From assembly GCA_019347715.1 (NCBI GenBank), contig JAHWKU010000001.1, positions 124,001-188,000 of the forward strand: a stretch of 64,000 nucleotides of DNA, in the 5' to 3' direction. Under the pieces are notes generated by a model, which was not told where the DNA came from, ran no database searches, and was given only the letters and a program-made list of their open reading frames with translations. Source of the stretch: Actinomycetota bacterium (GTDB taxonomy: Bacteria > Actinomycetota > CADDZG01 > JAHWKV01). Positions 1 through 64,000 of this stretch are shown piece after piece. The first letter of the stretch is position 1. Every line of letters begins with the position of its first letter. The position numbers were made by a program, and so were the translations under genes.

Positions 1-40
1 ACTGTTCGAGCTGCAGGCCCGCGCCTTCCATGACCCCTAG
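1..40 (+). CDS. C-terminal tail of an ABC exporter-type protein (partial, enters from the left edge)
   Basis: The frame starting at base 2 reads LFELQARAFHDP and then stops at TAG 38-40. That ending closely resembles the last residues of fused ABC permease-ATPase proteins, which typically end in a tyrosine/leucine-rich helix followed by LQA; the two exporters at 38-41.7 kb in this window end in FNLQAARF and YALQAGAY. The assignment rests on only twelve residues. The rest of the gene lies outside the window. Confidence 0.4.
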   Translation, partial: LFELQARAFHDP

Positions 41-121
41 CCCTCAAGACAGGTACTTGTTCACCCTCCTTTCCTTCGTTGTCTCCGCGCGGAAAGCTAA
101 GTTGTAAACTCGAGGACGATC

Positions 122-685
122 ATGGACGCAACAGATCTGCTTGCGATTCAGGTGACTCGAACAGGCGAGATCCTTCATCAACTAGCCGAAGATATAGACG
201 TCCCGACGTCGCGAAAACGCGCGTTCCCCGGAGCAAACCTCATCGGCTTCATACTTTGGCATCTCGCCAGAACCGTCGATTGGGCCGTCAATTCCATGGT
301 TCGCGGCGCGCCCGAGGTCGCGTTCGATTTCGACTTCCAGGGACCCGCTGACGCGCGGATTAGTCAGATTGGTTTCGGAATCCAACTCCACGAAGCAGAC
401 GCAATTGCCGAAGCAACAACACCTGCTGAAGTCGCTCGCTACTTTGAATTGGTTCTCGCCGATGCGACCCAATGGCTTCAGAACAATCCCGATCTCTCCT
501 TTGTTCCCGATGCGCCTGCACAGCAGCCGGACTTCCCCGGGTATCGGACGGACTTCTACCTCGAGGAGGTGCGCTCTTATATGGAGGCAGACGCGACGGC
601 CCTTCTGATACTCGCCGGCCCGGCGACCGCGCACGTTCGAGGCCACTTCGGCGAAATCGGCGTCCTCAGACAGATTCTCGGCTGA
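122..685 (+). CDS. DinB-like four-helix protein
   Basis: A 187-residue soluble protein with the look of the DinB/YfiT-like metal-binding four-helix bundle. One histidine lies in the helix WHLARTVDW (about residue 47) and two more in HVRGHFGEIG near the C-terminus, the usual spacing of the metal-binding His triad. Family members include bacillithiol- or mycothiol-dependent transferases and damage-inducible proteins of unknown activity, so no reaction can be assigned. The start ATG at 122 follows a weak GAGGA. The gene stands alone, 81 bases after the ABC-exporter tail and convergent with the transporter gene ending at 934. Confidence 0.7.
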   Translation: MDATDLLAIQVTRTGEILHQLAEDIDVPTSRKRAFPGANLIGFILWHLARTVDWAVNSMVRGAPEVAFDFDFQGPADARISQIGFGIQLHEADAIAEATTPAEVARYFELVLADATQWLQNNPDLSFVPDAPAQQPDFPGYRTDFYLEEVRSYMEADATALLILAGPATAHVRGHFGEIGVLRQILG

Positions 686-933
686 GTTAGAGGGCGTCTC
701 CGAGAATTGTGGGTCTGGTCCGGCAGGTCCGGCGCCCGCGGGAGCGTTAACGATGGATCTCGAGCTGGCCCTTCGCGTGCATTGCAGGATGGCGCTTACA
801 CGGTGAAGGCAATCCGGCCAATGCCAGCCGGAGGGAGCAATACGCTCTTAGCGTGACCCTTGGCGACGCAAGTGTCAGCGTGGCGCGTATTTCGACAGGC
901 GTCCTTAGAGCTTCCAGCGCTCCTCCTGGTTGT

Positions 934-3786
934 TCAGATGCCGTAAGCTTCTTGCACGCGGTCGCACAGTGCGCGCATCACAGCGAAGCCAGTTTCGATC
1001 CGGTCGCGCACTATCCTTTGAAATCGCGTCCTGTCGATGCTGATCGTCCGCACTTGGCCTTCACATCTCAGCGATGCCATCCGCGGGCTGCCACTGATGA
1101 TGGCCATCTCTCCCACATGTTCTCCCGGCCCCCGGACCCCGGCCTGAACCTCGGTGCCATCCTTGCCCGCGACAAGTACGTGTACGTGACCTGAGACGAT
1201 GATGTGCATCTCGTCGCCACCCTCCCCTTGGCGAGCGATGTACGACCCGTCGGGGTAGGAGTTCTCGACGGTCACCTCCGCGATCGAATGAAGATCGGCT
1301 GGTGACAAGTTCGCGAAAAGCGGCACGCTGCTCAGCATGAGCACGCGCTCTACTCGGTTCAATCCTGGGGCTGCTCTCATCGGCTCTCCTTCCTGCAAGC
1401 ATATGTTCGCCAACGCCGCTATCCATCCGTCTTCGTGCACGGAGAGCTGTCTGAGCGCATCGACTTCGTCCATGACGGGAGGCTGGTCCTCCCACGCGGA
1501 GACGAGAGGGCGTGCGAGATGCCTTTCGAGCGCCGACTCCAACGTCTCTATCGCGGTGGCCCGGTGGACCTTATTACTGCTTGCCAGACCATCGACGATC
1601 TCGGCGACCAGCACGCGGTCGTGGACCATCGCGGTGATGGCTCTCGCCGTCGCTTGTCGCTTCAATCCCTCCAGATGACGTTTGAGCAACGCGTTCGCGG
1701 GTGCTGAGGCTGAGACCCCTGTCGTCCATCGAGCTAAAGCGCCGGCGCGTTCGATCTCCGCCCTCGCGTACAGCTGCAACCGCTCGCGGTCGTGTCCGAT
1801 CCTAGCGAGTGCGCTCAGCGCCGGCAGGCAATAATGCGTTTGCACCACCTTCCACAACTCGTCGGACGAGGTCTGCTTGTCGGACAACATGTCCGCCGCC
1901 GCCCACGCAGTCTCCTCGTCAGGATCCAATAGCAACTCGATCAGCTGATCCGCGGTCAATCGCGCCCCGCCGTTGAGAACCGCCGCCCTGCGGACCTCAT
2001 CTTCGGGGTCCGTCAGTCCCTTCGCGACCATCTCGTCCGCTTCGACGACATCCTTGATCGCGACCATCGCCGCCAGTCGGCGGTTTTTGTCCTCCGATGA
2101 AGCCCAACGCTCAACCGTATCCAAGACCTCCAAGGAGCCCAAGCACAGCAGATAGTTAGCGGCTTTTGCAGCCACTGGCAGGTGCTCGTCGTCTATCAGG
2201 TGGCTCATCCGATCTCGGATGGCTGCGACCTCTCGCTTGGGGTCCTCCAGGAGCACATCGAGCGCAGCGGCGCGAACTCCAGAATCGTCGTCGGTCAGGG
2301 CGGAGCTGAGAGCATCGACATCAAGAAACCCACCTCGTCCGGATGCCAGCAACGCGAGGCTTCGGATATGCGGGTCTGGGTGAGTCAGCCCAGAGCTGCG
2401 CACGCGCTCTTCTTGCGTTCCGATCTCACTAAGCAAAGACCACGAGATCCGAGCGACAGATGCATCGTCGTCCATCGCCCCTGCGAGAAGCGTGCGCATG
2501 GCCGAGGCATCGTGGCGAAACTTAGCCAGCGACTGCCCAGGAGGTACGAAGACGTCCGGGTTCCCTGCTTCGAGAGCGGCGCGCACCGCAGACGGGTAGG
2601 CCGACCTCACGAATAGTGCCGAGACCAAGGCACCACCGGCTAGGATGAAGCCCGTCATCACGATCGACGATGGCCTCGTTCCCACAAAAAGCAACAGGGC
2701 TCCCGAAAGTGAGATTCCCAGTTGCAATGCTCCGCCCTCGAGCAACGTGCGCACCCGATCTCGGTGCTCTTCGAGGACGACGTTGTACATCGCTTGCCAC
2801 CCGGGCCCCCAGACGCCGTTGTACCAGACAAGCTGCACCAGCCGAACGATTGCAACGACCCCAAACGCCATGGTTACTGCGAAGCTCAGGAAACCCAGAG
2901 CGTATACGAGGGCCATCCCAACAACCGAAGCGCTGATGCCCACAGCTGCGAACAACCTGTTCGCGACTCCCAGCGAGACCATGAAAGCGATCGCGCTGCT
3001 GACACCGAAGAAGGCCCCCAAAAAGGCAGAAAGCTCATCGGTCGCTGGAAAACGCTGCGCAGCTGCGGTGGCGAATACGAACGCTACCAAGAAGTACAGC
3101 ATTGCAAGCATGAGCTGAACCGCGGCCATCCAGATCAACAGACGCGACTTCCTTACCACGCGGATGCCTTCTAACAGCAAAGAGATGGCTCGTGGTCGTT
3201 GTGCCCTCACAACCACCTGGCCCGAGACGAGGCCGGTGAGTTTCTTCGTCATCCATGCAGAGTAGAAAAGGGTCGCGGACCAGACCAAAAGCAGGTTTTC
3301 TGTGCCGATGGTCAGTGCAAGCGGCGAGGTTGAGAGGCCTCCGACGGAAGACCCCAGGATCATCGCTGCGCTGTACAGCGGGAAGAGCCGCTTGGCTTGG
3401 CGCATATCGTGCATGCGGTTAGCGAGGCCCCACTGTGCGACCATCTGGACCCCCCACATCACCATCATGGCGAGCCACAGTCCCTGGAATAGCTCTTGAG
3501 AAGGTGAAGAGACGACAGCCCTCGCCGCGAGGGCCGACAGCGCCATCAACACCATGGTTGCCGGAACGGTCCTCGGCGGACCGATTTTGCCAAGCAGCGC
3601 ACCATACGCTCCGAGCACTATGAAAGTAACGGGCCCAAGCAGGACGAAGAGCAGAGGTAAAGACTCGGTCCCGTAGCGAGAGAACAGCAGAGACTCAACG
3701 GCGCTGGCACCGATCATGCTTCCCGCCCATCCCGCACCCATCAGAGCTACCATGCGGCGCGCCACTGTGACTTCAGCGGGGCGCAC
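934..3786 (-). CDS. Membrane transporter-like / HEAT-repeat / cyclic nucleotide-binding domain protein
   Basis: A 950-residue protein of three parts. Residues 1 to about 410 carry about twelve hydrophobic segments like an MFS or ADP/ATP-carrier transporter. About 430-790 is a soluble run of helical HEAT-like repeats. About 810-950 is a cyclic nucleotide-binding domain with a conserved phosphate-binding cassette (GEHVGEMAI then PRMAS, with the Glu and Arg that contact the cyclic nucleotide). This order is known for NTT/Npt-like proteins in bacteria, but the transported substrate is unknown. The gene starts with GTG 24 bases after the stop of the cyclase gene at 3811-6423, so the two probably form one operon. 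A product of that cyclase could bind here and gate the transporter; that link is inference. Confidence 0.75.
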   Translation of the reverse strand: MRPAEVTVARRMVALMGAGWAGSMIGASAVESLLFSRYGTESLPLLFVLLGPVTFIVLGAYGALLGKIGPPRTVPATMVLMALSALAARAVVSSPSQELFQGLWLAMMVMWGVQMVAQWGLANRMHDMRQAKRLFPLYSAAMILGSSVGGLSTSPLALTIGTENLLLVWSATLFYSAWMTKKLTGLVSGQVVVRAQRPRAISLLLEGIRVVRKSRLLIWMAAVQLMLAMLYFLVAFVFATAAAQRFPATDELSAFLGAFFGVSSAIAFMVSLGVANRLFAAVGISASVVGMALVYALGFLSFAVTMAFGVVAIVRLVQLVWYNGVWGPGWQAMYNVVLEEHRDRVRTLLEGGALQLGISLSGALLLFVGTRPSSIVMTGFILAGGALVSALFVRSAYPSAVRAALEAGNPDVFVPPGQSLAKFRHDASAMRTLLAGAMDDDASVARISWSLLSEIGTQEERVRSSGLTHPDPHIRSLALLASGRGGFLDVDALSSALTDDDSGVRAAALDVLLEDPKREVAAIRDRMSHLIDDEHLPVAAKAANYLLCLGSLEVLDTVERWASSEDKNRRLAAMVAIKDVVEADEMVAKGLTDPEDEVRRAAVLNGGARLTADQLIELLLDPDEETAWAAADMLSDKQTSSDELWKVVQTHYCLPALSALARIGHDRERLQLYARAEIERAGALARWTTGVSASAPANALLKRHLEGLKRQATARAITAMVHDRVLVAEIVDGLASSNKVHRATAIETLESALERHLARPLVSAWEDQPPVMDEVDALRQLSVHEDGWIAALANICLQEGEPMRAAPGLNRVERVLMLSSVPLFANLSPADLHSIAEVTVENSYPDGSYIARQGEGGDEMHIIVSGHVHVLVAGKDGTEVQAGVRGPGEHVGEMAIISGSPRMASLRCEGQVRTISIDRTRFQRIVRDRIETGFAVMRALCDRVQEAYGI

Positions 3787-3810
3787 CTTTAGCAGGCCGC
3801 GGAGTTGCAG

Positions 3811-6423
3811 CTAGCCCTCCCCGGCACGCAAGAAATCCAGAGCCTTGGCCAGGATCTCCTCGTAGCTCAAGTCCCGCCCCTCTTGCAAGGCCTCGGGGTA
3901 CCTGGAACCCAGGGCATGCTCTATGTCTCTAGAGATCTGCATCAACTGCTCAGTGCTCGTACCTGGCGACCTAGTCCCAGATCGCTCGGACGTACTCAGG
4001 GCAGAACTCCATATCTGTGCCGCGAGCTCGGCAGACCCTTCCTCCAAAGCCATCTCGGCCGTCTTCAGGAGCGCCGGGATCAAGAGGCCGACTGAGCGCG
4101 CCTCCGCCATGCTCTGCAGTGCCTCGCCGTAATAACGTTTTGCAGCGGCAAGATCTCCTTTCATGCGGTTGATCTCGCCCATAGAGGCGAGGCTGTTGTG
4201 CTCACCCAAACGATCACCGTTCGCTCTGGCCTGCTTCAATCCCTCCTGGGCCATGTCCAAGGCGCCGTCCAGGTTTCCTTGCTCGAACAGCGCAAAGCTC
4301 ATGCCGCTGATGATGTGGCCGCGATACTCGGCATCACCGATGGTGTCTGCGATAGCAGAAGCTCTTTCGAATTGGTCCAGGGCGCGCTTAGGATCTCCGC
4401 TAAGCAGCAGCACCCAGGCGATGTTGTAAAGAGCCCACATCTCCCCTTTCGCGTCTGTAAGCTGTCGCGCCAAATCGAGAGCCCGCTGGTAGCTCTCTCC
4501 GGCCGCGGCGAGGTCGCCCATCCAATACACGATGCCCCCGTGTGCGATCAAGGCTCTTATCAGACTGCGGTCTTGGGGCCCTGGTAGCTCGATCACCTCC
4601 CCGAGCATCTGGGCACCTTCCGGCAGATGCCCCCGCTGTTGCCAGTACCGCCACAGCGAGGATCCGATGCTCCTTGCAAGACCGACCTCTCCCGAGGCGA
4701 TAGACCACTGCAATGCCGACCTCAGGTTCGCACGGTCCGAGTCGGCCAGATCCAGCCAATATCGCTGTTCGATTGACTGGACACCCACCTCGATCTGCTC
4801 CGACATGCGAGCAAACCTTTCTGCGTGCCTGCGTCGCGCGTCGCGCAAAATCTGCTTGTCGGTAGCTTCTATGGCGAACTGGCGCACCATCTCGAGCATG
4901 TTGAAGCGCGTATGCCCGCAGTCCGGTAAGCGGGTCAACAGGCTCTGATCAACGAGATCAAAGAGCGGCTGGCGCCAACCATCCCCACCCAGGACTTCGA
5001 TGGCGTCCGCCAAGTTGGCACCCCCGGAGAAGACTGCGATCCTCCCTAAGGCCTCCTTCTGGGCATCGTCGAGCAGGTCGTAGCTCCATGCGATCGTTCC
5101 TCTGAGCGAGCGATGGCGATCAGGAAGGTCCGAGCCTGACGGAGCGGTGAGTCCCAGATGCTCCTGCAGGTCTCGAGCGATCTCTCTTGCTGTCATGAAC
5201 TTCATCTGGTTCGCAGCCAGCTCGATCGCCAGCGGCATTCCATCGAGGATGCGGCAGATCTCAGCTATGTCGGCTTCGTCCCCGTGGGTTACACGGGACA
5301 CATCGATGCGAGCACCAGCCCGATCTAAGAAAAGCTCCACTGCATCAGCCGGGCCCCCTTCCCCCAAAGAAAGGCCCCCCAAAGAAAACTCATGCTCTCC
5401 CTGGATGTGAAGAGGTGACCTGCTGGTCACGAGGAATCGTGCTTCGGGGCACTGCTGCATCATCCGGCTGACCAACGGTGCTGCGTCCAAGACCTGTTCG
5501 AAGTTATCCAGAATGATGAGCATCCTCTGTGCCTCGACCGCCCGGACGATAGCAGCGAAATGATCCTGCACTCCTTGTAGTTCTACTCCCAATACAGCCG
5601 CGACGCTTGCGATGACTTGATGTTCTTGGCGATCAGTAGTTAGGTCGGCGAAGTAAACCCCGTCCGGCATGCTCGCTGATACAAGGGCAGCGATCTCTAT
5701 GGCTGCTCGGGTCTTTCCTATGCCGCCCGGACCGATTATCGATACGAGTCGCTCAGTGACTATCGCCTCCGACAGCGACTCGATCTCGTGCGCGCGGCCT
5801 ATGAAGCGGGTGGCTTTGATAGGGACTCCTACAGATCCTGCCCCTGGAAGAGATGGGAACTCCGTAGGTAGTCCCGAGATGTCGACTTGGAAGATCCGGA
5901 CCGGATCATCGAAATCTTTGAACCGATGGCTTCCAACATGTCGCATCTGGGCACCCTCGACAGCCGCGTTGGCCAAGACCCTGGTGGCTTCGCTGACCAG
6001 CACTTGCCCTCCCTGAGCTGCCCCCGCGATCCGAGCGGCCAGGTTCACATCCAGGCCGAGATAGTCCCCATCTACGAGGTGTCCGCTGCCTGTATGCATC
6101 CCCATCCGTACCGAGAGCCTGAGGGAGGTTGGCCACTGGGCCGCCGCCAACTTTCTCTGTGCATGCACGGCGGCTGAGACTGCCATTGCGGCCTCACTGA
6201 AGACGGCGAAAAAGGCGTCGCCTTCCGTTCTTACGACCGTCCCCCCCGCAGTGGTGATGGAGTCGTGGAGGATCTGGCCGTGGAGACTCTGGGCGAGCTC
6301 ATAGTCCTGGGGTGACTCCCTGAGCTTACGGGTGGATGATTCGATGTCGGTGAAAAGGAACGTAACCGTCCCCTGCGGTAACTCCCGTCGCGTTGAACCC
6401 ATCGCCGCGATCCTCTCACGCAC
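3811..6423 (-). CDS. Class III nucleotidyl cyclase / NB-ARC-type ATPase / TPR protein (paralogue 1)
   Basis: An 870-residue predicted cytoplasmic signalling protein. The N-terminal class III cyclase domain (about 17-185) has metal Asp26 (FTDIE) and Asp69, transition-state Asn127 and Arg131, and Asp120. The usual purine-selecting Lys is replaced by Arg65, so activity is plausible but substrate choice is uncertain. A STAND/NB-ARC-like ATPase follows, with Walker A GPGGIGKTR (Lys237) and Walker B LIILDN, then TPR-type repeats from about 590 to 830. No C-terminal LuxR DNA-binding domain is present, unlike several mycobacterial relatives. The GTG start at 6423 follows AGGAGAG at good spacing. The next gene in the operon encodes a cyclic nucleotide-binding transporter. 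Confidence 0.85.
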   Translation of the reverse strand: MRERIAAMGSTRRELPQGTVTFLFTDIESSTRKLRESPQDYELAQSLHGQILHDSITTAGGTVVRTEGDAFFAVFSEAAMAVSAAVHAQRKLAAAQWPTSLRLSVRMGMHTGSGHLVDGDYLGLDVNLAARIAGAAQGGQVLVSEATRVLANAAVEGAQMRHVGSHRFKDFDDPVRIFQVDISGLPTEFPSLPGAGSVGVPIKATRFIGRAHEIESLSEAIVTERLVSIIGPGGIGKTRAAIEIAALVSASMPDGVYFADLTTDRQEHQVIASVAAVLGVELQGVQDHFAAIVRAVEAQRMLIILDNFEQVLDAAPLVSRMMQQCPEARFLVTSRSPLHIQGEHEFSLGGLSLGEGGPADAVELFLDRAGARIDVSRVTHGDEADIAEICRILDGMPLAIELAANQMKFMTAREIARDLQEHLGLTAPSGSDLPDRHRSLRGTIAWSYDLLDDAQKEALGRIAVFSGGANLADAIEVLGGDGWRQPLFDLVDQSLLTRLPDCGHTRFNMLEMVRQFAIEATDKQILRDARRRHAERFARMSEQIEVGVQSIEQRYWLDLADSDRANLRSALQWSIASGEVGLARSIGSSLWRYWQQRGHLPEGAQMLGEVIELPGPQDRSLIRALIAHGGIVYWMGDLAAAGESYQRALDLARQLTDAKGEMWALYNIAWVLLLSGDPKRALDQFERASAIADTIGDAEYRGHIISGMSFALFEQGNLDGALDMAQEGLKQARANGDRLGEHNSLASMGEINRMKGDLAAAKRYYGEALQSMAEARSVGLLIPALLKTAEMALEEGSAELAAQIWSSALSTSERSGTRSPGTSTEQLMQISRDIEHALGSRYPEALQEGRDLSYEEILAKALDFLRAGEG

Positions 6424-6441
6424 GATCGCTCTCCTAGCGCA

Positions 6442-6606
6442 CGCCTTTCATCGGTTCCGCTTGGGGAGGCCAGAGAGCGCTTCAACGACTTAATGACGGC
6501 GCCCTCATCCATCAAGGACGTCCTGGAAGAGGGCGCAGCGAGGATTCGGATGACTGCGGCAGAGACCCTCTCCCGCGTTCGCGAGGCAGTGGGAATTCGC
6601 GCGTAG
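6442..6606 (+). pseudogene. C-terminal remnant of tryptophanyl-tRNA synthetase
   Basis: The frame ending at TAG 6604-6606 reads LGEARERFNDLM, then IKDVLEEGAARIR and ETLSRVREAVGI. This matches the helical end of bacterial TrpRS (an (A/E)xRxRY(E/N)(E/D)L segment, then a DGAExAR and LxxVREAxG ending). No TrpRS catalytic domain (HIGH/KMSKS) is visible upstream; that space is taken by the oppositely oriented cyclase gene. It therefore looks like a scar from a deletion or insertion that removed the rest of trpS. An ATG at 6493 could start a 37-residue peptide, but nothing suggests it is made. Confidence 0.5.
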
Positions 6607-6654
6607 CCCTTTGTTCAGCCTTTCCACTGCCGGGTTACGGGGAAGTATCGTGTA

Positions 6655-8043
6655 GTGGTGGAAATCTACGAAGACTTGATGGCCCTGGTCGGCAAGACCC
6701 CCCTCGTTGACCTGAAACGAATAGCCGCAGGGGTTCCGGCACGAGTCGTGGCCAAGCTCGAGATGCTGAACCCAGGCGGGAGCATCAAGGACCGAATCGG
6801 CGGCGCAATGATCGAAGCTGCGGAGAAGGCTGGCGACCTAAAGCCTGGTGGCGTAATCGTCGAACCAACAAGCGGGAACACTGGAGTCGGACTTGCGATT
6901 GCCGCGGCCCATAAGGGCTACCGCTGCATCTTCGTCATGCCTGACAAGATGAGTCAGGAAAAGATCAACCTGCTTCGAGCCTACGGAGCTGAAGTAGTCG
7001 TCACACCCACGGATGTCGCGCCCGAGTCACCGCGCTCTTACTACAGCGTCGCGAATCGTCTTACCGAGGAAATCCCCAAAGCGTTTCAGCCGAATCAGTA
7101 TCACAACCTTGCCAATCCCGAGGCTCACTACCTGAGTACGGGCCCCGAAGTTTGGGAGCAAACTGAAGGCGCGGTAGCTGCCTTCGTGGCCGGCGTTGGC
7201 ACCGGTGGAACGATTTCGGGTGTAGGCAAGTTCCTCAAAGAGAAGAACCCGGAAGTTTTGATCGTCGGAGCGGACCCTGAGGGTTCCATCTACACCCAGC
7301 CCGAAGACATCCACCCGTACCTCACTGAGGGAATCGGCGAGGACTTCTGGCCGGAAACTTTCGACCGCTCGATCGTCGATCGGTGGGAGAAAGTCTCGGA
7401 CCAAGAAGCCTTCCACATGACTCGACGGCTCGCCAAGGAGGAGGGCATCCTGGCCGGCGGATCCAGCGGAAGCGCTCTGGTCGCAGCTTTGAGGGTTGCA
7501 TCAGACCTCCCCCCAGAAGCAGTTGTCGTTGTTCTCTTCCCGGACGGGGGACGCTCCTATCTCTCCAAGGTGTACAACGATGCTTGGATGGCCGAGCATG
7601 GCTTCCTTCGCCGGCCGGCCGCAGACGCGGTAGTCCGCGACGTCCTCACGATAAAGGGAGAGGAACTTCCGCGGCTGATCCACGTTCACCCTCAAGAGAG
7701 AATTGGTTCCGCGATCGAAACTATGCGCGAGTACGGAGTGTCCCAGATGCCTGTGATTCGCGATGACGACTCTCGAGAGGTCGGATCGATTATCGGCTCG
7801 ATAAGAGAGCGTGACCTCCTCGATGTTGTTCTCAAAGATCCAAACGCGTTCGAGACGAAAATCGTCGACGTGATGCGGCCCCCAATGAGGATGGTCGATG
7901 TCGGAGAGAGAGTGGATTCACTTGTTTCAGCACTCGGGGGAGGCGACCCTGCGATCATCGCAATCGAGGAGGGCAAACCCGTTGGGGTGATCACCCGAGC
8001 CGACCTTCTTACTTTCTTCGAAGTCAGGAGTGAAAGACGATGA
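6655..8043 (+). CDS. Cystathionine beta-synthase with C-terminal CBS domain pair
   Basis: A 462-residue PLP enzyme predicted to condense serine and homocysteine to cystathionine, the first step of reverse transsulfuration. Lys45 in NPGGSIKDR is the Schiff-base lysine. EPTSGNTG binds the substrate carboxylate and GVGTGGTISG the PLP phosphate. Residues about 325-460 form two CBS motifs, a regulatory module found in the longer bacterial and eukaryotic enzymes but not in plain cysteine synthase. The start is one of two tandem GTG codons (6655, 6658) after GGGGAAG. The stop overlaps the start of the next gene in ATGA, indicating translational coupling to cystathionine gamma-lyase/synthase. O-acetylserine-dependent cysteine synthase is the main alternative for the catalytic domain. 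Confidence 0.88.
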   Translation: MVEIYEDLMALVGKTPLVDLKRIAAGVPARVVAKLEMLNPGGSIKDRIGGAMIEAAEKAGDLKPGGVIVEPTSGNTGVGLAIAAAHKGYRCIFVMPDKMSQEKINLLRAYGAEVVVTPTDVAPESPRSYYSVANRLTEEIPKAFQPNQYHNLANPEAHYLSTGPEVWEQTEGAVAAFVAGVGTGGTISGVGKFLKEKNPEVLIVGADPEGSIYTQPEDIHPYLTEGIGEDFWPETFDRSIVDRWEKVSDQEAFHMTRRLAKEEGILAGGSSGSALVAALRVASDLPPEAVVVVLFPDGGRSYLSKVYNDAWMAEHGFLRRPAADAVVRDVLTIKGEELPRLIHVHPQERIGSAIETMREYGVSQMPVIRDDDSREVGSIIGSIRERDLLDVVLKDPNAFETKIVDVMRPPMRMVDVGERVDSLVSALGGGDPAIIAIEEGKPVGVITRADLLTFFEVRSERR

Positions 8044-9164
8044 AGTTCGAAACAAGAGCGATCCATGTCGGCCAAGAGCCTGATCCGGCTACCGGAGCAG
8101 CAATCGTGCCGATCTATCAGACGTCCACTTACGTTCAAGAGGAACCGGGAAAACACAAGGGGTTCGAATACTCGAGGACTTCCAACCCGACTCGAGTTGC
8201 ACTCGAAGCTGCGCTCGCCTCCCTCGAGGACGCCAATCACTGCCTGGCTTTTGCCTCAGGCATGGCTGCGGAGGACACCATCGTTCGCCTCCTCAAGCCG
8301 GGCGATCACGTCATCTTGGGCGACGACGTGTATGGAGGCACGCGCCGCCTCTTCGAGAAAGTCCTGGCACCGTTTGGTCTCGAGTTCACGTCCGTGGACA
8401 TGAGTTCACTCGACGAGGTAAAGGGAGCCCTCAAGCCTGAGACTCGAATGATCTGGGTGGAAACACCCACGAACCCTTACTTGAGAATTGCAGATATCTC
8501 GGGTCTGGCTGAGATCTCCAAGCAGGCTGGGGCTCTTCTGGTAGCCGACAACACTTTCGCCACCCCTTACCTACAGAGACCGCTCAGTCTCGGAGCAGAT
8601 CTGGTTGTTCACTCAACGACGAAATACTTAGGTGGACATTCCGACGTGGTGGGTGGTGCTGCCTGCACGAACAACGATGAGGTTGCAGAGCGGCTCTTCT
8701 TTCTTCGAAATGCGATCGGAGGAGTCCCGGGCCCATTCGATTCGTGGCTTGTACTTCGTGGCCTCAAGACTCTTGCGGTCCGTATGCGGGCGCACTGTGA
8801 AAACGCCCGCCGCATTGTCGAATTCCTAACCGAGCATCCGTCGGTCTCCAAAGTTTGGTATCCAGGTCTCGAGGATCATCCCGGTCATGCGACGGCGGCC
8901 AGGCAAATGGACGACTTCGGTGGCATGGTGTCATTCGAGGTCGCCTCTAAAGAGGAAGCCCTCGGCGTAGTTTCCAAAACCAAACTCTTTTTCCTGGCGG
9001 AGTCGCTTGGCGGGGTCGAATCCCTGATCGAACACCCCGGCGAAATGACTCACGCCAGCATCGCGGAGTCCCCATTCGCAGTATCGGAGAATCTCATTCG
9101 CCTCTCGGTGGGGATCGAACACGCAGACGATCTGATCGACGACCTCAAGAGCGCTCTTTCCTGA
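8040..9164 (+). CDS. Cystathionine gamma-lyase / gamma-synthase (Cys/Met metabolism PLP enzyme)
   Basis: A 374-residue fold-type I PLP enzyme. Lys195 in HSTTKYLGGHSD forms the internal aldimine. SRTSNPTR near residue 47 and ASGMAA near 73 are family landmarks, as is the C-terminal SVGIEHADDLIDDL. Coupled by a 4-base overlap to cystathionine beta-synthase, it most likely cleaves cystathionine to cysteine, 2-oxobutyrate and ammonia, completing reverse transsulfuration. Gamma-synthase activity (from O-succinyl- or O-acetylhomoserine) cannot be excluded from sequence. Its 3' end overlaps the convergent GNAT-GrpB gene by 20 bases. Confidence 0.88.
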   Translation: MKFETRAIHVGQEPDPATGAAIVPIYQTSTYVQEEPGKHKGFEYSRTSNPTRVALEAALASLEDANHCLAFASGMAAEDTIVRLLKPGDHVILGDDVYGGTRRLFEKVLAPFGLEFTSVDMSSLDEVKGALKPETRMIWVETPTNPYLRIADISGLAEISKQAGALLVADNTFATPYLQRPLSLGADLVVHSTTKYLGGHSDVVGGAACTNNDEVAERLFFLRNAIGGVPGPFDSWLVLRGLKTLAVRMRAHCENARRIVEFLTEHPSVSKVWYPGLEDHPGHATAARQMDDFGGMVSFEVASKEEALGVVSKTKLFFLAESLGGVESLIEHPGEMTHASIAESPFAVSENLIRLSVGIEHADDLIDDLKSALS

Positions 9165-10167
9165 TCTTGTCCATGACAGAGGTTATGAAATCTGTCTTCG
9201 CCTCTGTGTAACCGATCGTATCCCACTCGAACTTTGGAGCTAGATCTTTCTTGAGTTGGTAGTACCTGTCGGCATCCAAAGGGTTTTCGCGAAGGTAATC
9301 TCGGAAAGCCAGGTGGTTGCTCCACCAATCGGATCCGAACTCACACATGTGCAGGTGGTGGCTTCGGACGCCCTCGGTACTCTTCCTGAAATAGCGCCGC
9401 TGCTCGGGAATATCGGCATCAGCCCATGGTGCATGCTCATACCCGATCTGTTGCAACGGACGGATGCAGAGCTTGAAGTCCAATAAGCGTTTCACGCCAA
9501 CCTGGATGTCGATGATCGGCTTGGCTCCCAGTCCGGGCACCGATGTACTGCCGACATGTTCGATCTCAACGACATGCGCCCCAATCGCGGATTCGATGAG
9601 GGCCTTTTCCTCCTGGAAAAGGTGGGGCCATCGAGGGTCGTAGTCCGTTACGACTACCTGGCGAACTCCGCGAGGGCTTCCCTCGAGCTTCCGTTCGAAC
9701 AGCATGGGATTGGGGGCGAAGCCTGCGCGCTTGTAAAACTCGACGCTCTCCTCACTCGGCCACACGATTACCAGCTCTAGCTTCAGGACATGCGCAGCGC
9801 TTACCGCAGCCTCGAGCAGTTTCTTGCCTATTCCACTCCCGCGGAATTCCGGTTCCGTGTAGATGTTCGTGAGATAACCCCACCTATTTGGGTCGGCCGT
9901 GGGTCTTGGAACCATGTCGACGAATTCCAGCCAAACGTTGGCAACCAGTTTTTCGGGAGTCTCCCCCACAAAGACAAGCCACCGGCCTTCGTCTAGACCA
10001 GTCGAAAAGAAAGCCTTGAACTCTTCGAGATACTGCGGAAAGGCTTTATCGCCCGGTGTTTCATCCTCCAGAGAGAAGTCCCACCGCAGACGCGCAAGCT
10101 CGTCGGCGTCCTCACGATCGGCCAGCCGGAATACGACATTTGGGTCTTGTGAAGCGATGTTGCTCAC
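9145..10167 (-). CDS. GNAT N-acetyltransferase fused to a GrpB domain
   Basis: A 340-residue two-domain protein. Residues about 10-165 are a GNAT acetyltransferase with the acetyl-CoA loop RGSGIGKKLL. Residues about 170-335 are a GrpB/UPF0157 domain with IEHVGSTSVPGLGAKP and a later His-rich HHLHMCEFGSD, the nucleotidyltransferase-like core of that family. GrpB is also found fused to dephospho-CoA kinase in some actinobacteria, so a link to CoA or to acylated small molecules is possible, but the substrate is unknown. The start is GTG with poor Shine-Dalgarno. It lies 20 bases after the S9 peptidase gene start-to-stop order on the minus strand, probably cotranscribed. Confidence 0.82.
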   Translation of the reverse strand: MSNIASQDPNVVFRLADREDADELARLRWDFSLEDETPGDKAFPQYLEEFKAFFSTGLDEGRWLVFVGETPEKLVANVWLEFVDMVPRPTADPNRWGYLTNIYTEPEFRGSGIGKKLLEAAVSAAHVLKLELVIVWPSEESVEFYKRAGFAPNPMLFERKLEGSPRGVRQVVVTDYDPRWPHLFQEEKALIESAIGAHVVEIEHVGSTSVPGLGAKPIIDIQVGVKRLLDFKLCIRPLQQIGYEHAPWADADIPEQRRYFRKSTEGVRSHHLHMCEFGSDWWSNHLAFRDYLRENPLDADRYYQLKKDLAPKFEWDTIGYTEAKTDFITSVMDKIRKERS

Positions 10168-10187
10168 AGCTTCATCGAGCTTGCACT

Positions 10188-11978
10188 CTACTGACCGGGG
10201 CTGGAGAGGACTCGTTCGAGAAAGCTAGCCACTTTCGGGTATGCATCCAGCCGGTTCTTCAGCTTTTGCAGTCCGTGGCCCTCGTCTTCATAGATCAACA
10301 GTTCTGAGGTGATGCCCTTGGAGCGCAGCACATCGTGGATCTGCTCGGCCTCGCCAACCGGGACACGAGGATCGTTTCTTCCATGAATGATGAACAAAGG
10401 GGCTTTGATGTTGTCGATGTGGGTGAGCGGAGAGGCCTCGGCGAGAAATTCGCGATCCTCCTCCAGCGAGCCATACTCCCTCTCCCGAAACTCTTTCCTC
10501 CATGCCGATGTGTTCTCGAGAAAGGTGATGAGACTCGAGATGCCGACGATGTCGACTCCGGCCGCCCAAAGTTCAGGTTGGAAGGTGAGCCCTGCGAGCA
10601 CCATGTAGCCGCCGTAAGACCCACCCATCAAAGCGGCCCTCTTGTCGTCCAGGCCAGCCGTTCCAAGCCATCGGTGAAGGCCTTCAAGATCTCGAACCGA
10701 GTCCAGTCGGTTGCGCTTGTCGTCCAAGTGGTGATAGCGCTTGCCATAACCGGTCGACCCCCGCACGTTCGGTGCAATCACGGCGAATCCTCGATGAACG
10801 AGGTACTGGATAACGGGATTCAAGATCGGCATGAACTGCGATTCCGGGCCCCCGTGGATCGACACGACGACAGGAGGTTTCTCCGATGCAGACTGCTTGG
10901 GCTTGAAAAGCAGGAGCGGAATTCGTTCACCATCGAAGGACTCGTAGGTGTGCACCTGGGGCTCGACGAGATCCTCGGGTGGGATCGAGCCAGGACTGTT
11001 CGTAAGTCTCCTCGTTTCACCGGTCTCCCGATCGAACAGCCACGCATCACCGGAGTCGACTGGGGACAGGAATCCGTAGGTGAAGAGGCGGCCGTCTTTG
11101 GAGTACCACTCCGATGCGATACCTCTCCTCGGCAACGAGACATCGAACTTCTTGGTGAGTGTTTGGGGATCGAATACCTCGGTCGCGGTGAATCCATGTT
11201 CGGTCTCGGTGACGATCAGGTTTTCGAGATTCCAGTCCATCTCGCAGCTGAGGTCGTGATCCCTGGCCAGTTCGATCTTCCACCCTCGAGAACTCAGGTC
11301 GTATCGGGCTATTCCCTGGAACTCCAATCCGGCATCGGTGGCGAAGAAAAAGCTGGAGGAATCCGGCAGCCACTTCGGGAGGCCGAAGAACGAGTCGTCG
11401 TCGTGAGGCGTGAGGTGCATAACTTCCTCGGTCTGAAGATCCACGAGATAAAGATCGTTGTCTCCACTTCTGTCAGAAGGCTTCATCACCGAAATGAAAC
11501 GACGGTCAGGGGAAAAACCTCCCGGCATGCAGAAGCCGCCAAGGTCGAACACCCTCTTCTCTTCACCTGAGGTGAGATGTCTGACATAGATATCGAAGTC
11601 CACGCCGTTTCGGCGGTTGGAGGCATAGACGATCGCGGAGGAGTCCCGCGCCACACCGCCAACCCGGTGGATGTAATCCGGCTCGTACACGACCGGCTGA
11701 AGCTCTTTGCCATCATCGTCGAGGAGATAGATCTGGACTCGTTCGTTTCCTCCTTCGTCCATCTGCACGAGGATCTGGTCCTTCGTTGGCAGGTAGGAAC
11801 CAGTCACCGGCTCCTCGAAGTCTGTGAGCTGGACAAGCTCTCCTCCCCCCGCGTCCACGCGGTAGAGCTGCATCGTCCCGGTCAGGTTCGAGGAGATCAG
11901 GACTTTGGAGCCGTCGGGTGAAAACCCGGCGGGTACTGCAGCCTTTATGTTCAGAAAGTCCTGAATGTAATAACTCAT
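10188..11978 (-). CDS. S9 family peptidase (prolyl oligopeptidase / acylaminoacyl-peptidase type)
   Basis: A 596-residue soluble serine peptidase using the ATG at 11978; an upstream in-frame start at 12077 would add 33 unconserved residues and overlap the divergent MFS gene. Residues to about 340 form a beta-propeller with repeated WD40/PD40-like strands. The alpha/beta-hydrolase domain carries the triad Ser454 (GGSYGGYM), Asp536 (GRNDPRVP) and His568 (DEGHGL). Such enzymes cleave short peptides or remove acylated N-terminal residues. No signal peptide is seen, so it is predicted cytoplasmic. It is transcribed divergently from the MFS transporter at 12065 and followed by the GNAT-GrpB gene. 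Confidence 0.88.
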   Translation of the reverse strand: MSYYIQDFLNIKAAVPAGFSPDGSKVLISSNLTGTMQLYRVDAGGGELVQLTDFEEPVTGSYLPTKDQILVQMDEGGNERVQIYLLDDDGKELQPVVYEPDYIHRVGGVARDSSAIVYASNRRNGVDFDIYVRHLTSGEEKRVFDLGGFCMPGGFSPDRRFISVMKPSDRSGDNDLYLVDLQTEEVMHLTPHDDDSFFGLPKWLPDSSSFFFATDAGLEFQGIARYDLSSRGWKIELARDHDLSCEMDWNLENLIVTETEHGFTATEVFDPQTLTKKFDVSLPRRGIASEWYSKDGRLFTYGFLSPVDSGDAWLFDRETGETRRLTNSPGSIPPEDLVEPQVHTYESFDGERIPLLLFKPKQSASEKPPVVVSIHGGPESQFMPILNPVIQYLVHRGFAVIAPNVRGSTGYGKRYHHLDDKRNRLDSVRDLEGLHRWLGTAGLDDKRAALMGGSYGGYMVLAGLTFQPELWAAGVDIVGISSLITFLENTSAWRKEFREREYGSLEEDREFLAEASPLTHIDNIKAPLFIIHGRNDPRVPVGEAEQIHDVLRSKGITSELLIYEDEGHGLQKLKNRLDAYPKVASFLERVLSSPGQ

Positions 11979-12064
11979 GGGGTCGCCAATCCTATTCGAG
12001 CCGCACTGCCTTACTATTGGCCGGTAGGGCTTCCGAAGCAGCCGGCGAGAAGACTCGGGGGACG

Positions 12065-13309
12065 ATGGATCTCGCACGAATCAGACGACGCGCCATGGTT
12101 GGCCTTATGGCCGCCACTGCTATCAGTGGTATCGGACTTATGGCCAGCATCACAGTCGCCAATGTTCTGGGGGCAGAGATCCTGGGTCGAAACTCCAGGG
12201 CTGCCGGTCTGCCTGGTACCGCGGTTTTAGTGGGGGCCGCCCTGACCAGCCTCCCGCTCTCGCGCTTCATGGGACGCGCCGGGCGCCGACCCGGATTGAC
12301 CATCGGTTACCTGCTGGCGGTTGTTGGGGGGGTCGTGATCATCTTGGCGGCGTCGATCGACCACTTCCTGCTGTTGCTCCCAGGGATGTTCTTCATGGGA
12401 TCCGGATATGCCGCGTGGCTCCTGTCGCGATTTGCCGCTGGGGACATGACACCGCCGGCTGGGCGGGCCAAGGCCATGGGCCTCATAACCTGGACCGGGG
12501 TGATTGGGGCGGTAGTCGGGCCGAACCTCATCGAAGAGATGCAGGGGATATCCAATGCTCTGCGTGTTCCCGGGTCCACCGGCCCCTATCTGGTTGCCGC
12601 GGGAGCGTGTCTTCTTGCAGTTCTGATCGTGCAGGTGGTCCTGCGGCCCGATCCGATACAGATCGGGCGAATGATGGACGAGGAGGCCAACCTCGAAGTA
12701 CCGCAAGAACTCGCCCGGCCTCGGTCCGCACTGTTACGGCTCCCGTCGGTACAGGTCGCTTTGGCCGCCCTCATTGCCGGACAACTGGTCATGGTCATGC
12801 TGATGTCGATGACCGCGCTGCACATGCGAGGGCTGCATCGTGAATGGCGCGTGGTTGGCCTGGTCATCTCTGTTCACTTACTCGGAATGTTTGCCTTTTC
12901 CCCCGTGAGCGGATGGCTCGCAGACAAATTTGGGAGGGTCACGGTGATCGTGGCGGGCGCGGCCCTCATCATCTCAGCATCCGCAATCGCCGCGATTGGA
13001 CCACTCGCTAACGCATTTCTCTTCACATCGATGTTCTTGCTCGGTCTCGGTTGGAACTTCGGACTCGTCGCGGGCAGCGCGCTATTGACCGATGCGGTGC
13101 AGCCCTCGGAGAGGCCTGACCTGCAGGGCTTCGCCGACCTCCTTCAATCTGGGATGAGCGCGGTCTCCAGCTTGCTGAGCGGAGTCATCTTTGCCGAACT
13201 AGGGTACGCGCGGCTCAGCATCATCGGAGCCTCCCTAATGATCCTTCCGTTGTCGGTAGTCTGGGCTAAGAGACGCGCGATGAGAACGCCGGTGCCCGAG
13301 TTGGTGTGA
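12065..13309 (+). CDS. MFS transporter
   Basis: A 414-residue membrane protein with about twelve hydrophobic segments and the MFS loop motif between helices 2 and 3 (FMGRAGRRPG), repeated in weaker form as WLADKFGRVT in the second half. It resembles drug/sugar-type exporters of actinobacteria, but the substrate is unknown. The start ATG at 12065 has GGGGGA just upstream and begins a normal cytoplasmic N-terminus (MDLARIRRR). The longer frame from 11918 would run across the divergent promoter region. It is convergent with the M20 amidohydrolase gene 12 bases away. Confidence 0.85.
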   Translation: MDLARIRRRAMVGLMAATAISGIGLMASITVANVLGAEILGRNSRAAGLPGTAVLVGAALTSLPLSRFMGRAGRRPGLTIGYLLAVVGGVVIILAASIDHFLLLLPGMFFMGSGYAAWLLSRFAAGDMTPPAGRAKAMGLITWTGVIGAVVGPNLIEEMQGISNALRVPGSTGPYLVAAGACLLAVLIVQVVLRPDPIQIGRMMDEEANLEVPQELARPRSALLRLPSVQVALAALIAGQLVMVMLMSMTALHMRGLHREWRVVGLVISVHLLGMFAFSPVSGWLADKFGRVTVIVAGAALIISASAIAAIGPLANAFLFTSMFLLGLGWNFGLVAGSALLTDAVQPSERPDLQGFADLLQSGMSAVSSLLSGVIFAELGYARLSIIGASLMILPLSVVWAKRRAMRTPVPELV

Positions 13310-13321
13310 GTTGCATACCTT

Positions 13322-14527
13322 TTAGCTAAATCGCGTCTCCGTTGGGGGGCCGGCTTCGAATTCCGCTCGCACTTTGTCGAAGGCGCCTGGCGTGGTTGCG
13401 AGGTCGATCGTGGTCCATGCCATTGCCAGGGCAGCATCTACCACGGCCTTGTCGCCGTCGGCGCTGATCGTGTGACGGGCGAAATCGGCTTGATGATTCA
13501 CCGCCGGAAGAGAGTTGATCCCCATCATCGGGTGGATAGATGGGACTGCAAAGCTCACGTTTCCCATATCGGTCGAACCCGCATAGGCCTCCATCACCTG
13601 ACGAGGCAGAGCGCTTCGTCCTAGGTTCTGCAAATTCGAGTCGTAGAACTCGGCGATGGTCGGGTTGGTGAACAAGTCTGAATAATCGTGGCCCGCCCAG
13701 ACCAGCTCCAACTCACATCCCGTCGCGAGCGCACCCGCCTCGAAGCAGCGGATAACTCTGGCCTTCAAAGCCTTTAGGTCCTCTAAGTTGCGCGCACGGA
13801 TGTAATAGGTGGCACTGGCCATCTTCGGCACGACGTTAGGGGCGTCGCCGCCATGGGTGATGATGCCGTGTATCCGTTCGCTGCGGCTTATGTGCTGTCG
13901 CAGTGCTGCGATCGCCGAGTAAGAGAGGTTCACGGCATCGAGGGCGTTTAATCCTCGTTCCGGAAATGCAGAAGCGTGTGCCTCCATCCCGTGATAAGTA
14001 ACTTCCGCCCGGGCGATCGCGAGACAGGGCATATCGACGACCTCCAATGGGGCCGGGTGCACCATCATCGAAACCGTCGCATCGTCGAATGCGCCGGCAT
14101 TCATCAACTCGACCTTTCCTCCACCGCCTTCCTCGGCCGGGGTACCAAGGACGGTCACCCGTATTCCAAGATCGTCCGCAAGCTCGGAGAGAGCCAGGCC
14201 TGCTCCGACCGAAGAGGTGCCGATGATGTTGTGCCCGCAGGCATGCCCTATCTCCGGAAGAGCGTCGTATTCCGCGCAAATAACGACGTGAGGTCCCAAC
14301 TCTCCTGCAGTTCCGCGGAATGCGGTCTCGAGACCATGGATCGCACGCTCGACTTTCATTCCCCCGTCTTCGAGGAGATCAGCTAGACGAGCGGCAGACT
14401 TCACTTCCTCGAAGGCCAGCTCCGGTTCCTCGAAAATCTCATGCGAGACGGCGAGCAAGCTCTTGCTGTCGGCCTCGATCCGGGTCCTCGCCCGATCCTT
14501 CAGAGTCTGCGCCGTGGTGTCTGTCAT
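13322..14527 (-). CDS. M20 family amidohydrolase / peptidase
   Basis: A 401-residue metal-dependent hydrolase of the M20D branch (aminoacylase, AbgB-like). CAEYDALPEIGHACGHN carries metal-binding residues and EEGGGGK contains the catalytic Glu region. A lid/dimerisation domain follows and HPMMG is near the C-terminal metal site. Members hydrolyse N-acyl amino acids or dipeptides such as p-aminobenzoyl-glutamate. Its ATG shares one base with the TGA of the substrate-binding lipoprotein gene, so the two are translationally coupled. Together with the upstream MFS gene this suggests uptake and cleavage of an amide-bearing nutrient. No ATPase or permease for the binding protein is nearby. Confidence 0.85.
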   Translation of the reverse strand: MTDTTAQTLKDRARTRIEADSKSLLAVSHEIFEEPELAFEEVKSAARLADLLEDGGMKVERAIHGLETAFRGTAGELGPHVVICAEYDALPEIGHACGHNIIGTSSVGAGLALSELADDLGIRVTVLGTPAEEGGGGKVELMNAGAFDDATVSMMVHPAPLEVVDMPCLAIARAEVTYHGMEAHASAFPERGLNALDAVNLSYSAIAALRQHISRSERIHGIITHGGDAPNVVPKMASATYYIRARNLEDLKALKARVIRCFEAGALATGCELELVWAGHDYSDLFTNPTIAEFYDSNLQNLGRSALPRQVMEAYAGSTDMGNVSFAVPSIHPMMGINSLPAVNHQADFARHTISADGDKAVVDAALAMAWTTIDLATTPGAFDKVRAEFEAGPPTETRFS

Positions 14528-15813
14528 CAGCAGAAGTCCAATTTCTCAACTGCGGGGGAATCAATCTTGTCCTTCTCGACGGCAAGTCCCACGGGCGCAG
14601 CCGGATCGAACCTCCAGATGGTCGAAGCGGTCACGGGGATGCGGTCTTCACAATCAGGCCCAAACGAGATCTGGTTCAAGAGGCCTCCCATGTCTACTCG
14701 CGGCATGCTCTCGAAGGCACTCACGAGACCATCACGAGTCAGGTCTCGTGACTCAACGGCTTTCTCGAGCACTTCATGCACGATCTTGGCCTGAGCGTAT
14801 CCGAAGGAAAAGTAATAGTCAGGCTGCTGGTCCGGAGCAAATTTCTGGATGTTCTCCAACATTTCCTGCATACCCTCACATCCTGAACCCGTGTCACCCC
14901 ATCCGCAAGATGCATCGGTCACTACCCACACGGTCTGCTCCATATAAGTCACTTCCCGAGACTGCAACAGAGATCCAGTCCATGATGGCGACTGACCAAT
15001 CCACCGCGGTGCATATTGCGCCTGAGCTCCGGCGGAAAGGATGGATCTCGTCTGGGCAGGAGTGGTTGTGAGAAACACATGCGTGGCCCCGGCATTTTTC
15101 ATCTCGGTCACTTGGCCCCCGAGGTTGGTATCGGTCGGCTGGAAGGTCGATCTTGCAATTATCTCGAAGCCGAACTCCCGGGCGCCCAATTCGAGTCCTT
15201 TTACACCTTGCTGCCCGTACGCGTCGTCCTGATAGATGATCCCGGCCTTTACCTCGGAATCTTGGTCCTCCAGATACTGAGCTGCATTCACGAATTGGGC
15301 AGGATAAGGAGCACCAGCCGTGATCAGATATTTCTCTGGCAGCCATTCCGACGACAGTGACGCCGGCGCAACGAGGATCTTGTCGTCGTTGACCTGCTTC
15401 AGAATGGCTTTGGTAGTAGCGGTACCGAACGACTGAGCGATCATCAGTACCTGATCTCTTATTTCGTTATAGGCCTCGATGTGACCACTTTCGGTGTAGT
15501 TGGTGTTCTTAGTAACCAATCGCACTTTGTAACGATCACCCTCATCTAGATTTCGGCCGATTCCACCGAGGACCTCGTTTACGTAATGGAAGTACACCTC
15601 GTGGCCGCGGGTGAGAGGAAGACCTATGACCGAGGCTAGTCCGGTCAGAGGAGACAGCTCCCCCAGCGATATCTCCTTGCCGGAAACTCCCACCTCAGAG
15701 GCGATGTCTCCCGGTTGAACCGGGTCGCCTGAAGACCCCCCGGAAGTGCATCCGGCCGCGGACAGCACGACCAGCAGGCAAAGCGCGGCAATCAGACGAG
15801 GTGCCTCAGTCAT
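14527..15813 (-). CDS. ABC transporter substrate-binding lipoprotein (branched-chain amino acid / amide type)
   Basis: A 428-residue lipoprotein. The ATG at 15813 is followed by a signal peptide ending in the lipobox LSAAGC, then Gly/Ser-rich linker and a type I periplasmic-binding fold (ISLGELSPLTG start, then two lobes). The family binds branched-chain amino acids, amides or urea. The upstream start at 15861 would add 16 residues and overlap the MFS gene. Coupled to the M20 gene downstream; cognate permeases and ATPases are absent here, so it is an orphan binding protein or uses components encoded elsewhere. Confidence 0.85.
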   Translation of the reverse strand: MTEAPRLIAALCLLVVLSAAGCTSGGSSGDPVQPGDIASEVGVSGKEISLGELSPLTGLASVIGLPLTRGHEVYFHYVNEVLGGIGRNLDEGDRYKVRLVTKNTNYTESGHIEAYNEIRDQVLMIAQSFGTATTKAILKQVNDDKILVAPASLSSEWLPEKYLITAGAPYPAQFVNAAQYLEDQDSEVKAGIIYQDDAYGQQGVKGLELGAREFGFEIIARSTFQPTDTNLGGQVTEMKNAGATHVFLTTTPAQTRSILSAGAQAQYAPRWIGQSPSWTGSLLQSREVTYMEQTVWVVTDASCGWGDTGSGCEGMQEMLENIQKFAPDQQPDYYFSFGYAQAKIVHEVLEKAVESRDLTRDGLVSAFESMPRVDMGGLLNQISFGPDCEDRIPVTASTIWRFDPAAPVGLAVEKDKIDSPAVEKLDFC

Positions 15814-15850
15814 TTCTTCGGAGGGGAGGCTATACCGTTCGGGCTCTGTG

Positions 15851-17128
15851 TTACGCCACACGCGCCTCGTGAGAGAAAGCGGGAACCAGATCGTCGGGCC
15901 CCCAAACCCGGGGAGCGTCGGAGATGGGACGCAGGATGAGATAAGCGACGATCATCATCAGCCCCAAAAACGCGACTGCAGCCGTCCTGCCCAACCCGAG
16001 ACCGTCCACTATCAGGCTCCAAATCAGTGGACCAAGTACGGCAGAAAACCGTCCGACCATCGCGTAGATCCCGAAGAACTGACCGAGATAGCGAGGAGGC
16101 GCGAGACGCAGCAGGTATGGCCGGTCGGCCGCCCAGGTGCCTCCAAGAGAGAACCCATAAAGTGGCGGCACGGCCCAGAACAATTGGGACGGAAGCCATA
16201 TGGCCACCGCGACCGCTAGGACGACTGTAAAAATCCAGAGTCCAAGCAAGCTATGGAGTGTTCGTCTTGGCCCCATCCGGTCGACCACGAAACCTATCGA
16301 GATCCCCCCCAGCACGGCCGCCGTTATGCCGATCGCTAGGGCAAGATTCACCTCCTGCTCGGTAAATCCGATCTCGTTGGTCAGGTAGACGCCCATGAAA
16401 ACACCGATCGTGTTCGCCGCATCGGTATAAAAGACTCTTCCGATGAGAAAGCGCGGGAGGCCTGGGTATCTCCTCGCCAGACTTATCGTCTTTGGGAACT
16501 GCAGGGCCGCGCCCTTGATCGATCGCCATCCGAAGCGTGTCGCATCGGCGCGCCCCTTCTCTTTAACGAAGAAGAAGCAGGGAAGTGCGAAGACGAGAAA
16601 GGCCAGCGCCGTAAGTTTGAAGATGGCCGGCTTCGCCTCGAACGATCCCATCCTTGCGATGGTGATCGCGCCGATAGCGAGACCGACGTATGAGCCGAGA
16701 TAGCCGATCCCGATCCCAAAGCCGCCTACCCTTCCCCGATTCGCCTCGGTACTCACCGACGGGAGCAATGCGTCGTAGAAGATGACCCCGGCCTCGTACG
16801 CATATACAGCTATGACAAACAGCAAGAGCGCCAAGCCACGGTCGGTCGTTCCCAGGAATGGCGTCAGGGCGACACAGATTACGGTCGTCACGATCAGATA
16901 GGGCATCCGCTTGCCGGTCTGGTCAGAAAGACCTCCAAGGAAGGGGGCGGTGACCAGAACCCCGAGCATCGCTATGGAGCTGGCAATTCCGAACTCGCTA
17001 TCCCTGCCGCCTAGGTCGTTGATGATCCACAGCGAAAAATAGAGGGAGATGATGTTGAGCGAGAAGATGGTGTTGGCGAGGTCGTACAGGGCCCATGAGC
17101 CAACCGAGAGCTTCGATACCCTAGTCAC
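15851..17128 (-). CDS. MFS transporter, UMF1/Atg22-like
   Basis: A 425-residue membrane protein with about twelve hydrophobic segments. The N-terminus SWALYDLANTIFSLNIISL is typical of the UMF1 (Atg22-like) branch of MFS, whose yeast member exports amino acids from the vacuole. A characteristic loop GGLSDQTGKRMP follows helix 2. It is the first gene of a minus-strand run with the binding lipoprotein (38 bases downstream) and the M20 amidohydrolase, which fits a role in amino acid or peptide-derived transport, though direction and substrate are not shown by sequence. Confidence 0.85.
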   Translation of the reverse strand: MTRVSKLSVGSWALYDLANTIFSLNIISLYFSLWIINDLGGRDSEFGIASSIAMLGVLVTAPFLGGLSDQTGKRMPYLIVTTVICVALTPFLGTTDRGLALLLFVIAVYAYEAGVIFYDALLPSVSTEANRGRVGGFGIGIGYLGSYVGLAIGAITIARMGSFEAKPAIFKLTALAFLVFALPCFFFVKEKGRADATRFGWRSIKGAALQFPKTISLARRYPGLPRFLIGRVFYTDAANTIGVFMGVYLTNEIGFTEQEVNLALAIGITAAVLGGISIGFVVDRMGPRRTLHSLLGLWIFTVVLAVAVAIWLPSQLFWAVPPLYGFSLGGTWAADRPYLLRLAPPRYLGQFFGIYAMVGRFSAVLGPLIWSLIVDGLGLGRTAAVAFLGLMMIVAYLILRPISDAPRVWGPDDLVPAFSHEARVA

Positions 17129-17206
17129 ATTCCCAGGCTAGGGCCGGTCGGCGGTCGGGAGCAATGACGAATTCCGGCCATTTTGCCTAAAAAGGAGGGG
17201 ACACCG

Positions 17207-17245
17207 ATGCTTGCTTCGGGTGTCATGCCCTCTCCAAGTGGGTAA
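17207..17245 (+). CDS. Possible 12-codon leader ORF
   Basis: ATG CTT GCT TCG GGT ... TAA encodes MLASGVMPSPSG, preceded by a very strong AAAGGAGGGG six bases upstream. It ends 31 bases before the ATG of the SRPBCC gene. A GACACC/GGTGTC pair brackets its first half and could form a small stem. A strong ribosome site in front of a tiny ORF suggests a leader peptide or a decoy start, but there is no evidence that it is regulatory. Confidence 0.3.
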   Translation: MLASGVMPSPSG

Positions 17246-17276
17246 ACACCATCAGTCAACGAATGAGGAGGTTGTT

Positions 17277-17741
17277 ATGTCCAAGATAGAAGAAGGTATC
17301 GAGGTCCAGGTTCCCGTACGCCCTGCCTACAACCAGTGGACGCAGTTCGAGGAGTTCCCGAAGTTCATGGAGGGGGTCGAGTCCGTGAAGCAGCTAGATG
17401 ACGTCACCCTGCATTGGAAGGCAGAGATCCTAGGCCAAGAGCGTGAATGGGAGGCGAAGATCTCCGAACAGGAGCCGGATCAGAGAATCTCGTGGCACTC
17501 GACCACAGGGCCCACGAATGCAGGAGTCGTCACCTTCCACCGGATCGACGACAACAGCTGCAAAGTGATGCTTCAGATGGAAATTGAGCCAGACGATGCT
17601 GCTGCCAAGGTAGGAGATGCTCTTGGCATCGTCACCGCCAGAGTCAAAGGCGACATGAAGAGGTTCAAGGAGTTCATCGAGTCCCGGGGGCAGGAGACCG
17701 GTGCATGGAGGGGCGAGGTAGAGCAGGAGAAAGTCGACTAA
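17277..17741 (+). CDS. SRPBCC family protein (polyketide cyclase/coenzyme Q-binding-like)
   Basis: A 154-residue START/Bet v1-fold protein beginning at ATG 17277, which is preceded by GAGGAGG at proper spacing; the longer frame from 17211 overlaps the small leader ORF. It opens with IEVQVPVRPAYNQWTQFEEFPKFMEGV, the pattern of the cyclase/dehydrase branch, and ends in a charged helix (GDMKRFKEFIESRG). Relatives in actinobacteria are often stress-associated and of unknown ligand. A strong hairpin terminator follows within 20 bases, so it is probably transcribed alone. Confidence 0.8.
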   Translation: MSKIEEGIEVQVPVRPAYNQWTQFEEFPKFMEGVESVKQLDDVTLHWKAEILGQEREWEAKISEQEPDQRISWHSTTGPTNAGVVTFHRIDDNSCKVMLQMEIEPDDAAAKVGDALGIVTARVKGDMKRFKEFIESRGQETGAWRGEVEQEKVD

Positions 17742-17757
17742 CTTCCTCCAGTCCACG

Positions 17758-17790
17758 AAAGAGCCGCCCACTGGGCGGCTCTTTCTTTTT
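17758..17790 (+). terminator. Rho-independent terminator
   Basis: A perfect 12-bp stem AAAGAGCCGCCC / GGGCGGCTCTTT with a 3-base loop (17758-17769 and 17773-17784) followed by CTTTTT. It ends the SRPBCC transcript. Confidence 0.9.
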
Positions 17791-17825
17791 GGAATACGGC
17801 TCTCGTTCAAATCGTTACCGAACTC

Positions 17826-18833
17826 ATGGCGAAGATCCGTTACCTCGAATCGATACTGGAAGGGCCCTTCGGCCGTCAGCCGGACGCGGCCGAAGAAAAA
17901 GAGGCCCTCGACGCCTATTCCCAGACGGTCACGGCGGTGGCCGACATCCTTCTCCCATCGGTGGCGAGTTTGAAAGTCACCCGCAAGGTCCGCGGGGGCC
18001 GGGTTATGAATGGCGCGGGGTCTGCAGTGGTCATCACCCCAGACGGTTTTCTGCTCACATCGGCTCACGTTGTATCAGGCTCCGACGGTGGCAGTGCGGC
18101 GTTCGTCGACGGAAGGGAGTTCGACTTCGAAGTGGTGGGTGTCGATGTGCTTTCCGACCTGGCGGTGATCAGAGCGCAAGCGGATGACCTGCACGCAGCA
18201 GTTCTGGGAAACGCTGATGTTCTTCGGGCCGGACAGCTCGTCGTCGCGGTAGGAAACCCTCTCGGATTCTCCGGCTCCATTACGACCGGGGTGGTGAGCG
18301 CGCTAGGGCGGTCCTTCCATACGAGGCCCGATGCTCCGGGTTCGATAGTTGAAAACGTCATCCAGACCGATGCTGCCCTCAACCCCGGCAATTCGGGAGG
18401 GGCCTTGGCCGACTCCAGGGCCAGAGTGGTCGGCATCAACACCGCTGTGGCCGGGATCGGCCTTGGCTTAGCCGTACCGGTGAATGCCACGACGAGACGC
18501 ATAATTGCCGCCCTCATGAGCGAAGGAAGATTCCGCCGCGCGTATCTCGGGATAGTGGGGGGGCCGCGGCCGCTTCCACCTAAGATGGCAAGAGAAGTAC
18601 AGCGAGAGGCCGGGGTGGAAGTTGTCGAGGTGATACCGGGAAGCCCAGCCGCCCTCGCAGGCTTGAAGCCTGAAGACCTCATTCTCGATCTCGAAGGAGT
18701 TCCCGTATCCACAGCGGGGGATCTCCAGCGACTGATGGCAGGGGAAGCAATTGGGCTCGCGATGAAGGTCCGAGTGCTTCGTGGCGGGCGGGTCCAGGAA
18801 TTGACCGTCGAGCCGGCGGAATTACAGCAGTAA
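17826..18833 (+). CDS. HtrA/DegP-like trypsin-type serine protease with C-terminal PDZ domain
   Basis: A 335-residue S1C protease with triad His81 (TSAHVV), Asp111 (SDLAVI) and Ser190 (GNSGGAL), followed by one PDZ domain (about 240-330) that binds exposed C-termini. No signal peptide or N-terminal membrane helix is visible, so it may be cytoplasmic, unlike most HtrA proteins. That is unusual unless the true start lies further upstream; the ATG at 17826 lies only 36 bases past the preceding terminator, which argues against a longer N-terminus. The role would be quality control of damaged proteins. Confidence 0.85.
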   Translation: MAKIRYLESILEGPFGRQPDAAEEKEALDAYSQTVTAVADILLPSVASLKVTRKVRGGRVMNGAGSAVVITPDGFLLTSAHVVSGSDGGSAAFVDGREFDFEVVGVDVLSDLAVIRAQADDLHAAVLGNADVLRAGQLVVAVGNPLGFSGSITTGVVSALGRSFHTRPDAPGSIVENVIQTDAALNPGNSGGALADSRARVVGINTAVAGIGLGLAVPVNATTRRIIAALMSEGRFRRAYLGIVGGPRPLPPKMAREVQREAGVEVVEVIPGSPAALAGLKPEDLILDLEGVPVSTAGDLQRLMAGEAIGLAMKVRVLRGGRVQELTVEPAELQQ

Positions 18834-18902
18834 CTCGCGCGGCTATATAATCTCTCGACGCTCCCCACCGTGGGTAGAGCGAACGATTCGGGCTATGTCG
18901 TT

Positions 18903-20072
18903 ATGAATAAGACCTTGAACAGAGCTTCGATGGTGACCGCCCTTCTGGCGATCCTGGCGTTGACGCTGCCATCAACCACGGCGGTGGCCCAGGCGGTCCA
19001 GATAACCACTCCGTTTCCCGCCGTCTCGGTGGAAGCGGGCAAGACCGTGACCTTTAACATCGACGTGACCGCCGGTGCCAGGCAAAGGGTTGGGCTCGAG
19101 ATAATCGAAGTGCCACCCAACTGGCAGGCGACACTGCGAGGTGGAGGCTTCGTCGTGAATGGTGTCACCGCTGGCCCGAGCAGCAGCGAAGATCCGCCGC
19201 CGCAGCTCCAGCTCGAGGTGAGAATCCCTCCGGATGCGCAAAAGGCGGATTACCGAGTAGTCGTTAGAGCTACGGCCGGAACCTCCAGTGAGACACTGGT
19301 GCTCGATATCAAAGTCGCAGAAGTGGCTGCCGGAGCCGTCACCCTTACTCCCGAGTTCCCGTCATTGAGAGGTGCAGCCGACCAGCCTTTCCGGTTCAAC
19401 TTCACTCTCACCAACAACACTCCTGAGACCAGCACGTTCGACCTAAACGCCACCGGGCCAGAAGGATGGACGGTGAGCGCCAGACCGAGCGGCCAGACCC
19501 AGGCCTCTACCGTAAGAGTGGAGGGCGGACAGAACACCCAGGTTGAAGTCGAGGCCGATCCTCCCGACGACGCTACTGCTGGAACGTACGAGGTCACGGT
19601 CACCGCCCAGAGCGGGACGACAACAGCTCAGGAAACAGTTACCGCAGAGATCACCGGAAATGTGAATCTCACTATGACTACTCCGAACGAGAGACTCAAC
19701 GCGACCGCGGTTGCCGGACGCACCACAGAGCTCGACATAGTCGTCAATAACGATGGAACCTCTCCCGTAGAAAACGTGGAGCTTACGTCCACACCTCCGG
19801 GGGGTTGGACGGTCACGTTCAGTCCCACCACCATCGAGAAAATAGATGCGAAGAGTTCCGGACGGGCTACCGCGCGCATCACTCCATCTGGAGATGCGGT
19901 CGCGGGAGATTATGTCCTTACACTCAACGCATCAGCCGGTGGGCCGAGCGACAGCGTCGAAATCCGCACGACGGTTCGCACGTCGAGGATCTGGGGATTC
20001 GTCGGCATCCTGGTCATCGCAGCTGCTCTCTACCTCCTCCTTAGGGTCTTTCGCCAGTACGGGCGGAGGTAG
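18903..20072 (+). CDS. Secreted/membrane-anchored NEW3-domain (COG1470-like) protein
   Basis: A 389-residue exported protein. An N-terminal signal sequence (TALLAILALTLPSTTAVAQA) is followed by three or more Ig-like NEW3-type beta domains, each with a GW(T/Q) strand such as PPNWQATL, PEGWTVSA and PPGGWTVTF. One C-terminal transmembrane helix (about 365-383) precedes a basic tail. Start ATG 18903 gives a standard signal peptide; an in-frame GTG at 18870 would put 11 residues before it. The ABC ATPase starts 9 bases after the stop, so this extracellular domain protein is likely part of the same ABC-2 type system. Confidence 0.8.
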   Translation: MNKTLNRASMVTALLAILALTLPSTTAVAQAVQITTPFPAVSVEAGKTVTFNIDVTAGARQRVGLEIIEVPPNWQATLRGGGFVVNGVTAGPSSSEDPPPQLQLEVRIPPDAQKADYRVVVRATAGTSSETLVLDIKVAEVAAGAVTLTPEFPSLRGAADQPFRFNFTLTNNTPETSTFDLNATGPEGWTVSARPSGQTQASTVRVEGGQNTQVEVEADPPDDATAGTYEVTVTAQSGTTTAQETVTAEITGNVNLTMTTPNERLNATAVAGRTTELDIVVNNDGTSPVENVELTSTPPGGWTVTFSPTTIEKIDAKSSGRATARITPSGDAVAGDYVLTLNASAGGPSDSVEIRTTVRTSRIWGFVGILVIAAALYLLLRVFRQYGRR

Positions 20073-20081
20073 GAGGCGGCG

Positions 20082-21038
20082 ATGACCGCGACGGCTGAAG
20101 CGGCAATCGTCACAGAGGGCCTGACCAAGCGATACGAGGAACTGGTCGCGGTCGATCATCTCGATTTCCAGATCTCAAAGGGGGAGATCTTCGGACTATT
20201 GGGTCCCAATGGGGCGGGAAAAACCACCACCATCCTTATGCTGCTGGGACTTTCGGAACCTACCGAAGGTCAAGCAAGAGTCGTTGACCTCGACCCGACC
20301 CGGCACCCGCTCGATGTCAAGCGAGTCGTTGGCTACGTTCCCGACAATGTCGGCTTCTACCCTGATCTCACGGGTCGTCAGAACCTCGAGTACACCGCAA
20401 AGCTCAATCGCATTTCTTCCGAGGTCTTCGAATCCAGAATCCAAACAATCCTCGAACAGATAGGTCTAGCCGATGCCGCGGACCGCCCTGCAGGCACTTA
20501 CTCGAGAGGGATGCGCCAGCGCCTTGGAATAGCAGACGCGCTGGTCAAAGAACCGCAAATCCTGATCCTCGACGAACCGACGATCGGCATCGATCCGGAA
20601 GGCACCCGCGAGCTACTCGAACTGATCCGAAACCTCCGCGATGACCGCGGAGTCACCGTTCTTCTCTCGTCCCATCTGCTGCATCAGGTGCAGTCCATCT
20701 GTGACCGTGTCGGAATTTTTGTCCGAGGCAGGATGATCGCTCAGGGTCCGGTGCGAGAGCTGGCCGCTAGGCACATCGCCGAAGAAGTTGTCACGGAGCT
20801 TGCAGTCACCGATTGGGAGCGCGCAGGAGAGGCGCTCTGGACCGTTCCCGGCATCAAGAGAATCGACCGCCAGGCAGACCACTGGCTCTTGGTCTCCGAA
20901 AAAGATGTAAGGCCGGAAGTTTCCAAGGTACTAGTCGAGCGCGGGATCGGAATCCTTCATTTGAGAAGACGCGACGAGGGACTTGACGAGATTTACACGC
21001 GCTATTTCGAGGGAGAAGACAGTGGCAGAATTAACTGA
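20082..21038 (+). CDS. ABC-2 type transporter ATP-binding protein
   Basis: A 318-residue ATPase with Walker A GPNGAGKT (near residue 44), signature YSRGMRQR and Walker B ILILDEPT, followed by a C-terminal extension (about 225-318) typical of DrrA/NatA-like subunits. It should power the permease whose GTG start lies inside its last codons. The gene order NEW3 exoprotein, ATPase, permease recurs in actinobacteria and archaea; the exported substrate is unknown. Confidence 0.9.
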   Translation: MTATAEAAIVTEGLTKRYEELVAVDHLDFQISKGEIFGLLGPNGAGKTTTILMLLGLSEPTEGQARVVDLDPTRHPLDVKRVVGYVPDNVGFYPDLTGRQNLEYTAKLNRISSEVFESRIQTILEQIGLADAADRPAGTYSRGMRQRLGIADALVKEPQILILDEPTIGIDPEGTRELLELIRNLRDDRGVTVLLSSHLLHQVQSICDRVGIFVRGRMIAQGPVRELAARHIAEEVVTELAVTDWERAGEALWTVPGIKRIDRQADHWLLVSEKDVRPEVSKVLVERGIGILHLRRRDEGLDEIYTRYFEGEDSGRIN

Positions 21039-22050
21039 GTCTGCCGAGACAACTTCATCCCCCCGCTCCCCCGAGCGATTCACGATGGGGTGGCGCGTTG
21101 TTGCCGCAAAGGAATTCTCGGATCATCTTCTATCCATCCGGTTCACGATCCTCATAGTCATAGTGGGCTTGGCTGCAGTCGCCGCGGTCTATACCGCCGC
21201 CGGGGGTATCCGTGAGGCGGCCGAGCAAATTGGTTCATCAGACGATATTCCCGGACTATTCCTGAAACTGTTCACCGTCACACCAGAAGGAAGCCGGCTT
21301 CCAGCCTTTTTCGCCGGGATCGCGCTGTTGGCGCCACTGTTCGGAATCGCCTTTGGCTTCGATGCAGTCAACGGAGAAAGAGCACAAGGCACGCTCCCAA
21401 GGCTTCTGTCTCAGCCGATCTATCGCGACGATGTCATCAATGGAAAGTTCGTCGCAGGACTTTCCGTAATCGGCCTCACCATCACTACGTTGACGATGGT
21501 CGTGGCCGGCATAGGGCTTTTGCGCATCGGGGTAGTCCCCACCTTCTCGGACATTGCACGCCTTCTAATCTGGCTGCTCGTGACCGTTGTGTACGTCGGA
21601 TTTTGGCTTGCACTTGCGACTCTTTTCTCAGTATTGCTCCGCAGAGCATCGACCTCAGCTCTTGCCGCGTTCGCAACTTGGGTAGTTGCAAGCCTCTTCG
21701 CGCTTCTCCTCATCGGCATCGTCGCCGACATCGTCTCTCCCGTAAGCCAGGAGGGAAATGCCGAAGAGGTGATCGAAAACGCCAGGACTCAAAGAAACCT
21801 CTCTCGGGTATTCCCTCAGGCTCTTTATCAAGAAGCGACCGTGGCATTACTCGAACCCGAGCAGCGAACTTTCGATGTCCTCGGCCTCCTCATATTGCAA
21901 AGTCCGGGGTCGGGGGCCATCCCTGGACCGCTGTCCCTTGAACAAAGCTTGCTCGTAGTGTGGCCCCAAGTAACCGGCCTCATCGCGCTCACCGTCCTGT
22001 GCTTTGCCGCGGCCTATGTCTCGTTCATGAGACAAGAGGTCAGAGCCTAG
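21022..22050 (+). CDS. ABC-2 type transporter permease
   Basis: A 342-residue membrane protein with a long first helix, a large extracytoplasmic loop and five further hydrophobic segments, the ABC-2/NosY layout. The start is GTG 21022, seven bases after GGGAGAAG and overlapping the ATPase gene by 17 bases; an upstream ATG at 20983 has no ribosome site. It pairs with the ATPase and NEW3 protein. Its TAG shares one base with the GTG of the Lys-repeat protein gene. Confidence 0.88.
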   Translation: MAELTESAETTSSPRSPERFTMGWRVVAAKEFSDHLLSIRFTILIVIVGLAAVAAVYTAAGGIREAAEQIGSSDDIPGLFLKLFTVTPEGSRLPAFFAGIALLAPLFGIAFGFDAVNGERAQGTLPRLLSQPIYRDDVINGKFVAGLSVIGLTITTLTMVVAGIGLLRIGVVPTFSDIARLLIWLLVTVVYVGFWLALATLFSVLLRRASTSALAAFATWVVASLFALLLIGIVADIVSPVSQEGNAEEVIENARTQRNLSRVFPQALYQEATVALLEPEQRTFDVLGLLILQSPGSGAIPGPLSLEQSLLVVWPQVTGLIALTVLCFAAAYVSFMRQEVRA

Positions 22051-22502
22051 TGGTTGCAAAGAAGAAGCCGGTTGCAAAGAAGAAGCCGGTTGCAAAGAAG
22101 AAGCCGGTTGCAAAGAAGAAGACCGCAACCTTTCCTGCTGCTTTGGCCAGGCTGTTGGTCAAGCGAGGACTACCGGTTCCCCCTGGATTGACGAAAGCCG
22201 GGCCGGCTTCCTACGCCGATCAGCCCGCGGAGACTGTGAAGCTCCTGGAGGGTTTTACAGACGAGGAACTTACAGTCCAGGCCGAGAGAATCGCTGGGTA
22301 CGACGACCGGCGGGCCGCTCGGGCGCTCGCGCAATGGGATTCTTCGCTCATCATCATGGAGTTGAGGAAGCGAGGTCTCAAGGAACCTCCCCCGCCGTCC
22401 AAGCCCGTGGGCGCTTCCTTCTCATTCGGCAAGCCCGTGGGTGAGTGGACCAACCAGCAGATCCTGCAGGCAGCAAAGGAATGGTCACGTCGAGGCCGGT
22501 AA
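22050..22502 (+). CDS. Small protein with N-terminal Lys-rich tandem repeat tail
   Basis: A 150-residue protein, start GTG 22050 (AAGAGGT upstream, TAGTG overlap with the permease stop). Residues 2-25 are four copies of VAKKKP, a basic unstructured tail like those of actinobacterial histone-like proteins and topoisomerase I but placed at the N-terminus. The body (about 28-150) is a soluble helical region with LARLLVKRGLPVPPG and a C-terminal EWTNQQILQAAKEW. No known domain was recognised. Nucleic-acid or polyphosphate binding is suggested by the tail only. It is the last gene of the NEW3-ABC operon. Confidence 0.65.
   Translation: MVAKKKPVAKKKPVAKKKPVAKKKTATFPAALARLLVKRGLPVPPGLTKAGPASYADQPAETVKLLEGFTDEELTVQAERIAGYDDRRAARALAQWDSSLIIMELRKRGLKEPPPPSKPVGASFSFGKPVGEWTNQQILQAAKEWSRRGR
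22053..22124 (+). repeat. 18-bp tandem repeat, four copies
   Basis: The unit GTTGCAAAGAAGAAGCCG (18 bases) is repeated exactly three times, and a fourth copy differs in its last bases. It encodes VAKKKP and begins directly after the GTG start. Near-identity at the DNA level points to recent expansion by slippage. Confidence 0.95.
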
Positions 22503-22574
22503 CTCTTAGGAGATTCGGTCGTTTAGGGTGGGACGGATTTCGGTGAGGGCGATCAACGAGCGAAGGGAGAAGGA

Positions 22575-25526
22575 GTGTCTTCTTTAAAGGAATTCGACGT
22601 TGGGGATCAGCTGGGCGGATACAGGATCACTCGCAAGGAGCCTCTGGACCATCTCCAGGGTACCTATTATGAGATCGCTCACGAAAAAACGGGTGCTCGC
22701 CACATTCACGTAGCTATGCCCGACGACAACAACGCCTTCGTCGTAGCCTTTCCAACCGTTCCGAAGGACTCGACCGGGATCGCTCATATCTTGGAGCACG
22801 CGGTGCTAGCCGGCTCGGAGAAGTATCCCGTCAAGGATCCGTTCTTCTCGATGGTTACCCGTTCGCTCAAGACATTCATGAACGCAATGACTTCTTATGA
22901 CGACACTGCCTATCCCTTTTCGACCAGGAACCAAAAGGACTTCTTCAACCTCTTGGATGTCTATCTGGATGCGACATTCTTTCCTCGCCTGGCAGAGACC
23001 TCATTCAAACAAGAGGGGCACAGACTGGAATTCGACGCGTTGGAAGATCCCTCGTCGGGGCTCAGATACAAGGGAGTGGTCTTCAACGAGATGAAGGCCA
23101 TCAATGCCTCTCCCGGAAAAGCCGTCGCGGATGCGATCGGAAAGGGACTTTTCCCAGATCTCACATACGCGCACAACGCGGGCGGAGACCCCGCAGTGAT
23201 GCCGGACCTAACATGGGAGCAGCTAAAGCAGTTTCACGCAACGCATTACCATCCTTCGAACGCCTACTTCTTCACCTCTGGAGATCTAGCTCTCGACGAG
23301 ATCCTTACTGAGATCGAGCAGAAGGCGTTGTCACACTTCGATCGGATAGAGGTCGACGTCGAGATTTCGGACCAAGAGCGCCGAGACAAGCCCATCACTT
23401 ACGAAGCCACGTTTCCGGTCGCTGAAGGCGAGGACATCAGCAAGAAGAGCCAGGGCATGGTGGCGTGGGTCACCGCTAAAACCTCCGATTCGTTTCAAAC
23501 TCTTGCATTCGAGGTGCTTCAGGAAGTCCTGATGGGTAACGCCGCTTCGCCACTGAAAAAGGCTCTGATCGATTCCGGACTGGGAGACGCGCTCGCAGAC
23601 GGCAGTGGTTTTAACACCAACTATAAGGAGGCAGTTTTCTCTGTAGGTTTGAAAGGGATAGAGGCTTCCAATGCAGAGGCCGTCGAAAAAGTTGTCCTTG
23701 ATACGCTCGAGGCCGCGGCCACTGGTGGCCTGGACCCAGAGAAAGTGGAATCCGCTCTTCACCAGATGGAGATTCAACAAAAAGAGATCTCCAATGCCCG
23801 ATTCCCCTATTCCTTGAAGGTCTATTTTCACTTGAGGCCGGCTTATCTGTACGGAGGGGACCCGTACCGGATGCTTCAGTTCGATCAAGATATCGAACAG
23901 CTCCGGAGCAAGATCCAAGAAGGACCTTTCTTGGAGAACCTGATTCGCGATCAACTGCTGGACAATCCGCACCGAGCGAGAATCGTCGTCTCACCGGACC
24001 GCGAGATGGACAAGAAGGCTCTCGAAAATGAGCTGGCTCGCTTGGCCAAAATCGAAAAGGGGCTGAGCGAGGAAGACAAGGCGCAGATCATTGAGGAAAC
24101 AAAGAAGCTCAAGGAACTTCAGGAGTCGCGCCCAGATCTCTCAGTGCTTCCATCTCTCGAGCTGAGCGATATTCCGATGCAGTTCGAAGATGTGGTCCAT
24201 TCGATGGAAGACACTGAGACCGGGAAGCTGGCTTGGTTTCCTCAACCCACGAACGGAATCTCCTACATCACCATACAAGCAGACATCTCCGGACTTTCAG
24301 ACAACCTGAAGGATCTCTTGCCCATATTCGCCTATGCCCTCACTCGCTCGGGCGCCGGGAGCGATGACTATCTCAAGATGGCAGAACGAATCGACAAGTA
24401 CACGGGGGGCCTGACTTCCCAAGCAGGAGTACGAGAGCTGGCGGGCTCTGACGGACTCGAGTTTCGCCAGATTCTGACTTTCAACGGAAAAGCGCTGAGT
24501 CGCAACCACGCGCCCTTCGTCGACATATTGCGCGACATCCTGACGTCAGTGAAGTTCGAACCGAAGAGGCTCAAGGACCTCATCGCTGAAATGAAGATTC
24601 AGTACGAGAGCTTGATCGTTCGGCAGGGCTACGTGTTTCTACGGTCGCTTGCGGGGTCGAAGTTAAGCCCGGCTCAGGCTTTGGGAGAGCGACTGGGCGG
24701 ACTGACCATGCTCGCCAAACTCCGTGAGCTTTCTTTGCGGGAAAACAACCTGGATGAGGTGATCGACCAGCTCAATTCCATTCGAAATTACCTTTTCCGC
24801 AAGGGATCCCTCTACTTCTGCGTTACCTCAGACGAACAATCCTCCGAGGAATTGTCAGCCCTAGTAGAGGGCCTCCTTGCCGCTATACCTTCCGCAGAGG
24901 TTGCTGTGGAGAAGCCTCCAGCCGTAGAACTTTCATTGAGACACGAAGCGAAAACGCACGCGATCCCGGTTGCAGCCAACGCCAAGATATTTAAGACGGT
25001 CGGCTTTGGGCACAAGGATGCTCCGGCTCTATTCGTACTTGGCAATTTGATGAAGGCCACCTTTCTTCATCGAGAGATCCGCGAGAAAGGCGGAGCCTAC
25101 GGCAGCTACTCCGCATTGGACTATGAAGGCGGCCAGTTCATACTGCTTAGTTGGAGCGATCCCAACATCGTAAGAACATTTGAGGTGTTCAACTCCGTGG
25201 TGGCTGAGGTCATTAAAGGGGACATCGACTCCGATGACCTCAAAGAAGCAATTCTCACCGCATGCGCCTCAGTGGATCCGCTTCTGTCCCCGGACATCAG
25301 GGGAAGGGTCCGTTTCTTCGACGAGCTCGCCGGTTACACGCTCGAGAAGAAGGAGCAGTTCAAACAAGGTCTGCTCGAGGTGACAGAGGAAGACCTCCGC
25401 CGCGTTGCGGAGACCTATCTATCCAACGGGAATGCGGCCATGGCAACTCTCGGAGACCCAAAAAAGATTGAGGAAGCAAATGCCGAGATGGGGGGAATCT
25501 TCGAAGTGTCTCCTGCGATCGGGTAG
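22575..25526 (+). CDS. PreP-like M16C metallopeptidase (insulinase family)
   Basis: A 983-residue zinc peptidase with the inverted HxxEH motif: His71, Glu74 and His75 in IAHILEHAVLAG, with the distal zinc-ligand Glu in VVFNEMKA. The two halves of the clamshell are joined by a long charged helical hairpin (about 475-520), as in presequence proteases. These enzymes degrade unstructured peptides. The GTG start follows GGGAGAAGGA. The gene is monocistronic and ends at a strong terminator shared with the convergent surface-protein gene. No signal peptide is seen, so it is cytoplasmic. Confidence 0.9.
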   Translation: MSSLKEFDVGDQLGGYRITRKEPLDHLQGTYYEIAHEKTGARHIHVAMPDDNNAFVVAFPTVPKDSTGIAHILEHAVLAGSEKYPVKDPFFSMVTRSLKTFMNAMTSYDDTAYPFSTRNQKDFFNLLDVYLDATFFPRLAETSFKQEGHRLEFDALEDPSSGLRYKGVVFNEMKAINASPGKAVADAIGKGLFPDLTYAHNAGGDPAVMPDLTWEQLKQFHATHYHPSNAYFFTSGDLALDEILTEIEQKALSHFDRIEVDVEISDQERRDKPITYEATFPVAEGEDISKKSQGMVAWVTAKTSDSFQTLAFEVLQEVLMGNAASPLKKALIDSGLGDALADGSGFNTNYKEAVFSVGLKGIEASNAEAVEKVVLDTLEAAATGGLDPEKVESALHQMEIQQKEISNARFPYSLKVYFHLRPAYLYGGDPYRMLQFDQDIEQLRSKIQEGPFLENLIRDQLLDNPHRARIVVSPDREMDKKALENELARLAKIEKGLSEEDKAQIIEETKKLKELQESRPDLSVLPSLELSDIPMQFEDVVHSMEDTETGKLAWFPQPTNGISYITIQADISGLSDNLKDLLPIFAYALTRSGAGSDDYLKMAERIDKYTGGLTSQAGVRELAGSDGLEFRQILTFNGKALSRNHAPFVDILRDILTSVKFEPKRLKDLIAEMKIQYESLIVRQGYVFLRSLAGSKLSPAQALGERLGGLTMLAKLRELSLRENNLDEVIDQLNSIRNYLFRKGSLYFCVTSDEQSSEELSALVEGLLAAIPSAEVAVEKPPAVELSLRHEAKTHAIPVAANAKIFKTVGFGHKDAPALFVLGNLMKATFLHREIREKGGAYGSYSALDYEGGQFILLSWSDPNIVRTFEVFNSVVAEVIKGDIDSDDLKEAILTACASVDPLLSPDIRGRVRFFDELAGYTLEKKEQFKQGLLEVTEEDLRRVAETYLSNGNAAMATLGDPKKIEEANAEMGGIFEVSPAIG

Positions 25527-25537
25527 CTATGGACATT

Positions 25538-25567
25538 AAAAGGCCGGCCCCCAAGGGCCGGCCTTTT
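25538..25567. terminator. Bidirectional terminator between convergent genes
   Basis: A 13-bp perfect stem AAAAGGCCGGCCC / GGGCCGGCCTTTT with a 4-base loop. The arms give an A-tract before and a T-tract after on both strands, so it can end both the peptidase transcript and the convergent surface-protein transcript. Confidence 0.9.
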
Positions 25568-25587
25568 GTCTCTCACAACGCGCCTCG

Positions 25588-26376
25588 TCATCTGCTTAAG
25601 TACCTGCCCCTGTGTAACATCCGCATCCCAAGAGCGACGGACGAAATACCAATCAAAAGAAGATCCATCGCTGCGAGACCGGTCCTAGCCGGCACCTGAC
25701 GGCCCGCCGGGATCGGTGCCGACCTGCGAATCTCTCCCGACAGAACGGTCACCGGAGGGGTTACTGCTGATGGCTGTCGCACAACTTGCGGGGGAGGGAC
25801 CGGGCCACTCTCTCCCCCAGGTTGCACCAGTGGTGGGCTTGGGTTTGGCACATCCTCTCCTTCACCAACGGAAGCCCCCGGGGGCTTCGACACCTGTCCT
25901 CCACGAATGGGGCTTTTAGGGGGCTTCGACACCTCTCCCCCCTTGGGGGCCGCTTTTCGTCCCCCACACAGGCCGTTGTTGTCGTCCTCGAAGTCGGTAT
26001 CGTTGCCGCACCCGTTGTTCCAATCCTTGTCGGAGTCGAACCCGCCCGATCCTCCGGGCTTGTCAGCAGCCCCCGCGGAATCGTCGCAAGCTCCGATGTT
26101 GGTTGACTGGGGATTGCTCGTGCGGTTACCGGTGCAGTCGGGATCGGCCGTGTTTTTGGGAGATCCCTGCCAAGACCCCGGATCCTTCCAACCCTTTCCT
26201 GGATGCGTACTTGGTCCTCCCTGACGATTCATTCCCTTGCCCGAGTTGCTCTCGGCTGAAGTCGACGACTGCCCAGCTGCTCGATCCGACTCTGCAAAAG
26301 CAGGGGTAGCGATCAGGAAGATGAGAAAGATGCAGATGACAAGGAGAATCGGTATCCGCTTCAGCGGATCCAGCAT
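25588..26376 (-). CDS. Secreted low-complexity surface protein with sortase-like C-terminal signal
   Basis: A 262-residue protein with a signal peptide (IPILLVICIFLIFLIATPAFA), then a Gly/Pro/Ser/Asn-rich region with paired cysteines and the acidic stretch NDTDFEDDNNGLCGG. VSKPP is repeated twice. The C-terminus is VPARTG (about 228-233), a 17-residue hydrophobic segment and a basic tail, the arrangement of an LPXTG-type cell-wall sorting signal with PARTG instead of LPXTG. No sortase is encoded in the window. Function unknown; a secreted matrix or wall protein is the best guess. Confidence 0.65.
   Translation of the reverse strand: MLDPLKRIPILLVICIFLIFLIATPAFAESDRAAGQSSTSAESNSGKGMNRQGGPSTHPGKGWKDPGSWQGSPKNTADPDCTGNRTSNPQSTNIGACDDSAGAADKPGGSGGFDSDKDWNNGCGNDTDFEDDNNGLCGGRKAAPKGGEVSKPPKSPIRGGQVSKPPGASVGEGEDVPNPSPPLVQPGGESGPVPPPQVVRQPSAVTPPVTVLSGEIRRSAPIPAGRQVPARTGLAAMDLLLIGISSVALGMRMLHRGRYLSR
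25880..25934 (-). repeat. 16-bp direct repeat within surface-protein gene
   Basis: GGGGGCTTCGACACCT occurs at 25880-25895 and 25919-25934 (39-base period). It encodes the two VSKPP units of the secreted protein. Confidence 0.8.
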
Positions 26377-26464
26377 GTGATCCTCCCAGCATCACTCTAT
26401 GGATATGTCAGAGATCCGCTTCGCTGGACTCTTCTTACCCCAATTCACCCGCTATCCTCCGGCT

Positions 26465-27244
26465 ATGAAGGAATTGGACTTAGCTCGCGAACTCGCCGAC
26501 ATCGCCGACGAGATTTCTCTCAAGTACTTCTCGAAGGATCCCGAGACCTCGGTAAAGGACGACGGCACGCTCGTTACAGTCGCAGACCGTGAAATCGAAA
26601 CGACTCTGCGTAGCCGAATTAACGATGTTTATCCCGAACACGGCGTCTTGGGAGAAGAGCACGGGCTTGTAGGAAGTCGAAAAGCTCCGGTTTGGGTGAT
26701 CGACCCGATCGATGGGACCAACAACTTTGCCTGGGGGATCCCAATCTATGCGACATTGATCGCGCTCAGAGTCGAGGGCCGCACCGAAGTAGGAATCGCT
26801 TCCGCTCCAGCCTTGGGTGAACGATACGAAGGTGCGCGCGGAGACGGTGCCAGAATGAACGGGCAGGCAATCAAGGTGTCCCAAGTCACCACGATCCAGG
26901 AGGCCCGCGTTTGTTATGGAAGCCATCGAGGAATCGTCGCGGCTGGATTGGGAGACAAATGGGCAGAGGTGCTTCGCACTGCAAAGCGCGAGCGCGGATT
27001 CGGGGACTTCTGGGGCCACATGCTAGTTGCCAGGGGGGCCCAGGACGTCATGGTCGAACCATCCCTTGCGATCTGGGACATCGCGGCCCTCGAAGTGATC
27101 GTGGAGGAGGCCGGCGGCAAGATCACAGGATTTACCGGTGCTCCCTATCCGGACTCGAGGATGTGGGGGCCGGAAGGAGATGGAACCGTGTTAACGACCA
27201 ATGGTCAGCTTCACGATCAACTAGTTGATGCTCTTCGGCCGTAG
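26465..27244 (+). CDS. Inositol monophosphatase family phosphatase (HisN-like)
   Basis: A 259-residue Mg-dependent phosphatase from ATG 26465 (the frame from 26399 has 22 extra unconserved residues). Metal ligands are in GEEHG (about 63-67) and DPIDGTNNF (80-88), and the late WDIAALEVIVEEAGG carries the last Asp. The family covers inositol monophosphatase, FBPase, CysQ and the HisN histidinol-phosphatase of actinobacteria; HisN is a good candidate but is not shown. No Shine-Dalgarno is visible, and TATCCT 7 bases before the ATG would fit a leaderless transcript. Confidence 0.8.
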   Translation: MKELDLARELADIADEISLKYFSKDPETSVKDDGTLVTVADREIETTLRSRINDVYPEHGVLGEEHGLVGSRKAPVWVIDPIDGTNNFAWGIPIYATLIALRVEGRTEVGIASAPALGERYEGARGDGARMNGQAIKVSQVTTIQEARVCYGSHRGIVAAGLGDKWAEVLRTAKRERGFGDFWGHMLVARGAQDVMVEPSLAIWDIAALEVIVEEAGGKITGFTGAPYPDSRMWGPEGDGTVLTTNGQLHDQLVDALRP

Positions 27245-27281
27245 CTGATGTTCACGCTTGATGGTTAATACTTGATGGCTG

Positions 27282-27354
27282 GCCCCCATCGACCAGCGGC
27301 CTAGGTCGCCACCCTTTCAAGGTGGAAACACGGGTTCGAATCCCGTTGGGGGCA
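27282..27354 (+). tRNA. tRNA-Glu (anticodon TTC)
   Basis: A 73-base cloverleaf. The acceptor pairs GCCCCCA / TGGGGGC and the D arm is GACC/GGTC. The anticodon stem CCACC/GGTGG holds loop CTTTCAA with TTC at 27316-27318. The T arm is CGGGT-TCGAATC-CCG, with discriminator A at 27354. CCA is not encoded (ACCTTAA follows). Confidence 0.95.
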
Positions 27355-27424
27355 CCTTAAGCGCCTTATTCGAACTCTTCGAAAAAAAGAAAGAGGATCA
27401 CGTTGCCTTGATGGACTTGGTTAC

Positions 27425-27859
27425 TTGAGGAAGCGGAATTGCGGGCCGCGTTTCCCCGAGCTGCTTTACGCTGTACTGCTTCTTACGGCCGTGATTGCCG
27501 GGTGCACTCGCGGTGGCGAGTTGGGGCGCGACCGTGAGCGCGACGACAAGCGTGCCGTGCCTTCGAGCGCTCCGACTGGCCCGTCGGGAGTAAGTGGAGT
27601 CCTCACGGCGGGGGCTACTGCGGCAGTACCGGTGGCCGGAACCGTGGAGGTTTGGTCACACGACGAGCGCCGAGCGACGGGCAATGCAGGGGCGGACGGG
27701 CGCTTCGAGATCCCTGTGGAGCCGGGCGAATACGAACTGCGGGCGGTTGTCGGGGGTCGAGCGCGCCTTTGCTGGCTGTCTTCGAGCCGCGCGCGCCCTG
27801 TCGTCACCGTCACCGAAGGGTTCACGCAGGTCGCCCTCTTCTGCGAATCGTTGTCATGA
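27425..27859 (+). CDS. Small lipoprotein with carboxypeptidase-regulatory-like beta domain
   Basis: A 144-residue predicted lipoprotein: signal peptide ending in lipobox AVIAGC (about 21-26), a charged Arg/Asp linker and a beta-sandwich-like region with VSGVLTAG, GADGRFEIPVEPGEYEL and a short cysteine-containing end, the pattern of transthyretin/CarboxypepD_reg-like domains. The only in-frame start giving the full signal is TTG 27425 with no clear ribosome site. Function unknown, possibly substrate or surface binding. Confidence 0.55.
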   Translation: MRKRNCGPRFPELLYAVLLLTAVIAGCTRGGELGRDRERDDKRAVPSSAPTGPSGVSGVLTAGATAAVPVAGTVEVWSHDERRATGNAGADGRFEIPVEPGEYELRAVVGGRARLCWLSSSRARPVVTVTEGFTQVALFCESLS

Positions 27860-28113
27860 GCCAACTGGAACCCTCTTCTTCCGTCACCTGGCGGTGTCGG
27901 CTCAACGACCGAGTTCGTTACTGCCGACGACAGCGGGTTCGACGCGCCAAGGCGAGATGGCCCGGAGTTTGACCGCGAGGTCATTCCCCCGCATCGCTTG
28001 AGTACGCGTAGCGAGTTTGAATAGCGTCCCGTTAGGAGCACAACCGTTTCATGGCGTGAACCCACTGGCTCAATCTTATGAACGGAAATCGTGTCGCGGT
28101 TCGTCGCTGGTTG

Positions 28114-28503
28114 TCAGGCCGTAACAGAGGCGAGCCTACTGAAACCGGCGTCGGCGTTGTGGAACGCCAGGGGTGCGCCTGCCGACATCTGCTCTATACG
28201 TTGCAGGAACTCCTCGCTAGGGGCCCCGAAGATTTCGATGCTCGTCGTGCCCTCCAGGAACTCGTAAGCCTTGGCGATCCTTTCACCCGCAAGCTGCATG
28301 TGCAGAGCCATGGACTCTTCGTCGGGGTGGATCTGGATGACGGTCATCTCACGCCGATCCTCATCGATGTAGATCTCAAAGTGGATGAAGCGCGGATGGT
28401 TCGCCTCCACGAACTGAGCCAATTCCCGGCTCGCTTCTCTGGCGATGTCCACCTTGCCCTTCTCAATCACATGGGTTCCGAAGTAGATGAGTGGGCCGGC
28501 CAT
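28114..28503 (-). CDS. Small cytoplasmic protein, possibly ABM-like (TetR-controlled)
   Basis: A 129-residue soluble protein: FGTHVIEKGKVDIAREASRELAQFVEANHPRFIHFEIYIDED followed by MTVIQIHPDEESMALHMQLAG. The beta-alpha-beta pattern with EIYIDEDRREMTVIQ resembles the antibiotic biosynthesis monooxygenase (dimeric alpha-beta barrel) fold, but no catalytic residues are recognised. It has a near-consensus promoter (TTGACA, 16 bases, TATGAT on the minus strand) with a palindromic operator over each element, so it is almost certainly repressed by the adjacent TetR protein. Confidence 0.6.
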   Translation of the reverse strand: MAGPLIYFGTHVIEKGKVDIAREASRELAQFVEANHPRFIHFEIYIDEDRREMTVIQIHPDEESMALHMQLAGERIAKAYEFLEGTTSIEIFGAPSEEFLQRIEQMSAGAPLAFHNADAGFSRLASVTA

Positions 28504-28530
28504 GGATCCTCCCTTCGGGGTCTATCGGGG

Positions 28531-28545
28531 TTTACGGTGTGTAAA
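28531..28545. promoter_or_regulatory. TetR operator A
   Basis: TTTACGGTGTGTAAA, a 15-bp dyad abutting the -10 element (28545-28550) of the 28503 promoter. It matches the perfect site at 29216 in nine of ten arm bases around the core. Confidence 0.75.
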
Positions 28546-28572
28546 TCATACGCCTACTAGACACCATGTCAA
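28545..28572 (-). promoter_or_regulatory. Sigma-70 type promoter of the 28503 gene
   Basis: On the minus strand, TTGACA (28572-28567), a 16-base spacer and TATGAT (28550-28545). It directs transcription into the small ABM-like gene and is overlapped by two operators. Confidence 0.75.
28558..28572. promoter_or_regulatory. TetR operator B
   Basis: TAGACACCATGTCAA, a 15-bp dyad with one arm mismatch. It contains the -35 element of the 28503 promoter and lies just past the tetR stop codon. Confidence 0.65.
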
Positions 28573-28579
28573 GTGCGAG

Positions 28580-29188
28580 CTAACCGACCCTGCTGACGAG
28601 CGCTCGCTCCAGCACCTTCCAGATCCGATCTGCATACTCTTCGGCGGTCCAACCAAGCTCCCGCGTGAGCTCGCGCCACGATGAAGGCAATGTGACCGCG
28701 TAGGCGAGCTGGGCGGCCTCTTCTTGAGTCCACCCTTCGGCGAGTCCTCCTTCCCCTGCGATCCGGTCGATGATCGCCCGGAGCAATCCTTGGCGACGAT
28801 CCATCCGGTTGCGATACGCAGCGGTCATGGCTTCGTCTCGGTACTGGGCGGTTTCGAGTACCCGCGTCACCGCATCGATCTTGGCTGAATACCAGCTCAT
28901 CGTCTCCACCCATCGTCTGAGAGACTCCACCCCCGTAGGCGCTCCGAACACCTCCGCGCGAAGACTCTCCGATCCCAAGCTCTTGTCTATGTGATCGACG
29001 AGGGCCACCAGCAAACCTGATCGGTCTCCGAAGTGAAGATAGAGGGCCTGGCGCGATACCCCGGCACGCGAGGCCACATCGGCGAGCTTGAACTCGGCTC
29101 CAGTTTCCTCCACGAGTCTCCAGGCTGCATCGAGAATCCGGGTGCGTGTTTGGGGATCTCCGTAAGTCTCCGAGGCCTCACTTGACAT
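28580..29188 (-). CDS. TetR family transcriptional regulator
   Basis: A 202-residue regulator. The N-terminal helix-turn-helix (about 30-60) reads FKLADVASRAGVSRQALYLHFGDRSGLL, a typical TetR recognition region. The C-terminal ligand domain is of unknown specificity. Its start codon at 29188 lies inside the perfect dyad TTGACATGCTGTCAA, and TAGATT lies six bases upstream of the ATG on the minus strand, so the mRNA is probably leaderless. It should control itself, the 28503 gene and the 29247 operon through four similar 15-bp sites. Confidence 0.88.
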   Translation of the reverse strand: MSSEASETYGDPQTRTRILDAAWRLVEETGAEFKLADVASRAGVSRQALYLHFGDRSGLLVALVDHIDKSLGSESLRAEVFGAPTGVESLRRWVETMSWYSAKIDAVTRVLETAQYRDEAMTAAYRNRMDRRQGLLRAIIDRIAGEGGLAEGWTQEEAAQLAYAVTLPSSWRELTRELGWTAEEYADRIWKVLERALVSRVG

Positions 29189-29196
29189 GCTGTCAA
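29182..29196. promoter_or_regulatory. TetR operator C
   Basis: TTGACATGCTGTCAA, a perfect dyad (six-base arms, TGC centre). It covers the tetR start codon and the -35 element (TTGACA) of the divergent 29247 promoter. Confidence 0.8.
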
Positions 29197-29211
29197 TCTA
29201 CCATGTACATT
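29182..29211 (+). promoter_or_regulatory. Promoter of the SRPBCC operon (29247)
   Basis: TTGACA (29182-29187), an 18-base spacer and TACATT (29206-29211), followed by operator D and an AGAGGAGGG ribosome site before the ATG at 29247. Confidence 0.7.
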
Positions 29212-29215
29212 GTGG

Positions 29216-29230
29216 TTTACAGGATGTAAA
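29216..29230. promoter_or_regulatory. TetR operator D
   Basis: TTTACAGGATGTAAA, a perfect dyad with six-base arms and a GGA centre, placed just after the -10 of the 29247 promoter. Confidence 0.8.
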
Positions 29231-29246
29231 GTAAGAGGAGGGCAAG

Positions 29247-29675
29247 ATGGTAAGGGCGAAGAGCACGGTCGAGATCGAAAGGCCACTCGAAGAGGTGTTC
29301 GCCTTCGTGGCCGATCAATCAAACGAGCCGAAGTGGCACACCGACATCCTCCGGGTCGACCCCCAGGGACCGATTGAACTGGGAAGTCGGGTGAGATGGG
29401 TGGTGAGATTCATGGGGGAGAACCAGTACCTCAACGACGTGACTGCCTTCGAGCCGGGGCGACGGATCGAGATGGCGGCCCTGGAGGGGCCTTTGAAGCC
29501 AACCGTCACCCACTCTTTCGAAGAGGTCGATGGAAGAACCCGCTACACCCGCCACGTGAGGATCCCACTGCAGGGCATGTTCCGCTTGGTGGGGCCCGTG
29601 ATGAGGGCCACCGGCGCGGCACATAGAAGGAATGCCCGTTTCGCCAGGAACCTGAAGGACCTTCTGGAGCGGTAG
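29247..29675 (+). CDS. SRPBCC family protein (TetR-controlled)
   Basis: A 142-residue START-fold protein: KSTVEIERPLEEVFAFVADQSNEPKW at the start, a central FEPGRRIEMAAL and a C-terminal helix ending in RRNARFARNLKDLLER. This is the polyketide-cyclase/dehydrase-type family with a hydrophobic cavity; ligand unknown. AGAGGAGGG precedes the ATG. It heads a short operon with a small membrane protein, opposite tetR, so ligand binding by the regulator may report a lipophilic compound that these proteins handle. Confidence 0.8.
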   Translation: MVRAKSTVEIERPLEEVFAFVADQSNEPKWHTDILRVDPQGPIELGSRVRWVVRFMGENQYLNDVTAFEPGRRIEMAALEGPLKPTVTHSFEEVDGRTRYTRHVRIPLQGMFRLVGPVMRATGAAHRRNARFARNLKDLLER

Positions 29676-29768
29676 CCGAGCACTCCTATGGAGGCACTCG
29701 AGTCCGTGAACACGCCACTGGCCAGCTGGTGCGGGCCGATCCCTGTGCAGGATGAGGAAGAGCTCGCC

Positions 29769-30005
29769 GTGTCGAAGAGATGGCTCACTTCAGAGGGGCC
29801 CGGATACCTCGCCATGGTGGCTTTCCTCGCCGCCTATCTGCTCATGGTGGCTCAGGCCCACTACCTGGTTCCGGCTCTGCTCAATCTGGTGGGATCGGCC
29901 GGGGCCGTCATCTATCTGCGCCGGAAGGCGGCACTACCCAGCCTCATCTCGAATCTCATCTGGATGGCGGTGACCATCATCGGTCTGATGATCCGCCTCC
30001 TCTAA
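29769..30005 (+). CDS. Small membrane protein, CBU_0592-like
   Basis: A 78-residue protein with a GTG start at 29769 after GAGGAAGAG (six-base spacer); upstream ATG 29688 has no ribosome site. Three hydrophobic segments match the short CBU_0592-type membrane domain (LVPALLNLVGSAGAVIYLRRKA, then PSLISNLIWMAVTIIGL). Function unknown. It follows the SRPBCC gene in the TetR-controlled operon. Confidence 0.65.
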   Translation: MSKRWLTSEGPGYLAMVAFLAAYLLMVAQAHYLVPALLNLVGSAGAVIYLRRKAALPSLISNLIWMAVTIIGLMIRLL

Positions 30006-30453
30006 GAGCATCTTTGCCGCCAGGTAGCCTCACAGCTCAAGCCGCGGTCCCCGGATCAGGACGTTCGGGTTCGCATCGTGTACGGCTGGGGGGCACGGAA
30101 CGCATTGGTGAAGAAACTGTTGTAGCGGATGGTCAGGCGCAGGACCTCGAATCTGCCCTTCAAGCGGCTAAGCGACTTGCATGAGGCAACGGTGCCCGCG
30201 CTTGTCCTCCCGGGCGCAGACGACATACATACGCGGGAACTGTAAGGCTTACGCGGAGGCATTGCCCGCAGCGATATGGGTCGATGGCGGATCAGTTGAC
30301 GCGCTGGCCGAATTTCTCCGGAATTACAGGTAGAGCACCAGAGGTATGATGCCGATGATCAAAGTTGACCGGCCTGACAGGCGGGTAGAATCGACCAGCT
30401 TCGCTGGCGGCTGACGGCCAAGCCGTTATGCGCACCAAAATGGAGTTACTCCC
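30006..30453. other. Intergenic region without an intact gene
   Basis: This 448-base stretch holds only the hydrolase remnant described separately. No promoter for the glycosyltransferase stands out, and no RNA gene was recognised. Confidence 0.6.
30129..30245 (+). pseudogene. Remnant of an alpha/beta-hydrolase C-terminal region
   Basis: The frame reads LPFKRLSDLHEATVP then ALVLPGADDIHTREL and stops. This is the strand-turn carrying the catalytic acid of alpha/beta hydrolases (VPxLVLxGxDDxIHP). It has no start of its own kind upstream; a TAG lies two codons before the ATG, and the His-containing C-terminus is missing. Probably the decayed tail of a lost hydrolase gene. Confidence 0.45.
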
Positions 30454-31611
30454 GTGAAAGCTATGAGGGCACTGTTCACAGTGCTGCCGGCCGAGAGCCA
30501 CTTTGGACCGGCGTTACCTTTGGCCGAGGAGTTGGTGAAGCGCGACTGGGAGGTCGCATTCGCAGGTTCGCCTGCGATGAAGGACCGGGTTCAATCTCGC
30601 GGCTTCGAGTTCTTCCCCGTAGGACTGGACTGGTTGGAAGCCGAGGCTGTCGAGACATTCCCGGAGTTGCGCTCCATGCCATTGGACGAACAGGCGACTT
30701 GGTGGGTATCGGACATCTTTGCCGACCGCGCTGCCAAACCCGCCGCGACAGATCTGGTCGAAGTGATCCAGCACTGGGCTCCGCGTGTGGTAGTCCGCGA
30801 CTACTGGGACTTCGGGGCTTGGGCGGCGGCGGAAGCTCAAGTGATCCTGACCGCGGTGGTTGGGCTGGCGATGTTCACAACCGAAGACGAATTCGGGGCG
30901 TTCATCGGACCGCAACTGCAGGACCTGCGGGCCCACGTCGGTCTCAAGCCCGATGAGCAGCTGCGGTCGTTGTACACCGGTCCGTACGTGGACTTGTTGC
31001 CCGCGAGCTACCAGATCAACCGGCCCCCGAACGTTGTGCACATGACACCTGTTGCCGCATACAGCGACGGAGACTTTCAGTGGGTCCCGCCGCAACCCGA
31101 CAGTCCGACCGTGTTGGTGACGTTCGGTACGGTGTTCAACTGGGTTCCGGGCGTATTCGAAACCGTCATCGAGGCGCTGGCGGACGAACCGGTCAACGTG
31201 GTCGTCACCACAGGACTTAACCGTGACCCCGCCAGTCTGGAGCCGCTACCTGACAACACGCACGCGGAAAGATTCATCCCTTACAGCGCGCTCCTACCGC
31301 GATGTGACGCGGTCGTATGCCATGCTGGGTTTGGCACGACGATGGCAGGGCTGGCGTACGACCTGCCGATCGCTGCTTTACCGCTCTCAGCTGATCAGTT
31401 CGTTCACGCACGGCGATGTGAGCAACTCGGAGTCGGTCGCGTCGTGCCATATGCCGACCGCACTCCATCGTCGGTCCGGCAAGCTGTCACTGAGGTGTTG
31501 AACGCAACCGAGATACGTCAACGCGCTGCCCGTCTGGGCAACGAGATCCGGAGCATGCCTGGCCCCCAAAGAGCTGCTGACGTACTCCGCGAGGCATCCC
31601 GGAGACAATGA
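30454..31611 (+). CDS. GT1-type glycosyltransferase (macrolide/UGT-like)
   Basis: A 385-residue GT-B enzyme of the UDP-glucuronosyl/MGT family. The N-terminal acceptor domain begins RALFTVLPAESHFGPALPLAEEL. The C-terminal nucleotide-sugar domain has CHAGFGTTMAGLAYDLP and SADQFVHARRCEQLG (about 288-325), the sugar-nucleotide-binding motif of the family. Relatives glycosylate macrolides, aglycones or lipids. GTG 30454 follows GGAGTTACTCCC, and ATG 30463 is an alternative. It lies just before a TipA-like MerR gene. Confidence 0.85.
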   Translation: MKAMRALFTVLPAESHFGPALPLAEELVKRDWEVAFAGSPAMKDRVQSRGFEFFPVGLDWLEAEAVETFPELRSMPLDEQATWWVSDIFADRAAKPAATDLVEVIQHWAPRVVVRDYWDFGAWAAAEAQVILTAVVGLAMFTTEDEFGAFIGPQLQDLRAHVGLKPDEQLRSLYTGPYVDLLPASYQINRPPNVVHMTPVAAYSDGDFQWVPPQPDSPTVLVTFGTVFNWVPGVFETVIEALADEPVNVVVTTGLNRDPASLEPLPDNTHAERFIPYSALLPRCDAVVCHAGFGTTMAGLAYDLPIAALPLSADQFVHARRCEQLGVGRVVPYADRTPSSVRQAVTEVLNATEIRQRAARLGNEIRSMPGPQRAADVLREASRRQ

Positions 31612-31765
31612 GTCAGTCATATGGACTGAGGTCGGCCCTCTACCGAAGGACATCATCCCAACCCCCAACAGGACCAGGAATGGGAGGAGCGCGCTTGATG
31701 CGTTTCTCTTCTTGCCAACGTCGGCCGCAGTGGATGCTTTCCGAACCCCGTTGGGGCACCGAAAC

Positions 31766-31787
31766 AACCGCGACATTTTTCGCGGTT
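31766..31787 (+). terminator. Weak hairpin after the glycosyltransferase
   Basis: AACCGCGA / TCGCGGTT, an 8-bp stem with a 6-base loop, but no T-run follows. It lies between the glycosyltransferase and the MerR promoter; an intrinsic terminator is possible but not strong. Confidence 0.35.
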
Positions 31788-31858
31788 TGGATGAGTCAAT
31801 CCTCGACGGTGGTTCTCACGCGTAAGGCTAGTCGTAAGGATTTCTTGCCCAACTTCCC

Positions 31859-31889
31859 TTGACCCTCACGCGAAGTGAGGCTGTTTAGT
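31859..31889 (+). promoter_or_regulatory. MerR-type promoter with dyad in a 19-bp spacer
   Basis: TTGACC (31859-31864), exactly 19 bases, then TTTAGT (31884-31889). Inside lies the dyad CCTCAC-GCGAA-GTGAGG (31864-31880). An overlong spacer with a central dyad is the signature of promoters activated by MerR proteins that twist the DNA, and the CCTCAC/GTGAGG arms resemble the known TipA operator. It points at the MerR-PurC gene itself, so autoregulation is expected. Confidence 0.75.
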
Positions 31890-31910
31890 AACTGACGGAA
31901 GGAGATGAGG

Positions 31911-33164
31911 ATGAAGTACTCGGTCGGGAAGGTGGCGGTATTCGCAGGAGTCACAGTGCGAACGCTGCATCACTACGAAGAGATAGGGCTTCTATGCCCG
32001 AGCGATAGGTCGCCATCCGGTTACCGGCTATACGACGACGCCGACCTCGAACGTCTGCAACAGATCCTGTTCTATCGAGCGCTCGGCTTCTCGTTGGAAG
32101 ACATAGGTCCAATCCTGGAGGGGGAAGCCGACACTATGGAACATCTTCGCACTCAACACCGGATGCTCCTAGAACGAACCAGTGAGCTTCAGCGAATGGT
32201 CGCTGGAGTAGAAAAAGCAATGGAGGACAAGATGGCAGGAACCACACCGTCACCTGAACAACGATTTGCCGCTCTCACAGTCACTTCCATCGACCTGCCG
32301 CTCGAGCGACTGGCGTCCGGCAAGGTTCGTGAGATATTCGAACTCGGCCCGGACCGTTTGCTTTTCGTAGCGACCGACCGTATCTCCGCTCACGACGTGA
32401 TCATGACCCAGGGCATCCCCGACAAAGGGAAGCTACTCACCGCAATGAGCTTGCTCTGGTTCGATCTGCTCAAAGACGTCTGCCCTAACCACTTGTCCGG
32501 CGAAGCAGTACCAGCCTCGCTGAACGCCGATCTTTTGGCGGGGCGAAGCCTCGTCGTGCGTCGTCTGGAGATGTTGCCTGTGGAGTTCGTCGTTAGGGGC
32601 TACCTGACCGGATCGGGGTGGAAGGACTACAAAGCCGCTGGAGCGGTGTGCGGCATCCCCCTGCCACCCGGGCTGCAGGAGTCGCAGCAGCTCGATGAGC
32701 CGATATTCACTCCCGCTACGAAAGCCACGACCGGCCACGACGAGAACATCTCTGAAGACATAGCGGCCGACCTCGTCGGGCCGGACGTGCTGAAGGTTGC
32801 GAAAGGTTACGCACTCGAGGCCTACCGAGTGGCTGCGGAGTATGCGGTGTCCCGCGGAATCATCCTCGCTGACACCAAGTTCGAGTTTGGAACCCTGGAC
32901 GGGGAGGTCATCATGGGCGACGAGGTGCTCACCCCCGACTCATCTCGGTTCTGGCCGGCCGAGTCGTGGGAGATCGGCAAGACGCCGCCTTCGTTCGACA
33001 AACAGTATCTGCGCGACTGGCTCAACTCGACCGGTTGGGATCAGAACCCGCCTCCTCCGGACCTTCCTCCCGATGTCGTTGCCGCTACGAGGGCGCGCTA
33101 CATCGATGCCTACGAAGCTTTGACCGGCACGTCGTTCGATCGGTACCTCGCGGAGACGAGCTGA
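31911..33164 (+). CDS. TipA-type MerR DNA-binding domain fused to SAICAR synthase (PurC)
   Basis: A 417-residue fusion. Residues 1-70 are a MerR winged helix (KYSVGKVAVFAGVTVRTLHHYEEIG then SGYRLYDDADLERL), about 75-108 a dimerising helix (RTQHRMLLERTSEL...), and about 122-417 a complete phosphoribosylaminoimidazole-succinocarboxamide synthase with SGKVREIFEL, DKGKLLTAMSLLWF, GYLTGSG, FTPATKA, DTKFEFG and DEVLTPDSSRFWP in order. PurC joins CAIR and aspartate with ATP in purine synthesis. The ATG at 31911 has GGAAGGAG at good spacing; ATG 31905 lies inside it. The frame is open with no sign of a frameshift. In TipA proteins the effector domain is TipAS; here the enzyme takes that place. An internal ATG at 32232 with GGAGG could give PurC alone. 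Confidence 0.9.
   Translation: MKYSVGKVAVFAGVTVRTLHHYEEIGLLCPSDRSPSGYRLYDDADLERLQQILFYRALGFSLEDIGPILEGEADTMEHLRTQHRMLLERTSELQRMVAGVEKAMEDKMAGTTPSPEQRFAALTVTSIDLPLERLASGKVREIFELGPDRLLFVATDRISAHDVIMTQGIPDKGKLLTAMSLLWFDLLKDVCPNHLSGEAVPASLNADLLAGRSLVVRRLEMLPVEFVVRGYLTGSGWKDYKAAGAVCGIPLPPGLQESQQLDEPIFTPATKATTGHDENISEDIAADLVGPDVLKVAKGYALEAYRVAAEYAVSRGIILADTKFEFGTLDGEVIMGDEVLTPDSSRFWPAESWEIGKTPPSFDKQYLRDWLNSTGWDQNPPPPDLPPDVVAATRARYIDAYEALTGTSFDRYLAETS
32222..32234 (+). promoter_or_regulatory. Internal ribosome site and start within the MerR-PurC gene
   Basis: GGAGG (32222-32226), five bases, then ATG 32232 in frame at codon 108. The following residues MAGTTPSPEQRFA line up with the start of TipAS (MGINLTPEEKF), which Streptomyces makes from an internal start. 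Initiation here would produce a 310-residue stand-alone SAICAR synthase. Confidence 0.6.
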
Positions 33165-33180
33165 CGCCGGGGCTTCGGCG
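33165..33180 (+). terminator. Weak hairpin after MerR-PurC
   Basis: CGCCG-GGGCTT-CGGCG immediately after the stop codon, followed by ATCTTCT. The stem is short and the T-run poor. Confidence 0.3.
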
Positions 33181-33365
33181 ATCTTCTGCTGGTGCGGCTG
33201 GGTCGGACACCTCGGCCTTTTGAATCGCGTTCACCCACGAGTGCTGTGCGTTTCGATGCCTTACGAGGCAGCTTGAGGAAGGAAGTTTTCCGGCGAGACA
33301 CCGAGGAATTACGAATCAACACTCTTTTAGCTACTAGTAGTCCGCGAGTGCCCGACCGAATCCTC

Positions 33366-34013
33366 CTAAGCCCCCTTCTTTCGGGCAGCACCTCTCTCCG
33401 GCAGCATTACCGCTTGGTTCCGCCCTCCCGCCTTTGCCAAGTACATGGCCCTATCGGCTTCGGAGATCAGACTCTTCGACCTTTCGCCTCGAGGTTTCTC
33501 GATGGCATGCATTCCAAGTGAGATCGTGACTGTCAGCCCCTCGAAGGGATCGGATGAAATAGCGTTACAGATGCGATCCCCCAGCTCTTTCAGCTCTCTA
33601 CGTGACGATTCCGGTACGAGAAGTGCGAACTCCTCACCCCCGTAGCGCGCAAAGGAATCGATATCTCGAATCTCTGCTTGAATTCGAGAGGCAACTTCGA
33701 TGAGGACTTCATCGCCTACTTCATGCCCGTGTTCGTCGTTCAATTGTTTAAAGTTGTCGATATCAATGACTCCGACCCCAAAGGAGCGGCCGAACTTCTC
33801 CGAGCGCTTGGCTTCGAGTTCCAACTGCTGTTCAAAGTGTCGGAAGTTCCACGTTCCTGTCAGGGCGTCGCGTCCCTCTTCCAGTCCGGCTGCCAAGTTC
33901 AATTCTCGAAGCGATGAACGAAGGGCCTTCTGACAAATTGAAGAGACAGGCAGCTTTGCTTCTTTTACGGCCGCAGCAAGTTGATCATTGAGGTAGATAT
34001 TCACCTTGGGCAT
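33366..34013 (-). CDS. Diguanylate cyclase (GGDEF) with N-terminal ribbon-helix-helix-like domain
   Basis: A 215-residue protein. Residues 1-38 (MPKVNIYLNDQLAAAVKEAK, PVSSICQKALRSSL) look like the ribbon-helix-helix of CopG/CcdA-type DNA-binding proteins. Residues about 48-205 are a GGDEF domain: metal-binding DIDNFKQLND, active-site GGEEF at 125-129, and an inhibitory-site RxxD (RDID 116-119) five residues before it. Both suggest active, feedback-inhibited c-di-GMP synthesis. The ATG has AGGAGG at good spacing, and that site sits inside a dyad that the RHH domain might bind. No sensor domain or membrane segment is present. Confidence 0.82.
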   Translation of the reverse strand: MPKVNIYLNDQLAAAVKEAKLPVSSICQKALRSSLRELNLAAGLEEGRDALTGTWNFRHFEQQLELEAKRSEKFGRSFGVGVIDIDNFKQLNDEHGHEVGDEVLIEVASRIQAEIRDIDSFARYGGEEFALLVPESSRRELKELGDRICNAISSDPFEGLTVTISLGMHAIEKPRGERSKSLISEADRAMYLAKAGGRNQAVMLPERGAARKKGA

Positions 34014-34538
34014 ACTATCCTCCTATGGGGTTATAGGGAGGATAACTCTCTACTAGTTAAATAGCAAGAGAAAGATCGCCTCGGCAGCACAGGAATCCTC
34101 CGAAACGAAGAGCGCTCGAACCCTGCGTGTAGAGCCCGAGGGGCACACACTCGTGCTCAAACCGAACGATTGACAGCCTCTTAAGTCCGCCGGATACTCT
34201 GGCTTGGCGCGGTCCAGCGCCTAGCCAACCGGAACCACCCAGCGGGTACCGGGCTCTGGCGAGGGGGGAACACACTCGGGCCAATTTCGTCAACTCGCTT
34301 CCGAAGTGGTGGCCTCGTCGCTGGGGACGGGCACCCTTTGAAGGCGATGCAAAGGTGGCCGGCGTGGCGGGGAGATCACTGATCCGAAACGGAGCAAGGA
34401 GATTCTGACTCAAGCTCCGCCTGGGCCTGCACACTTATTCCGCGCTGACATTAACGAACTAGTGGTGCTATCGCTCTCAGGCCGAAAAAAAGAAGCTTGT
34501 GATCGAGTCGTGGCACGAGGGACGAGGCGTATTGTGAC
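34014..34538. other. 525-base intergenic region
   Basis: Apart from the dyad at 34016-34044 I see no gene or RNA here. A 125-codon minus-strand frame (34057-34434) has no ribosome site and random-looking composition. Confidence 0.6.
34016..34044. promoter_or_regulatory. Dyad over the ribosome site of the RHH-GGDEF gene
   Basis: TATCCTCCTAT and ATAGGGAGGATA flank a short centre, an inverted repeat with one inserted base. One arm contains the AGGAGG ribosome site of the gene at 34013. It could be an operator for the RHH domain or an mRNA hairpin masking translation. Confidence 0.5.
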
Positions 34539-37500
34539 ATGAGCGATAGAGCGATGCCGGAACTGCCGACAGGGACCGTGACATTTCTCATGACCGACGT
34601 CGAAGGCTCGACGCGTCAGTGGGAAGCTCATCCAGACAACATGCGCGTTGCCACCGAGAGCCTTAACGAAATCCTCTACGACGCCATCGGAAAAGCAAAT
34701 GGCAGTCGTCCCGAAGAACAGGGAGAAGGCGACAGCGTGGTGGCCGCGTTCTCGCGAGCGAGCGATGCCGTGGCAGCTGCCTTGGATATCCAGCAGAAGC
34801 TTGTAAAGGAAGTATGGCCGGACGGAATTGCCCTCCGTGTGCGAATGGGAATCCACACAGGAGAAGTCCAGCTACGCGGTGAACGCAACTATTTCGGCCC
34901 TCCGCTAAATCGTTGCGCGCGACTGCGCGACCTGGCCCACGGCGGCCAGATTTTGTTGTCTCCGGCGACTGAACAATTGGTCAGGGGTTCGCTTTCTGCA
35001 GGGTCCCGCCTCCGGGATATGGGACCTCAGAGAATGAAGGATCTTTCCCAGCCCGAACGCGTCTTTCAACTTACGCATCCCGACTTGCCCGACGAGTTCC
35101 CTCCCCTGAAATCCCTCGAAGCGTTGCCGAACAATCTGCCCGTTCAATTGACAAGCTTCGTCGGCCGCGAAAGAGATATGGAGAAGATCCGAAAGCTGAT
35201 TTCCACTTCACGTCTTGTCACCCTCACCGGAGCAGCCGGCTGCGGCAAAACCCGGCTCGCCGTACAGGTCGCGGCGAATTTATCCGACGAGTTCGACGAC
35301 GGAGTTTGGTTCGTCAACCTCGCCGCCGTTACCGACCCTGCCCTCGTCCCCCACTCCACTGCCGCAGCCCTTTCAGTACAAGAGGAACCGCGCAGAGCCA
35401 TCGTCGAAACCCTTATCGATCACATGCGGGACCGCAGAATGCTACTCATCTTCGACAACTGCGAGCACCTTCTCGCAGCCTGTACGGAACTGGCCGCCGT
35501 ACTCCTCAAGTCGTGTGTGGAATTGGTGATAGTCGCCACGAGCCGCGAACCACTGGGGGTGGAAGGAGAAACTTCTTGGAGAGTGCCTTCGCTGGCTATC
35601 CCAAACCTTGAGAGTCAGGGCTCACCCGATGAATTGATTAACTACGAGGGCACACGCTTGTTCATGGAACGCGCGGTTGCTGTCGCCTCAGACTTTCGAG
35701 CCGACTCAGACGAGGTGCTCGCAATAAGCCAGATCTGCCGGCGACTCGATGGCATACCACTTGCGATCGAACTGGCCGCGGCCCACGTCGATGTCCTCAC
35801 ATGCGAGCAGATCGCATCGAGACTGGATGATCAGTTCCGCATCCTGACCGGAGGAGCCCGCACGGCTCTCGAACGACAACAAACTATGCGGGCCGCGGTC
35901 GAATGGAGCTACGAGCTGCTCACCGATTCAGAGCGCTTAGTCCTCGACCGACTTTCTGTGTTCGTTGGTGGATTCTCCTTGGAGGCCGCAGAGGAAGTAT
36001 GCGCAGACGAAACCGTAGAAGCCTTCGATGTCTTCCGGCTGCTGTCATCCCTCGTTAGGAAGTCGTTAGTGATAAGCGAGAGACGCCCGCATGCGGTCCG
36101 ATATCGGCTGCTAGAAACGATCAAGCAATACGCGCGAGATCGCCTGCGTGAATCCGGCGAAGGGGCCGAGGTTCGGGCCCGTCACCGAGACTGGTTTCTT
36201 GAACTCGCCGAGCGCGCCGAGCCTGAACTAACGGAAGGAGGAAGACAGGTCACGTGGATGGCGCTATTGGAGGAGGAGCACGATAACCTCCGCGCAGCGC
36301 TCGAGTGGTGCGCGGACGATGAGGATCCCGGCCCCATGGCCCGCCTGTCTTCCGCGCTGCATTGGTTCTGGTACGTGCGCGGCTATGCCGGTGAGGGACG
36401 CCGCTGGTTCAAAAGGGCGCTCGAACGACGCGAGCAGCTCCCAACAGAACTCATGGCCAAGGCGCTTCATAGTGCCGGATTACTTGCTTGGGTTCATCAC
36501 GACCACAGGGCCGCGCTCCCACTGCTGAATGAGAGTCTGTCGATTAGAAGGGAGTTGGATGACAAACGAGGCATCGCTCAGACACTAGGAACTTTGGGAA
36601 ACGTTCACTCCTCCTTGGGCGACAACGAGAGTGCAGCGGCCTTGTGGCAAGAGAGCCTCGAAATCCGTCGCCGAATCAATGATAAGCGGGGGGCTGCAGC
36701 CGTACTCGCGAATCTGGCCGTCTTGACAGCAGGTAAAGGCAACTACGAGGACGCATTGAAGTCGTACGAGGAGTCCGTCGCACTAAACCGAGAAGTCGGA
36801 GACCGGCACAACGAAGCTTTGTCACTCTTTAACATCGGTGGGATCTGGGATGCTCAGGGCGATTACGCCACGAGCCGTCGCTACTACGAAGAGGCCCTCA
36901 CGATTGGGCGTGAGCTCGGGGCAAGTCAACTGACCATTATTTGTCTTGGCTTTCTTGGTGGAACTGCCTTCAACCAAGGCGACTATGAAGCGGCCAGGAG
37001 CTGGTGGGAGGAATGTGCCGACAAGAGCCGCCGAGCCGAACACGTTTGGGGAGAGTCCTTCACTCGCGGGACGCTTGCGTATCTCAGTGCGAGCTACGAG
37101 GAGGGCAGGAGATTGTGCGAAAAGGCGGCAGCCATTTCCCGAGAGGCTGGTGAGAAGGGACCTTTGAGGTCTGCGCTTAGATGGGCTGCCCAATGCGCCA
37201 TGGGAGAAGGTGACTCGGTAAGGGCAAAGACATACCTGAAAGAAGCGCTCGAGATCTCGAGAAGTCTGGAACCGGACTCGGCGAGACTTGAGCTACTGGC
37301 TCTCGCAGAAGTGGCGCAGGCAGAGAATGATTTTCAGCAAGCAGCTGATTTTGGACGCCAGTCCCTCCCGATGGCTCGTGATCATCGAGACCGCCAGAGC
37401 ATGGGTTTCGCCCTGCAAGCTATTGGAGCCGCAGAGATCGGCCTCGGCGATATGGACCGGGCAGCCCAACTGTACGCTGCGGGACAAAGGGTTCTCGACG

Positions 37501-37658
37501 AGATCGGCGCGAAGCTCTATCCGCACATGCAGCCCGCCTTTGAGGCCTCGGTTTCGTCTCTCACCAATGCGCTGGGGGCTGAAAAATTCGACGAGCTTTG
37601 GGAAGCAGGAAGGTCGATGCCCCTCGAAGATGCGATCGATCTGGCGTTGCGGTCTTAA
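34539..37658 (+). CDS. Class III nucleotidyl cyclase / NB-ARC-type ATPase / TPR protein (paralogue 2)
   Basis: A 1039-residue protein of the same layout as the gene at 3811. Cyclase domain about 8-185: metal Asp20 (MTDVEGST) and Asp65, Asn124 and Arg128 for catalysis, and Gln61 with Asn117 in the substrate-selecting positions. A Gln/Asn pair in place of Lys/Asp has been described for mycobacterial Rv0386. The ATPase has Walker A GAAGCGKTR (Lys237) and Walker B LLIFDNCEHL, followed by a winged-helix-like region and TPRs from about 640 to 1000 (SLGDNESAAALWQESLEIRR and similar). No DNA-binding domain is present. An ABC exporter pair follows on the same strand. Confidence 0.88.
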   Translation: MSDRAMPELPTGTVTFLMTDVEGSTRQWEAHPDNMRVATESLNEILYDAIGKANGSRPEEQGEGDSVVAAFSRASDAVAAALDIQQKLVKEVWPDGIALRVRMGIHTGEVQLRGERNYFGPPLNRCARLRDLAHGGQILLSPATEQLVRGSLSAGSRLRDMGPQRMKDLSQPERVFQLTHPDLPDEFPPLKSLEALPNNLPVQLTSFVGRERDMEKIRKLISTSRLVTLTGAAGCGKTRLAVQVAANLSDEFDDGVWFVNLAAVTDPALVPHSTAAALSVQEEPRRAIVETLIDHMRDRRMLLIFDNCEHLLAACTELAAVLLKSCVELVIVATSREPLGVEGETSWRVPSLAIPNLESQGSPDELINYEGTRLFMERAVAVASDFRADSDEVLAISQICRRLDGIPLAIELAAAHVDVLTCEQIASRLDDQFRILTGGARTALERQQTMRAAVEWSYELLTDSERLVLDRLSVFVGGFSLEAAEEVCADETVEAFDVFRLLSSLVRKSLVISERRPHAVRYRLLETIKQYARDRLRESGEGAEVRARHRDWFLELAERAEPELTEGGRQVTWMALLEEEHDNLRAALEWCADDEDPGPMARLSSALHWFWYVRGYAGEGRRWFKRALERREQLPTELMAKALHSAGLLAWVHHDHRAALPLLNESLSIRRELDDKRGIAQTLGTLGNVHSSLGDNESAAALWQESLEIRRRINDKRGAAAVLANLAVLTAGKGNYEDALKSYEESVALNREVGDRHNEALSLFNIGGIWDAQGDYATSRRYYEEALTIGRELGASQLTIICLGFLGGTAFNQGDYEAARSWWEECADKSRRAEHVWGESFTRGTLAYLSASYEEGRRLCEKAAAISREAGEKGPLRSALRWAAQCAMGEGDSVRAKTYLKEALEISRSLEPDSARLELLALAEVAQAENDFQQAADFGRQSLPMARDHRDRQSMGFALQAIGAAEIGLGDMDRAAQLYAAGQRVLDEIGAKLYPHMQPAFEASVSSLTNALGAEKFDELWEAGRSMPLEDAIDLALRS

Positions 37659-37667
37659 GGGCTGCTG

Positions 37668-37838
37668 GTGGACAACTTCATCAGACTAACGAGTCTGTCT
37701 GGGTTGGTTATAACCATCCCCGATTCGGATTACCCAACCCTGACGAGGGACTCGGAATTCGACGTCGTCGTGGTCGGTGGGGAAATCACAGGAAGAGATC
37801 ACAGGCACCTCGAAGACTACTTGTGGATCGGGAGGTAG
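37668..37838 (+). pseudogene. 56-codon ORF resembling the N-terminus of a FAD-dependent oxidoreductase
   Basis: GTG 37668 to TAG 37838. The middle reads DSEFDVVVVGGEITG, like the FAD-binding Rossmann start (D)FDVVVVGGGITG of glycerol-3-phosphate dehydrogenase-type enzymes, with one glycine replaced by Glu. Nothing after it continues the family, and no ribosome site is clear. Best read as a fragment left by deletion; a functional small peptide is the alternative. Confidence 0.35.
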
Positions 37839-37927
37839 CCGTTTTCGTCTCCGCCCCATTTCTTGGCAAAGCTCTTGGCGTGATGTACGGGATGTGCCAT
37901 CCAAAATCTTCTCCTTCTCCACTTGAC

Positions 37928-37949
37928 GCTTCGACGCGGGCGTCGAAGC
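37928..37949. promoter_or_regulatory. Perfect 22-bp dyad upstream of the ABC exporter pair
   Basis: GCTTCGACGC-GG-GCGTCGAAGC: two perfect 10-bp arms with a 2-base centre, too tight a loop for a good hairpin, so operator-like. It lies between TTGACG (37923-37928) and TAACGT (37950-37955), 47 bases before the exporter start. Confidence 0.6.
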
Positions 37950-37995
37950 TAACGTTCGCGAAAGGAGCTGAGGCCAGGCCGAACCACGGAACAAA

Positions 37996-39885
37996 ATGCA
38001 AGAATCTCGCATGAGCCTATTAACCCACCGTGAGGGTTTGACGGGCCGTTTGCGGGGCTTATCCGCATCGCCAAGGGTCAAGCTGGCCCGTCTTCTTCCA
38101 GTCGTAAGCGTTCCTCTCACAGTCGGTGTGACGGCCGCGACTTTGCTGGTGGCCGTGATGGGTCCTCTTACGGCCGTGGCGAGGGGATTTCTCGTCGGCT
38201 CCATACCTGCGACCTTGAGCCAGGGTGGTCTCGCCTCTGATGCTGGCGGGCGAACCCTGCTGGCGTTGGGACTGGTTGCCGCCGTGTTCATTGCCCAACT
38301 ACTAGTAAGGAACGTGCACAGCGTTTTAGGCCAAGCCCTCGGCATCGCAGTAGACCACCACCTCGAAGCACGGCTCATTCGGCTCTTCGGCCGGCCCCCA
38401 GGCTTGTCTCACCTAGAGGATCCTTCGATGGCGGATCGAATCGCTCAGTTCCAGGGCGTGGGCAGCGCCGGCTACCGTCCCGGCAACGCCGTGCCGGGTC
38501 TTGCCGGGAGAGTTGCAACCTGGCTCTCAGGGCTCGGGTCTGCGATCTTGCTGGCCGGGTTTCGCTGGTGGGTCGCAGTTGGGCTCAGCGCGGTTTTCCT
38601 CTGGGCGGCAAGAGTCACGCTTCGCGATTATCTGACACTGACGAAAATCCTGACGGGCCAAGCTCCCACGCTTCGTCGCTCCTACTACTACCGAGACCTG
38701 GCCTTCTTGCCGGCTCCCGCCAAAGAGGTACGAGTTTTCGGCCTCGGCACTTGGCTCGTAAGTCACTTTCGATCCTTCTGGTTCGACGCCATGGGGCCGC
38801 TCTGGGAGGAACGCAGAAACCCATGGCCCCTTGGATTGGCCTCGCTGGCGATGGGCATCTCGTCGATAGCGGCGGCTGCCTACGTAGGCTTTTCCGCCCT
38901 TAACGGAGAGTTGGATATCGGGCAGGTGGCGGTCTTCTTGGGAGCCATTGCGGGTCTATACGCCTTCGGCAGCGGATACGGTCCTGGGGACCTCCAGCTT
39001 CAATATGGGCTCGGGGCTCTTCCGACCATCCAAGCCCTCGAGGATGACATTGCCAAACAGCCCAACCTCCGTGGTTCTCCTGCTCCGCCAGACGTACCCT
39101 CCCAGGGAATTCGCTTCGAGGCGGTCCACTTTGCCTATCCCGGCACTGAGCGCTCGGTTCTTTCGGGAACAGACCTCGATATCCCGGCCGGAAAGTCGAC
39201 CGCCATCGTCGGGCTCAACGGCGTGGGGAAGACGACGATCATCAAGCTCCTCTGCCGCTTCTACGATCCGGGGAAGGGACGGATCCTGGTGGATGGGATC
39301 GACGTCCGATCGATCGACCCTAAGTCCTGGCAAAGAAGGATAGCGGCCATCTTCCAGGACTTCGTGCGCTATGAACTTTCAGCGCGAGAGAACGTCGAGT
39401 TCGGTGGAATAGAGATCGAGGGTAACGGAGAAAAGATCACTAACGCCGTCAAGCGAGCCGGCGCCAACGTCATCATCGAGGCTCTTCCAAACGGTTTGGA
39501 AACTCCCCTCTCGCGTGAGGTGACGGGCGGGGTTCAGATCTCCGGAGGCGAGTGGCAACGCATCGCTCTGGCACGGGCGATGCTAGCAATCGAGGCCGGG
39601 GCGAAAGTTCTGATCCTCGACGAGCCCACCGCCAACCTGGACGTTCGGGCCGAAGCGGAACTCTATCGATCTTTCCTCGACATGACCCGGGGCCTTACGA
39701 CCGTTCTCGTATCGCATCGATTCTCCACCATCCGCCGTGCCGACCTCATCTACGTCATAGAAGACGGCAAAGTGGCGGAGCGAGGAAACCATGCCGAGCT
39801 GATGGCTCTGGAGGGCCGTTACGCTCGCATGTTCAACCTTCAGGCGGCCCGGTTTGCGGACCAGAAAGTGCAGGGGACGCCATGA
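37996..39885 (+). CDS. ABC exporter, fused permease-ATPase (lantibiotic/peptide-export type), subunit 1
   Basis: A 629-residue half-transporter: an N-terminal membrane domain (about 30-320, five to six helices) and a C-terminal ATPase with Walker A GLNGVGKTT, FQDFVRYELSARENV, signature ISGGEWQR and Walker B VLILDEPTANLD. The FQDFVRYELSAREN stretch after the Q-loop is common in exporters of actinobacterial lanthipeptide and related clusters. No precursor peptide or modification enzyme was found nearby. Its TGA overlaps the ATG of the second subunit. Confidence 0.87.
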   Translation: MQESRMSLLTHREGLTGRLRGLSASPRVKLARLLPVVSVPLTVGVTAATLLVAVMGPLTAVARGFLVGSIPATLSQGGLASDAGGRTLLALGLVAAVFIAQLLVRNVHSVLGQALGIAVDHHLEARLIRLFGRPPGLSHLEDPSMADRIAQFQGVGSAGYRPGNAVPGLAGRVATWLSGLGSAILLAGFRWWVAVGLSAVFLWAARVTLRDYLTLTKILTGQAPTLRRSYYYRDLAFLPAPAKEVRVFGLGTWLVSHFRSFWFDAMGPLWEERRNPWPLGLASLAMGISSIAAAAYVGFSALNGELDIGQVAVFLGAIAGLYAFGSGYGPGDLQLQYGLGALPTIQALEDDIAKQPNLRGSPAPPDVPSQGIRFEAVHFAYPGTERSVLSGTDLDIPAGKSTAIVGLNGVGKTTIIKLLCRFYDPGKGRILVDGIDVRSIDPKSWQRRIAAIFQDFVRYELSARENVEFGGIEIEGNGEKITNAVKRAGANVIIEALPNGLETPLSREVTGGVQISGGEWQRIALARAMLAIEAGAKVLILDEPTANLDVRAEAELYRSFLDMTRGLTTVLVSHRFSTIRRADLIYVIEDGKVAERGNHAELMALEGRYARMFNLQAARFADQKVQGTP

Positions 39886-41669
39886 CAGACAAGGGCACAT
39901 CGAGAGCGCTGTCGACTTTCCTCGGCCTGGCGTTCAAGGCGGACCGGTGGCGAATAATCAAGGTGCTTCTCATAGAGATTGCGTTCCGGAGCGTCTCCCT
40001 CGCGACAGCTGTCGGTCTCAAGGTAATCCTCGACGGCATCGCACAGACGGATCTCCGCATGATCGTGGTCGGCGCGGTTCTCACGGCCGCGCCTTTGGGT
40101 ATCCAGCGATGGGCCGGGCCGGCCTACATCCGAGTTGAGGTGAACCTGAGGGAAAAAGTACAGATGGAGGTCGAGGCCGAGCTTGCCGCAGCGACGGCCG
40201 ACCCCGTGACGATCGAGCATCTGGAGTCACCAAAACACCTCGATGAGATCAACCTTGCTGCGCAGCAGCGTGGATGGATCGCTCACATGATGGCGACACT
40301 TCTCTCAAACGTCCAGGGTGTCCTGACGCTGGGAGGAAGCCTGGCGTTGCTGGCAACCATTGATCCCAGAGTGCTGTTTCTTCCTCTGTTCGGAATCCCG
40401 GCATTTTTCGCAAGCCGGCGCGCCGCGGCGCTCGTTGAGAAAGCGAATGAAGCCAACGCCGAAAGGCTCAGGAGAAGAACACATCTATTTTCGATCGGCA
40501 CGTCGGCTGAGGCCGGAAAAGAGTTGCGCATCTTCGGTCTGCACGACACGCTGGTGAACCGCTACCACCGCGCGTCTGAAGAAGTCGCCCGGGAAACAAA
40601 CCGGGCTGCGGTGCGGTCGGGGCTCGTGAGAGTGGCCGGTCAGCTTGCCTTCGCCGTGGGCTATGTAGGGGCGGTTGCCCTGATCATCGATCTAGCCGCT
40701 CGGGGCGCCGCGACACCAGGCGACGTAATGATGGCCGTCACCCTCGCAGCCCAAGTGAACGGTTACGTCGCAGGTATGGCCGAATCCGGGGGCACCTTCG
40801 CAAGGACCGTCAAGAGCGCAAAGAGGTTCCTGGGAGTGCTCGATTACGCGGATGCTCACCGACCAAAGAAGACCACTGTCACCGTGCCCGCTACGATCCG
40901 CGACGGAATCGTCCTAGAGGGCGTAACGTTCACCTATCCGGACGCCGCCGAGCCCGCTCTAAAGGACGTGACGGTCAAGCTTCCCGCCGGAAGTGTCGTG
41001 GCGCTTGTGGGCGAGAATGGAGCCGGCAAGACGACCCTCGTAAAGCTGCTATTTGGGATGTACGAGCCAAGTGCTGGCTCCATCAGTTTGGACGGGGTCG
41101 ATCTGGATGATTTCGACCCCACAGATTGGAGAGCCCACACCAGCGCAGCCTTTCAGGATTTCGTACGGTTTGAGTTCTCTATTGGAGAGTCCGTGGGGAT
41201 TGGAGACTTGCCACGCGTCCAAGATGAGAGCGCGGTTCGGTCCGCCCTCCATCGTGCGGGGGCCGAGGAGCTGATCAAGGTGGGGGATGACGGTCTCGAG
41301 ACACCCTTAGGTCGAACGTGGGCTAACGGCATCGACCTTTCCGGAGGGCAGTGGCAGAAGCTGGCCCTGGCGCGCTCCCTGATGCGCCGAAATCCCCTCC
41401 TGCTGGTTTTCGATGAGCCCACCGCCGCTCTTGATGCCGAAACCGAACACGCTCTATTCGAGCGCTTTGCAGCGGCCAGTCGCGAAGAGGTGTCGACCGG
41501 CATGATTACCCTGCTAATCTCCCATCGCTTTTCCACGGTACGAATGGCGGATCTCATAGTGGTCCTCAACCAAGGAAAGGTGGAGGACGTGGGATCGCAT
41601 GATGACCTCGTTCTCCGCCGGGGCCTCTACGCGGAGCTTTATGCACTACAGGCTGGTGCTTATGAGTGA
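39882..41669 (+). CDS. ABC exporter, fused permease-ATPase, subunit 2
   Basis: A 595-residue half-transporter using ATG 39882 (ATGA overlap with subunit 1); the open frame extends upstream but inside subunit 1 and is not coding. It has a membrane domain, then Walker A GENGAGKTT, FQDFVRFEFSIGESV, signature LSGGQWQK and Walker B LLVFDEPTAALD. Both ATPase sites look complete, so the pair is a heterodimer with two competent sites. Substrate unknown. Flanked on both sides by cyclase-ATPase-TPR genes. Confidence 0.87.
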   Translation: MTDKGTSRALSTFLGLAFKADRWRIIKVLLIEIAFRSVSLATAVGLKVILDGIAQTDLRMIVVGAVLTAAPLGIQRWAGPAYIRVEVNLREKVQMEVEAELAAATADPVTIEHLESPKHLDEINLAAQQRGWIAHMMATLLSNVQGVLTLGGSLALLATIDPRVLFLPLFGIPAFFASRRAAALVEKANEANAERLRRRTHLFSIGTSAEAGKELRIFGLHDTLVNRYHRASEEVARETNRAAVRSGLVRVAGQLAFAVGYVGAVALIIDLAARGAATPGDVMMAVTLAAQVNGYVAGMAESGGTFARTVKSAKRFLGVLDYADAHRPKKTTVTVPATIRDGIVLEGVTFTYPDAAEPALKDVTVKLPAGSVVALVGENGAGKTTLVKLLFGMYEPSAGSISLDGVDLDDFDPTDWRAHTSAAFQDFVRFEFSIGESVGIGDLPRVQDESAVRSALHRAGAEELIKVGDDGLETPLGRTWANGIDLSGGQWQKLALARSLMRRNPLLLVFDEPTAALDAETEHALFERFAAASREEVSTGMITLLISHRFSTVRMADLIVVLNQGKVEDVGSHDDLVLRRGLYAELYALQAGAYE

Positions 41670-41699
41670 TGTCCCTCAGGCAAGCGAGGGGATCCCGAC

Positions 41700-44594
41700 C
41701 TAAACCAAAAACACTAATTCCGCCGCCTCTTCTTCTGACATCTCGCGGCCCTGGTTCCAGAGAGATCTGAAGCTGTCCGGATCAAGGGCAGTTCTTAGCT
41801 TATGAACAATTCTCTCGTGCTCTTTTATCGCAACTGGAGGAAGCGGTGAGCCAATCGACTCCCGTAGGGTCTCGGCAGCAGCCAGCAACCGGACGCCTGT
41901 TTGGAAACGGCCGACATCGGCCAGAACTGAACCGAAACCTTCCAGGGAACCGGCAATGCCTGGCTTGTCGTCCAACTCCTGCCGTACACGAAGCGACTCT
42001 CGATGGAGGGATATCGCACGCTCATGATCGCCGTCTTCCCGAGCCACCTCGGCCAGCCCGCCCAACGAGCTCGCTGAGCTCTGCTTGTCCCCCAACTCTC
42101 TTGATAAATCAAGACTCTGTTCGAACAGCTTTTTGGCCGCTCCTAGATCTCCCTGCAAGCGGTCGATCTCGGCACAGTTGTTGAGAGCTCGCCCCATGAC
42201 CCATTTATCCCCCAACTCACGTGACAATTCGAGATCCTCATCGAATGTCTTTCTGGCCAGGACGAGATCTCCTCTTAACAACGCCACCTCGCCCAAGTTG
42301 TTCAATGACCGAGCTATCAGCCATTTGTCTTGAAGACGGCGTGAGATCTCAATGCTTTCCTCGTAAAGCCTTTGGGCTTCGAGGTAATCTCCCTCTTCCT
42401 GGGCGAGGTTTCCGAGGTTGTCCAGCGACCGTGCCACGCCCTGCGGATCGCCGATCTCTCGCCAGATCTTCAAGCTCTCTCCATAACGACTTCGCGCCTG
42501 TCCGTACTGGCCTTGGCTGTACGAGACGATCCCGAGGTTTGCGAGGGTGGCCGCGATACCAGCGGCATCGTCTAGATTTCGGCGGAGTGCCAAAGCCTCC
42601 TCGTACTTAGTTATCGCTGCATCGTGATCTCCCTGCATCCAGGCCAGCGCTCCCGCGGCATTGAGGGCCTTCGCCCTGACGGCGGGGGCAGGTTCGGTCC
42701 CCGAGGCTAAGGCTTCTTCAAGCCATCGCCGACCCTCACTGAGGTGTCCGTGTGTCGTCCAGAGGCGTGCCAGCGCGCCGGTTAGACGAAGAGCCGCATC
42801 TGCAAACCCTCGGCCAATTGCCCACTGAAGCGCAGCCCGAAGGTTGTCATGCTCAACCTCCATGGTTTGGAGCCACTCGGAAGTCGTGACGTCGGGTTCA
42901 CTCCTTTCTGCTAGTGAAAGGAACCACTCGAGATGCGAATCGCGAGTTACCTCAACCTCCCCCGACTCCTCCAATCGATCACCCGAGTAATCTCGAATGG
43001 TCTCCAGTAAGGAATAGCGCGCGCCATCGCTTCGTTCCTCGAAGACGACAATCGACTTGTCCACGAGCGCCGACACCAGCTCGATATGAGACCCCGGGCG
43101 GAGTTCATCTCCAAGGCACACGCCCTCGACTGACTCGAGGCTGAATCCACCGGCAAACACCGATAGCCTTCTAAGAAGAGTGCGTTCCTCATCGTCGAGA
43201 TGGTCGTAGCTCCAGTCGACCAGAGCCTTTAAAGTCTGCTGCCGCGGAAGCGCGGTCCTGCTGCCACCGGTGAGAAACGTGAAGCGATGATCGAGTCTCT
43301 CGGCAATCGTTTGTGGAGAGAACGCCCGGATGCGCGCCGCGGCAAGTTCGATTGCTAGCGGAATTCCATCGAGGTGGAAACAAATTCGTGCCACCGCGTC
43401 GGCGTTCTCGGTCGAAAGAGAGAAGGCAGAGTCAACGTGAGCGGCACGGTCGACGAACAGGCGAACGGATTCAAAACGCATCAAGTCGTCAACGGAAGGG
43501 GAACTTTGAGGATCGGGTACAGGAAGCGACGGCACGCGATAAGTGGTCTCGCCTGGAACATTGAGGGGCTGCCGGCTCGTAGTCAGAACGCAGAGATCTG
43601 GACGAACACGCAACAGCCGATCCGCAAGATCTGCGCATGCCTCGAGCACATGTTCGCAATTGTCGAGTATCAGAAGAAGGTTCTTTCCGAGAAGGAAATT
43701 CGCCAAGGCTTCGAATGCATCGGTTCTTCCTTCTTCCCGAATCGAAAGGGCGCCCAAGGCGGTTTGAATTACGAGGGCGGAATCATTGAGGGCCCCAAGC
43801 TCCACCACGAACACTCCATCTGGATAATCCCCGGCCACTCTGGCACCCAACTCCAAGGCAAGGCGTGTCTTGCCACACCCACCGGAACCCGTCAGCGATA
43901 GCAACCTCGTTCCCGATAAAAGGTCAGCAACCTCTTGCAACTCTTGGTGACGACCAACAAAGCTCGTAAGCTGAAGCGGCAAGTTGGTCGATCGGCTCTC
44001 CAATCTTCGAACTGCCGGGAACTTGTCTGGAAGGCCCGGTCGGGACAGTTGGTACAGGTGCTCTGGTCGTTCCAGGTCCCTCAGGTAGTGCAAACCGAGG
44101 TCGATGAACGAACCACCGCCGGGAACACGGTTCTGTACAGAGTCCCTTACGGCTTGAGACGCAATTATTTGTCCTCCGTGCGCAACATCTCTGAGACGCG
44201 CGGTTCTATTGACATCCCGTCCGTAGTAGTCGTTCCCCCGGAGCTCAGCTACTCCGGTGTGCAGGGACATCCGCACCCGGATAGCCAATCCCCCCGGCCA
44301 TTCCTCGCTGAGAAGGCTACCTTGGAGTTTCAACGCGCAACTAACAGCATCGCTCGCAGATCTGAATACGGTGAAGGCGCTATCCCCCTCACCTCTGGTC
44401 TTAATGATCACTCCTCCGCAGGAACCGACCGATTCTCGAATCAAATCGTCGAGGCGGGCGAGCGCCAGGGACATCTCAACAGAATGGGCTTCCCACAGCC
44501 GCGTTGAACCTTCAACGTCCGTCAATAGGAAGGTGACCTTCCCTGTAGGCAGGTTCCCCGCGGGCTCCCCGATTGAGGATCTTTCATCCGACAT
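41700..44594 (-). CDS. Class III nucleotidyl cyclase / NB-ARC-type ATPase / TPR protein (paralogue 3)
   Basis: A 964-residue relative of the proteins at 34539 and 44742. Cyclase domain about 14-190: metal Asp26 and Asp71, Asn129 and Arg133, and Arg67/Asp122 in the substrate-selecting positions. ATPase: Walker A GSGGCGKTR (Lys242) and Walker B LLILDNCEHV. Long run of TPRs from about 600 to 900 with repeated EGDYLEAQRLYEESIEISR-type units. It is convergent with the ABC exporter pair and divergent from paralogue 4, with 147 bases between the two starts. No clear ribosome site precedes the ATG. Confidence 0.87.
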   Translation of the reverse strand: MSDERSSIGEPAGNLPTGKVTFLLTDVEGSTRLWEAHSVEMSLALARLDDLIRESVGSCGGVIIKTRGEGDSAFTVFRSASDAVSCALKLQGSLLSEEWPGGLAIRVRMSLHTGVAELRGNDYYGRDVNRTARLRDVAHGGQIIASQAVRDSVQNRVPGGGSFIDLGLHYLRDLERPEHLYQLSRPGLPDKFPAVRRLESRSTNLPLQLTSFVGRHQELQEVADLLSGTRLLSLTGSGGCGKTRLALELGARVAGDYPDGVFVVELGALNDSALVIQTALGALSIREEGRTDAFEALANFLLGKNLLLILDNCEHVLEACADLADRLLRVRPDLCVLTTSRQPLNVPGETTYRVPSLPVPDPQSSPSVDDLMRFESVRLFVDRAAHVDSAFSLSTENADAVARICFHLDGIPLAIELAAARIRAFSPQTIAERLDHRFTFLTGGSRTALPRQQTLKALVDWSYDHLDDEERTLLRRLSVFAGGFSLESVEGVCLGDELRPGSHIELVSALVDKSIVVFEERSDGARYSLLETIRDYSGDRLEESGEVEVTRDSHLEWFLSLAERSEPDVTTSEWLQTMEVEHDNLRAALQWAIGRGFADAALRLTGALARLWTTHGHLSEGRRWLEEALASGTEPAPAVRAKALNAAGALAWMQGDHDAAITKYEEALALRRNLDDAAGIAATLANLGIVSYSQGQYGQARSRYGESLKIWREIGDPQGVARSLDNLGNLAQEEGDYLEAQRLYEESIEISRRLQDKWLIARSLNNLGEVALLRGDLVLARKTFDEDLELSRELGDKWVMGRALNNCAEIDRLQGDLGAAKKLFEQSLDLSRELGDKQSSASSLGGLAEVAREDGDHERAISLHRESLRVRQELDDKPGIAGSLEGFGSVLADVGRFQTGVRLLAAAETLRESIGSPLPPVAIKEHERIVHKLRTALDPDSFRSLWNQGREMSEEEAAELVFLV

Positions 44595-44741
44595 CAGTGG
44601 TTGTAGTTTGCTCGACCCACTGCGTCTCCGCTAGATGTGACTAAGATCGATTAGTTTCGTGCTTAGCTGAATCCTCTCCGAAGAGAGGTCGACTGGGAAG
44701 TCCGCGGGGAACGGGAGGCGCTGGCCCTATCATCATCAGCC

Positions 44742-47700
44742 ATGAGCAACGAAGGGGGGCAGGCCCTCCCAAGCGGCACCGTCACGTTCGTATTCACGGA
44801 CATGGAGCGCTCGACGACTCTCCTCCAGAGCGTAGGGGAAGAGAGGTACGCGCGACTGCGGGAGGGTCACCACAAGGTCCTGAGACGGGCATTTGAAAAA
44901 CATGGGGGCGTCGAGTTCGAGTCCGAAGGCGACGCCTTCTTCGTGGCGTTCAGCCGCGCCGGACTCGCAGTGGCGGCGGCCCTCGCGGCTCAGCTCGAGA
45001 TGCACCAGGTTCAACCTGAAGTCAAGGTGAGGATGGGGATCCACACCGGCCACGCGTCCGTTTCCACAACGGGGTACATCGGTCTTTCACTGCATCAAAC
45101 CGCGCGGATCGCGGCCGCGGGTCACGGGGGTCAGGTTCTGGTCTCCGAAGCGACCCGCCCCCTTGTAGGGGAGGCAGACCTTCCCATGGACGCCGGCTTC
45201 CTCGACCTCGGCCAACACCGATTCAAGGATCTCAGCGCGCCGTTGCGCATCTACCAGCTGACCCATCCCGGGTTGCCAGACGACTTCCCTCCAATCCGGT
45301 CACTCGAGGCCCGCGCTCACAATCTTCCGATACAGCTGACCAGCCTCGTGGGGAGGGACGAGGAGATCGAAGAGATCTCGCGCCTTCTTGACGCGAACCG
45401 GTTGGTCACTCTGGCCGGCGCCGCCGGTTGCGGGAAGACGAGGCTCGCCCTTCACGTCGCCGCCGAGCTTCTCGATCGATATCCAGACGGGGTCTGGCTG
45501 GCAGAGCTGTCGCAGTCCTCCGATCCCCAAGACGTGCCCATGAAAGCGGCTGAGGCGGTAGGTCTGCGATTCGACCCGGGACCTCAAACAGAAGCGAATC
45601 AAACACCGGACGTTACGGAAAGCCTGCAGCGGTACCTGGAACCGAAGCGGCTGCTATTGGTCTTGGACAACTGCGAGCATCTTTTGACCGCTTGCGCAGG
45701 GCTGGCTCATGCACTCCTGCAAACCTGTCCAGGGGTTAAGGTCCTCACGACCTCCCGCGAGGCCCTGGGAGTGGCGGGAGAGTCTTCACTGCGGGTGCCG
45801 TCGTTATCTGTGCCCGATCCCAGCCGTGTCCCTCCACTCGAGGAGCTCACCGACTACGAGGCGGTTCGTCTCTTCGTCGAACGCGCTGCTCTCGCAGAGC
45901 CGGGCTTCGGTCTGACCGAGGACACCAGCGAAGCTGTAGTCCAGATCTGCCACCGGCTGGACGGCATGCCGCTGGGAATAGAGCTCGCCGCCGCGAAAGT
46001 GAGGATGCTCACCCCTCAACAGATCGCCGACCGGCTCGATGAGATGTTCCGGATCCTGACCGGAGGCGGAAGGGTAGCACTGGAGCGCCAGCAGACGCTG
46101 CGCGCCGCGGTCGATTGGAGCTACCGGTTGCTGGCAGAGCCCGAGAAGCTGCTACTCCAAAGGCTGTCGGTGTTCGTCGGAGGCTTCGACCTCGAGGCGG
46201 CCGAGGAGGTCTGCTCGGGTGACGGCATCGAAGGAGATCAGGTGCTGGATCTTCTGACTCACCTGGTGGACGCCTCCTTCGTCGTAAGGCTGATCCATCG
46301 GGGAAAGTCCCGGTACCGGTTGCTCGAAACCATCCGGCAGTACGCCCGCGAGAAGCTCTTCGACTCAGAGAGCAGCTCTGCGATCCGCAACCGCCATCGG
46401 GATTTCTACCTTGGGGTCGCCGTTCGGATGTCCGAGGAGATGTTCGCCGGAAGAACCAGCCGCGCCAACGAGATCGCCGACGACGAGGTCGAGAACCTGC
46501 TCGTCGCATTGGACTGGAGCATCGGAGAGGGACACGTCGACGAGGCCCTGCGGCTGGGCTATTCGCTGGCTATGACGCAGATCCCACGAGCGAGGTTCTG
46601 GGAGTTCCGCCGGCAGTACGAGGAGGTACTCGATATCAGTGCCGGCGAGGAGACACCCCCGCGCGCAGATGCTCTTGCATTTGGCGGCGAGATCGCCGCG
46701 CACCGGGGCGACCCAGGGGCCAGAAGGATGGCCACCGAAGCAGTGGCTCTGTTCCGCAAACTCGGGGACCGCGCCGGTCTCGGCAGGGCCCTCTCACACC
46801 TTGGAGAGACGAGCCTCCGCCTTGGGGATACGGAGGCCGATGACGCCTTCGCCGAGGCTCTGCCCATCTTGAGGGAGACCGAGCAGAATTGGTGGATCGC
46901 CAGGACGCTCGTCGCCCTCGCGCGGCTAGCCTGGACGCGAGATGACCTGGAGGAAGCCCGGTCGAGATCGGAAGAAGCCTTCCAGTTCGCCCGCGCCAAC
47001 CGGATCCAATACGCCATGCTGGTAGCGGGCTACGATCTGGGATCTATACAGATCCAGCAGGGCGACTACGAAGGGGCCCGATCCTCGGATCTCGAGATCC
47101 TGGCACTCGCCGAAGAGCTGAACCTTCCGAACTGGATAGCCGAGATCCAGATCGGTCTGGGGCGTCTGGCCCAATGGCAGGGCGATCACGAAGAGGCAAC
47201 CTCGATCTTCGAACGGGCGCTGGCCTCGGCGCGAGGGTCGGGCCACCCCATCGCTTTGGGCATCGCCTTGGATAAACTTGGCTACGCGGCTGTCGATCGC
47301 GGGGAATTCCAGCAGGCACGCTCCTACTGGGAGGAGGCGCGGGGTCCCTTATCTATCGTGGGTGCCAGCCCCGGTCACGATATCCGGCACCTCTATGCCC
47401 TCGGCTGGGTCGCTTTGCTCGAAGGAGACCTGGCGGCGGCGCGCCCTCATCTGGAGGAGGCCCTGGCCGTCGTCCGGACCATGGAATCGAAGCACTTGCG
47501 GGCCGCGGTGCTCCACATGGTCGGTGAACTGAACCGCCTGGAAGGCAACATCGAGGAGGCTCGCAACTTTCTCGAGGAAGGCCTTGCCCTCGCCAGGGAG
47601 GCCGCCCACAAGTTCTACATCGCCAACGTTTTGTCGGGGTTGGGGGAGGTGGCGAGGATCGAGGGAAACCACTCCAAAGCGCTCGACCATCATCGAGAGG

Positions 47701-48011
47701 CGATTCGGCTAAGTGTAGAGATTGGCAACAAGTTCGGCCTGGCAGAATCCCTTCAAGCCTTGGGGGCACTTGCCGCCGCGGTCGGAAGGCCCCGTGAGGC
47801 CAGCCGGCTGTTGGGAGCAGCCGAGGCTTTGTTCGAGTCCACGGGCGCCGCCGTCGCTCCCATCTCGGTGCAAGCACGCGAGGAGGCCATCGCGCAGACA
47901 AAGCCCGAGCTTTCAACTGAGGAGTTCGAAGCCGAGCGGGAGAAGGGTCGCGCGATGGGGGCCGAAGAAGCGGTGGACTACGCCCTCTCCGAAGATCTCG
48001 GACTCGGATAG
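44742..48011 (+). CDS. Class III cyclase-like / NB-ARC-type ATPase / TPR protein (paralogue 4, divergent active site)
   Basis: A 1089-residue protein, the longest of the four. The cyclase-like domain keeps metal Asp20 (FTDMERST) and Asp64 and the Arg122, but the transition-state Asn is His118 (SLHQTAR) and the substrate-selecting positions are Glu60 and Gly111. It is therefore likely inactive or altered. The ATPase is intact: Walker A GAAGCGKTR (Lys232) and Walker B LLVLDNCEHL. TPRs fill about 600-1050. A regulatory pseudo-cyclase that senses nucleotides or partners through the TPRs is a reasonable guess. Confidence 0.85.
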   Translation: MSNEGGQALPSGTVTFVFTDMERSTTLLQSVGEERYARLREGHHKVLRRAFEKHGGVEFESEGDAFFVAFSRAGLAVAAALAAQLEMHQVQPEVKVRMGIHTGHASVSTTGYIGLSLHQTARIAAAGHGGQVLVSEATRPLVGEADLPMDAGFLDLGQHRFKDLSAPLRIYQLTHPGLPDDFPPIRSLEARAHNLPIQLTSLVGRDEEIEEISRLLDANRLVTLAGAAGCGKTRLALHVAAELLDRYPDGVWLAELSQSSDPQDVPMKAAEAVGLRFDPGPQTEANQTPDVTESLQRYLEPKRLLLVLDNCEHLLTACAGLAHALLQTCPGVKVLTTSREALGVAGESSLRVPSLSVPDPSRVPPLEELTDYEAVRLFVERAALAEPGFGLTEDTSEAVVQICHRLDGMPLGIELAAAKVRMLTPQQIADRLDEMFRILTGGGRVALERQQTLRAAVDWSYRLLAEPEKLLLQRLSVFVGGFDLEAAEEVCSGDGIEGDQVLDLLTHLVDASFVVRLIHRGKSRYRLLETIRQYAREKLFDSESSSAIRNRHRDFYLGVAVRMSEEMFAGRTSRANEIADDEVENLLVALDWSIGEGHVDEALRLGYSLAMTQIPRARFWEFRRQYEEVLDISAGEETPPRADALAFGGEIAAHRGDPGARRMATEAVALFRKLGDRAGLGRALSHLGETSLRLGDTEADDAFAEALPILRETEQNWWIARTLVALARLAWTRDDLEEARSRSEEAFQFARANRIQYAMLVAGYDLGSIQIQQGDYEGARSSDLEILALAEELNLPNWIAEIQIGLGRLAQWQGDHEEATSIFERALASARGSGHPIALGIALDKLGYAAVDRGEFQQARSYWEEARGPLSIVGASPGHDIRHLYALGWVALLEGDLAAARPHLEEALAVVRTMESKHLRAAVLHMVGELNRLEGNIEEARNFLEEGLALAREAAHKFYIANVLSGLGEVARIEGNHSKALDHHREAIRLSVEIGNKFGLAESLQALGALAAAVGRPREASRLLGAAEALFESTGAAVAPISVQAREEAIAQTKPELSTEEFEAEREKGRAMGAEEAVDYALSEDLGLG

Positions 48012-48056
48012 CGTGCGGGCATTCCGAACCGAATGTCCCAGTGACATACTTCGCCC

Positions 48057-48632
48057 GTGCCTCAAGTGGTGGTACTCAACGGTGGATCAAGCTCCGGCAA
48101 GTCGACTTTGGCTAGGGCTTTTCGCGATGCCCGGGCTGCGGTCGGAGACTTTTGGCTCGTCATCGGGATCGACGACTACTTTTCGAGGCTACCGGAGGAC
48201 TGGTTAGCACTAGGCGATCACGTCGGGCGCTTCAGCAGTTTCGGGATGACAGGGCGCTTCACCAAAGGAGGAGGAGTCGAGGTCTCGTTCGGACCGGTCG
48301 GTCGGGCCCTGTTGAGCGCCTATCAAGGCGCTGTCGCAGCTGCCGCGCATGCAGGCATCCAGGTCGTTGTGGACGAGGTAATTTTCGATCGCCCTCAGTG
48401 GGACGGATGGGGGGCCGCCCTACAAGGGCTCGACGTAGTGTGGGTCGGGGTGCGCTGCGACCCTGAGGTTGCCGAGGCCCGCGAGTTGGCCCGGGGAGAC
48501 CGTACGCCCGGCAAAGCGCGGGGCTCCGCCTCACTTGCCCACGAGCACGCTCGATACGACTTCACGATCGATACTTCCGACCGCACCCCATCAGAAGCGC
48601 TTGCGGAACTTCTGGCCGTCCTCGGTTTCTAA
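48057..48632 (+). CDS. P-loop kinase, chloramphenicol phosphotransferase-like
   Basis: A 191-residue kinase with Walker A NGGSSSGKST (residues 8-17) and GIDDYF (about 39-44) where the CPT family has its catalytic Asp. The C-terminal part RGDRTPGKARGSA and YDFTIDTSDRTPSE fits the same family, which phosphorylates chloramphenicol or other small hydroxyl compounds. Substrate here unknown; many CPT-like proteins are not resistance enzymes. GTG start, no strong ribosome site, 45 bases after paralogue 4. Confidence 0.78.
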   Translation: MPQVVVLNGGSSSGKSTLARAFRDARAAVGDFWLVIGIDDYFSRLPEDWLALGDHVGRFSSFGMTGRFTKGGGVEVSFGPVGRALLSAYQGAVAAAAHAGIQVVVDEVIFDRPQWDGWGAALQGLDVVWVGVRCDPEVAEARELARGDRTPGKARGSASLAHEHARYDFTIDTSDRTPSEALAELLAVLGF

Positions 48633-48675
48633 TTAGGGCGTACTGCTCCGAATCTTGTAACCCACTTGGCTGCCA

Positions 48676-49986
48676 CTAAATAAGGATCTCGAGGACATAG
48701 CCCACCACAAGCAGCATTCCCGCAAAGAGGTGAAGTCCGATGTTTCTTTGCATCGCGGGCATCAATTCATAAGGATGGTCAAAGTGCTCGTTCAGGTCTC
48801 GGACGATACTTCGTGCCATTGGAATCGTGACAAGCATTCCCAACGTATAGATCGGCAGGATTCGCAGTGTCACTCCGAGGGCGACTATCAGATATGCCGT
48901 CGCAGCGGCAACCGAGAAGGCCCGGACCACCCCTTCTTCCGACCAACGAACGACCAACGTGCGCTTGCCGACCGCACTGTCCGCCGGCTTGTCCGGGACT
49001 TCATTCATATACAGGACGAGCGCTATGAAGATCGCCACGGGCAGCGATGCGAACAGCGCCTCTCCACTGAACTCCTTAGCCATGACGAAATAGGAGCCCA
49101 GGGTGGTTATCGGCCCGAAACCGAGCCCCACGGCCGCTTCACCAAGCCCCCTGTTGACGAGTCGGAACGGAGGAGCCGTGTAAGCAACGCTCACCAGGAT
49201 CCCGGCAACGCCGAGGATGTAAAGCTCCGAGCCTCTGGTCTCCGCCAGATAGATACCTACGGCGATACCTACGGCATAAAACAGCGCCGACATCATGGCC
49301 ATCGAGCGTCTCGACAACAGCTGATACTGAATCACTCGGGATCCCCCGCTGAATGGCGTGGGAGTGACGTTCGTGGGATCCGCACCGCTCATATCGTCGA
49401 AAACATCGTTTGCGACGTTCAGTCCCAAATGAAGCGCGGACCCACCCAAAAGCGTCAGACCGAGCAGGCCCCAAGAGAAGAACCCATGCGACGCAGCCAC
49501 CGCCGCGCCGAGCAGAACCGGAATGATCGTTGCAGTGAGAAACGGGAGTCGGGTGGCTATGAAGAACAGCCAGCCAGCGGCTAGTCTGGGTCGCGACCCA
49601 ACATCCTCAAAATACTTAAGGCCTCTCCCGACGTTGCGTTCGCAATACTCAAAGAATGGGGTCTCCTTCTCGTCCCAACCGGTCGCCGTCTCGGCTCTTA
49701 CGGTTAGGCGGTCGTCGCTTACCGCAGCAGGTCCGTAGACATTGATGTAGCGCCGCTCGTCATAGCCGATCCCTTGGACCGGCCTGATGTGGCTGAAGGT
49801 GAGGTTCACCTGCTGGCCCGGGGAAGGAAGCATTTCCGCGGACAAAGGCCCGACCTCAAATGAGCTGTGCTCGATATCCGCCTTGAAATGCGTCGCGAAA
49901 CTGACTGGATATCCATCGGAGCCGACGTACGACAGCACGGCATGGGGATAGTCCTGCGATCTCTTGACCGCCTCTCGGGCTCTCAC
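48676..49986 (-). CDS. Fusion of a flavin split-barrel domain and UbiA prenyltransferase
   Basis: A 436-residue protein. Residues 1 to about 125 look like a PPOX/split beta-barrel domain (HAVLSYVGSDGYPVSFATHF, QQVNLTFSHI, INVYGPAAV). Residues about 140-436 are an eight- to nine-helix UbiA prenyltransferase with the prenyl-diphosphate Mg-binding motif NVANDVFDDMSGAD (190-203) and a second Asp motif MNEVPDKPAD (about 325). MenA-type (naphthoate) or other quinone or lipid prenylation is likely. The ATG overlaps the stop of the separate PPOX protein. Fusion with a flavin domain is unusual: the barrel may bind a flavin or the quinone precursor. Confidence 0.8.
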   Translation of the reverse strand: MRAREAVKRSQDYPHAVLSYVGSDGYPVSFATHFKADIEHSSFEVGPLSAEMLPSPGQQVNLTFSHIRPVQGIGYDERRYINVYGPAAVSDDRLTVRAETATGWDEKETPFFEYCERNVGRGLKYFEDVGSRPRLAAGWLFFIATRLPFLTATIIPVLLGAAVAASHGFFSWGLLGLTLLGGSALHLGLNVANDVFDDMSGADPTNVTPTPFSGGSRVIQYQLLSRRSMAMMSALFYAVGIAVGIYLAETRGSELYILGVAGILVSVAYTAPPFRLVNRGLGEAAVGLGFGPITTLGSYFVMAKEFSGEALFASLPVAIFIALVLYMNEVPDKPADSAVGKRTLVVRWSEEGVVRAFSVAAATAYLIVALGVTLRILPIYTLGMLVTIPMARSIVRDLNEHFDHPYELMPAMQRNIGLHLFAGMLLVVGYVLEILI

Positions 49987-50474
49987 GAGGTCTGCGCCAG
50001 TTCGAAGACTTTAGGTGACTCGGGGGAGTCTTCCTCGAATAGGAATACCTTCCTAGGGCTTATCTCAATCACGGCCCTTTCAAAGAAGAGTGGGATTCCG
50101 AATCTTTGCTTCAGGAATTTGTCGATGACAGGCTCCTTGGCACGCCACAGGGGCAGGAGCCGCTCCCACCCAGAATGCAGGTCGTCGTCGACGACAACCG
50201 CATCTCCCTGAATGGTAGCTCTGTGAAAAGGTTCACTCGGAATTGCCGTTGGATCAGTCAGGGCAACCGAGACCTTAGGGTTGCCTTTTATATGACGAAG
50301 TTTCTCGGAGAAAAGAACCGAGGAGGTCATATAGATGATCCGACCGTCGTAAAGCGGAATCAGAGGGTAGGTAATTGGGCGTCCCGAAGCATCGATGACG
50401 GTGAGTTCGGCGACTAATGCGAGGCGGAGCATCTCTTCGACCTTAGAAGGCAGCATCCCTGTTAGTTCAATCAC
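49983..50474 (-). CDS. PPOX-class flavin/F420-binding split-barrel protein
   Basis: A 163-residue protein of the pyridoxamine 5'-phosphate oxidase-like fold: LVAELTVIDASGRPITYPLIPLYD, NPKVSVALTDP and ATIQGDAVVVDD. Actinobacterial members bind FMN, F420 or haem. Its stop overlaps the start of the split-barrel/UbiA fusion (ATGA), so the two are made together and may act on the same quinone or flavin substrate. Confidence 0.8.
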   Translation of the reverse strand: MIELTGMLPSKVEEMLRLALVAELTVIDASGRPITYPLIPLYDGRIIYMTSSVLFSEKLRHIKGNPKVSVALTDPTAIPSEPFHRATIQGDAVVVDDDLHSGWERLLPLWRAKEPVIDKFLKQRFGIPLFFERAVIEISPRKVFLFEEDSPESPKVFELAQTS

Positions 50475-50609
50475 GATCTGAAAGTATCAGGCAACATCGC
50501 GCAAGGGAACACGGCAAGAGGAGAAGCGTCGGGTTGGGTTTTGTGCCTCGGGAACAAGGCGCCCTCGTTTTCGAACGCCAATTGACTACGAGAAAACGCC
50601 GGGCTTAAG

Positions 50610-51584
50610 GTGGCAAGCGTGTCCGATCCGGCCGTCAATTGGCTTCTCTCCTCACAAGATCCATCTGTTAGATACCTGACTCTCGTCGACGTCCTAGGTG
50701 AATCGACGCGAACTAAAGCAGTAAGGTCGGCTAAAGATGCAATCCCTCAGAGTCCTCGCATTCGCGCTCTGCTCGAAGGACAAAGAAAGGATGGCGGATT
50801 CGGAGTTCACCCGTATCACAAGTGGATGGGAGCTTTCTGGAGACTAGTGTCTCTGGTTGAACTGGGGGCCCCTCGATTAGATCCGAGAATGCGTCTCGCA
50901 GCAAATCAAGTGCTCGAATGGTTGAACAGCGGTCCCCTAACTATCGAAGTAAATGGGAGAGCGCGAATTCATGCGTCCATACCAGGTAACGCCATAGCGG
51001 TCTGTACCCGGCTAGGGATGTCGGACGATGCACGAGTCAGACGTCTAGTCGACACACTAATAGAAACTCAGTGGGCCGATGGGGGTTGGAACTGTGATCA
51101 AAATCCCGACGCAACTCACTCTTCTTTCTACGAAAGCCTAGCGACGCTTTGGGGGTTGATCGAATACTCGAAGACCACTGAAAACACCGAAGCGGCTGGG
51201 GCAGTGGAGCGCGTCGCCGAGCTCTTTCTCGAGCACCGGCTATTCCGGTCAACATCATCAGGCGATGTGATCAACCAGGAATGGCTGAAACTTCACTATC
51301 CGCTTTACTGGCACTACGACATACTGCAGGCCCTGGTGATTCTCTCGCGCGCACAGAAGCTGTCCAACCCGCGCGTGAAAGAAGCTCTCGACATCATCGA
51401 ATCGAAGAGAGACAAGCAGGGGCTCTGGCGTTCCGAGGGCTACTTCTGGCGTCCCATGACGTCCACCAGGTCAATCAGCAAAGACGGTCCAAGAAGAGAA
51501 GTTGTGGACTGGGGTCGCCGTGGCCCCAACGAAATGATTACTTTGAATGCGCTGAGGGTTCTTCGAGCAGCGGACAGAATCTGA
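50610..51584 (+). CDS. Alpha/alpha-toroid protein with squalene/prenyltransferase-like repeats
   Basis: A 324-residue soluble protein with recurring QW-like motifs: GQRKDGGFGVHPY, TQWADGGWNCDQN and KRDKQGLWRSEG, the signature of terpenoid-cyclase/protein-prenyltransferase-type barrels. Sequences like this are annotated as prenyltransferase-like or hypothetical and lack the DXDD or metal motifs of true cyclases, so no reaction is assigned. GTG at 50610 or GTG 50619 could be the start. TTGACT 20 bases upstream suggests a nearly leaderless promoter. Divergent from the PPOX-UbiA pair. Confidence 0.65.
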   Translation: MASVSDPAVNWLLSSQDPSVRYLTLVDVLGESTRTKAVRSAKDAIPQSPRIRALLEGQRKDGGFGVHPYHKWMGAFWRLVSLVELGAPRLDPRMRLAANQVLEWLNSGPLTIEVNGRARIHASIPGNAIAVCTRLGMSDDARVRRLVDTLIETQWADGGWNCDQNPDATHSSFYESLATLWGLIEYSKTTENTEAAGAVERVAELFLEHRLFRSTSSGDVINQEWLKLHYPLYWHYDILQALVILSRAQKLSNPRVKEALDIIESKRDKQGLWRSEGYFWRPMTSTRSISKDGPRREVVDWGRRGPNEMITLNALRVLRAADRI

Positions 51585-51601
51585 TCCGCCCCCTGCCGGC
51601 T

Positions 51602-52219
51602 TCAGGGAGAGACCTCGCGCAGTTCCACCAGTTCCTCCCCTTCACAGCGATATCGGAGAACCGAGCCGTCTTTCAAAGTGAGAGTGCCTCTTTGCTCCTG
51701 GATTCCGAAGCCACCCCTCGACTCCCCGGTCGATCGCACAACTGCACCCGATGTTCTAACTCCGTTCTTCATGCATTCGATTAGTGGGGGCCTCGACAGA
51801 TAGAGAGCTGTAACCAGTAACCCGACCGAGAGCAACGCCCCGATGACCATCGACTTCAACTTGGCAGAAGTGAAGCCTGCCGAAGTCAGCTCCAATACGC
51901 CTGCAATAGCCACGCCGTGACCTGCAACAATCAGCGGTAGGCCAATAGAGAAAAGGCCAAGGACGCCGACGACGAAAAGGCCTGGGGTTGCAGCGCCGAG
52001 AAGCAAGGCGCGCACATTGGGGGCTCTGACAACGACCCCGAGCAACGCGCACAGTCCGAGAAGAAAAATCGTTGATGCCACTGCCCACACCGACACTGTC
52101 GGCTCGTCCAAGCCGTCGGAGATGACGAGAAAGGCAATCCCAGTCGCAACCGTAATAGCAGCCCCGAAAGATCCGACTATCGCTCCTAGTCTGAGAGGGC
52201 CTGCTTGCTTCTCAATCAT
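51602..52219 (-). CDS. Membrane protein of unknown function (five to six helices)
   Basis: A 205-residue protein with hydrophobic segments at about 13-32, 40-62, 72-110 and 115-140, and a soluble C-terminus with GVRTSGAVVRSTGESRGG and LRYRCEGEELV, an Ig-like or DUF3592-like end. No family was recognised with confidence. Its ATG lies directly behind the stop of the small membrane protein gene; third gene of the PadR operon. Confidence 0.65.
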   Translation of the reverse strand: MIEKQAGPLRLGAIVGSFGAAITVATGIAFLVISDGLDEPTVSVWAVASTIFLLGLCALLGVVVRAPNVRALLLGAATPGLFVVGVLGLFSIGLPLIVAGHGVAIAGVLELTSAGFTSAKLKSMVIGALLSVGLLVTALYLSRPPLIECMKNGVRTSGAVVRSTGESRGGFGIQEQRGTLTLKDGSVLRYRCEGEELVELREVSP

Positions 52220-52561
52220 CTACCCCATCCAGTCCCTCATGACCCTGTCCCTGGCGATCACCCAGATCCACAGCAGGACTAGGATCCCGATGGTCGCTGA
52301 GGCGACCAAAAGGGAGCCGAAGAAGAACTGGAACACCGAGTCCCCGATAGTGGGTTCCCCCCATGGGAACCGCAGGGCTCTGATCGCCATGAGCACTACG
52401 TATGGCAGGAGGAAAACGCGCAGCGCAACCCCGGCACCAGGCGTCTTTCCGAAACCAGGGGCCGAACCCTTTTCCTGCAACAATTTCGCATAGGCCTCCT
52501 GAGCCTTGGCTTGGCGCTCACGCTTTGCCGCCCTCTCGAACGGATCCTCAGTCGTGCTCAT
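52220..52561 (-). CDS. Small membrane protein in PadR operon
   Basis: A 113-residue protein from ATG 52561, which has GGGGAGGAG eight bases upstream; the 175-codon frame overlaps padR. The N-terminal 45 residues are highly charged (FERAAKRERQAKAQEAYAKLLQEK), then two transmembrane helices (about 50-70 and 80-105). Function unknown; the helix with basic end is typical of small inner-membrane proteins under PadR control. Confidence 0.65.
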   Translation of the reverse strand: MSTTEDPFERAAKRERQAKAQEAYAKLLQEKGSAPGFGKTPGAGVALRVFLLPYVVLMAIRALRFPWGEPTIGDSVFQFFFGSLLVASATIGILVLLWIWVIARDRVMRDWMG

Positions 52562-52563
52562 GG

Positions 52564-53013
52564 TCAGTCTCCTCCCCTTAATCTCACCAATCTCTTGACC
52601 TGACTCTGGGCTTGATCCAGAACCTCCAACAGCTTCCCCGGGTCGATCTTTCCGCGACTCTCCTTCACCAATCCGATCAATCGTTCCAGCTCGCCGTCCA
52701 CCGACCCCTCTGGTCTTAGGAACGCCCCGGTACGGCGCTCGATCCACCCGAGTTCATCCAAACGATTTTGAAGGGCCCCTTCGCCGGTGGACGAAAGCAG
52801 GTAACGCTTGGGGCTGGCCGAGTCAACAGCTTGTATCAACTGCTCCTTTTCGAGCCCCACCAGCGCGGGATACACGCTTCCAGCGGATGGCGTGTACTGA
52901 GGGCTGAAAAGTCGGGCTAGTTCACTCATGAGTTCGTAGCCCGACATTGCCCGCTGTTTCAGCAGAGCCAGCAACACCAAGGGGAGCTCCCCGTACTCGA
53001 AAAATCGTTCCAT
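52564..53013 (-). CDS. PadR family transcriptional regulator
   Basis: A 149-residue regulator with the PadR winged helix (LVLLALLKQRAMSGYELMSELARLF, then GSVYPALVGLEKEQLIQAV) and a C-terminal dimerisation helix (about 100-149). It starts with ATG 53013. The two membrane-protein genes follow within 2 bases and without a gap. An inverted repeat at 53023-53055 lies over its likely promoter and is the probable operator. Confidence 0.85.
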   Translation of the reverse strand: MERFFEYGELPLVLLALLKQRAMSGYELMSELARLFSPQYTPSAGSVYPALVGLEKEQLIQAVDSASPKRYLLSSTGEGALQNRLDELGWIERRTGAFLRPEGSVDGELERLIGLVKESRGKIDPGKLLEVLDQAQSQVKRLVRLRGGD

Positions 53014-53022
53014 TACCCTCCG

Positions 53023-53055
53023 CGATATAGCGAAACTATTACGAAAGATATATCG
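53023..53055. promoter_or_regulatory. Inverted repeat upstream of padR (probable operator)
   Basis: CGATATA (53023-53029) and TATATCG (53049-53055) with a 19-base centre, plus two TTACGAA copies close by. The position 10 bases above the padR start fits an autoregulatory PadR site. Confidence 0.5.
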
Positions 53056-53159
53056 GAAGTCTTACGAATGTCAAGCCTCTCCATTCGGGGACTGCCCCAA
53101 CTGCCGCGCTGCCAGGCACGAAAGTGGCCGGATTCGCGGACAGAAGGCTCGTGGTACTA

Positions 53160-53179
53160 TACATGCATGCACGTATGTA
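53160..53179. promoter_or_regulatory. Dyad upstream of tetR (53187), probable operator
   Basis: TACAT-GCATGCACGT-ATGTA, arms of 5 bp around a 10-base centre that itself includes GCATGC, located seven bases before the ATG and next to TACTAT (53155-53160). Confidence 0.5.
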
Positions 53180-53186
53180 AGTTAGC

Positions 53187-53825
53187 ATGTCAGCCGTAGC
53201 CACTGCGCAGGGCGAAAGGCTGACCCAGCCGCAACGGCGCGCTCGAAGCCGGAGCGCTCTGCTGGAATCGGCAGCGAGGGGGCTGTCTCGCTACGGTTAC
53301 TCCAACCTGTTGCTGGAGCGTGTGGCACGCGACGCCGGCTATACGCGGGGAGCCCTGTATCACCAATTTGCCAATAAAGAGGCTCTCGCGCTAGAGGTGG
53401 TGTCGTGGGTCGAGGAGACTTGGTATTCAGAGGTGGGCCGACTGGCCTTAAACACCTCCGACGCCGCCGAGGCACTCATAGCCATGGCGCGCGGGCACGC
53501 GGTGTACTGCCGGCGTGACGTGGCTCGAGTGATGATGGCCCTCAGAGTCGAATTGAGCGGGCAGGACCATCCCGTCGGCCGCGCGGTCGAGGAGGCCGTA
53601 GGACGAGTTGTGGCCGAATGTACTCGGCTGATAGCAGCTGGACGCAGAAGCGGCTCGATCCCGCCGGGACCGTCGCCTCGCCTGCTCGCACTGGCCTATC
53701 TGGGAGCGGTCGAAGGGCTCGTGATCAACCTTGCCGCTAAAGCCCCCTTCGACGAGCTGCTCGCCGAGAGGGGCGCCCGGGGGGTGCTGGGCCTGCCGCC
53801 GTCGCCAGAAAAGAAGGCCTCGTGA
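53187..53825 (+). CDS. TetR family transcriptional regulator
   Basis: A 212-residue regulator with N-terminal helix-turn-helix YSNLLLERVARDAGYTRGALYHQFANKEALALEV (about 38-72). The C-terminal domain resembles those of the AcrR-like group. Its stop overlaps the GTG of the following small membrane protein (GTGA), which is a likely target as well as the gene itself. Confidence 0.88.
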   Translation: MSAVATAQGERLTQPQRRARSRSALLESAARGLSRYGYSNLLLERVARDAGYTRGALYHQFANKEALALEVVSWVEETWYSEVGRLALNTSDAAEALIAMARGHAVYCRRDVARVMMALRVELSGQDHPVGRAVEEAVGRVVAECTRLIAAGRRSGSIPPGPSPRLLALAYLGAVEGLVINLAAKAPFDELLAERGARGVLGLPPSPEKKAS

Positions 53826-54226
53826 ACTGGATCCTGGTCACCGCAGGAGCAGTGATGGTCATCGGTGCGATCGTCCACTTCGTCGTGGGCGATGAGACGC
53901 TACGCAAAATAGGACGCCTTGAACTACCACCTAACCGTTTCGGAAGTTCGGCAGACACCAGAGTCGTGATGAGAGCCACGTGGCACTTCGGCACGATTGC
54001 ATTCGCCTTCCTGGGAGCTTGGCTTTTAGCCACCGGACTCCAGCCGCATGCCTCTTTTGCTTTGGGTGTGACCTATCTCTCCGGCTCATTGCTTTCCTGT
54101 TATGCGCTGGTCGGAGTTGTAATCACGCTTTACCGCAAAGGGCCCACGGGACTCTTCAGGCACCCAGGCCCTCTCACGCTGAGCACCGCTGCCGCCCTCG
54201 TCTGGTGGGGATCTACCTCCCTCTAA
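53822..54226 (+). CDS. Small four-helix membrane protein
   Basis: A 134-residue protein with hydrophobic segments about 5-24, 56-75, 82-104 and 115-132; GTG start overlapping the tetR stop by 4 bases. No motif beyond the helices is recognised. Being coupled to a TetR gene it may be a small transport or sensing membrane partner. Confidence 0.65.
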   Translation: MNWILVTAGAVMVIGAIVHFVVGDETLRKIGRLELPPNRFGSSADTRVVMRATWHFGTIAFAFLGAWLLATGLQPHASFALGVTYLSGSLLSCYALVGVVITLYRKGPTGLFRHPGPLTLSTAAALVWWGSTSL

Positions 54227-54299
54227 CGCCACTGCGGTGAGCTAAAAGGCGTGGAGTATCGTTTGAATTCATGTCGGACGACCTTCGCCCCGTTACACC

Positions 54300-55259
54300 T
54301 TGAACTCCAACAGCGGATCTATCCTCATCCTCACCCAGGCGGATGTCCAAAGTCTTCTGGACATAACAGAGATGCTCGAAGCTCTGGAGTCGGCATTCAT
54401 CGATTTCAGTGCTGGCCGAGCTTCCGTCCCACCGCGATCGGCGGCACGGTCTGAATCAGGTCTGCTGGGAGCGATGCCAGGCTATCTTCCCAGCGTCGCC
54501 CTCGAAGCGAAGCTGGTCACGGTTTTCCCAAACAACCATGACCGCGGAATACCTTCTCATCAGGGGTTGATTGTTCTCTTCGACGAAGACGACGGTTCTC
54601 CTCTGGCAGTAATGGACGCAATGCACATCACCGCGATGCGGACGGCTGGTGGAGCAGCCGTGTCGGTCAAGGCTCTAGCATCGGACGACGTCAGCATCCT
54701 GGCCATTCTCGGCTCGGGAACTCAAGGCCACTCTCATCTGGCGACGGTCCCGATAACTCGTGACTTCGCCGAGATCCGAATCGCATCGAGGAATCTGGAA
54801 CACGCTGCCACCCTGGCTGAGAAAGACAACCGGGCTATCGTTGCCAACTCCTTCGAAGAGGCAGTGCGCGGTGCCGACGTCATCTGCTGCTGCACCGATG
54901 CACGCGAGCCGATTATTCGCTACGAGTGGATGAAACCGGGGGCTCATGTCACCGCCGTTGGGGGAAGCTTCGGTCCCGAGCTTGATACCGAGACCATCGA
55001 GCGCTGCAGAATCTTTGTTGAATGGCGCGGGGCGGCGGAGAATCCACCCCCTGCCGGGGCCCACGAGCTTCAAGGAGTTGCACCCGAAAGGCTGACCGAG
55101 ATGGGCGAGGTTCTTTCGGGGTCAAGGCCGGGACGCGAATCCAGCGAGGAGATAACCGTCTACAAATCCACCGGACATGCCATCGAAGACGCTGCGGCGG
55201 CGCGAATCGTCTACGACAGAGCACTCAAGGACGGCATTGGACAGAAAGTCGCCATTTGA
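54300..55259 (+). CDS. Ornithine cyclodeaminase / mu-crystallin family protein
   Basis: A 319-residue NAD(P)-dependent oxidoreductase-like protein: HQGLIVLFDEDDGSPLAVMDAMHITAMRTAGG at about 95 and the Rossmann motif ILGSGTQGHSHL at about 137-148. The family contains ornithine cyclodeaminase, alanine dehydrogenase and ketimine reductase; substrate not predictable here. The only in-frame start is TTG 54300, without a convincing ribosome site. Confidence 0.78.
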   Translation: MNSNSGSILILTQADVQSLLDITEMLEALESAFIDFSAGRASVPPRSAARSESGLLGAMPGYLPSVALEAKLVTVFPNNHDRGIPSHQGLIVLFDEDDGSPLAVMDAMHITAMRTAGGAAVSVKALASDDVSILAILGSGTQGHSHLATVPITRDFAEIRIASRNLEHAATLAEKDNRAIVANSFEEAVRGADVICCCTDAREPIIRYEWMKPGAHVTAVGGSFGPELDTETIERCRIFVEWRGAAENPPPAGAHELQGVAPERLTEMGEVLSGSRPGRESSEEITVYKSTGHAIEDAAAARIVYDRALKDGIGQKVAI

Positions 55260-55264
55260 GGACT

Positions 55265-56032
55265 TTACCTTTCCGTCAGCTTCCGCCCGAACTTCATCTT
55301 CAACCCCAGGACAGCCGCTGCGATCATCACAACCAGCAGAGCTCTTAGGCCGGCACTGCCAACAGGTGGCGAAGGATTGTCACCTCCTGCAGCTCTAGCG
55401 ACCACGCGCTCGGATTCCTCACCGAGGTCTTCGTCTGCCATCGTCGGCGTCGGGCCGGCTGGATTGACCGATGGGTTACCACTGTCCGCTGGCGACGCTG
55501 GGTTCGTTGATGGTGAACGAGGTGTCGATGAGCCACCTTGAGATCCTGCGGCTTGCTGGTCCGGCGGGCCTAATTGAACTGGGTCGCTGGAGAACCTCTT
55601 CGAATGGTCGTCGACAATCTTCACAACGGCGGTTTCACGTCCTCGATTTACAAAGGTTCCCCTGAAATTGGTCAGTCTCACCTCGAACTGTTCTTCACCT
55701 TCGGTGAAGTCATCAAAGAAAATGGGGATCCTTATCGATGCACCGCCATGACCAGTGAAGGTCAGGGTCCCTGAAGTTTGCCGGTAGTCCTGGTCCGCGA
55801 TGGCAGTCAAGTCCGAGGTTTCATAGTCGATCGTCCCCTGTGCGGTCGGGCAGCACCAGGCCACTCTTACCTGCAATTCCGCGTAACCCTCCCCCTCCAT
55901 GACTTCATATTCATCCTTGGTGAAACCACTGCAAGAGTCGCCCTCACAGGCCCAGGCTGGGGATGCCGCGGTCAGTAAACTGCCTACGGCAAGCAAGGCG
56001 AGGGCAACCCTCAAGAGGTTCCGCTTTCTCAA
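55265..56032 (-). CDS. Secreted Calx-beta domain protein with C-terminal membrane anchor
   Basis: A 255-residue exported protein from TTG 56032, which has GGGGGAG six bases upstream; the frame extends to 56143 but without a ribosome site. A signal peptide (LRVALALLAVGSLLTAASPAWA) is followed by a Calx-beta domain (about 38-125, with LTFTGHGGASIRIPIFFDDFTEGEEQFEV), a Pro/Ser-rich linker and a final hydrophobic helix with a basic tail. The Calx-beta fold binds Ca2+ in other proteins. Convergent with the ornithine-cyclodeaminase-like gene. Confidence 0.72.
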   Translation of the reverse strand: MRKRNLLRVALALLAVGSLLTAASPAWACEGDSCSGFTKDEYEVMEGEGYAELQVRVAWCCPTAQGTIDYETSDLTAIADQDYRQTSGTLTFTGHGGASIRIPIFFDDFTEGEEQFEVRLTNFRGTFVNRGRETAVVKIVDDHSKRFSSDPVQLGPPDQQAAGSQGGSSTPRSPSTNPASPADSGNPSVNPAGPTPTMADEDLGEESERVVARAAGGDNPSPPVGSAGLRALLVVMIAAAVLGLKMKFGRKLTER

Positions 56033-56127
56033 TGACTTCTCCCCCGTCTCTCTCAAGAGAATAACGACCCAGGCATGTGCTGCGTTACCGGGCCGCCCGG
56101 ATAAAGTCTGACCGGAGGATTGAGGAA

Positions 56128-56829
56128 ATGAAGTCAGCCCCAATTGTCCTGGTCCCCGGTTTCTGGCTTGGCGCTTGGGCGTGGGATAAGGTCGCCGCAG
56201 CCTTGCGCGCGGATGGGCACGACGTCACCGCTCTGACGCTGCCCGGTCTAGAGTCGGCGGACACCGACCGCTCTGCGATCACTCTGTCCGACCACGTGGA
56301 CGCGATCTGCGAGGCGGTGAGGGCGGCGGGGACCCCCGTCGTGCTCGCCGTTCACAGCGGGGCCGGCGCCTCCGGATACGCCGCGACTGATCAGGTTCCG
56401 GAACTGATCGCCGCCATGGTGTATGTGGACTCCGGTCCGGCCACTGGCGCGCTGGCCCCCGACTTCGACGCCGTCGAAATGCCCCTTCCTTCGCGGGAAG
56501 AGCTCGCGGAAGAAGAGAACCTCGACGGCCTCACCGAGGACCATCTCGAAACATTCCGCCGGAGGGCCATTCCCCAGCCGGGTGGTGCACTGCGAGATGC
56601 CCCGGAACTGACCAACGACGCGCGTCTAGAGGTGCCGAGCACCGTCATCTGCACCGGTTTCACGTCCGATCAGGTCAAAACCGCCGTCAAAGAGGGCTAC
56701 GCGTGGCTCGCTGGACTGACCGAGCTGCGCAACGTCACCTACGTGGACCTGCCCACAAGCCACTGGCCGATGTGGTCACGCCCCCAGGAGCTCGCCGGGA
56801 TTATCGGCGACGTCGCGAGGTCCGCCTAA
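56128..56829 (+). CDS. Alpha/beta hydrolase
   Basis: A 233-residue hydrolase from ATG 56128 preceded by GGAGGATTGAGG; the frame from 56077 overlaps the divergent gene. PIVLVPGFWLGAWAWD opens the fold and contains the oxyanion-hole region. Nucleophile strand VVLAVHSGAGASGY carries Ser (about residue 78) and the C-terminus STHWPMWSRPQELA-like segment (PTSHWPMWSRPQEL) the catalytic His. Esterase or epoxide-hydrolase-like members are common. Function not assigned. Confidence 0.8.
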   Translation: MKSAPIVLVPGFWLGAWAWDKVAAALRADGHDVTALTLPGLESADTDRSAITLSDHVDAICEAVRAAGTPVVLAVHSGAGASGYAATDQVPELIAAMVYVDSGPATGALAPDFDAVEMPLPSREELAEEENLDGLTEDHLETFRRRAIPQPGGALRDAPELTNDARLEVPSTVICTGFTSDQVKTAVKEGYAWLAGLTELRNVTYVDLPTSHWPMWSRPQELAGIIGDVARSA

Positions 56830-57047
56830 CTTTAATCTCGACACACCCGGAGAAGACTTCAGTCCCCCAACAGATTGTCGAGACTGCCGAACAAAATACG
56901 GAGCCGGCCCAGATCTCCTGTCGGGAGAAGACCTGCGCTGCCTATCTGGGTTATGAACCCACCCCTATAGGTCGGGCCGCACTGGCTCCCAGTGGATCGA
57001 TCGAGGGCTAAGTTTGATCCCTGCTCTGCCTGGATTGTCAAGGTCCC

Positions 57048-57060
57048 TAACTATCTAGTA
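57048..57060. promoter_or_regulatory. Possible MarR operator
   Basis: TAACTATCTAGTA has ACTA / TAGT arms around TC, 11 bases before the marR ATG and just after TTGTCA (57035-57040). No Shine-Dalgarno is visible, so a leaderless transcript is likely. Confidence 0.45.
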
Positions 57061-57070
57061 CCCTAACCAT

Positions 57071-57535
57071 ATGAAGACCACGTCAACCCCTGCTGCCAAG
57101 ACCTCCCCCAGCGGAGTTAAACGCGAAGCGGCAAGAGTCTTGGCCAGACTGACCCGCAGCGTTGAGAAGGCCTGCGTCGATTCTGGATTGACTCTTCCTC
57201 AGTATCGTCTTCTGCTCTTCATCTCTTTGCAGCCACAGCTGATGAGCGACCTTGCCAGTCGGGCCCAGGTCAGCAAACCTGCAATCACCGACGGAGTGGA
57301 CGGTCTGGAGAAGCTCGGCCTTCTAAAACGGATCGCCGTAGAAGGTGACCGGAGGGCTACGGGTCTACAGCTCACTCCAAAGGGAGCCAGAACCCTCGAG
57401 AAAGCCGAAGACTCCATCCTTGCCCGTCTTGACGATTACCTCGATGAGAAAGATGTAGCGAAAGCCATCGCATCCATAGGAAAGGTGCTCGATAGCAGGC
57501 TCGAGGAAAAACTGAGGCAAGGATCCAAGAAATGA
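57071..57535 (+). CDS. MarR family transcriptional regulator of an ABC exporter
   Basis: A 154-residue winged-helix regulator: LTLPQYRLLLFISLQPQLMSDLASRAQVSKPAITDGVDGLEKLGLLKRIAVEGDRRATGLQLTPKGAR is the full MarR DNA-binding domain (about 40-105), flanked by dimerisation helices. It overlaps the first exporter gene by 4 bases (ATGA). It most likely represses the exporter pair until a drug-like ligand is present. Confidence 0.9.
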   Translation: MKTTSTPAAKTSPSGVKREAARVLARLTRSVEKACVDSGLTLPQYRLLLFISLQPQLMSDLASRAQVSKPAITDGVDGLEKLGLLKRIAVEGDRRATGLQLTPKGARTLEKAEDSILARLDDYLDEKDVAKAIASIGKVLDSRLEEKLRQGSKK

Positions 57536-59484
57536 GCGCGCAAGTCCTCGCGGAGCCGACCACCTCGTCTAATCCATTCGAGCCGGTAGCCGTCCTTCCT
57601 GAATACCCGCCTCCCAAGGGAAGAGTAGATCCCGACCAAAGCAAGTCGTGGATCTGGCGGTTAGCTCCAGTTCTCTACTCGCATAAGTGGACGATCATGG
57701 GCGGGCTGGGCGCGGCGCTCGTGATGGTTCTCGTCACCGCCGGGATTCCGAAGACGATCGAGCTTGCGATCAACAACGCCCTCATCGACCGAGCAGCCCC
57801 CCTAAGGCGGTATGCCGTGATTCTGGGACTGCTTGCCGCCGCTCGACTCGTACTCACTTTTCTCTTTCGGTATCTCCTGCAAAAGACGGCCCAACTCATC
57901 GAGTTCGATCTGCGCACTGCAATGTTCGACCAGATGGGCAGACTGTCTTTCTCATTCTTCGACCGGGTGCAGACCGGCCAACTGATCTCTCGAGCCAATT
58001 CAGATATCCGAGCGGTAGAGCGATTTCTGACCTTCGCCCCCGTGATGGGGATCACGGTGGTCCAGTTCGCAGTGGCTCTCACGTTCATGGTCGATATGCA
58101 TGCCGGCCTTGCAGTCCTGTCTCTCATCCCACTGCCGTTCGTTTACATCACGGGGATATATCTCCGGTCGAGGATGTTCCCGATCTCGTGGGTCGTTCAA
58201 GCCCGTGCGGCAGACGTCGCAACTATCGTGGAGGAAAACGTCACGGGAGTGAGAGTCGTTAAGTCTTTCGCTGCCGAACTCGAGCAGATCAAAGTGCTGG
58301 CGAAGTCCGCTACCCGACTCCGATGGGCATCGATATTCCAGATCGATCTGCGGGCGAAATTTGCTCCGATCATGGAGAACCTTCCTCGGCTGGGCTTTTT
58401 GATCGTGCTGCTGTACGGAGGGTGGCTGGTGATCGAGGGCGAGATCAAAGTCGGCGTGATCGTAGCCTTCGCCTCTTACATTTTGATGCTTCAGGTCCCA
58501 TTTCGAATGCTGGGATTCCTCATGCTCATGGGACAGAGGGCGGCAGCATCCGCAGGCCGGATCTTCGAGATCCTCGATCAGAAGCCGGAGATCGCCGACA
58601 GCCCTGGGGCCGTCGACATGATTGACCCCAGCGGAGAGGTCGAGTTCAAGGACGTGTCCTTTGGTTACGGCGAGGGCGCCCCTATTCTTTCCGGCTTCAA
58701 CCTGAAGCTCCTCCCTGGAGAAACCGTCGCCATGGTCGGGCGCACCGGATGTGGGAAGTCAACCGCGGCAAGGCTGATCCCACGCTTCTACGACGTCACT
58801 AGCGGTCAGCTGCTGATCGATGGGCTCGACATCCGCAAATACACAATTCGGAGTTTGCGGCGCAACGTTGGGTTGGTTCTCGATGAACCATTCCTGTTCT
58901 CAGAGTCCTTGAGAGACAACATCGCATTCGGTGACCCGACGGCTCCTGACGAGGAGGTTGTCAAAGTTGCGAAGATCGCCGGAGCAGACGGATTCGTGAC
59001 CGAACTCCCGAAGGGCTACAACACCATCGTTGGAGAGCGCGGCTACACACTTTCGGGAGGCCAGCGCCAGCGAGCTGCGATCGCCCGGACGCTATTGACG
59101 AATCCCCCAATCTTGATTCTCGATGATGCAACCAGTTCGGTTGACGTCCAAATCGAACAGGAGATCCACGACGCCCTCAAAGATCTGATGAAGGGGAGGA
59201 CCACTCTCATCATCGCCCACCGGCTCTCCACCATCAGCCTCGCAGACCGCGTCGTCCTGGTTGATCAAGGCAGAGTGGTCGCAGAAGGACAGCATCAGGA
59301 GCTTTTGCGCACGGTGCCTCTCTACTCTGAGGTTCTCGCCAAGGTCGAAGAAGAGTGGATGGCGACCCACGCCCAGCCTTCTACGAGCGACCCGGAATTC
59401 GAGGAGGACATCAAGGAAGTCCGCATACCTCCACCCCTGCCGCTCGATGGCCTCGGCGGCGATCTTCAGGGAGACAATTCCTAA
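57532..59484 (+). CDS. Heterodimeric ABC exporter subunit with degenerate Walker B site
   Basis: A 650-residue half-transporter: six membrane helices (about 45-345), then an ATPase with Walker A GRTGCGKST, signature LSGGQRQR and Walker B ILILDDATSSVD, in which Asp replaces the catalytic Glu. That is the pattern of the degenerate-site subunit in TM287/288-, BmrCD- and LmrCD-type multidrug exporters. Start ATG overlaps the marR stop; the stop overlaps the start of the partner. Confidence 0.9.
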   Translation: MSAQVLAEPTTSSNPFEPVAVLPEYPPPKGRVDPDQSKSWIWRLAPVLYSHKWTIMGGLGAALVMVLVTAGIPKTIELAINNALIDRAAPLRRYAVILGLLAAARLVLTFLFRYLLQKTAQLIEFDLRTAMFDQMGRLSFSFFDRVQTGQLISRANSDIRAVERFLTFAPVMGITVVQFAVALTFMVDMHAGLAVLSLIPLPFVYITGIYLRSRMFPISWVVQARAADVATIVEENVTGVRVVKSFAAELEQIKVLAKSATRLRWASIFQIDLRAKFAPIMENLPRLGFLIVLLYGGWLVIEGEIKVGVIVAFASYILMLQVPFRMLGFLMLMGQRAAASAGRIFEILDQKPEIADSPGAVDMIDPSGEVEFKDVSFGYGEGAPILSGFNLKLLPGETVAMVGRTGCGKSTAARLIPRFYDVTSGQLLIDGLDIRKYTIRSLRRNVGLVLDEPFLFSESLRDNIAFGDPTAPDEEVVKVAKIAGADGFVTELPKGYNTIVGERGYTLSGGQRQRAAIARTLLTNPPILILDDATSSVDVQIEQEIHDALKDLMKGRTTLIIAHRLSTISLADRVVLVDQGRVVAEGQHQELLRTVPLYSEVLAKVEEEWMATHAQPSTSDPEFEEDIKEVRIPPPLPLDGLGGDLQGDNS

Positions 59485-61418
59485 TGGCCATGGGAGGCTG
59501 GTTCTCTGGCGGAGGAGGCATGGGCCGTGGCGGCGGGGCCAATAGGGGCCAAGAAGCCGGCATGCCATTCGCGGGGATTCCTCCGGAGATGTCGGAACGG
59601 GTCGAATCCCTGTTGGCCAAAGAACCCGATCATGGTGCTCCCCCGGTATCGTTTTCCTACAAGTCGACGGATACCTCTGGATTCAAACTAACGAGGTTTC
59701 TTGCACCTCATCTGCCGGCAATCCTTCTGGCCATCCTGCTGGTTGTGATTGAGGTGGTTGCTGAACAAATCGGCCCTCACCTGACAAAGATCGCGGTCGA
59801 CGACGCACTTCTCAGCGGGAACTTCCGAATGTTGATCTCAATCGGTGTCATATACCTCTTCTCGATTGCGATCAACATGATCATGCGTGCTTTTCGCACG
59901 GCATGGGCGGGCCGGATCGGGGAGAAGTTGCTGTTCGAACTTCGCGTCAAGGTCTTCTCCCATCTCCAGCGACTTTCAATCGACTTCTACACGAAGGAGA
60001 AAACGGGTCGGATCATGACCCGAATGACTAGTGACATTGATGCGCTGCAGCAGCTATTTCACGACGGTCTCATCAACCTCTGCGTGCAGGCCATGACGCT
60101 TGTCTTCGTTACCACGATGCTGTTCATCTACAACGCCCGCCTGGCGGTTGTAGTCCTGCTTGGGATCGTTCCGGTGACGGTAGGCATGACTCTCTGGTTC
60201 AGAACGACGTCCAACAGGGCATTCCTTGCGGTTAGAGAAAGGATCTCGGACATCCTCGCCGACCTCGCCGAGAATCTTTCGGGAATCAGGATTGTGGCGA
60301 TGTACAACCGCCAACGCCACAACTCAATCAAGCATCGAAACGTGGTCGGCAGGCATCTCGACGCCAACCTCCATGCTGCGCGCGTTTCGGGCACCTACGG
60401 GTCCGCCGTGGAGACCATGGGAGTTGTGGGAGTGATCCTCATCCTCGTGGTTGGAGGCAACATGGTGTTCGAGGGAAACCTCACAGTCGGTGAGCTCTCG
60501 GCATTTGTTCTTTACCTCAATACTTTCTTTGCTCCGATCCAGCAATTGGTCCAGCTCTACAGCGTTTATCAACAGGGCAGAGCGGCAATCTCTAAGCTGC
60601 GTGAGCTTCTTTCGACGAAGCCTTCCGTTCCGGAAGCGGATGATGCTTACGACCTGCCGCCGATCAGTGGGGGGATCGAGTTCAAAGACGTCACCTTCGG
60701 CTATCTCCCGGACACCCCCGTATTGAAGGACGTTTCACTCCACATCCCCGCCGGTCACACTTTTGCCCTCGTGGGTCCCACGGGGGCAGGGAAATCCACC
60801 ATCGCCAAGCTGATCACGAGGTTCTATGACCCGGACAAGGGACAGGTCCTGATCGACGGCCACGACCTGAGAATGGTTGGCATCGAGTCTCTCCGAAGGC
60901 AGCTTGGGGTGGTTCCTCAGGAGCCGTTCCTATTCGCCGGATCCATCCGAGACAACATCGCATTCTCCCGGCCCGAGGCCGCCACCGACGAGATCCTGGA
61001 AGCGTGCCGGGCAGTAGGGATCGATGACCTTATCGATCGACTGCCACAAGGCCTCGATACGCCATGCCACGAGCGGGGCGTAACGCTGTCCTCTGGAGAG
61101 CGTCAGCTGATAGCGCTGGCACGGGCATTTCTGGCACAGCCGAGAGTGATCGTCCTCGACGAAGCAACGTCCAATCTCGACCTCGGCACGGAAGCAAAGA
61201 TAGAGCGAGCGCTCGATATTCTTCTCGAAGGCAGGACTGCAGTGCTGATCGCTCACCGTCTTTCCACGGCCATGAGGGCCGACCGGATCGCGGTGATCGA
61301 CGATGCCGGGATCATTGAAATGGGCTCCCACGACGAACTCCTGGAGGCACGCGGCCGCTACGCCGACATGTTCGAAGCATGGATGCGTCATTCCACGGAT
61401 GCTTCACTATTCGCGTGA
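59484..61418 (+). CDS. Heterodimeric ABC exporter subunit with canonical ATPase site
   Basis: A 644-residue half-transporter from ATG 59484 (TAATG overlap). A Gly/Met-rich N-terminus (GGWFSGGGGMGRGGGANRG) of about 25 residues precedes the membrane domain. The ATPase has Walker A GPTGAGKST, Walker B VIVLDEATSNLD with catalytic Glu, and a variant signature LSSGERQ. In the dimer the variant signature would face the Asp-Walker B of the partner, giving one inactive and one active site, as in known heterodimeric exporters. Confidence 0.9.
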   Translation: MAMGGWFSGGGGMGRGGGANRGQEAGMPFAGIPPEMSERVESLLAKEPDHGAPPVSFSYKSTDTSGFKLTRFLAPHLPAILLAILLVVIEVVAEQIGPHLTKIAVDDALLSGNFRMLISIGVIYLFSIAINMIMRAFRTAWAGRIGEKLLFELRVKVFSHLQRLSIDFYTKEKTGRIMTRMTSDIDALQQLFHDGLINLCVQAMTLVFVTTMLFIYNARLAVVVLLGIVPVTVGMTLWFRTTSNRAFLAVRERISDILADLAENLSGIRIVAMYNRQRHNSIKHRNVVGRHLDANLHAARVSGTYGSAVETMGVVGVILILVVGGNMVFEGNLTVGELSAFVLYLNTFFAPIQQLVQLYSVYQQGRAAISKLRELLSTKPSVPEADDAYDLPPISGGIEFKDVTFGYLPDTPVLKDVSLHIPAGHTFALVGPTGAGKSTIAKLITRFYDPDKGQVLIDGHDLRMVGIESLRRQLGVVPQEPFLFAGSIRDNIAFSRPEAATDEILEACRAVGIDDLIDRLPQGLDTPCHERGVTLSSGERQLIALARAFLAQPRVIVLDEATSNLDLGTEAKIERALDILLEGRTAVLIAHRLSTAMRADRIAVIDDAGIIEMGSHDELLEARGRYADMFEAWMRHSTDASLFA

Positions 61419-61463
61419 GATGAGCCCTCCCTATAGTGCTCGATGGTCAATAAAGGGGAACGC

Positions 61464-62045
61464 ATGCAATTCGAAAAGGTAATTAGAAGACAGCGCATGA
61501 CTCGCCGCTACGAAGGGCGGCCGGTTCCGCGCGAGACGCTTGATCGGATCCTTGCTGCGGCCCAGAAAGCACCATCAGCAGGATTCAGTCAGGGCATCGC
61601 GATGGTGGTTCTGGAAGGAGAGGAGACCGATCTTTTCTGGAAGCTCACCATGCCGAAGATCAAATGGGAGCCCGATGCCCGGCCCTGGGCAGTCGTCATT
61701 CCACTGGCAAGTAAGAAAGCCTACCTGGACCGTTACAGCGAGCCCGACAAGGCCAAAGCCGGAATGCAAACGGAGGAGAATTGGCCCGTGCCTTACTGGC
61801 AGATCGACTGTGCCTTCGCATCGATGATCGTCCTCCTATCCGCCACCGCAGAGGGCCTTGGGTGCTGGTTCTTCGGCATATTCCGGGGGCAGGAGGAGCT
61901 CATGAAAGAACTCGGCATCCCGGACGAGTTCGAACCGATTGGAGCCATGACAATCGGCCATCCGGCCAAAGAGGACTTTCGGTCACCATCCCTTAAGCGA
62001 GGTCGAAAGCCCTTCGACGACTTCGTCCACAGAGGCAGATGGTAG
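61464..62045 (+). CDS. Nitroreductase family oxidoreductase
   Basis: A 193-residue FMN-dependent protein starting at ATG 61464 after AAGGGGAAC. RRQRMTRRYEGRPVPRETLDRIL with APSAGFSQG is the family start; GLGCWFFGIFR and MTIGHP are the FMN-binding end. Nitroreductases reduce nitroaromatics, quinones or act in cobalamin/flavin pathways. Substrate unknown. Confidence 0.82.
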   Translation: MQFEKVIRRQRMTRRYEGRPVPRETLDRILAAAQKAPSAGFSQGIAMVVLEGEETDLFWKLTMPKIKWEPDARPWAVVIPLASKKAYLDRYSEPDKAKAGMQTEENWPVPYWQIDCAFASMIVLLSATAEGLGCWFFGIFRGQEELMKELGIPDEFEPIGAMTIGHPAKEDFRSPSLKRGRKPFDDFVHRGRW

Positions 62046-62115
62046 GTTACGCCGGACCCGAACGGAGGCAGGATGCCCAAGCACCAAATAGCGCAGCGCG
62101 TCGGGCAGTGGTCCG

Positions 62116-63258
62116 TTGAATCTCCCTGATGGAGCCGCTGGGGTTCTTCCCAGTCAGTACCTCGAACATGCGGTGGCTGATGGAGTCATCGACGCCGGGG
62201 AGTACAAGATTCCCTCGGCCAATATCCAGCCAGCGAGCATCGACCTTCGTTTAGGAGAGGTTGCCTACCGCATCCGCTGCAGCTTCCTTCCCGATTCTCA
62301 GCCGGTCGAGATGAAGATGAAAGACCTCATCGTCGACGAGCTGGATTTGCGCCGAGACGGTGCCGTTCTCGAGACCAATCGCCCGTACCTCGTCCCTTTG
62401 CTCGAACAACTCACGCTTCCCGCAAACGTGAGAGGAAAGGCGAATCCGAAGAGTTCCACCGGACGTCTTGACGTATTCACGCGGGTCATCACGGATCAGA
62501 GCTTCCGATTCGACGAGATCGTCGCCGGCTATCAAGGCCAGTTGTTTTTGGAGATCGTGCCATTGTCGTTCACGGTAAGGGTGCGACAGGGGCTCGCGCT
62601 CAACCAACTGAGGCTTTCGGTAGGACGGTCCGTACTGACCGACGAGGAGATCGTCCAGTTGCACGAAGAGACGCCGATTTTGTTTAGCTCACAGAAGCCC
62701 GTGACCGACATCTCCACCGCCGGGGGCCTGTTCCTTGGGCTGGACTTGAAAGGCGATGGGCAAGGCCGAGTCGGGTATCGGGCCAAGGACAACGCACCTC
62801 TGCTGGAGATGTCGGTCACAGACGCATTTAGTCCAGGAGAATTTTGGGAGCCCGTATTCAGAGAAGAGGGCGATCGGATAGTGCTGGCCCCCGAGAAGTT
62901 CTACCTGCTGCTCTCCGAAGAGGCCGTGCGCATCTCGCCGGAATACGCGGCGGAGATGACTGCTTACGACCCAACCAGCGGCGAGCTTCGGACGCACTAC
63001 GCCGGGTTCTTCGATCCTGGCTTCGGCTACGACACCCAGGAGCGATTTCTCGGGTCAAGGGCTGCTCTCGAAGTTAGAGCGCATGACGTCCCGTTCATGA
63101 TTGAACACGGCCAGAGGGTATGCAAACTCACGTTCGAACGAATGCTTGAGGCGCCGACGGTTCTCTACGGCCAGGGCATCGGATCCTCGTATCAGAATCA
63201 ACAGGACACATTGGGAAAGCACTTCCGAAGAGTTTCGGCGGGCAGCGAACCCGCCTGA
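62116..63258 (+). CDS. dcd: dCTP deaminase (2'-deoxycytidine 5'-triphosphate deaminase, long form)
   Basis: A 380-residue protein, about twice the length of E. coli Dcd, like the long two-domain forms. IQPASIDLRLGEVAYRI, the active-site region NPKSSTGRLDVFTRV and FLEIVPLSFTVRVRQGLALNQLRL match the first dUTPase-like domain. A second similar fold fills about 205-380. It makes dUTP from dCTP for thymidylate synthesis. TTG start without clear ribosome site. Pyruvate kinase follows after 25 bases. Confidence 0.85.
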   Translation: MNLPDGAAGVLPSQYLEHAVADGVIDAGEYKIPSANIQPASIDLRLGEVAYRIRCSFLPDSQPVEMKMKDLIVDELDLRRDGAVLETNRPYLVPLLEQLTLPANVRGKANPKSSTGRLDVFTRVITDQSFRFDEIVAGYQGQLFLEIVPLSFTVRVRQGLALNQLRLSVGRSVLTDEEIVQLHEETPILFSSQKPVTDISTAGGLFLGLDLKGDGQGRVGYRAKDNAPLLEMSVTDAFSPGEFWEPVFREEGDRIVLAPEKFYLLLSEEAVRISPEYAAEMTAYDPTSGELRTHYAGFFDPGFGYDTQERFLGSRAALEVRAHDVPFMIEHGQRVCKLTFERMLEAPTVLYGQGIGSSYQNQQDTLGKHFRRVSAGSEPA

Positions 63259-63283
63259 CACGACTAGCCGGTAGCATCGGCTC

Positions 63284-64000
63284 GTGAGACGCACCAAGAT
63301 CATCTGCACGATCGGCCCGGCCAGTGCATCGCGTATACCCGAGATGGTCGAAGCGGGCATGGATATCGCGCGAATCAACTTCTCCCATGGAACCGAGGAG
63401 GATCACATCCAGGCGTTCGCCGGAGTCAAGTCTGCTTCCGAGAGCGCAGGTCGGCCCATCGGTCTCTTGGCCGATCTTCCCGGCCCCAAGGTAAGGCTCG
63501 GGGAGATTCTGGGTGGTGAGACGGACCTGGAGCCCGGCTCGACCTTCGACCTGCTTCCTTCCGGCCAGGCAGGAAACGAAAAGGGCGTCCCAACCGATCA
63601 TCCCTCTCTCGCCGAAGACCTGATGCCGGGAGACCGGATCCTCTTAGCGGACGGCGCGGCGGAGCTGCGGGTCCTTAGTTGCGATTACGCCGTCAGAACC
63701 GAGGTAGTGACGGGCGGAACCATCCGATCGAGAGCGGGGGTGAACATTCCATCCCACCGGCTTTCGCTCCCCGCGCTTGATTCCAAGGACAGGATGGACC
63801 TGAAAACTTCGATCGAGTTGGGGGCCGACTTTGTTGCACAGTCCTTCGTGAGACGAGCTGAAGACGTTCAGGAGTTGCGCGCACTGATCGGAGACAAACC
63901 CATCCGCATCGTGGTCAAGATAGAAACGGGCATGGCAGTCGAGGAAGCCGATCACATCCTGAACGAAGCCGATGCCATCATGCTGGCAAGAGGCGACCTC
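63284..64000 (+). CDS. pyk: Pyruvate kinase (5' part, runs off the window)
   Basis: An open frame from GTG 63284 to the right edge, 239 codons. RRTKIICTIGPAS, MDIARINFSHG, LLADLPGPKVRLG, the B-domain and KDRMDLKTSIELGADFVAQSFVR are in register. IVVKIETGMAVEE and ARGDL at the edge carry the catalytic Lys region and part of the Mg/PEP-binding site. It converts PEP and ADP to pyruvate and ATP. Confidence 0.92.
   Translation, partial: MRRTKIICTIGPASASRIPEMVEAGMDIARINFSHGTEEDHIQAFAGVKSASESAGRPIGLLADLPGPKVRLGEILGGETDLEPGSTFDLLPSGQAGNEKGVPTDHPSLAEDLMPGDRILLADGAAELRVLSCDYAVRTEVVTGGTIRSRAGVNIPSHRLSLPALDSKDRMDLKTSIELGADFVAQSFVRRAEDVQELRALIGDKPIRIVVKIETGMAVEEADHILNEADAIMLARGDL

Follow-up and report, generated by a model that had tools for sequence, protein, structure and literature searches.

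Does a protein with a cyclic nucleotide-binding domain (CNBD) read the product of a nucleotide cyclase encoded directly beside it? This question is raised by two neighbouring genes, P0001 and P0002, in the window, i.e. the whole 64,000-nucleotide stretch analysed here, which belongs to an actinomycetotal genome (G000). A first-pass annotation had read the locus as a cyclase-ATPase-TPR gene followed 24 bases later by a gene for a protein with a transporter-like N-terminus, HEAT repeats, and a CNBD with an intact phosphate cassette, together forming a self-contained signalling module. It advised looking for the pair in other genomes and for the nearest characterised transporter.

The locus and its junction

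The features of the locus, all on the minus strand, are as follows:

3811..6423, minus strand: P0001, class III nucleotide cyclase - NB-ARC ATPase - TPR protein, 870 aa, GTG start, AGGAG at 6431-6435
5881..6390, minus strand: predicted cyclase catalytic domain, residues 12-181, with D26 and D69 (metal), R65 replacing Lys, D120, N127, R131
5044..5826, minus strand: NB-ARC/STAND ATPase region, residues about 200-460 (Pfam)
3988..4572, minus strand: TPR region, residues about 618-812 (Pfam)
3815..3822, minus strand: GGGGAGGG, likely ribosome-binding site inside the end of the cyclase gene, for a CTG start at 3808-3810 (read from sequence)
934..3786, minus strand: P0002, NTT-HEAT-CNBD protein, 950 aa as called from GTG 3786, probably starting at CTG 3810
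2557..3786, minus strand: NTT (TLC-like) membrane domain, residues 1-410, with conserved D127-x-R129-x-A131-K132-R133 and N276-R277
1387..2529, minus strand: HEAT-repeat region, residues about 420-800 (Pfam, predicted-structure run)
952..1338, minus strand: CNBD, residues 817-945 (Pfam, similarity, and alignment)
1072..1113, minus strand: phosphate-binding cassette GEMAIISGSPRMAS, residues 892-905, with E893 and R902 invariant in 15 of 15 relatives

Both open reading frames (ORFs) are present where the first-pass annotation had placed them and share one reading direction. Beyond P0001, a divergent gene begins at 6655, the product of which looks like a cystathionine beta-synthase/cysteine synthase. 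The annotated gap of 24 nt holds between the called ends, but the true gap may be 0 nt if translation starts at CTG. The stop codon of P0001 (TAG, 3811-3813) is followed in frame by CTG CAA CTC CGC GGC CTG CTA AAG GTG CGC CCC, and the encoded LQLRGLLKVRPAEV aligns with the N-termini of relatives (MRRLAKLFKVHPGEE in L075, MSALASAFRIRPGEG in L069), i.e. similarity picks up directly after the cyclase stop codon. This homology, together with GGGGAGGG just before the stop, favours the CTG at 3810, which is probably the true start of P0002 and likelier than the GTG at 3786. Between 3784 and 3822 a single TAG, preceded by the putative ribosome-binding site, separates the cyclase and carrier ORFs, both of which lie in the same frame. 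Read-through of this TAG, yielding a cyclase-carrier fusion, was considered and dropped, since a common frame is a one-in-three chance and the ribosome-binding site better explains separate initiation.

The cyclase P0001

P0001 matches the Pfam families Guanylate_cyc (residues 17-156, 35.8 bits, cut-off 21.9), NB-ARC (217-449, 25.4 bits, cut-off 23.5), and TPR_12 (75 bits), in agreement with the annotated cyclase-ATPase-TPR make-up. The roles of the class III cyclase residues are taken from the accessible portions of two papers (PMC4886424; PMC4174876). Both metal-binding Asp residues (D26, D69) and the transition-state Asn and Arg (N127, R131) are kept. At the substrate-specifying site Asp120 is kept and the usual Lys is replaced by Arg65, which counts against the explanation favoured below. 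Judged by the kept residues, P0001 is a predicted cyclase that may be catalytically active. Cyclase-like proteins with other substrate pairs are described in the accessible portion of one of these papers, as is Rv1900c, which has His for the Asn (PMC4886424).

The motif RTEGDAF is present in all three carrier-partner NB-ARC cyclases with the domain in hand (window, L075, L078) and in none of the other cyclase rows in which the search pattern matched; the motif patterns used for the cyclase residues missed several rows. L075 and L078 resemble P0001 in this motif but have His in place of the Asn, and the Ad_Cy_reg cyclases found beside carriers retain Lys, Asp, Asn, and Arg. The domain order of P0001 is that of actinobacterial cyclase-NB-ARC-TPR proteins that we take to be of the Rv0386 type; set against these, P0001 has Arg65/Asp120 and Asn127/Arg131. 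Three more cyclase-NB-ARC-TPR genes lie in the window (34539-37658, plus strand; 41700-44594, minus strand; 44742-48011, plus strand), two of them divergent neighbours. A tree built from 27 cyclase-NB-ARC rows of 8 genomes, the window's own among them, places P0001 on a long end branch and does not unite the four carrier partners in one clade (2 changes), a single clade not being rejected (p-AU 0.287).

The carrier-like protein P0002

The membrane domain of P0002 alone scores below the Pfam TLC cut-off (17.8 vs 21 bits), which is passed by its homologues P0004 (25.9) and L047 (24.1). A 14-sequence carrier profile, run against PDB sequences at E <= 1, matched the ATP/ADP translocators 9j3n and 9j3j only (E 6.5e-9, 7.1e-7). 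These results give the annotated transporter-like N-terminus a TLC/NTT-like identity and make the ATP/ADP translocators (AtNTT1, 9j3j; 9j3n) its nearest characterised relatives by this profile. An AKR..PLFG-type loop is common to P0002 and the translocators (AtNTT1, 9j3j/9j3l; ADP,ATP carrier protein 1, 9j3n), the similarity being weak. To our knowledge, the plastid and parasite ATP/ADP translocators possess neither HEAT repeats nor a CNBD tail. The N-terminal domain of P0002 is predicted to be an NTT-like carrier domain, with a nucleotide or related compound as its putative cargo. AlphaFold2 models, each built with four sequences, were too poor to bear on the carrier or on coupling. Mean pLDDT was 50.8 for the whole carrier, with <50 in its membrane part, and 46.7 for the membrane domain modelled alone, and Foldseek gave this last model no match at E <= 0.001.

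C-terminal to the membrane domain, the annotated HEAT repeats are recovered by Pfam (HEAT_2, residues 490-576, 39.6 bits, cut-off 27.7), followed by a cNMP_binding match (PF00027, 843-927, 66.9 bits, cut-off 27.5). The phosphate cassette is indeed intact: all 15 full-length carriers have the ribose-binding Glu E893, the phosphate-binding Arg R902, and A904, and 14 of them have G892. The residue after the cassette Arg is usually Ala or Thr in CNBDs and is Met in P0002. Given the kept cassette, this domain is a predicted sensor, the ligand of which would be a cyclic nucleotide. A functional parallel, in the sense of working alike only, is offered by mll3241 (MloK1; CNBD match E about 1e-11), since each combines a transport-type membrane part with a C-terminal CNBD. 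However, mll3241 is a cyclic nucleotide-gated channel, whereas P0002 is carrier-like, and we know of no HEAT linker in mll3241.

Distribution and recurrence of the pair

Membrane-domain profiles recovered 16 genes for NTT-HEAT-CNBD carriers in 15 of 396 genomes, a sample that represents one phylum (Actinomycetota) and consists of metagenome-assembled genomes with short contigs. Two contig pieces (L070 and L142), probably one gene of G236, were counted once and left unjoined. The carrier is present in 1 of 24 genomes of the window's class, 11 of 27 of the class of G057, and 3 of 66 of that of G385, these class samples overlapping. No other carrier turned up in the 24 genomes of the window's class, so such a gene can be gained or lost, which counts against the favoured explanation. 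Residues 1-513 of the L047 carrier had no tblastn match among plasmid records. Alignment and tree took 15 of the 16 genes, with the G236 fragment left out. In the membrane-domain tree the window's carrier groups with L073 and L075 (genomes G217 and G256) with support of 98/98, and in all three a cyclase-NB-ARC gene lies directly upstream of the carrier; this operon recurs in three sampled families spanning two or more classes.

The flanks of all 16 carrier genes were inspected, and a cyclase is the immediate neighbour of 13. The arrangement varies, with three cyclase architectures in four relative orientations. A cyclase with an N-terminal Cys motif lies upstream of the carrier in five loci (L067, L068, L069, L080, L081), convergent to it in L074, and divergent in L077. 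L071 and G236 have two cyclase neighbours, an Ad_Cy_reg-cyclase upstream and a Cys-motif cyclase that is convergent. In L075 the carrier is preceded by a cyclase-NB-ARC gene, and in the window by one that also encodes TPR; a cyclase-NB-ARC-TPR gene follows it in L078, 8 nt away. L073, counted among the 13, has an upstream ORF truncated by the contig end that encodes NB-ARC-TPR and no more than the C-terminal end of a cyclase domain. Among the loci not counted, L076 has a downstream ORF, cut by the contig end after 106 aa, that shares 54% identity across 93 aa with the N-terminal region of the L074 TPR-cyclase. In L079 (genome G229, 5 cyclases in 5.6 Mb) cyclase and carrier belong to one co-directional run with two genes between them, and in L072 no cyclase was seen beside the carrier in the flanks taken. 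The order in L079 (3-9825) is cyclase-ATPase, receiver/thioredoxin-reductase-like oxidoreductase, CNBD-histidine kinase, and NTT-HEAT-CNBD carrier, the names of the two middle genes being putative.

Chance would yield 0.25 adjacent pairs among the 16 (P(>=13) about 3e-22), and collapsing by genus leaves an adjacent cyclase for 9 of 11 carriers (P about 2e-15). The estimate uses the 5 to 46 cyclases per genome and assumes one gene per kb; the genes being related, the P values serve as a guide. On the carrier tree, cyclase type changes at least three times and arrangement at least three times over 12 labelled rows, and thus the pairing has outlived several exchanges. Co-occurrence, which the first-pass annotation had advised checking, extends beyond the window. 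Of its module claim, the pairing is supported; self-containment is doubtful in a genome with 23 cyclases and 8 CNBDs.

The reciprocal search, made with the N-terminal Cys-motif region, found 14 genes in 14 of the 396 genomes, one per genome. Nine of them adjoin a carrier (G246, G130, G057, G079, G236, G120, G100, G307, G385). The other five lie away from a carrier (G198, the window's genome on contig C13, G376, G384, and, as a partial match, G188), which speaks against the favoured explanation, as does a His at the transition-state Arg position of the f9 Cys-motif cyclases (VNIAAHL); in their f38 counterparts the Arg is present (VNVAARL). The group has a Lys-Thr pair, presumably recalling class IIIb. 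Short cyclases with a CxxC...CxxC N-terminus are located in L069 (6089-7015), L071 (9607-10428), L074 (9242-10066), L077 (8151-8948), and L080 (765-1625).

Relation to known NTT-HEAT-cNBD proteins

Fusions of NTT, HEAT, and cNBD domains are known from Cyanobacteria, Chlamydiae, oomycetes, and other groups and are described as functionally uncharacterised in the accessible portion of the paper reporting them (Major, Embley and Williams, 2017; PMC5381601). Tuning of ATP uptake by cAMP from an adenylate cyclase is proposed there as one possible role, and Table 1 includes one actinobacterial NTT. P0002 has the identical domain order, with membrane, HEAT, and cNBD parts all agreeing with those described in that portion. 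In the same portion, the word 'cyclase' occurs once, as a hypothesis, and no cyclase neighbour is reported, whereas in our sample a cyclase adjoins most of the carriers. A literature search confined to one open collection found no earlier report of a carrier-cyclase linkage. The architecture itself was already known, and what is new here is the gene linkage between cyclase and carrier. Its persistence while both the kind of cyclase and the order of genes vary is the first outside evidence, within the literature searched, for a CNBD of this kind reading a locally made cyclic nucleotide, and the pairs are compact two-gene systems for testing the supposed link of these carriers to cAMP.

Proposed mechanism and alternatives

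We consider it probable, with considerable room for doubt, that P0001 and P0002 constitute a translationally coupled signalling pair, in which the CNBD would detect the cyclase product and the activity of the carrier would be set accordingly. In favour of this reading are the recurrent adjacency, the supported group of three carriers with a cyclase-NB-ARC gene upstream, the reciprocal association with Cys-motif cyclases, the co-directional run in G229, the invariant CNBD cassette, the catalytic residues kept in P0001, and the same-frame junction with its putative ribosome-binding site; the three carrier loci left out of the 13 speak against it. The NB-ARC/TPR half of P0001 would act as a sensor that switches the cyclase, which would then produce a cyclic nucleotide, most likely cAMP. 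Binding of this molecule to the CNBD at the tail of P0002 would induce a change that the HEAT solenoid may relay to the NTT-like membrane carrier, and transport of a nucleotide or related compound might be either raised or lowered in response. If true, a secondary carrier would be governed by a second messenger for which it has a source of its own, and one purpose of the numerous actinobacterial cyclases would be explained. A bolder version, which we regard as rather unlikely, is an autoregulated nucleotide valve: the dedicated cyclase would turn nucleotide into a gating signal, and the CNBD would open or close a carrier of ATP or another nucleotide. Across lineages the pairing would be conserved while the sensor driving the cyclase is swapped (STAND ATPase/TPR, Cys-motif, Ad_Cy_reg), and even export of the cyclic nucleotide by the carrier is conceivable.

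The two genes might instead be co-regulated only, with a CNBD that reads the general pool or binds no cyclic nucleotide, a neighbouring cyclase that is not its dedicated source, or a carrier-CNBD that feeds back on the cyclase. The abundance of cyclases and CNBDs in G000 offers many sources for such a pool, and cyclase residues are degenerate in several partners. However, simple co-transcription does not predict an adjacency that persists while the type of cyclase changes, and the CNBD cassette is invariant, so we judge this reading unlikely. Improbable, too, is a functional pair in which the NTT-like domain is a membrane receptor or anchor instead of a carrier, with cyclic nucleotide, HEAT repeats, and CNBD acting on another partner. 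It would fit the sub-threshold TLC score of the window's domain and the role of HEAT repeats in protein-protein interactions, noted in the accessible portion of PMC5381601, but not the restriction of the PDB profile matches to ATP/ADP translocators, nor the many membrane-domain residues that are invariant across 15 of 15 carriers. Chance neighbourhood in cyclase-rich genomes, for which the abundance of cyclases and the six of the eight CNBD genes of G000 that lack an adjacent cyclase might be cited, is highly improbable, as the adjacency counts of the sample reject it.

Other CNBD proteins in the same genome

The 23 class III cyclase domains and 8 CNBDs of G000 are contained in 2.43 Mb, and several of the CNBD proteins stand alone, with about 140-150 aa. 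The six unpaired genes indicate that cyclase-CNBD pairing is not universal, yet two pairs occur in G000. The second is located on contig C44 (L148 5709-6140 and 6174-8174, plus strand), where a gene for a 143-aa CNBD protein is followed after 33 nt by one for a 666-aa TPR-cyclase.

Follow-up and report, generated by a model that had tools for sequence, protein, structure and literature searches.

The RHH-GGDEF gene encodes what appears to be a diguanylate cyclase that probably switches its own gene off. In the reading that we consider fairly likely, its ribbon-helix-helix (RHH) head dimerises and binds an operator of three half-sites lying over the gene's own promoter and ribosome-binding site, repressing its transcription. 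Computational analysis found both domains, intact active-site motifs and an operator array, and showed that the operator motif is shared with other genes of the same head family. The fusion is known from a single instance, in one draft genome of 2.43 Mb that is 90% complete. The gene is a single intact reading frame (Table 1) with a G+C content of 0.53, slightly below the 0.59 of the window, i.e. the whole stretch of 64,000 nucleotides that was analysed. The protein begins with MPKVNIYLNDQLAAAVKEAKLPVSSICQKALRSSLREL, after which the GGDEF domain follows.

Table 1 Coordinates of the RHH-GGDEF gene, its protein domains and the elements upstream of its start codon
Feature	Position	Strand	Remarks
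RHH-GGDEF gene	33366..34013	(-)	intact frame, ATG start, 215 aa
GGDEF diguanylate cyclase domain, aa 48-200	33414..33872	(-)	Pfam PF00990, 138 bits (cut-off 23.8 bits)
CcdA/VapB-type ribbon-helix-helix head, aa 1-40	33894..34013	(-)	Pfam PF07362, head alignment, VapB26 profile match
Putative operator half-site 3, GAGGATA on gene strand	34016..34022	(+)	inverted, 5/7 to GGGGTTA; overlaps Shine-Dalgarno
Shine-Dalgarno GGAGG of RHH-GGDEF gene	34019..34023	(-)	5 nt before ATG; read from sequence
Putative operator half-site 2, TAACCCC	34027..34033	(-)	exact motif; inside CTATAACCCC 34027-34036
Putative operator half-site 1, TATCCTC	34038..34044	(-)	5/7 to TAACCCC; 11 bp from half-site 2
Promoter-like TTGCTA-17-TATCCT	34039..34067	(-)	8/12 consensus, by eye, below scan threshold

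An initial annotation of this DNA had likened the N-terminal ~38 residues to CopG/CcdA DNA-binding domains, and this resemblance is borne out by profile matches. Against the Pfam CcdA family PF07362, the head scores 21.2 bits (aa 3-52, whole protein) or 22.6 bits (genome search with the CcdA model), values that straddle the curated cut-off of 22.4. A profile built from the head family matches the RHH antitoxin VapB26 (PDB 5x3t) with an E-value of 0.0024 and another RHH protein with an E-value of 0.07. An RHH assignment of the head is supported by these sequence comparisons, and the residues likely to contact bases from its strand are K3, N5 and Y7, with N5 and Y7 invariant and K3 near-invariant across the family. 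The same annotation had held that a prediction of plain helix would speak against an RHH domain. A single-chain AF2 model, made with no head homologs in the alignment, shows helices at residues 3-18 and 25-44 and no beta-strand, with low confidence, and a Foldseek search with this head model gave no fold match. RHH strands pair only in the dimer, so that this low-confidence single-chain model neither supports an RHH fold nor amounts to the plain-helix prediction in question. RHH antitoxins such as CcdA and VapB26, whose DNA-binding domain the head matches, repress their own operons. Unlike in these antitoxins, the C-terminus here is an enzyme and no toxin gene adjoins.

The GGDEF domain is apparently a working enzyme that makes c-di-GMP, judging from its motifs. 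GGEEF lies at aa 125-129 and an RxxD inhibitory site (I-site) at aa 116-119, five residues ahead of it, as the initial annotation had noted in calling the domain apparently active; an alignment with 27 GGDEF relatives upholds both motifs. The catalytic and I-site columns match those of the relatives, all columns invariant there are kept, and the metal and substrate residues (IDIDNFK..ND..GH..GD; D..Y..K..G.N) are conserved. AF2 models the domain with high confidence, and the closest solved structures in the PDB are diguanylate cyclases of the 5llw and PleD types. Like PleD, WspR and 5llw-type cyclases, the protein combines GGEEF with an RxxD I-site, but its input domain is the RHH DNA-binding head, whereas theirs is a receiver or a phytochrome. 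Only a short linker, from about aa 40 to about aa 48, separates the end of the head from the start of the GGDEF domain, so that the two domains are closely coupled.

Directly upstream, a dyad at 34016-34044 had been described as including the ribosome site. Its arms are indeed perfect (TATCCTCC-13 nt-GGAGGATA, at 34016-34023 and 34037-34044), and the overlap with the Shine-Dalgarno sequence is confirmed. However, the same DNA can be re-read as TATCCTC-CCTA-TAACCCC-ATAG-GAGGATA, that is, as three half-sites with centres exactly 11 bp apart. The perfect inverted arms correspond to the outer two half-sites plus one extra base each, and the middle is the exact half-site of the head family, TAACCCC. 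When the 150 bp upstream are shuffled 20,000 times, a triple array of this kind at 11-bp steps arises once; 100 shuffled versions of the whole window contain 315 TAACCCC sites, and it arises at none of them.

How widely is this half-site shared among genes that encode the head? A second copy of the head, 55% identical across 38 residues, is encoded in the genome itself by a gene whose protein also has two Clp_N stretches (L003:1501-2214); in a 396-genome sample of the phylum, these two heads are the only strong matches to the head profile (85-90 bits; next best 46). A three-sequence profile run on 297 genomes of another class of the phylum recovered ten further genes with strong head matches (L161-L170), which come from actinomycete-like genomes distant from this one and are not independent, several sharing one taxonomic family. 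Their C-termini are, by eye, similar to the Clp_N-type C-terminus of L003. The same head also occurs on a Rhodococcus koreensis plasmid (L160:83-727), near the end of the record, with an unassigned C-terminus and an annotation as CcdA family antitoxin. Eleven aligned heads have 17 invariant positions. For this family, mostly ClpC2-like Clp_N proteins of unknown function, a literature search found no paper.

TAACCCC, on either strand, is present within 150 nt upstream of 12 of the 13 head genes, including the RHH-GGDEF gene; the exception is the Rhodococcus gene, with none in the 82 nt available upstream. Across the 13 genes there are 20 sites in 1.88 kb of upstream sequence vs. 1 in 42.9 kb of flanking DNA, a ratio that is strong but not an independent probability, given that the motif was found post hoc and the outside loci are partly related. 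With the Rhodococcus gene left out, dinucleotide-shuffled upstream sequences of the other 12 genes contain 0.5 sites on average and at most 3. Of 13 loci that encode other RHH antitoxins and served as controls, 12 have no TAACCCC and the remaining one has a single copy. Two distances between half-sites prevail, 10-11 and 22-23 bp, i.e. one and two helical turns, for example in TAACCCC-TCTA-TAACCCC of L003 and TAACCCC-ATA-GGGGTTA of L169. The motif is thus shared by head genes that differ in their C-termini. In L161 and L162, the half-sites run right up to the start codon, which suggests leaderless transcripts. Since TAACCCC is common to the head genes and the dyad consists of three such half-sites at 11-bp steps, the dyad is most likely the conserved self-operator of the head family. 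The earlier proposal that the cyclase may bind its own operator is strongly supported at the sequence level by this common motif.

An alternative is that the dyad acts in RNA, with a hairpin that buries the Shine-Dalgarno sequence (thermometer or leader control) and an only incidental likeness to an operator. In line with this, the predicted fold of the 46-nt leader has -12.2 kcal/mol and pairs the Shine-Dalgarno, a stability that only 2 of 200 shuffles equal, and of the 49 ORFs in the window with at least 200 aa, the RHH-GGDEF gene is the only one whose ribosome-binding zone is reached by a perfect 8-bp inverted repeat. However, the fold of a longer leader does not stand out from its shuffles (z -0.93), there is no Rfam match, and the paralog L003 has direct repeats and no dyad, while the DNA half-site is common to head genes. 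Moreover, the likely transcription start lies inside the array, and the transcript may therefore lack the left arm of the dyad. A role in RNA is less likely than a self-operator, and we regard it as improbable.

The position of the array suits repression, since it overlaps a promoter-like element, the presumed transcription start and the Shine-Dalgarno sequence. Consensus promoter scans found none for the RHH-GGDEF gene, and the promoter is weak by consensus; the promoter-like element corresponds in position to TTGACC-17-TATAAC before L003. RHH proteins contact DNA as dimers, which often sit next to one another at steps of one helical turn, and repression of the own promoter is common among them. 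By analogy, the RHH head would dimerise the cyclase, and dimeric heads would occupy the three half-sites side by side on one face of the DNA at 11-bp steps. Occupation of the operator would then repress the gene's own transcription.

The head could also matter for catalysis. A GGDEF domain needs a partner to be active, and in PleD and WspR it is receiver or coiled-coil domains that dimerise it; here an RHH dimer would bring two GGDEF domains together, each head supplying the partner that catalysis requires. This general need for dimerisation, the short linker between head and enzyme, and the presence in the same genome of a paralogous head with the same motif could also mean that dimerising the GGDEF domain is all that the head does, the operator being a leftover carried along when the head was swapped in from an RHH-Clp_N gene. 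We consider this unlikely, as the likely DNA-contact strand residues K3, N5 and Y7 are retained, and three half-sites in exact 11-bp phase persist over the promoter where a useless operator should decay.

Self-repression is compatible with a further possibility, namely that the RHH-Clp_N protein L003 controls the RHH-GGDEF gene through the shared operator, either in addition or instead, which would couple c-di-GMP synthesis to a Clp_N ligand. Our confidences in the two readings overlap, and control by L003 seems to us a doubtful though serious prospect. CTATAACCCC is found upstream of both genes, as are promoter-like elements that correspond to each other, and the 55% identical heads have the same likely contact residues; on the other hand, the arrangement of the half-sites differs between the two genes, and cross-binding would be a conjecture from the shared sequence. 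CTATAACCCC has six copies in the 2.43-Mb genome, of which two are promoter-positioned, before the two head genes, and the other four are inside ORFs. Paired half-site patterns, which were derived from the head-gene sites themselves, match with no mismatch only the two head genes in this genome, and therefore no wider regulon of such form is visible.

A search for the same two-domain order, proposed in the initial annotation, did not find it elsewhere in the genomes covered: no RHH-GGDEF fusion was present in 24 genomes of the class, in the 395 other genomes of the phylum sample, among the best 80 matches listed from a genome collection, or in viral contigs, and no such protein was found in the full-text literature as far as this was covered. 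With the head alone as query, phages gave no match and plasmids a single one. Plasmid proteins matching over most of the protein at 35-40% identity were also seen, none of which was recovered with the head alone. CcdA-family matches in the phylum were rejected as fusions, the inspected frames among the matches listed looking like stand-alone antitoxins, some beside a PIN-like gene. Homologues lacking the N-terminal domain had been named as a finding that would argue against the reading. The head is indeed missing from GGDEF relatives, which is what a fusion would lead one to expect, and the reading stands because the relatives of the head carry the operator.

Close precedents for the proposed logic are PdeL, CdbA and ClpC2. 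PdeL, an HTH-EAL trigger phosphodiesterase of E. coli, is likewise a c-di-GMP enzyme whose N-terminus is a DNA-binding domain acting at the promoter of the enzyme's own gene, and its self-activation is inhibited by high c-di-GMP (PMC5052742). Unlike the protein described here, PdeL breaks c-di-GMP down, its DNA-binding domain is a LuxR-type HTH, and it activates its gene from a site that lies relatively far upstream (PMC5052742); here, a synthase has an RHH head, and the sites lie over the promoter and ribosome-binding site, suggesting repression. CdbA, an RHH c-di-GMP receptor of Myxococcus, binds direct repeats one helical turn apart as well as its own promoter region, and c-di-GMP and DNA compete for it (PMC7156744). 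The fold, the repeat spacing, the binding at the own promoter and the link between c-di-GMP and DNA binding make it similar, but CdbA is small and has no enzyme domain, its RHH is itself the part that binds c-di-GMP, and its action is genome-wide (PMC7156744). Finally, the mycobacterial Clp_N protein ClpC2 represses its own promoter and is released from the operator by a ligand (PMC10030653), a case of self-repression via an operator next to the start codon that the RHH-Clp_N relatives resemble in logic. In contrast to the RHH-GGDEF protein, ClpC2 has no GGDEF domain and is reported to bind DNA by its C-terminal Clp_N part, at the operator CGTCAAC-n5-GTTGACG (PMC10030653). In logic, the L003 protein itself is similar to ClpC2, a self-repressor that a ligand releases, but it has a head of the RHH type and another operator.

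In PdeL, the clear case that we found in which a c-di-GMP enzyme binds the promoter of its own gene, that enzyme degrades the signal. A synthase having an operator of its own would be its counterpart, and the same molecule would exert gene-level control over c-di-GMP synthesis. As a speculation, GTP, or c-di-GMP via the I-site, might alter operator binding and thereby make synthesis self-limiting; control of DNA binding by c-di-GMP is also what the earlier suggestion that output and sensor may be one molecule would imply. In a far-reaching version that we hold to be less likely than not, the protein could be a single-molecule c-di-GMP homeostat, in which the RHH head would hold the synthase at its own operator and c-di-GMP at the I-site would change the geometry of the head and hence operator binding, so that the enzyme would be sensor, output and regulator of its own gene. 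Head and operator would then form a portable self-regulation module, placed in one genome on a Clp_N sensor and on a cyclase. For the RHH-head family as a whole, TAACCCC at 10-11-bp steps provides a testable candidate operator.

The flanks of the RHH-GGDEF gene are a SAICAR synthetase ORF and a cyclase-AAA-TPR ORF; neither is a toxin gene of the kind that would adjoin a type II toxin-antitoxin antitoxin. The divergent neighbour (34539-37658, (+)) encodes a 1039-aa protein with a nucleotide-cyclase-like domain, an AAA/STAND-type ATPase and TPR repeats. On the other side, a single frame (31905-33164, (+)) combines a MerR-type DNA-binding region (aa 5-98) with the SAICAR synthetase PurC (aa 136-382). 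An internal ATG at 32232 has GGAGGA just 5' of it, so that the frame may represent either a genuine fusion or a pair of genes that overlap.
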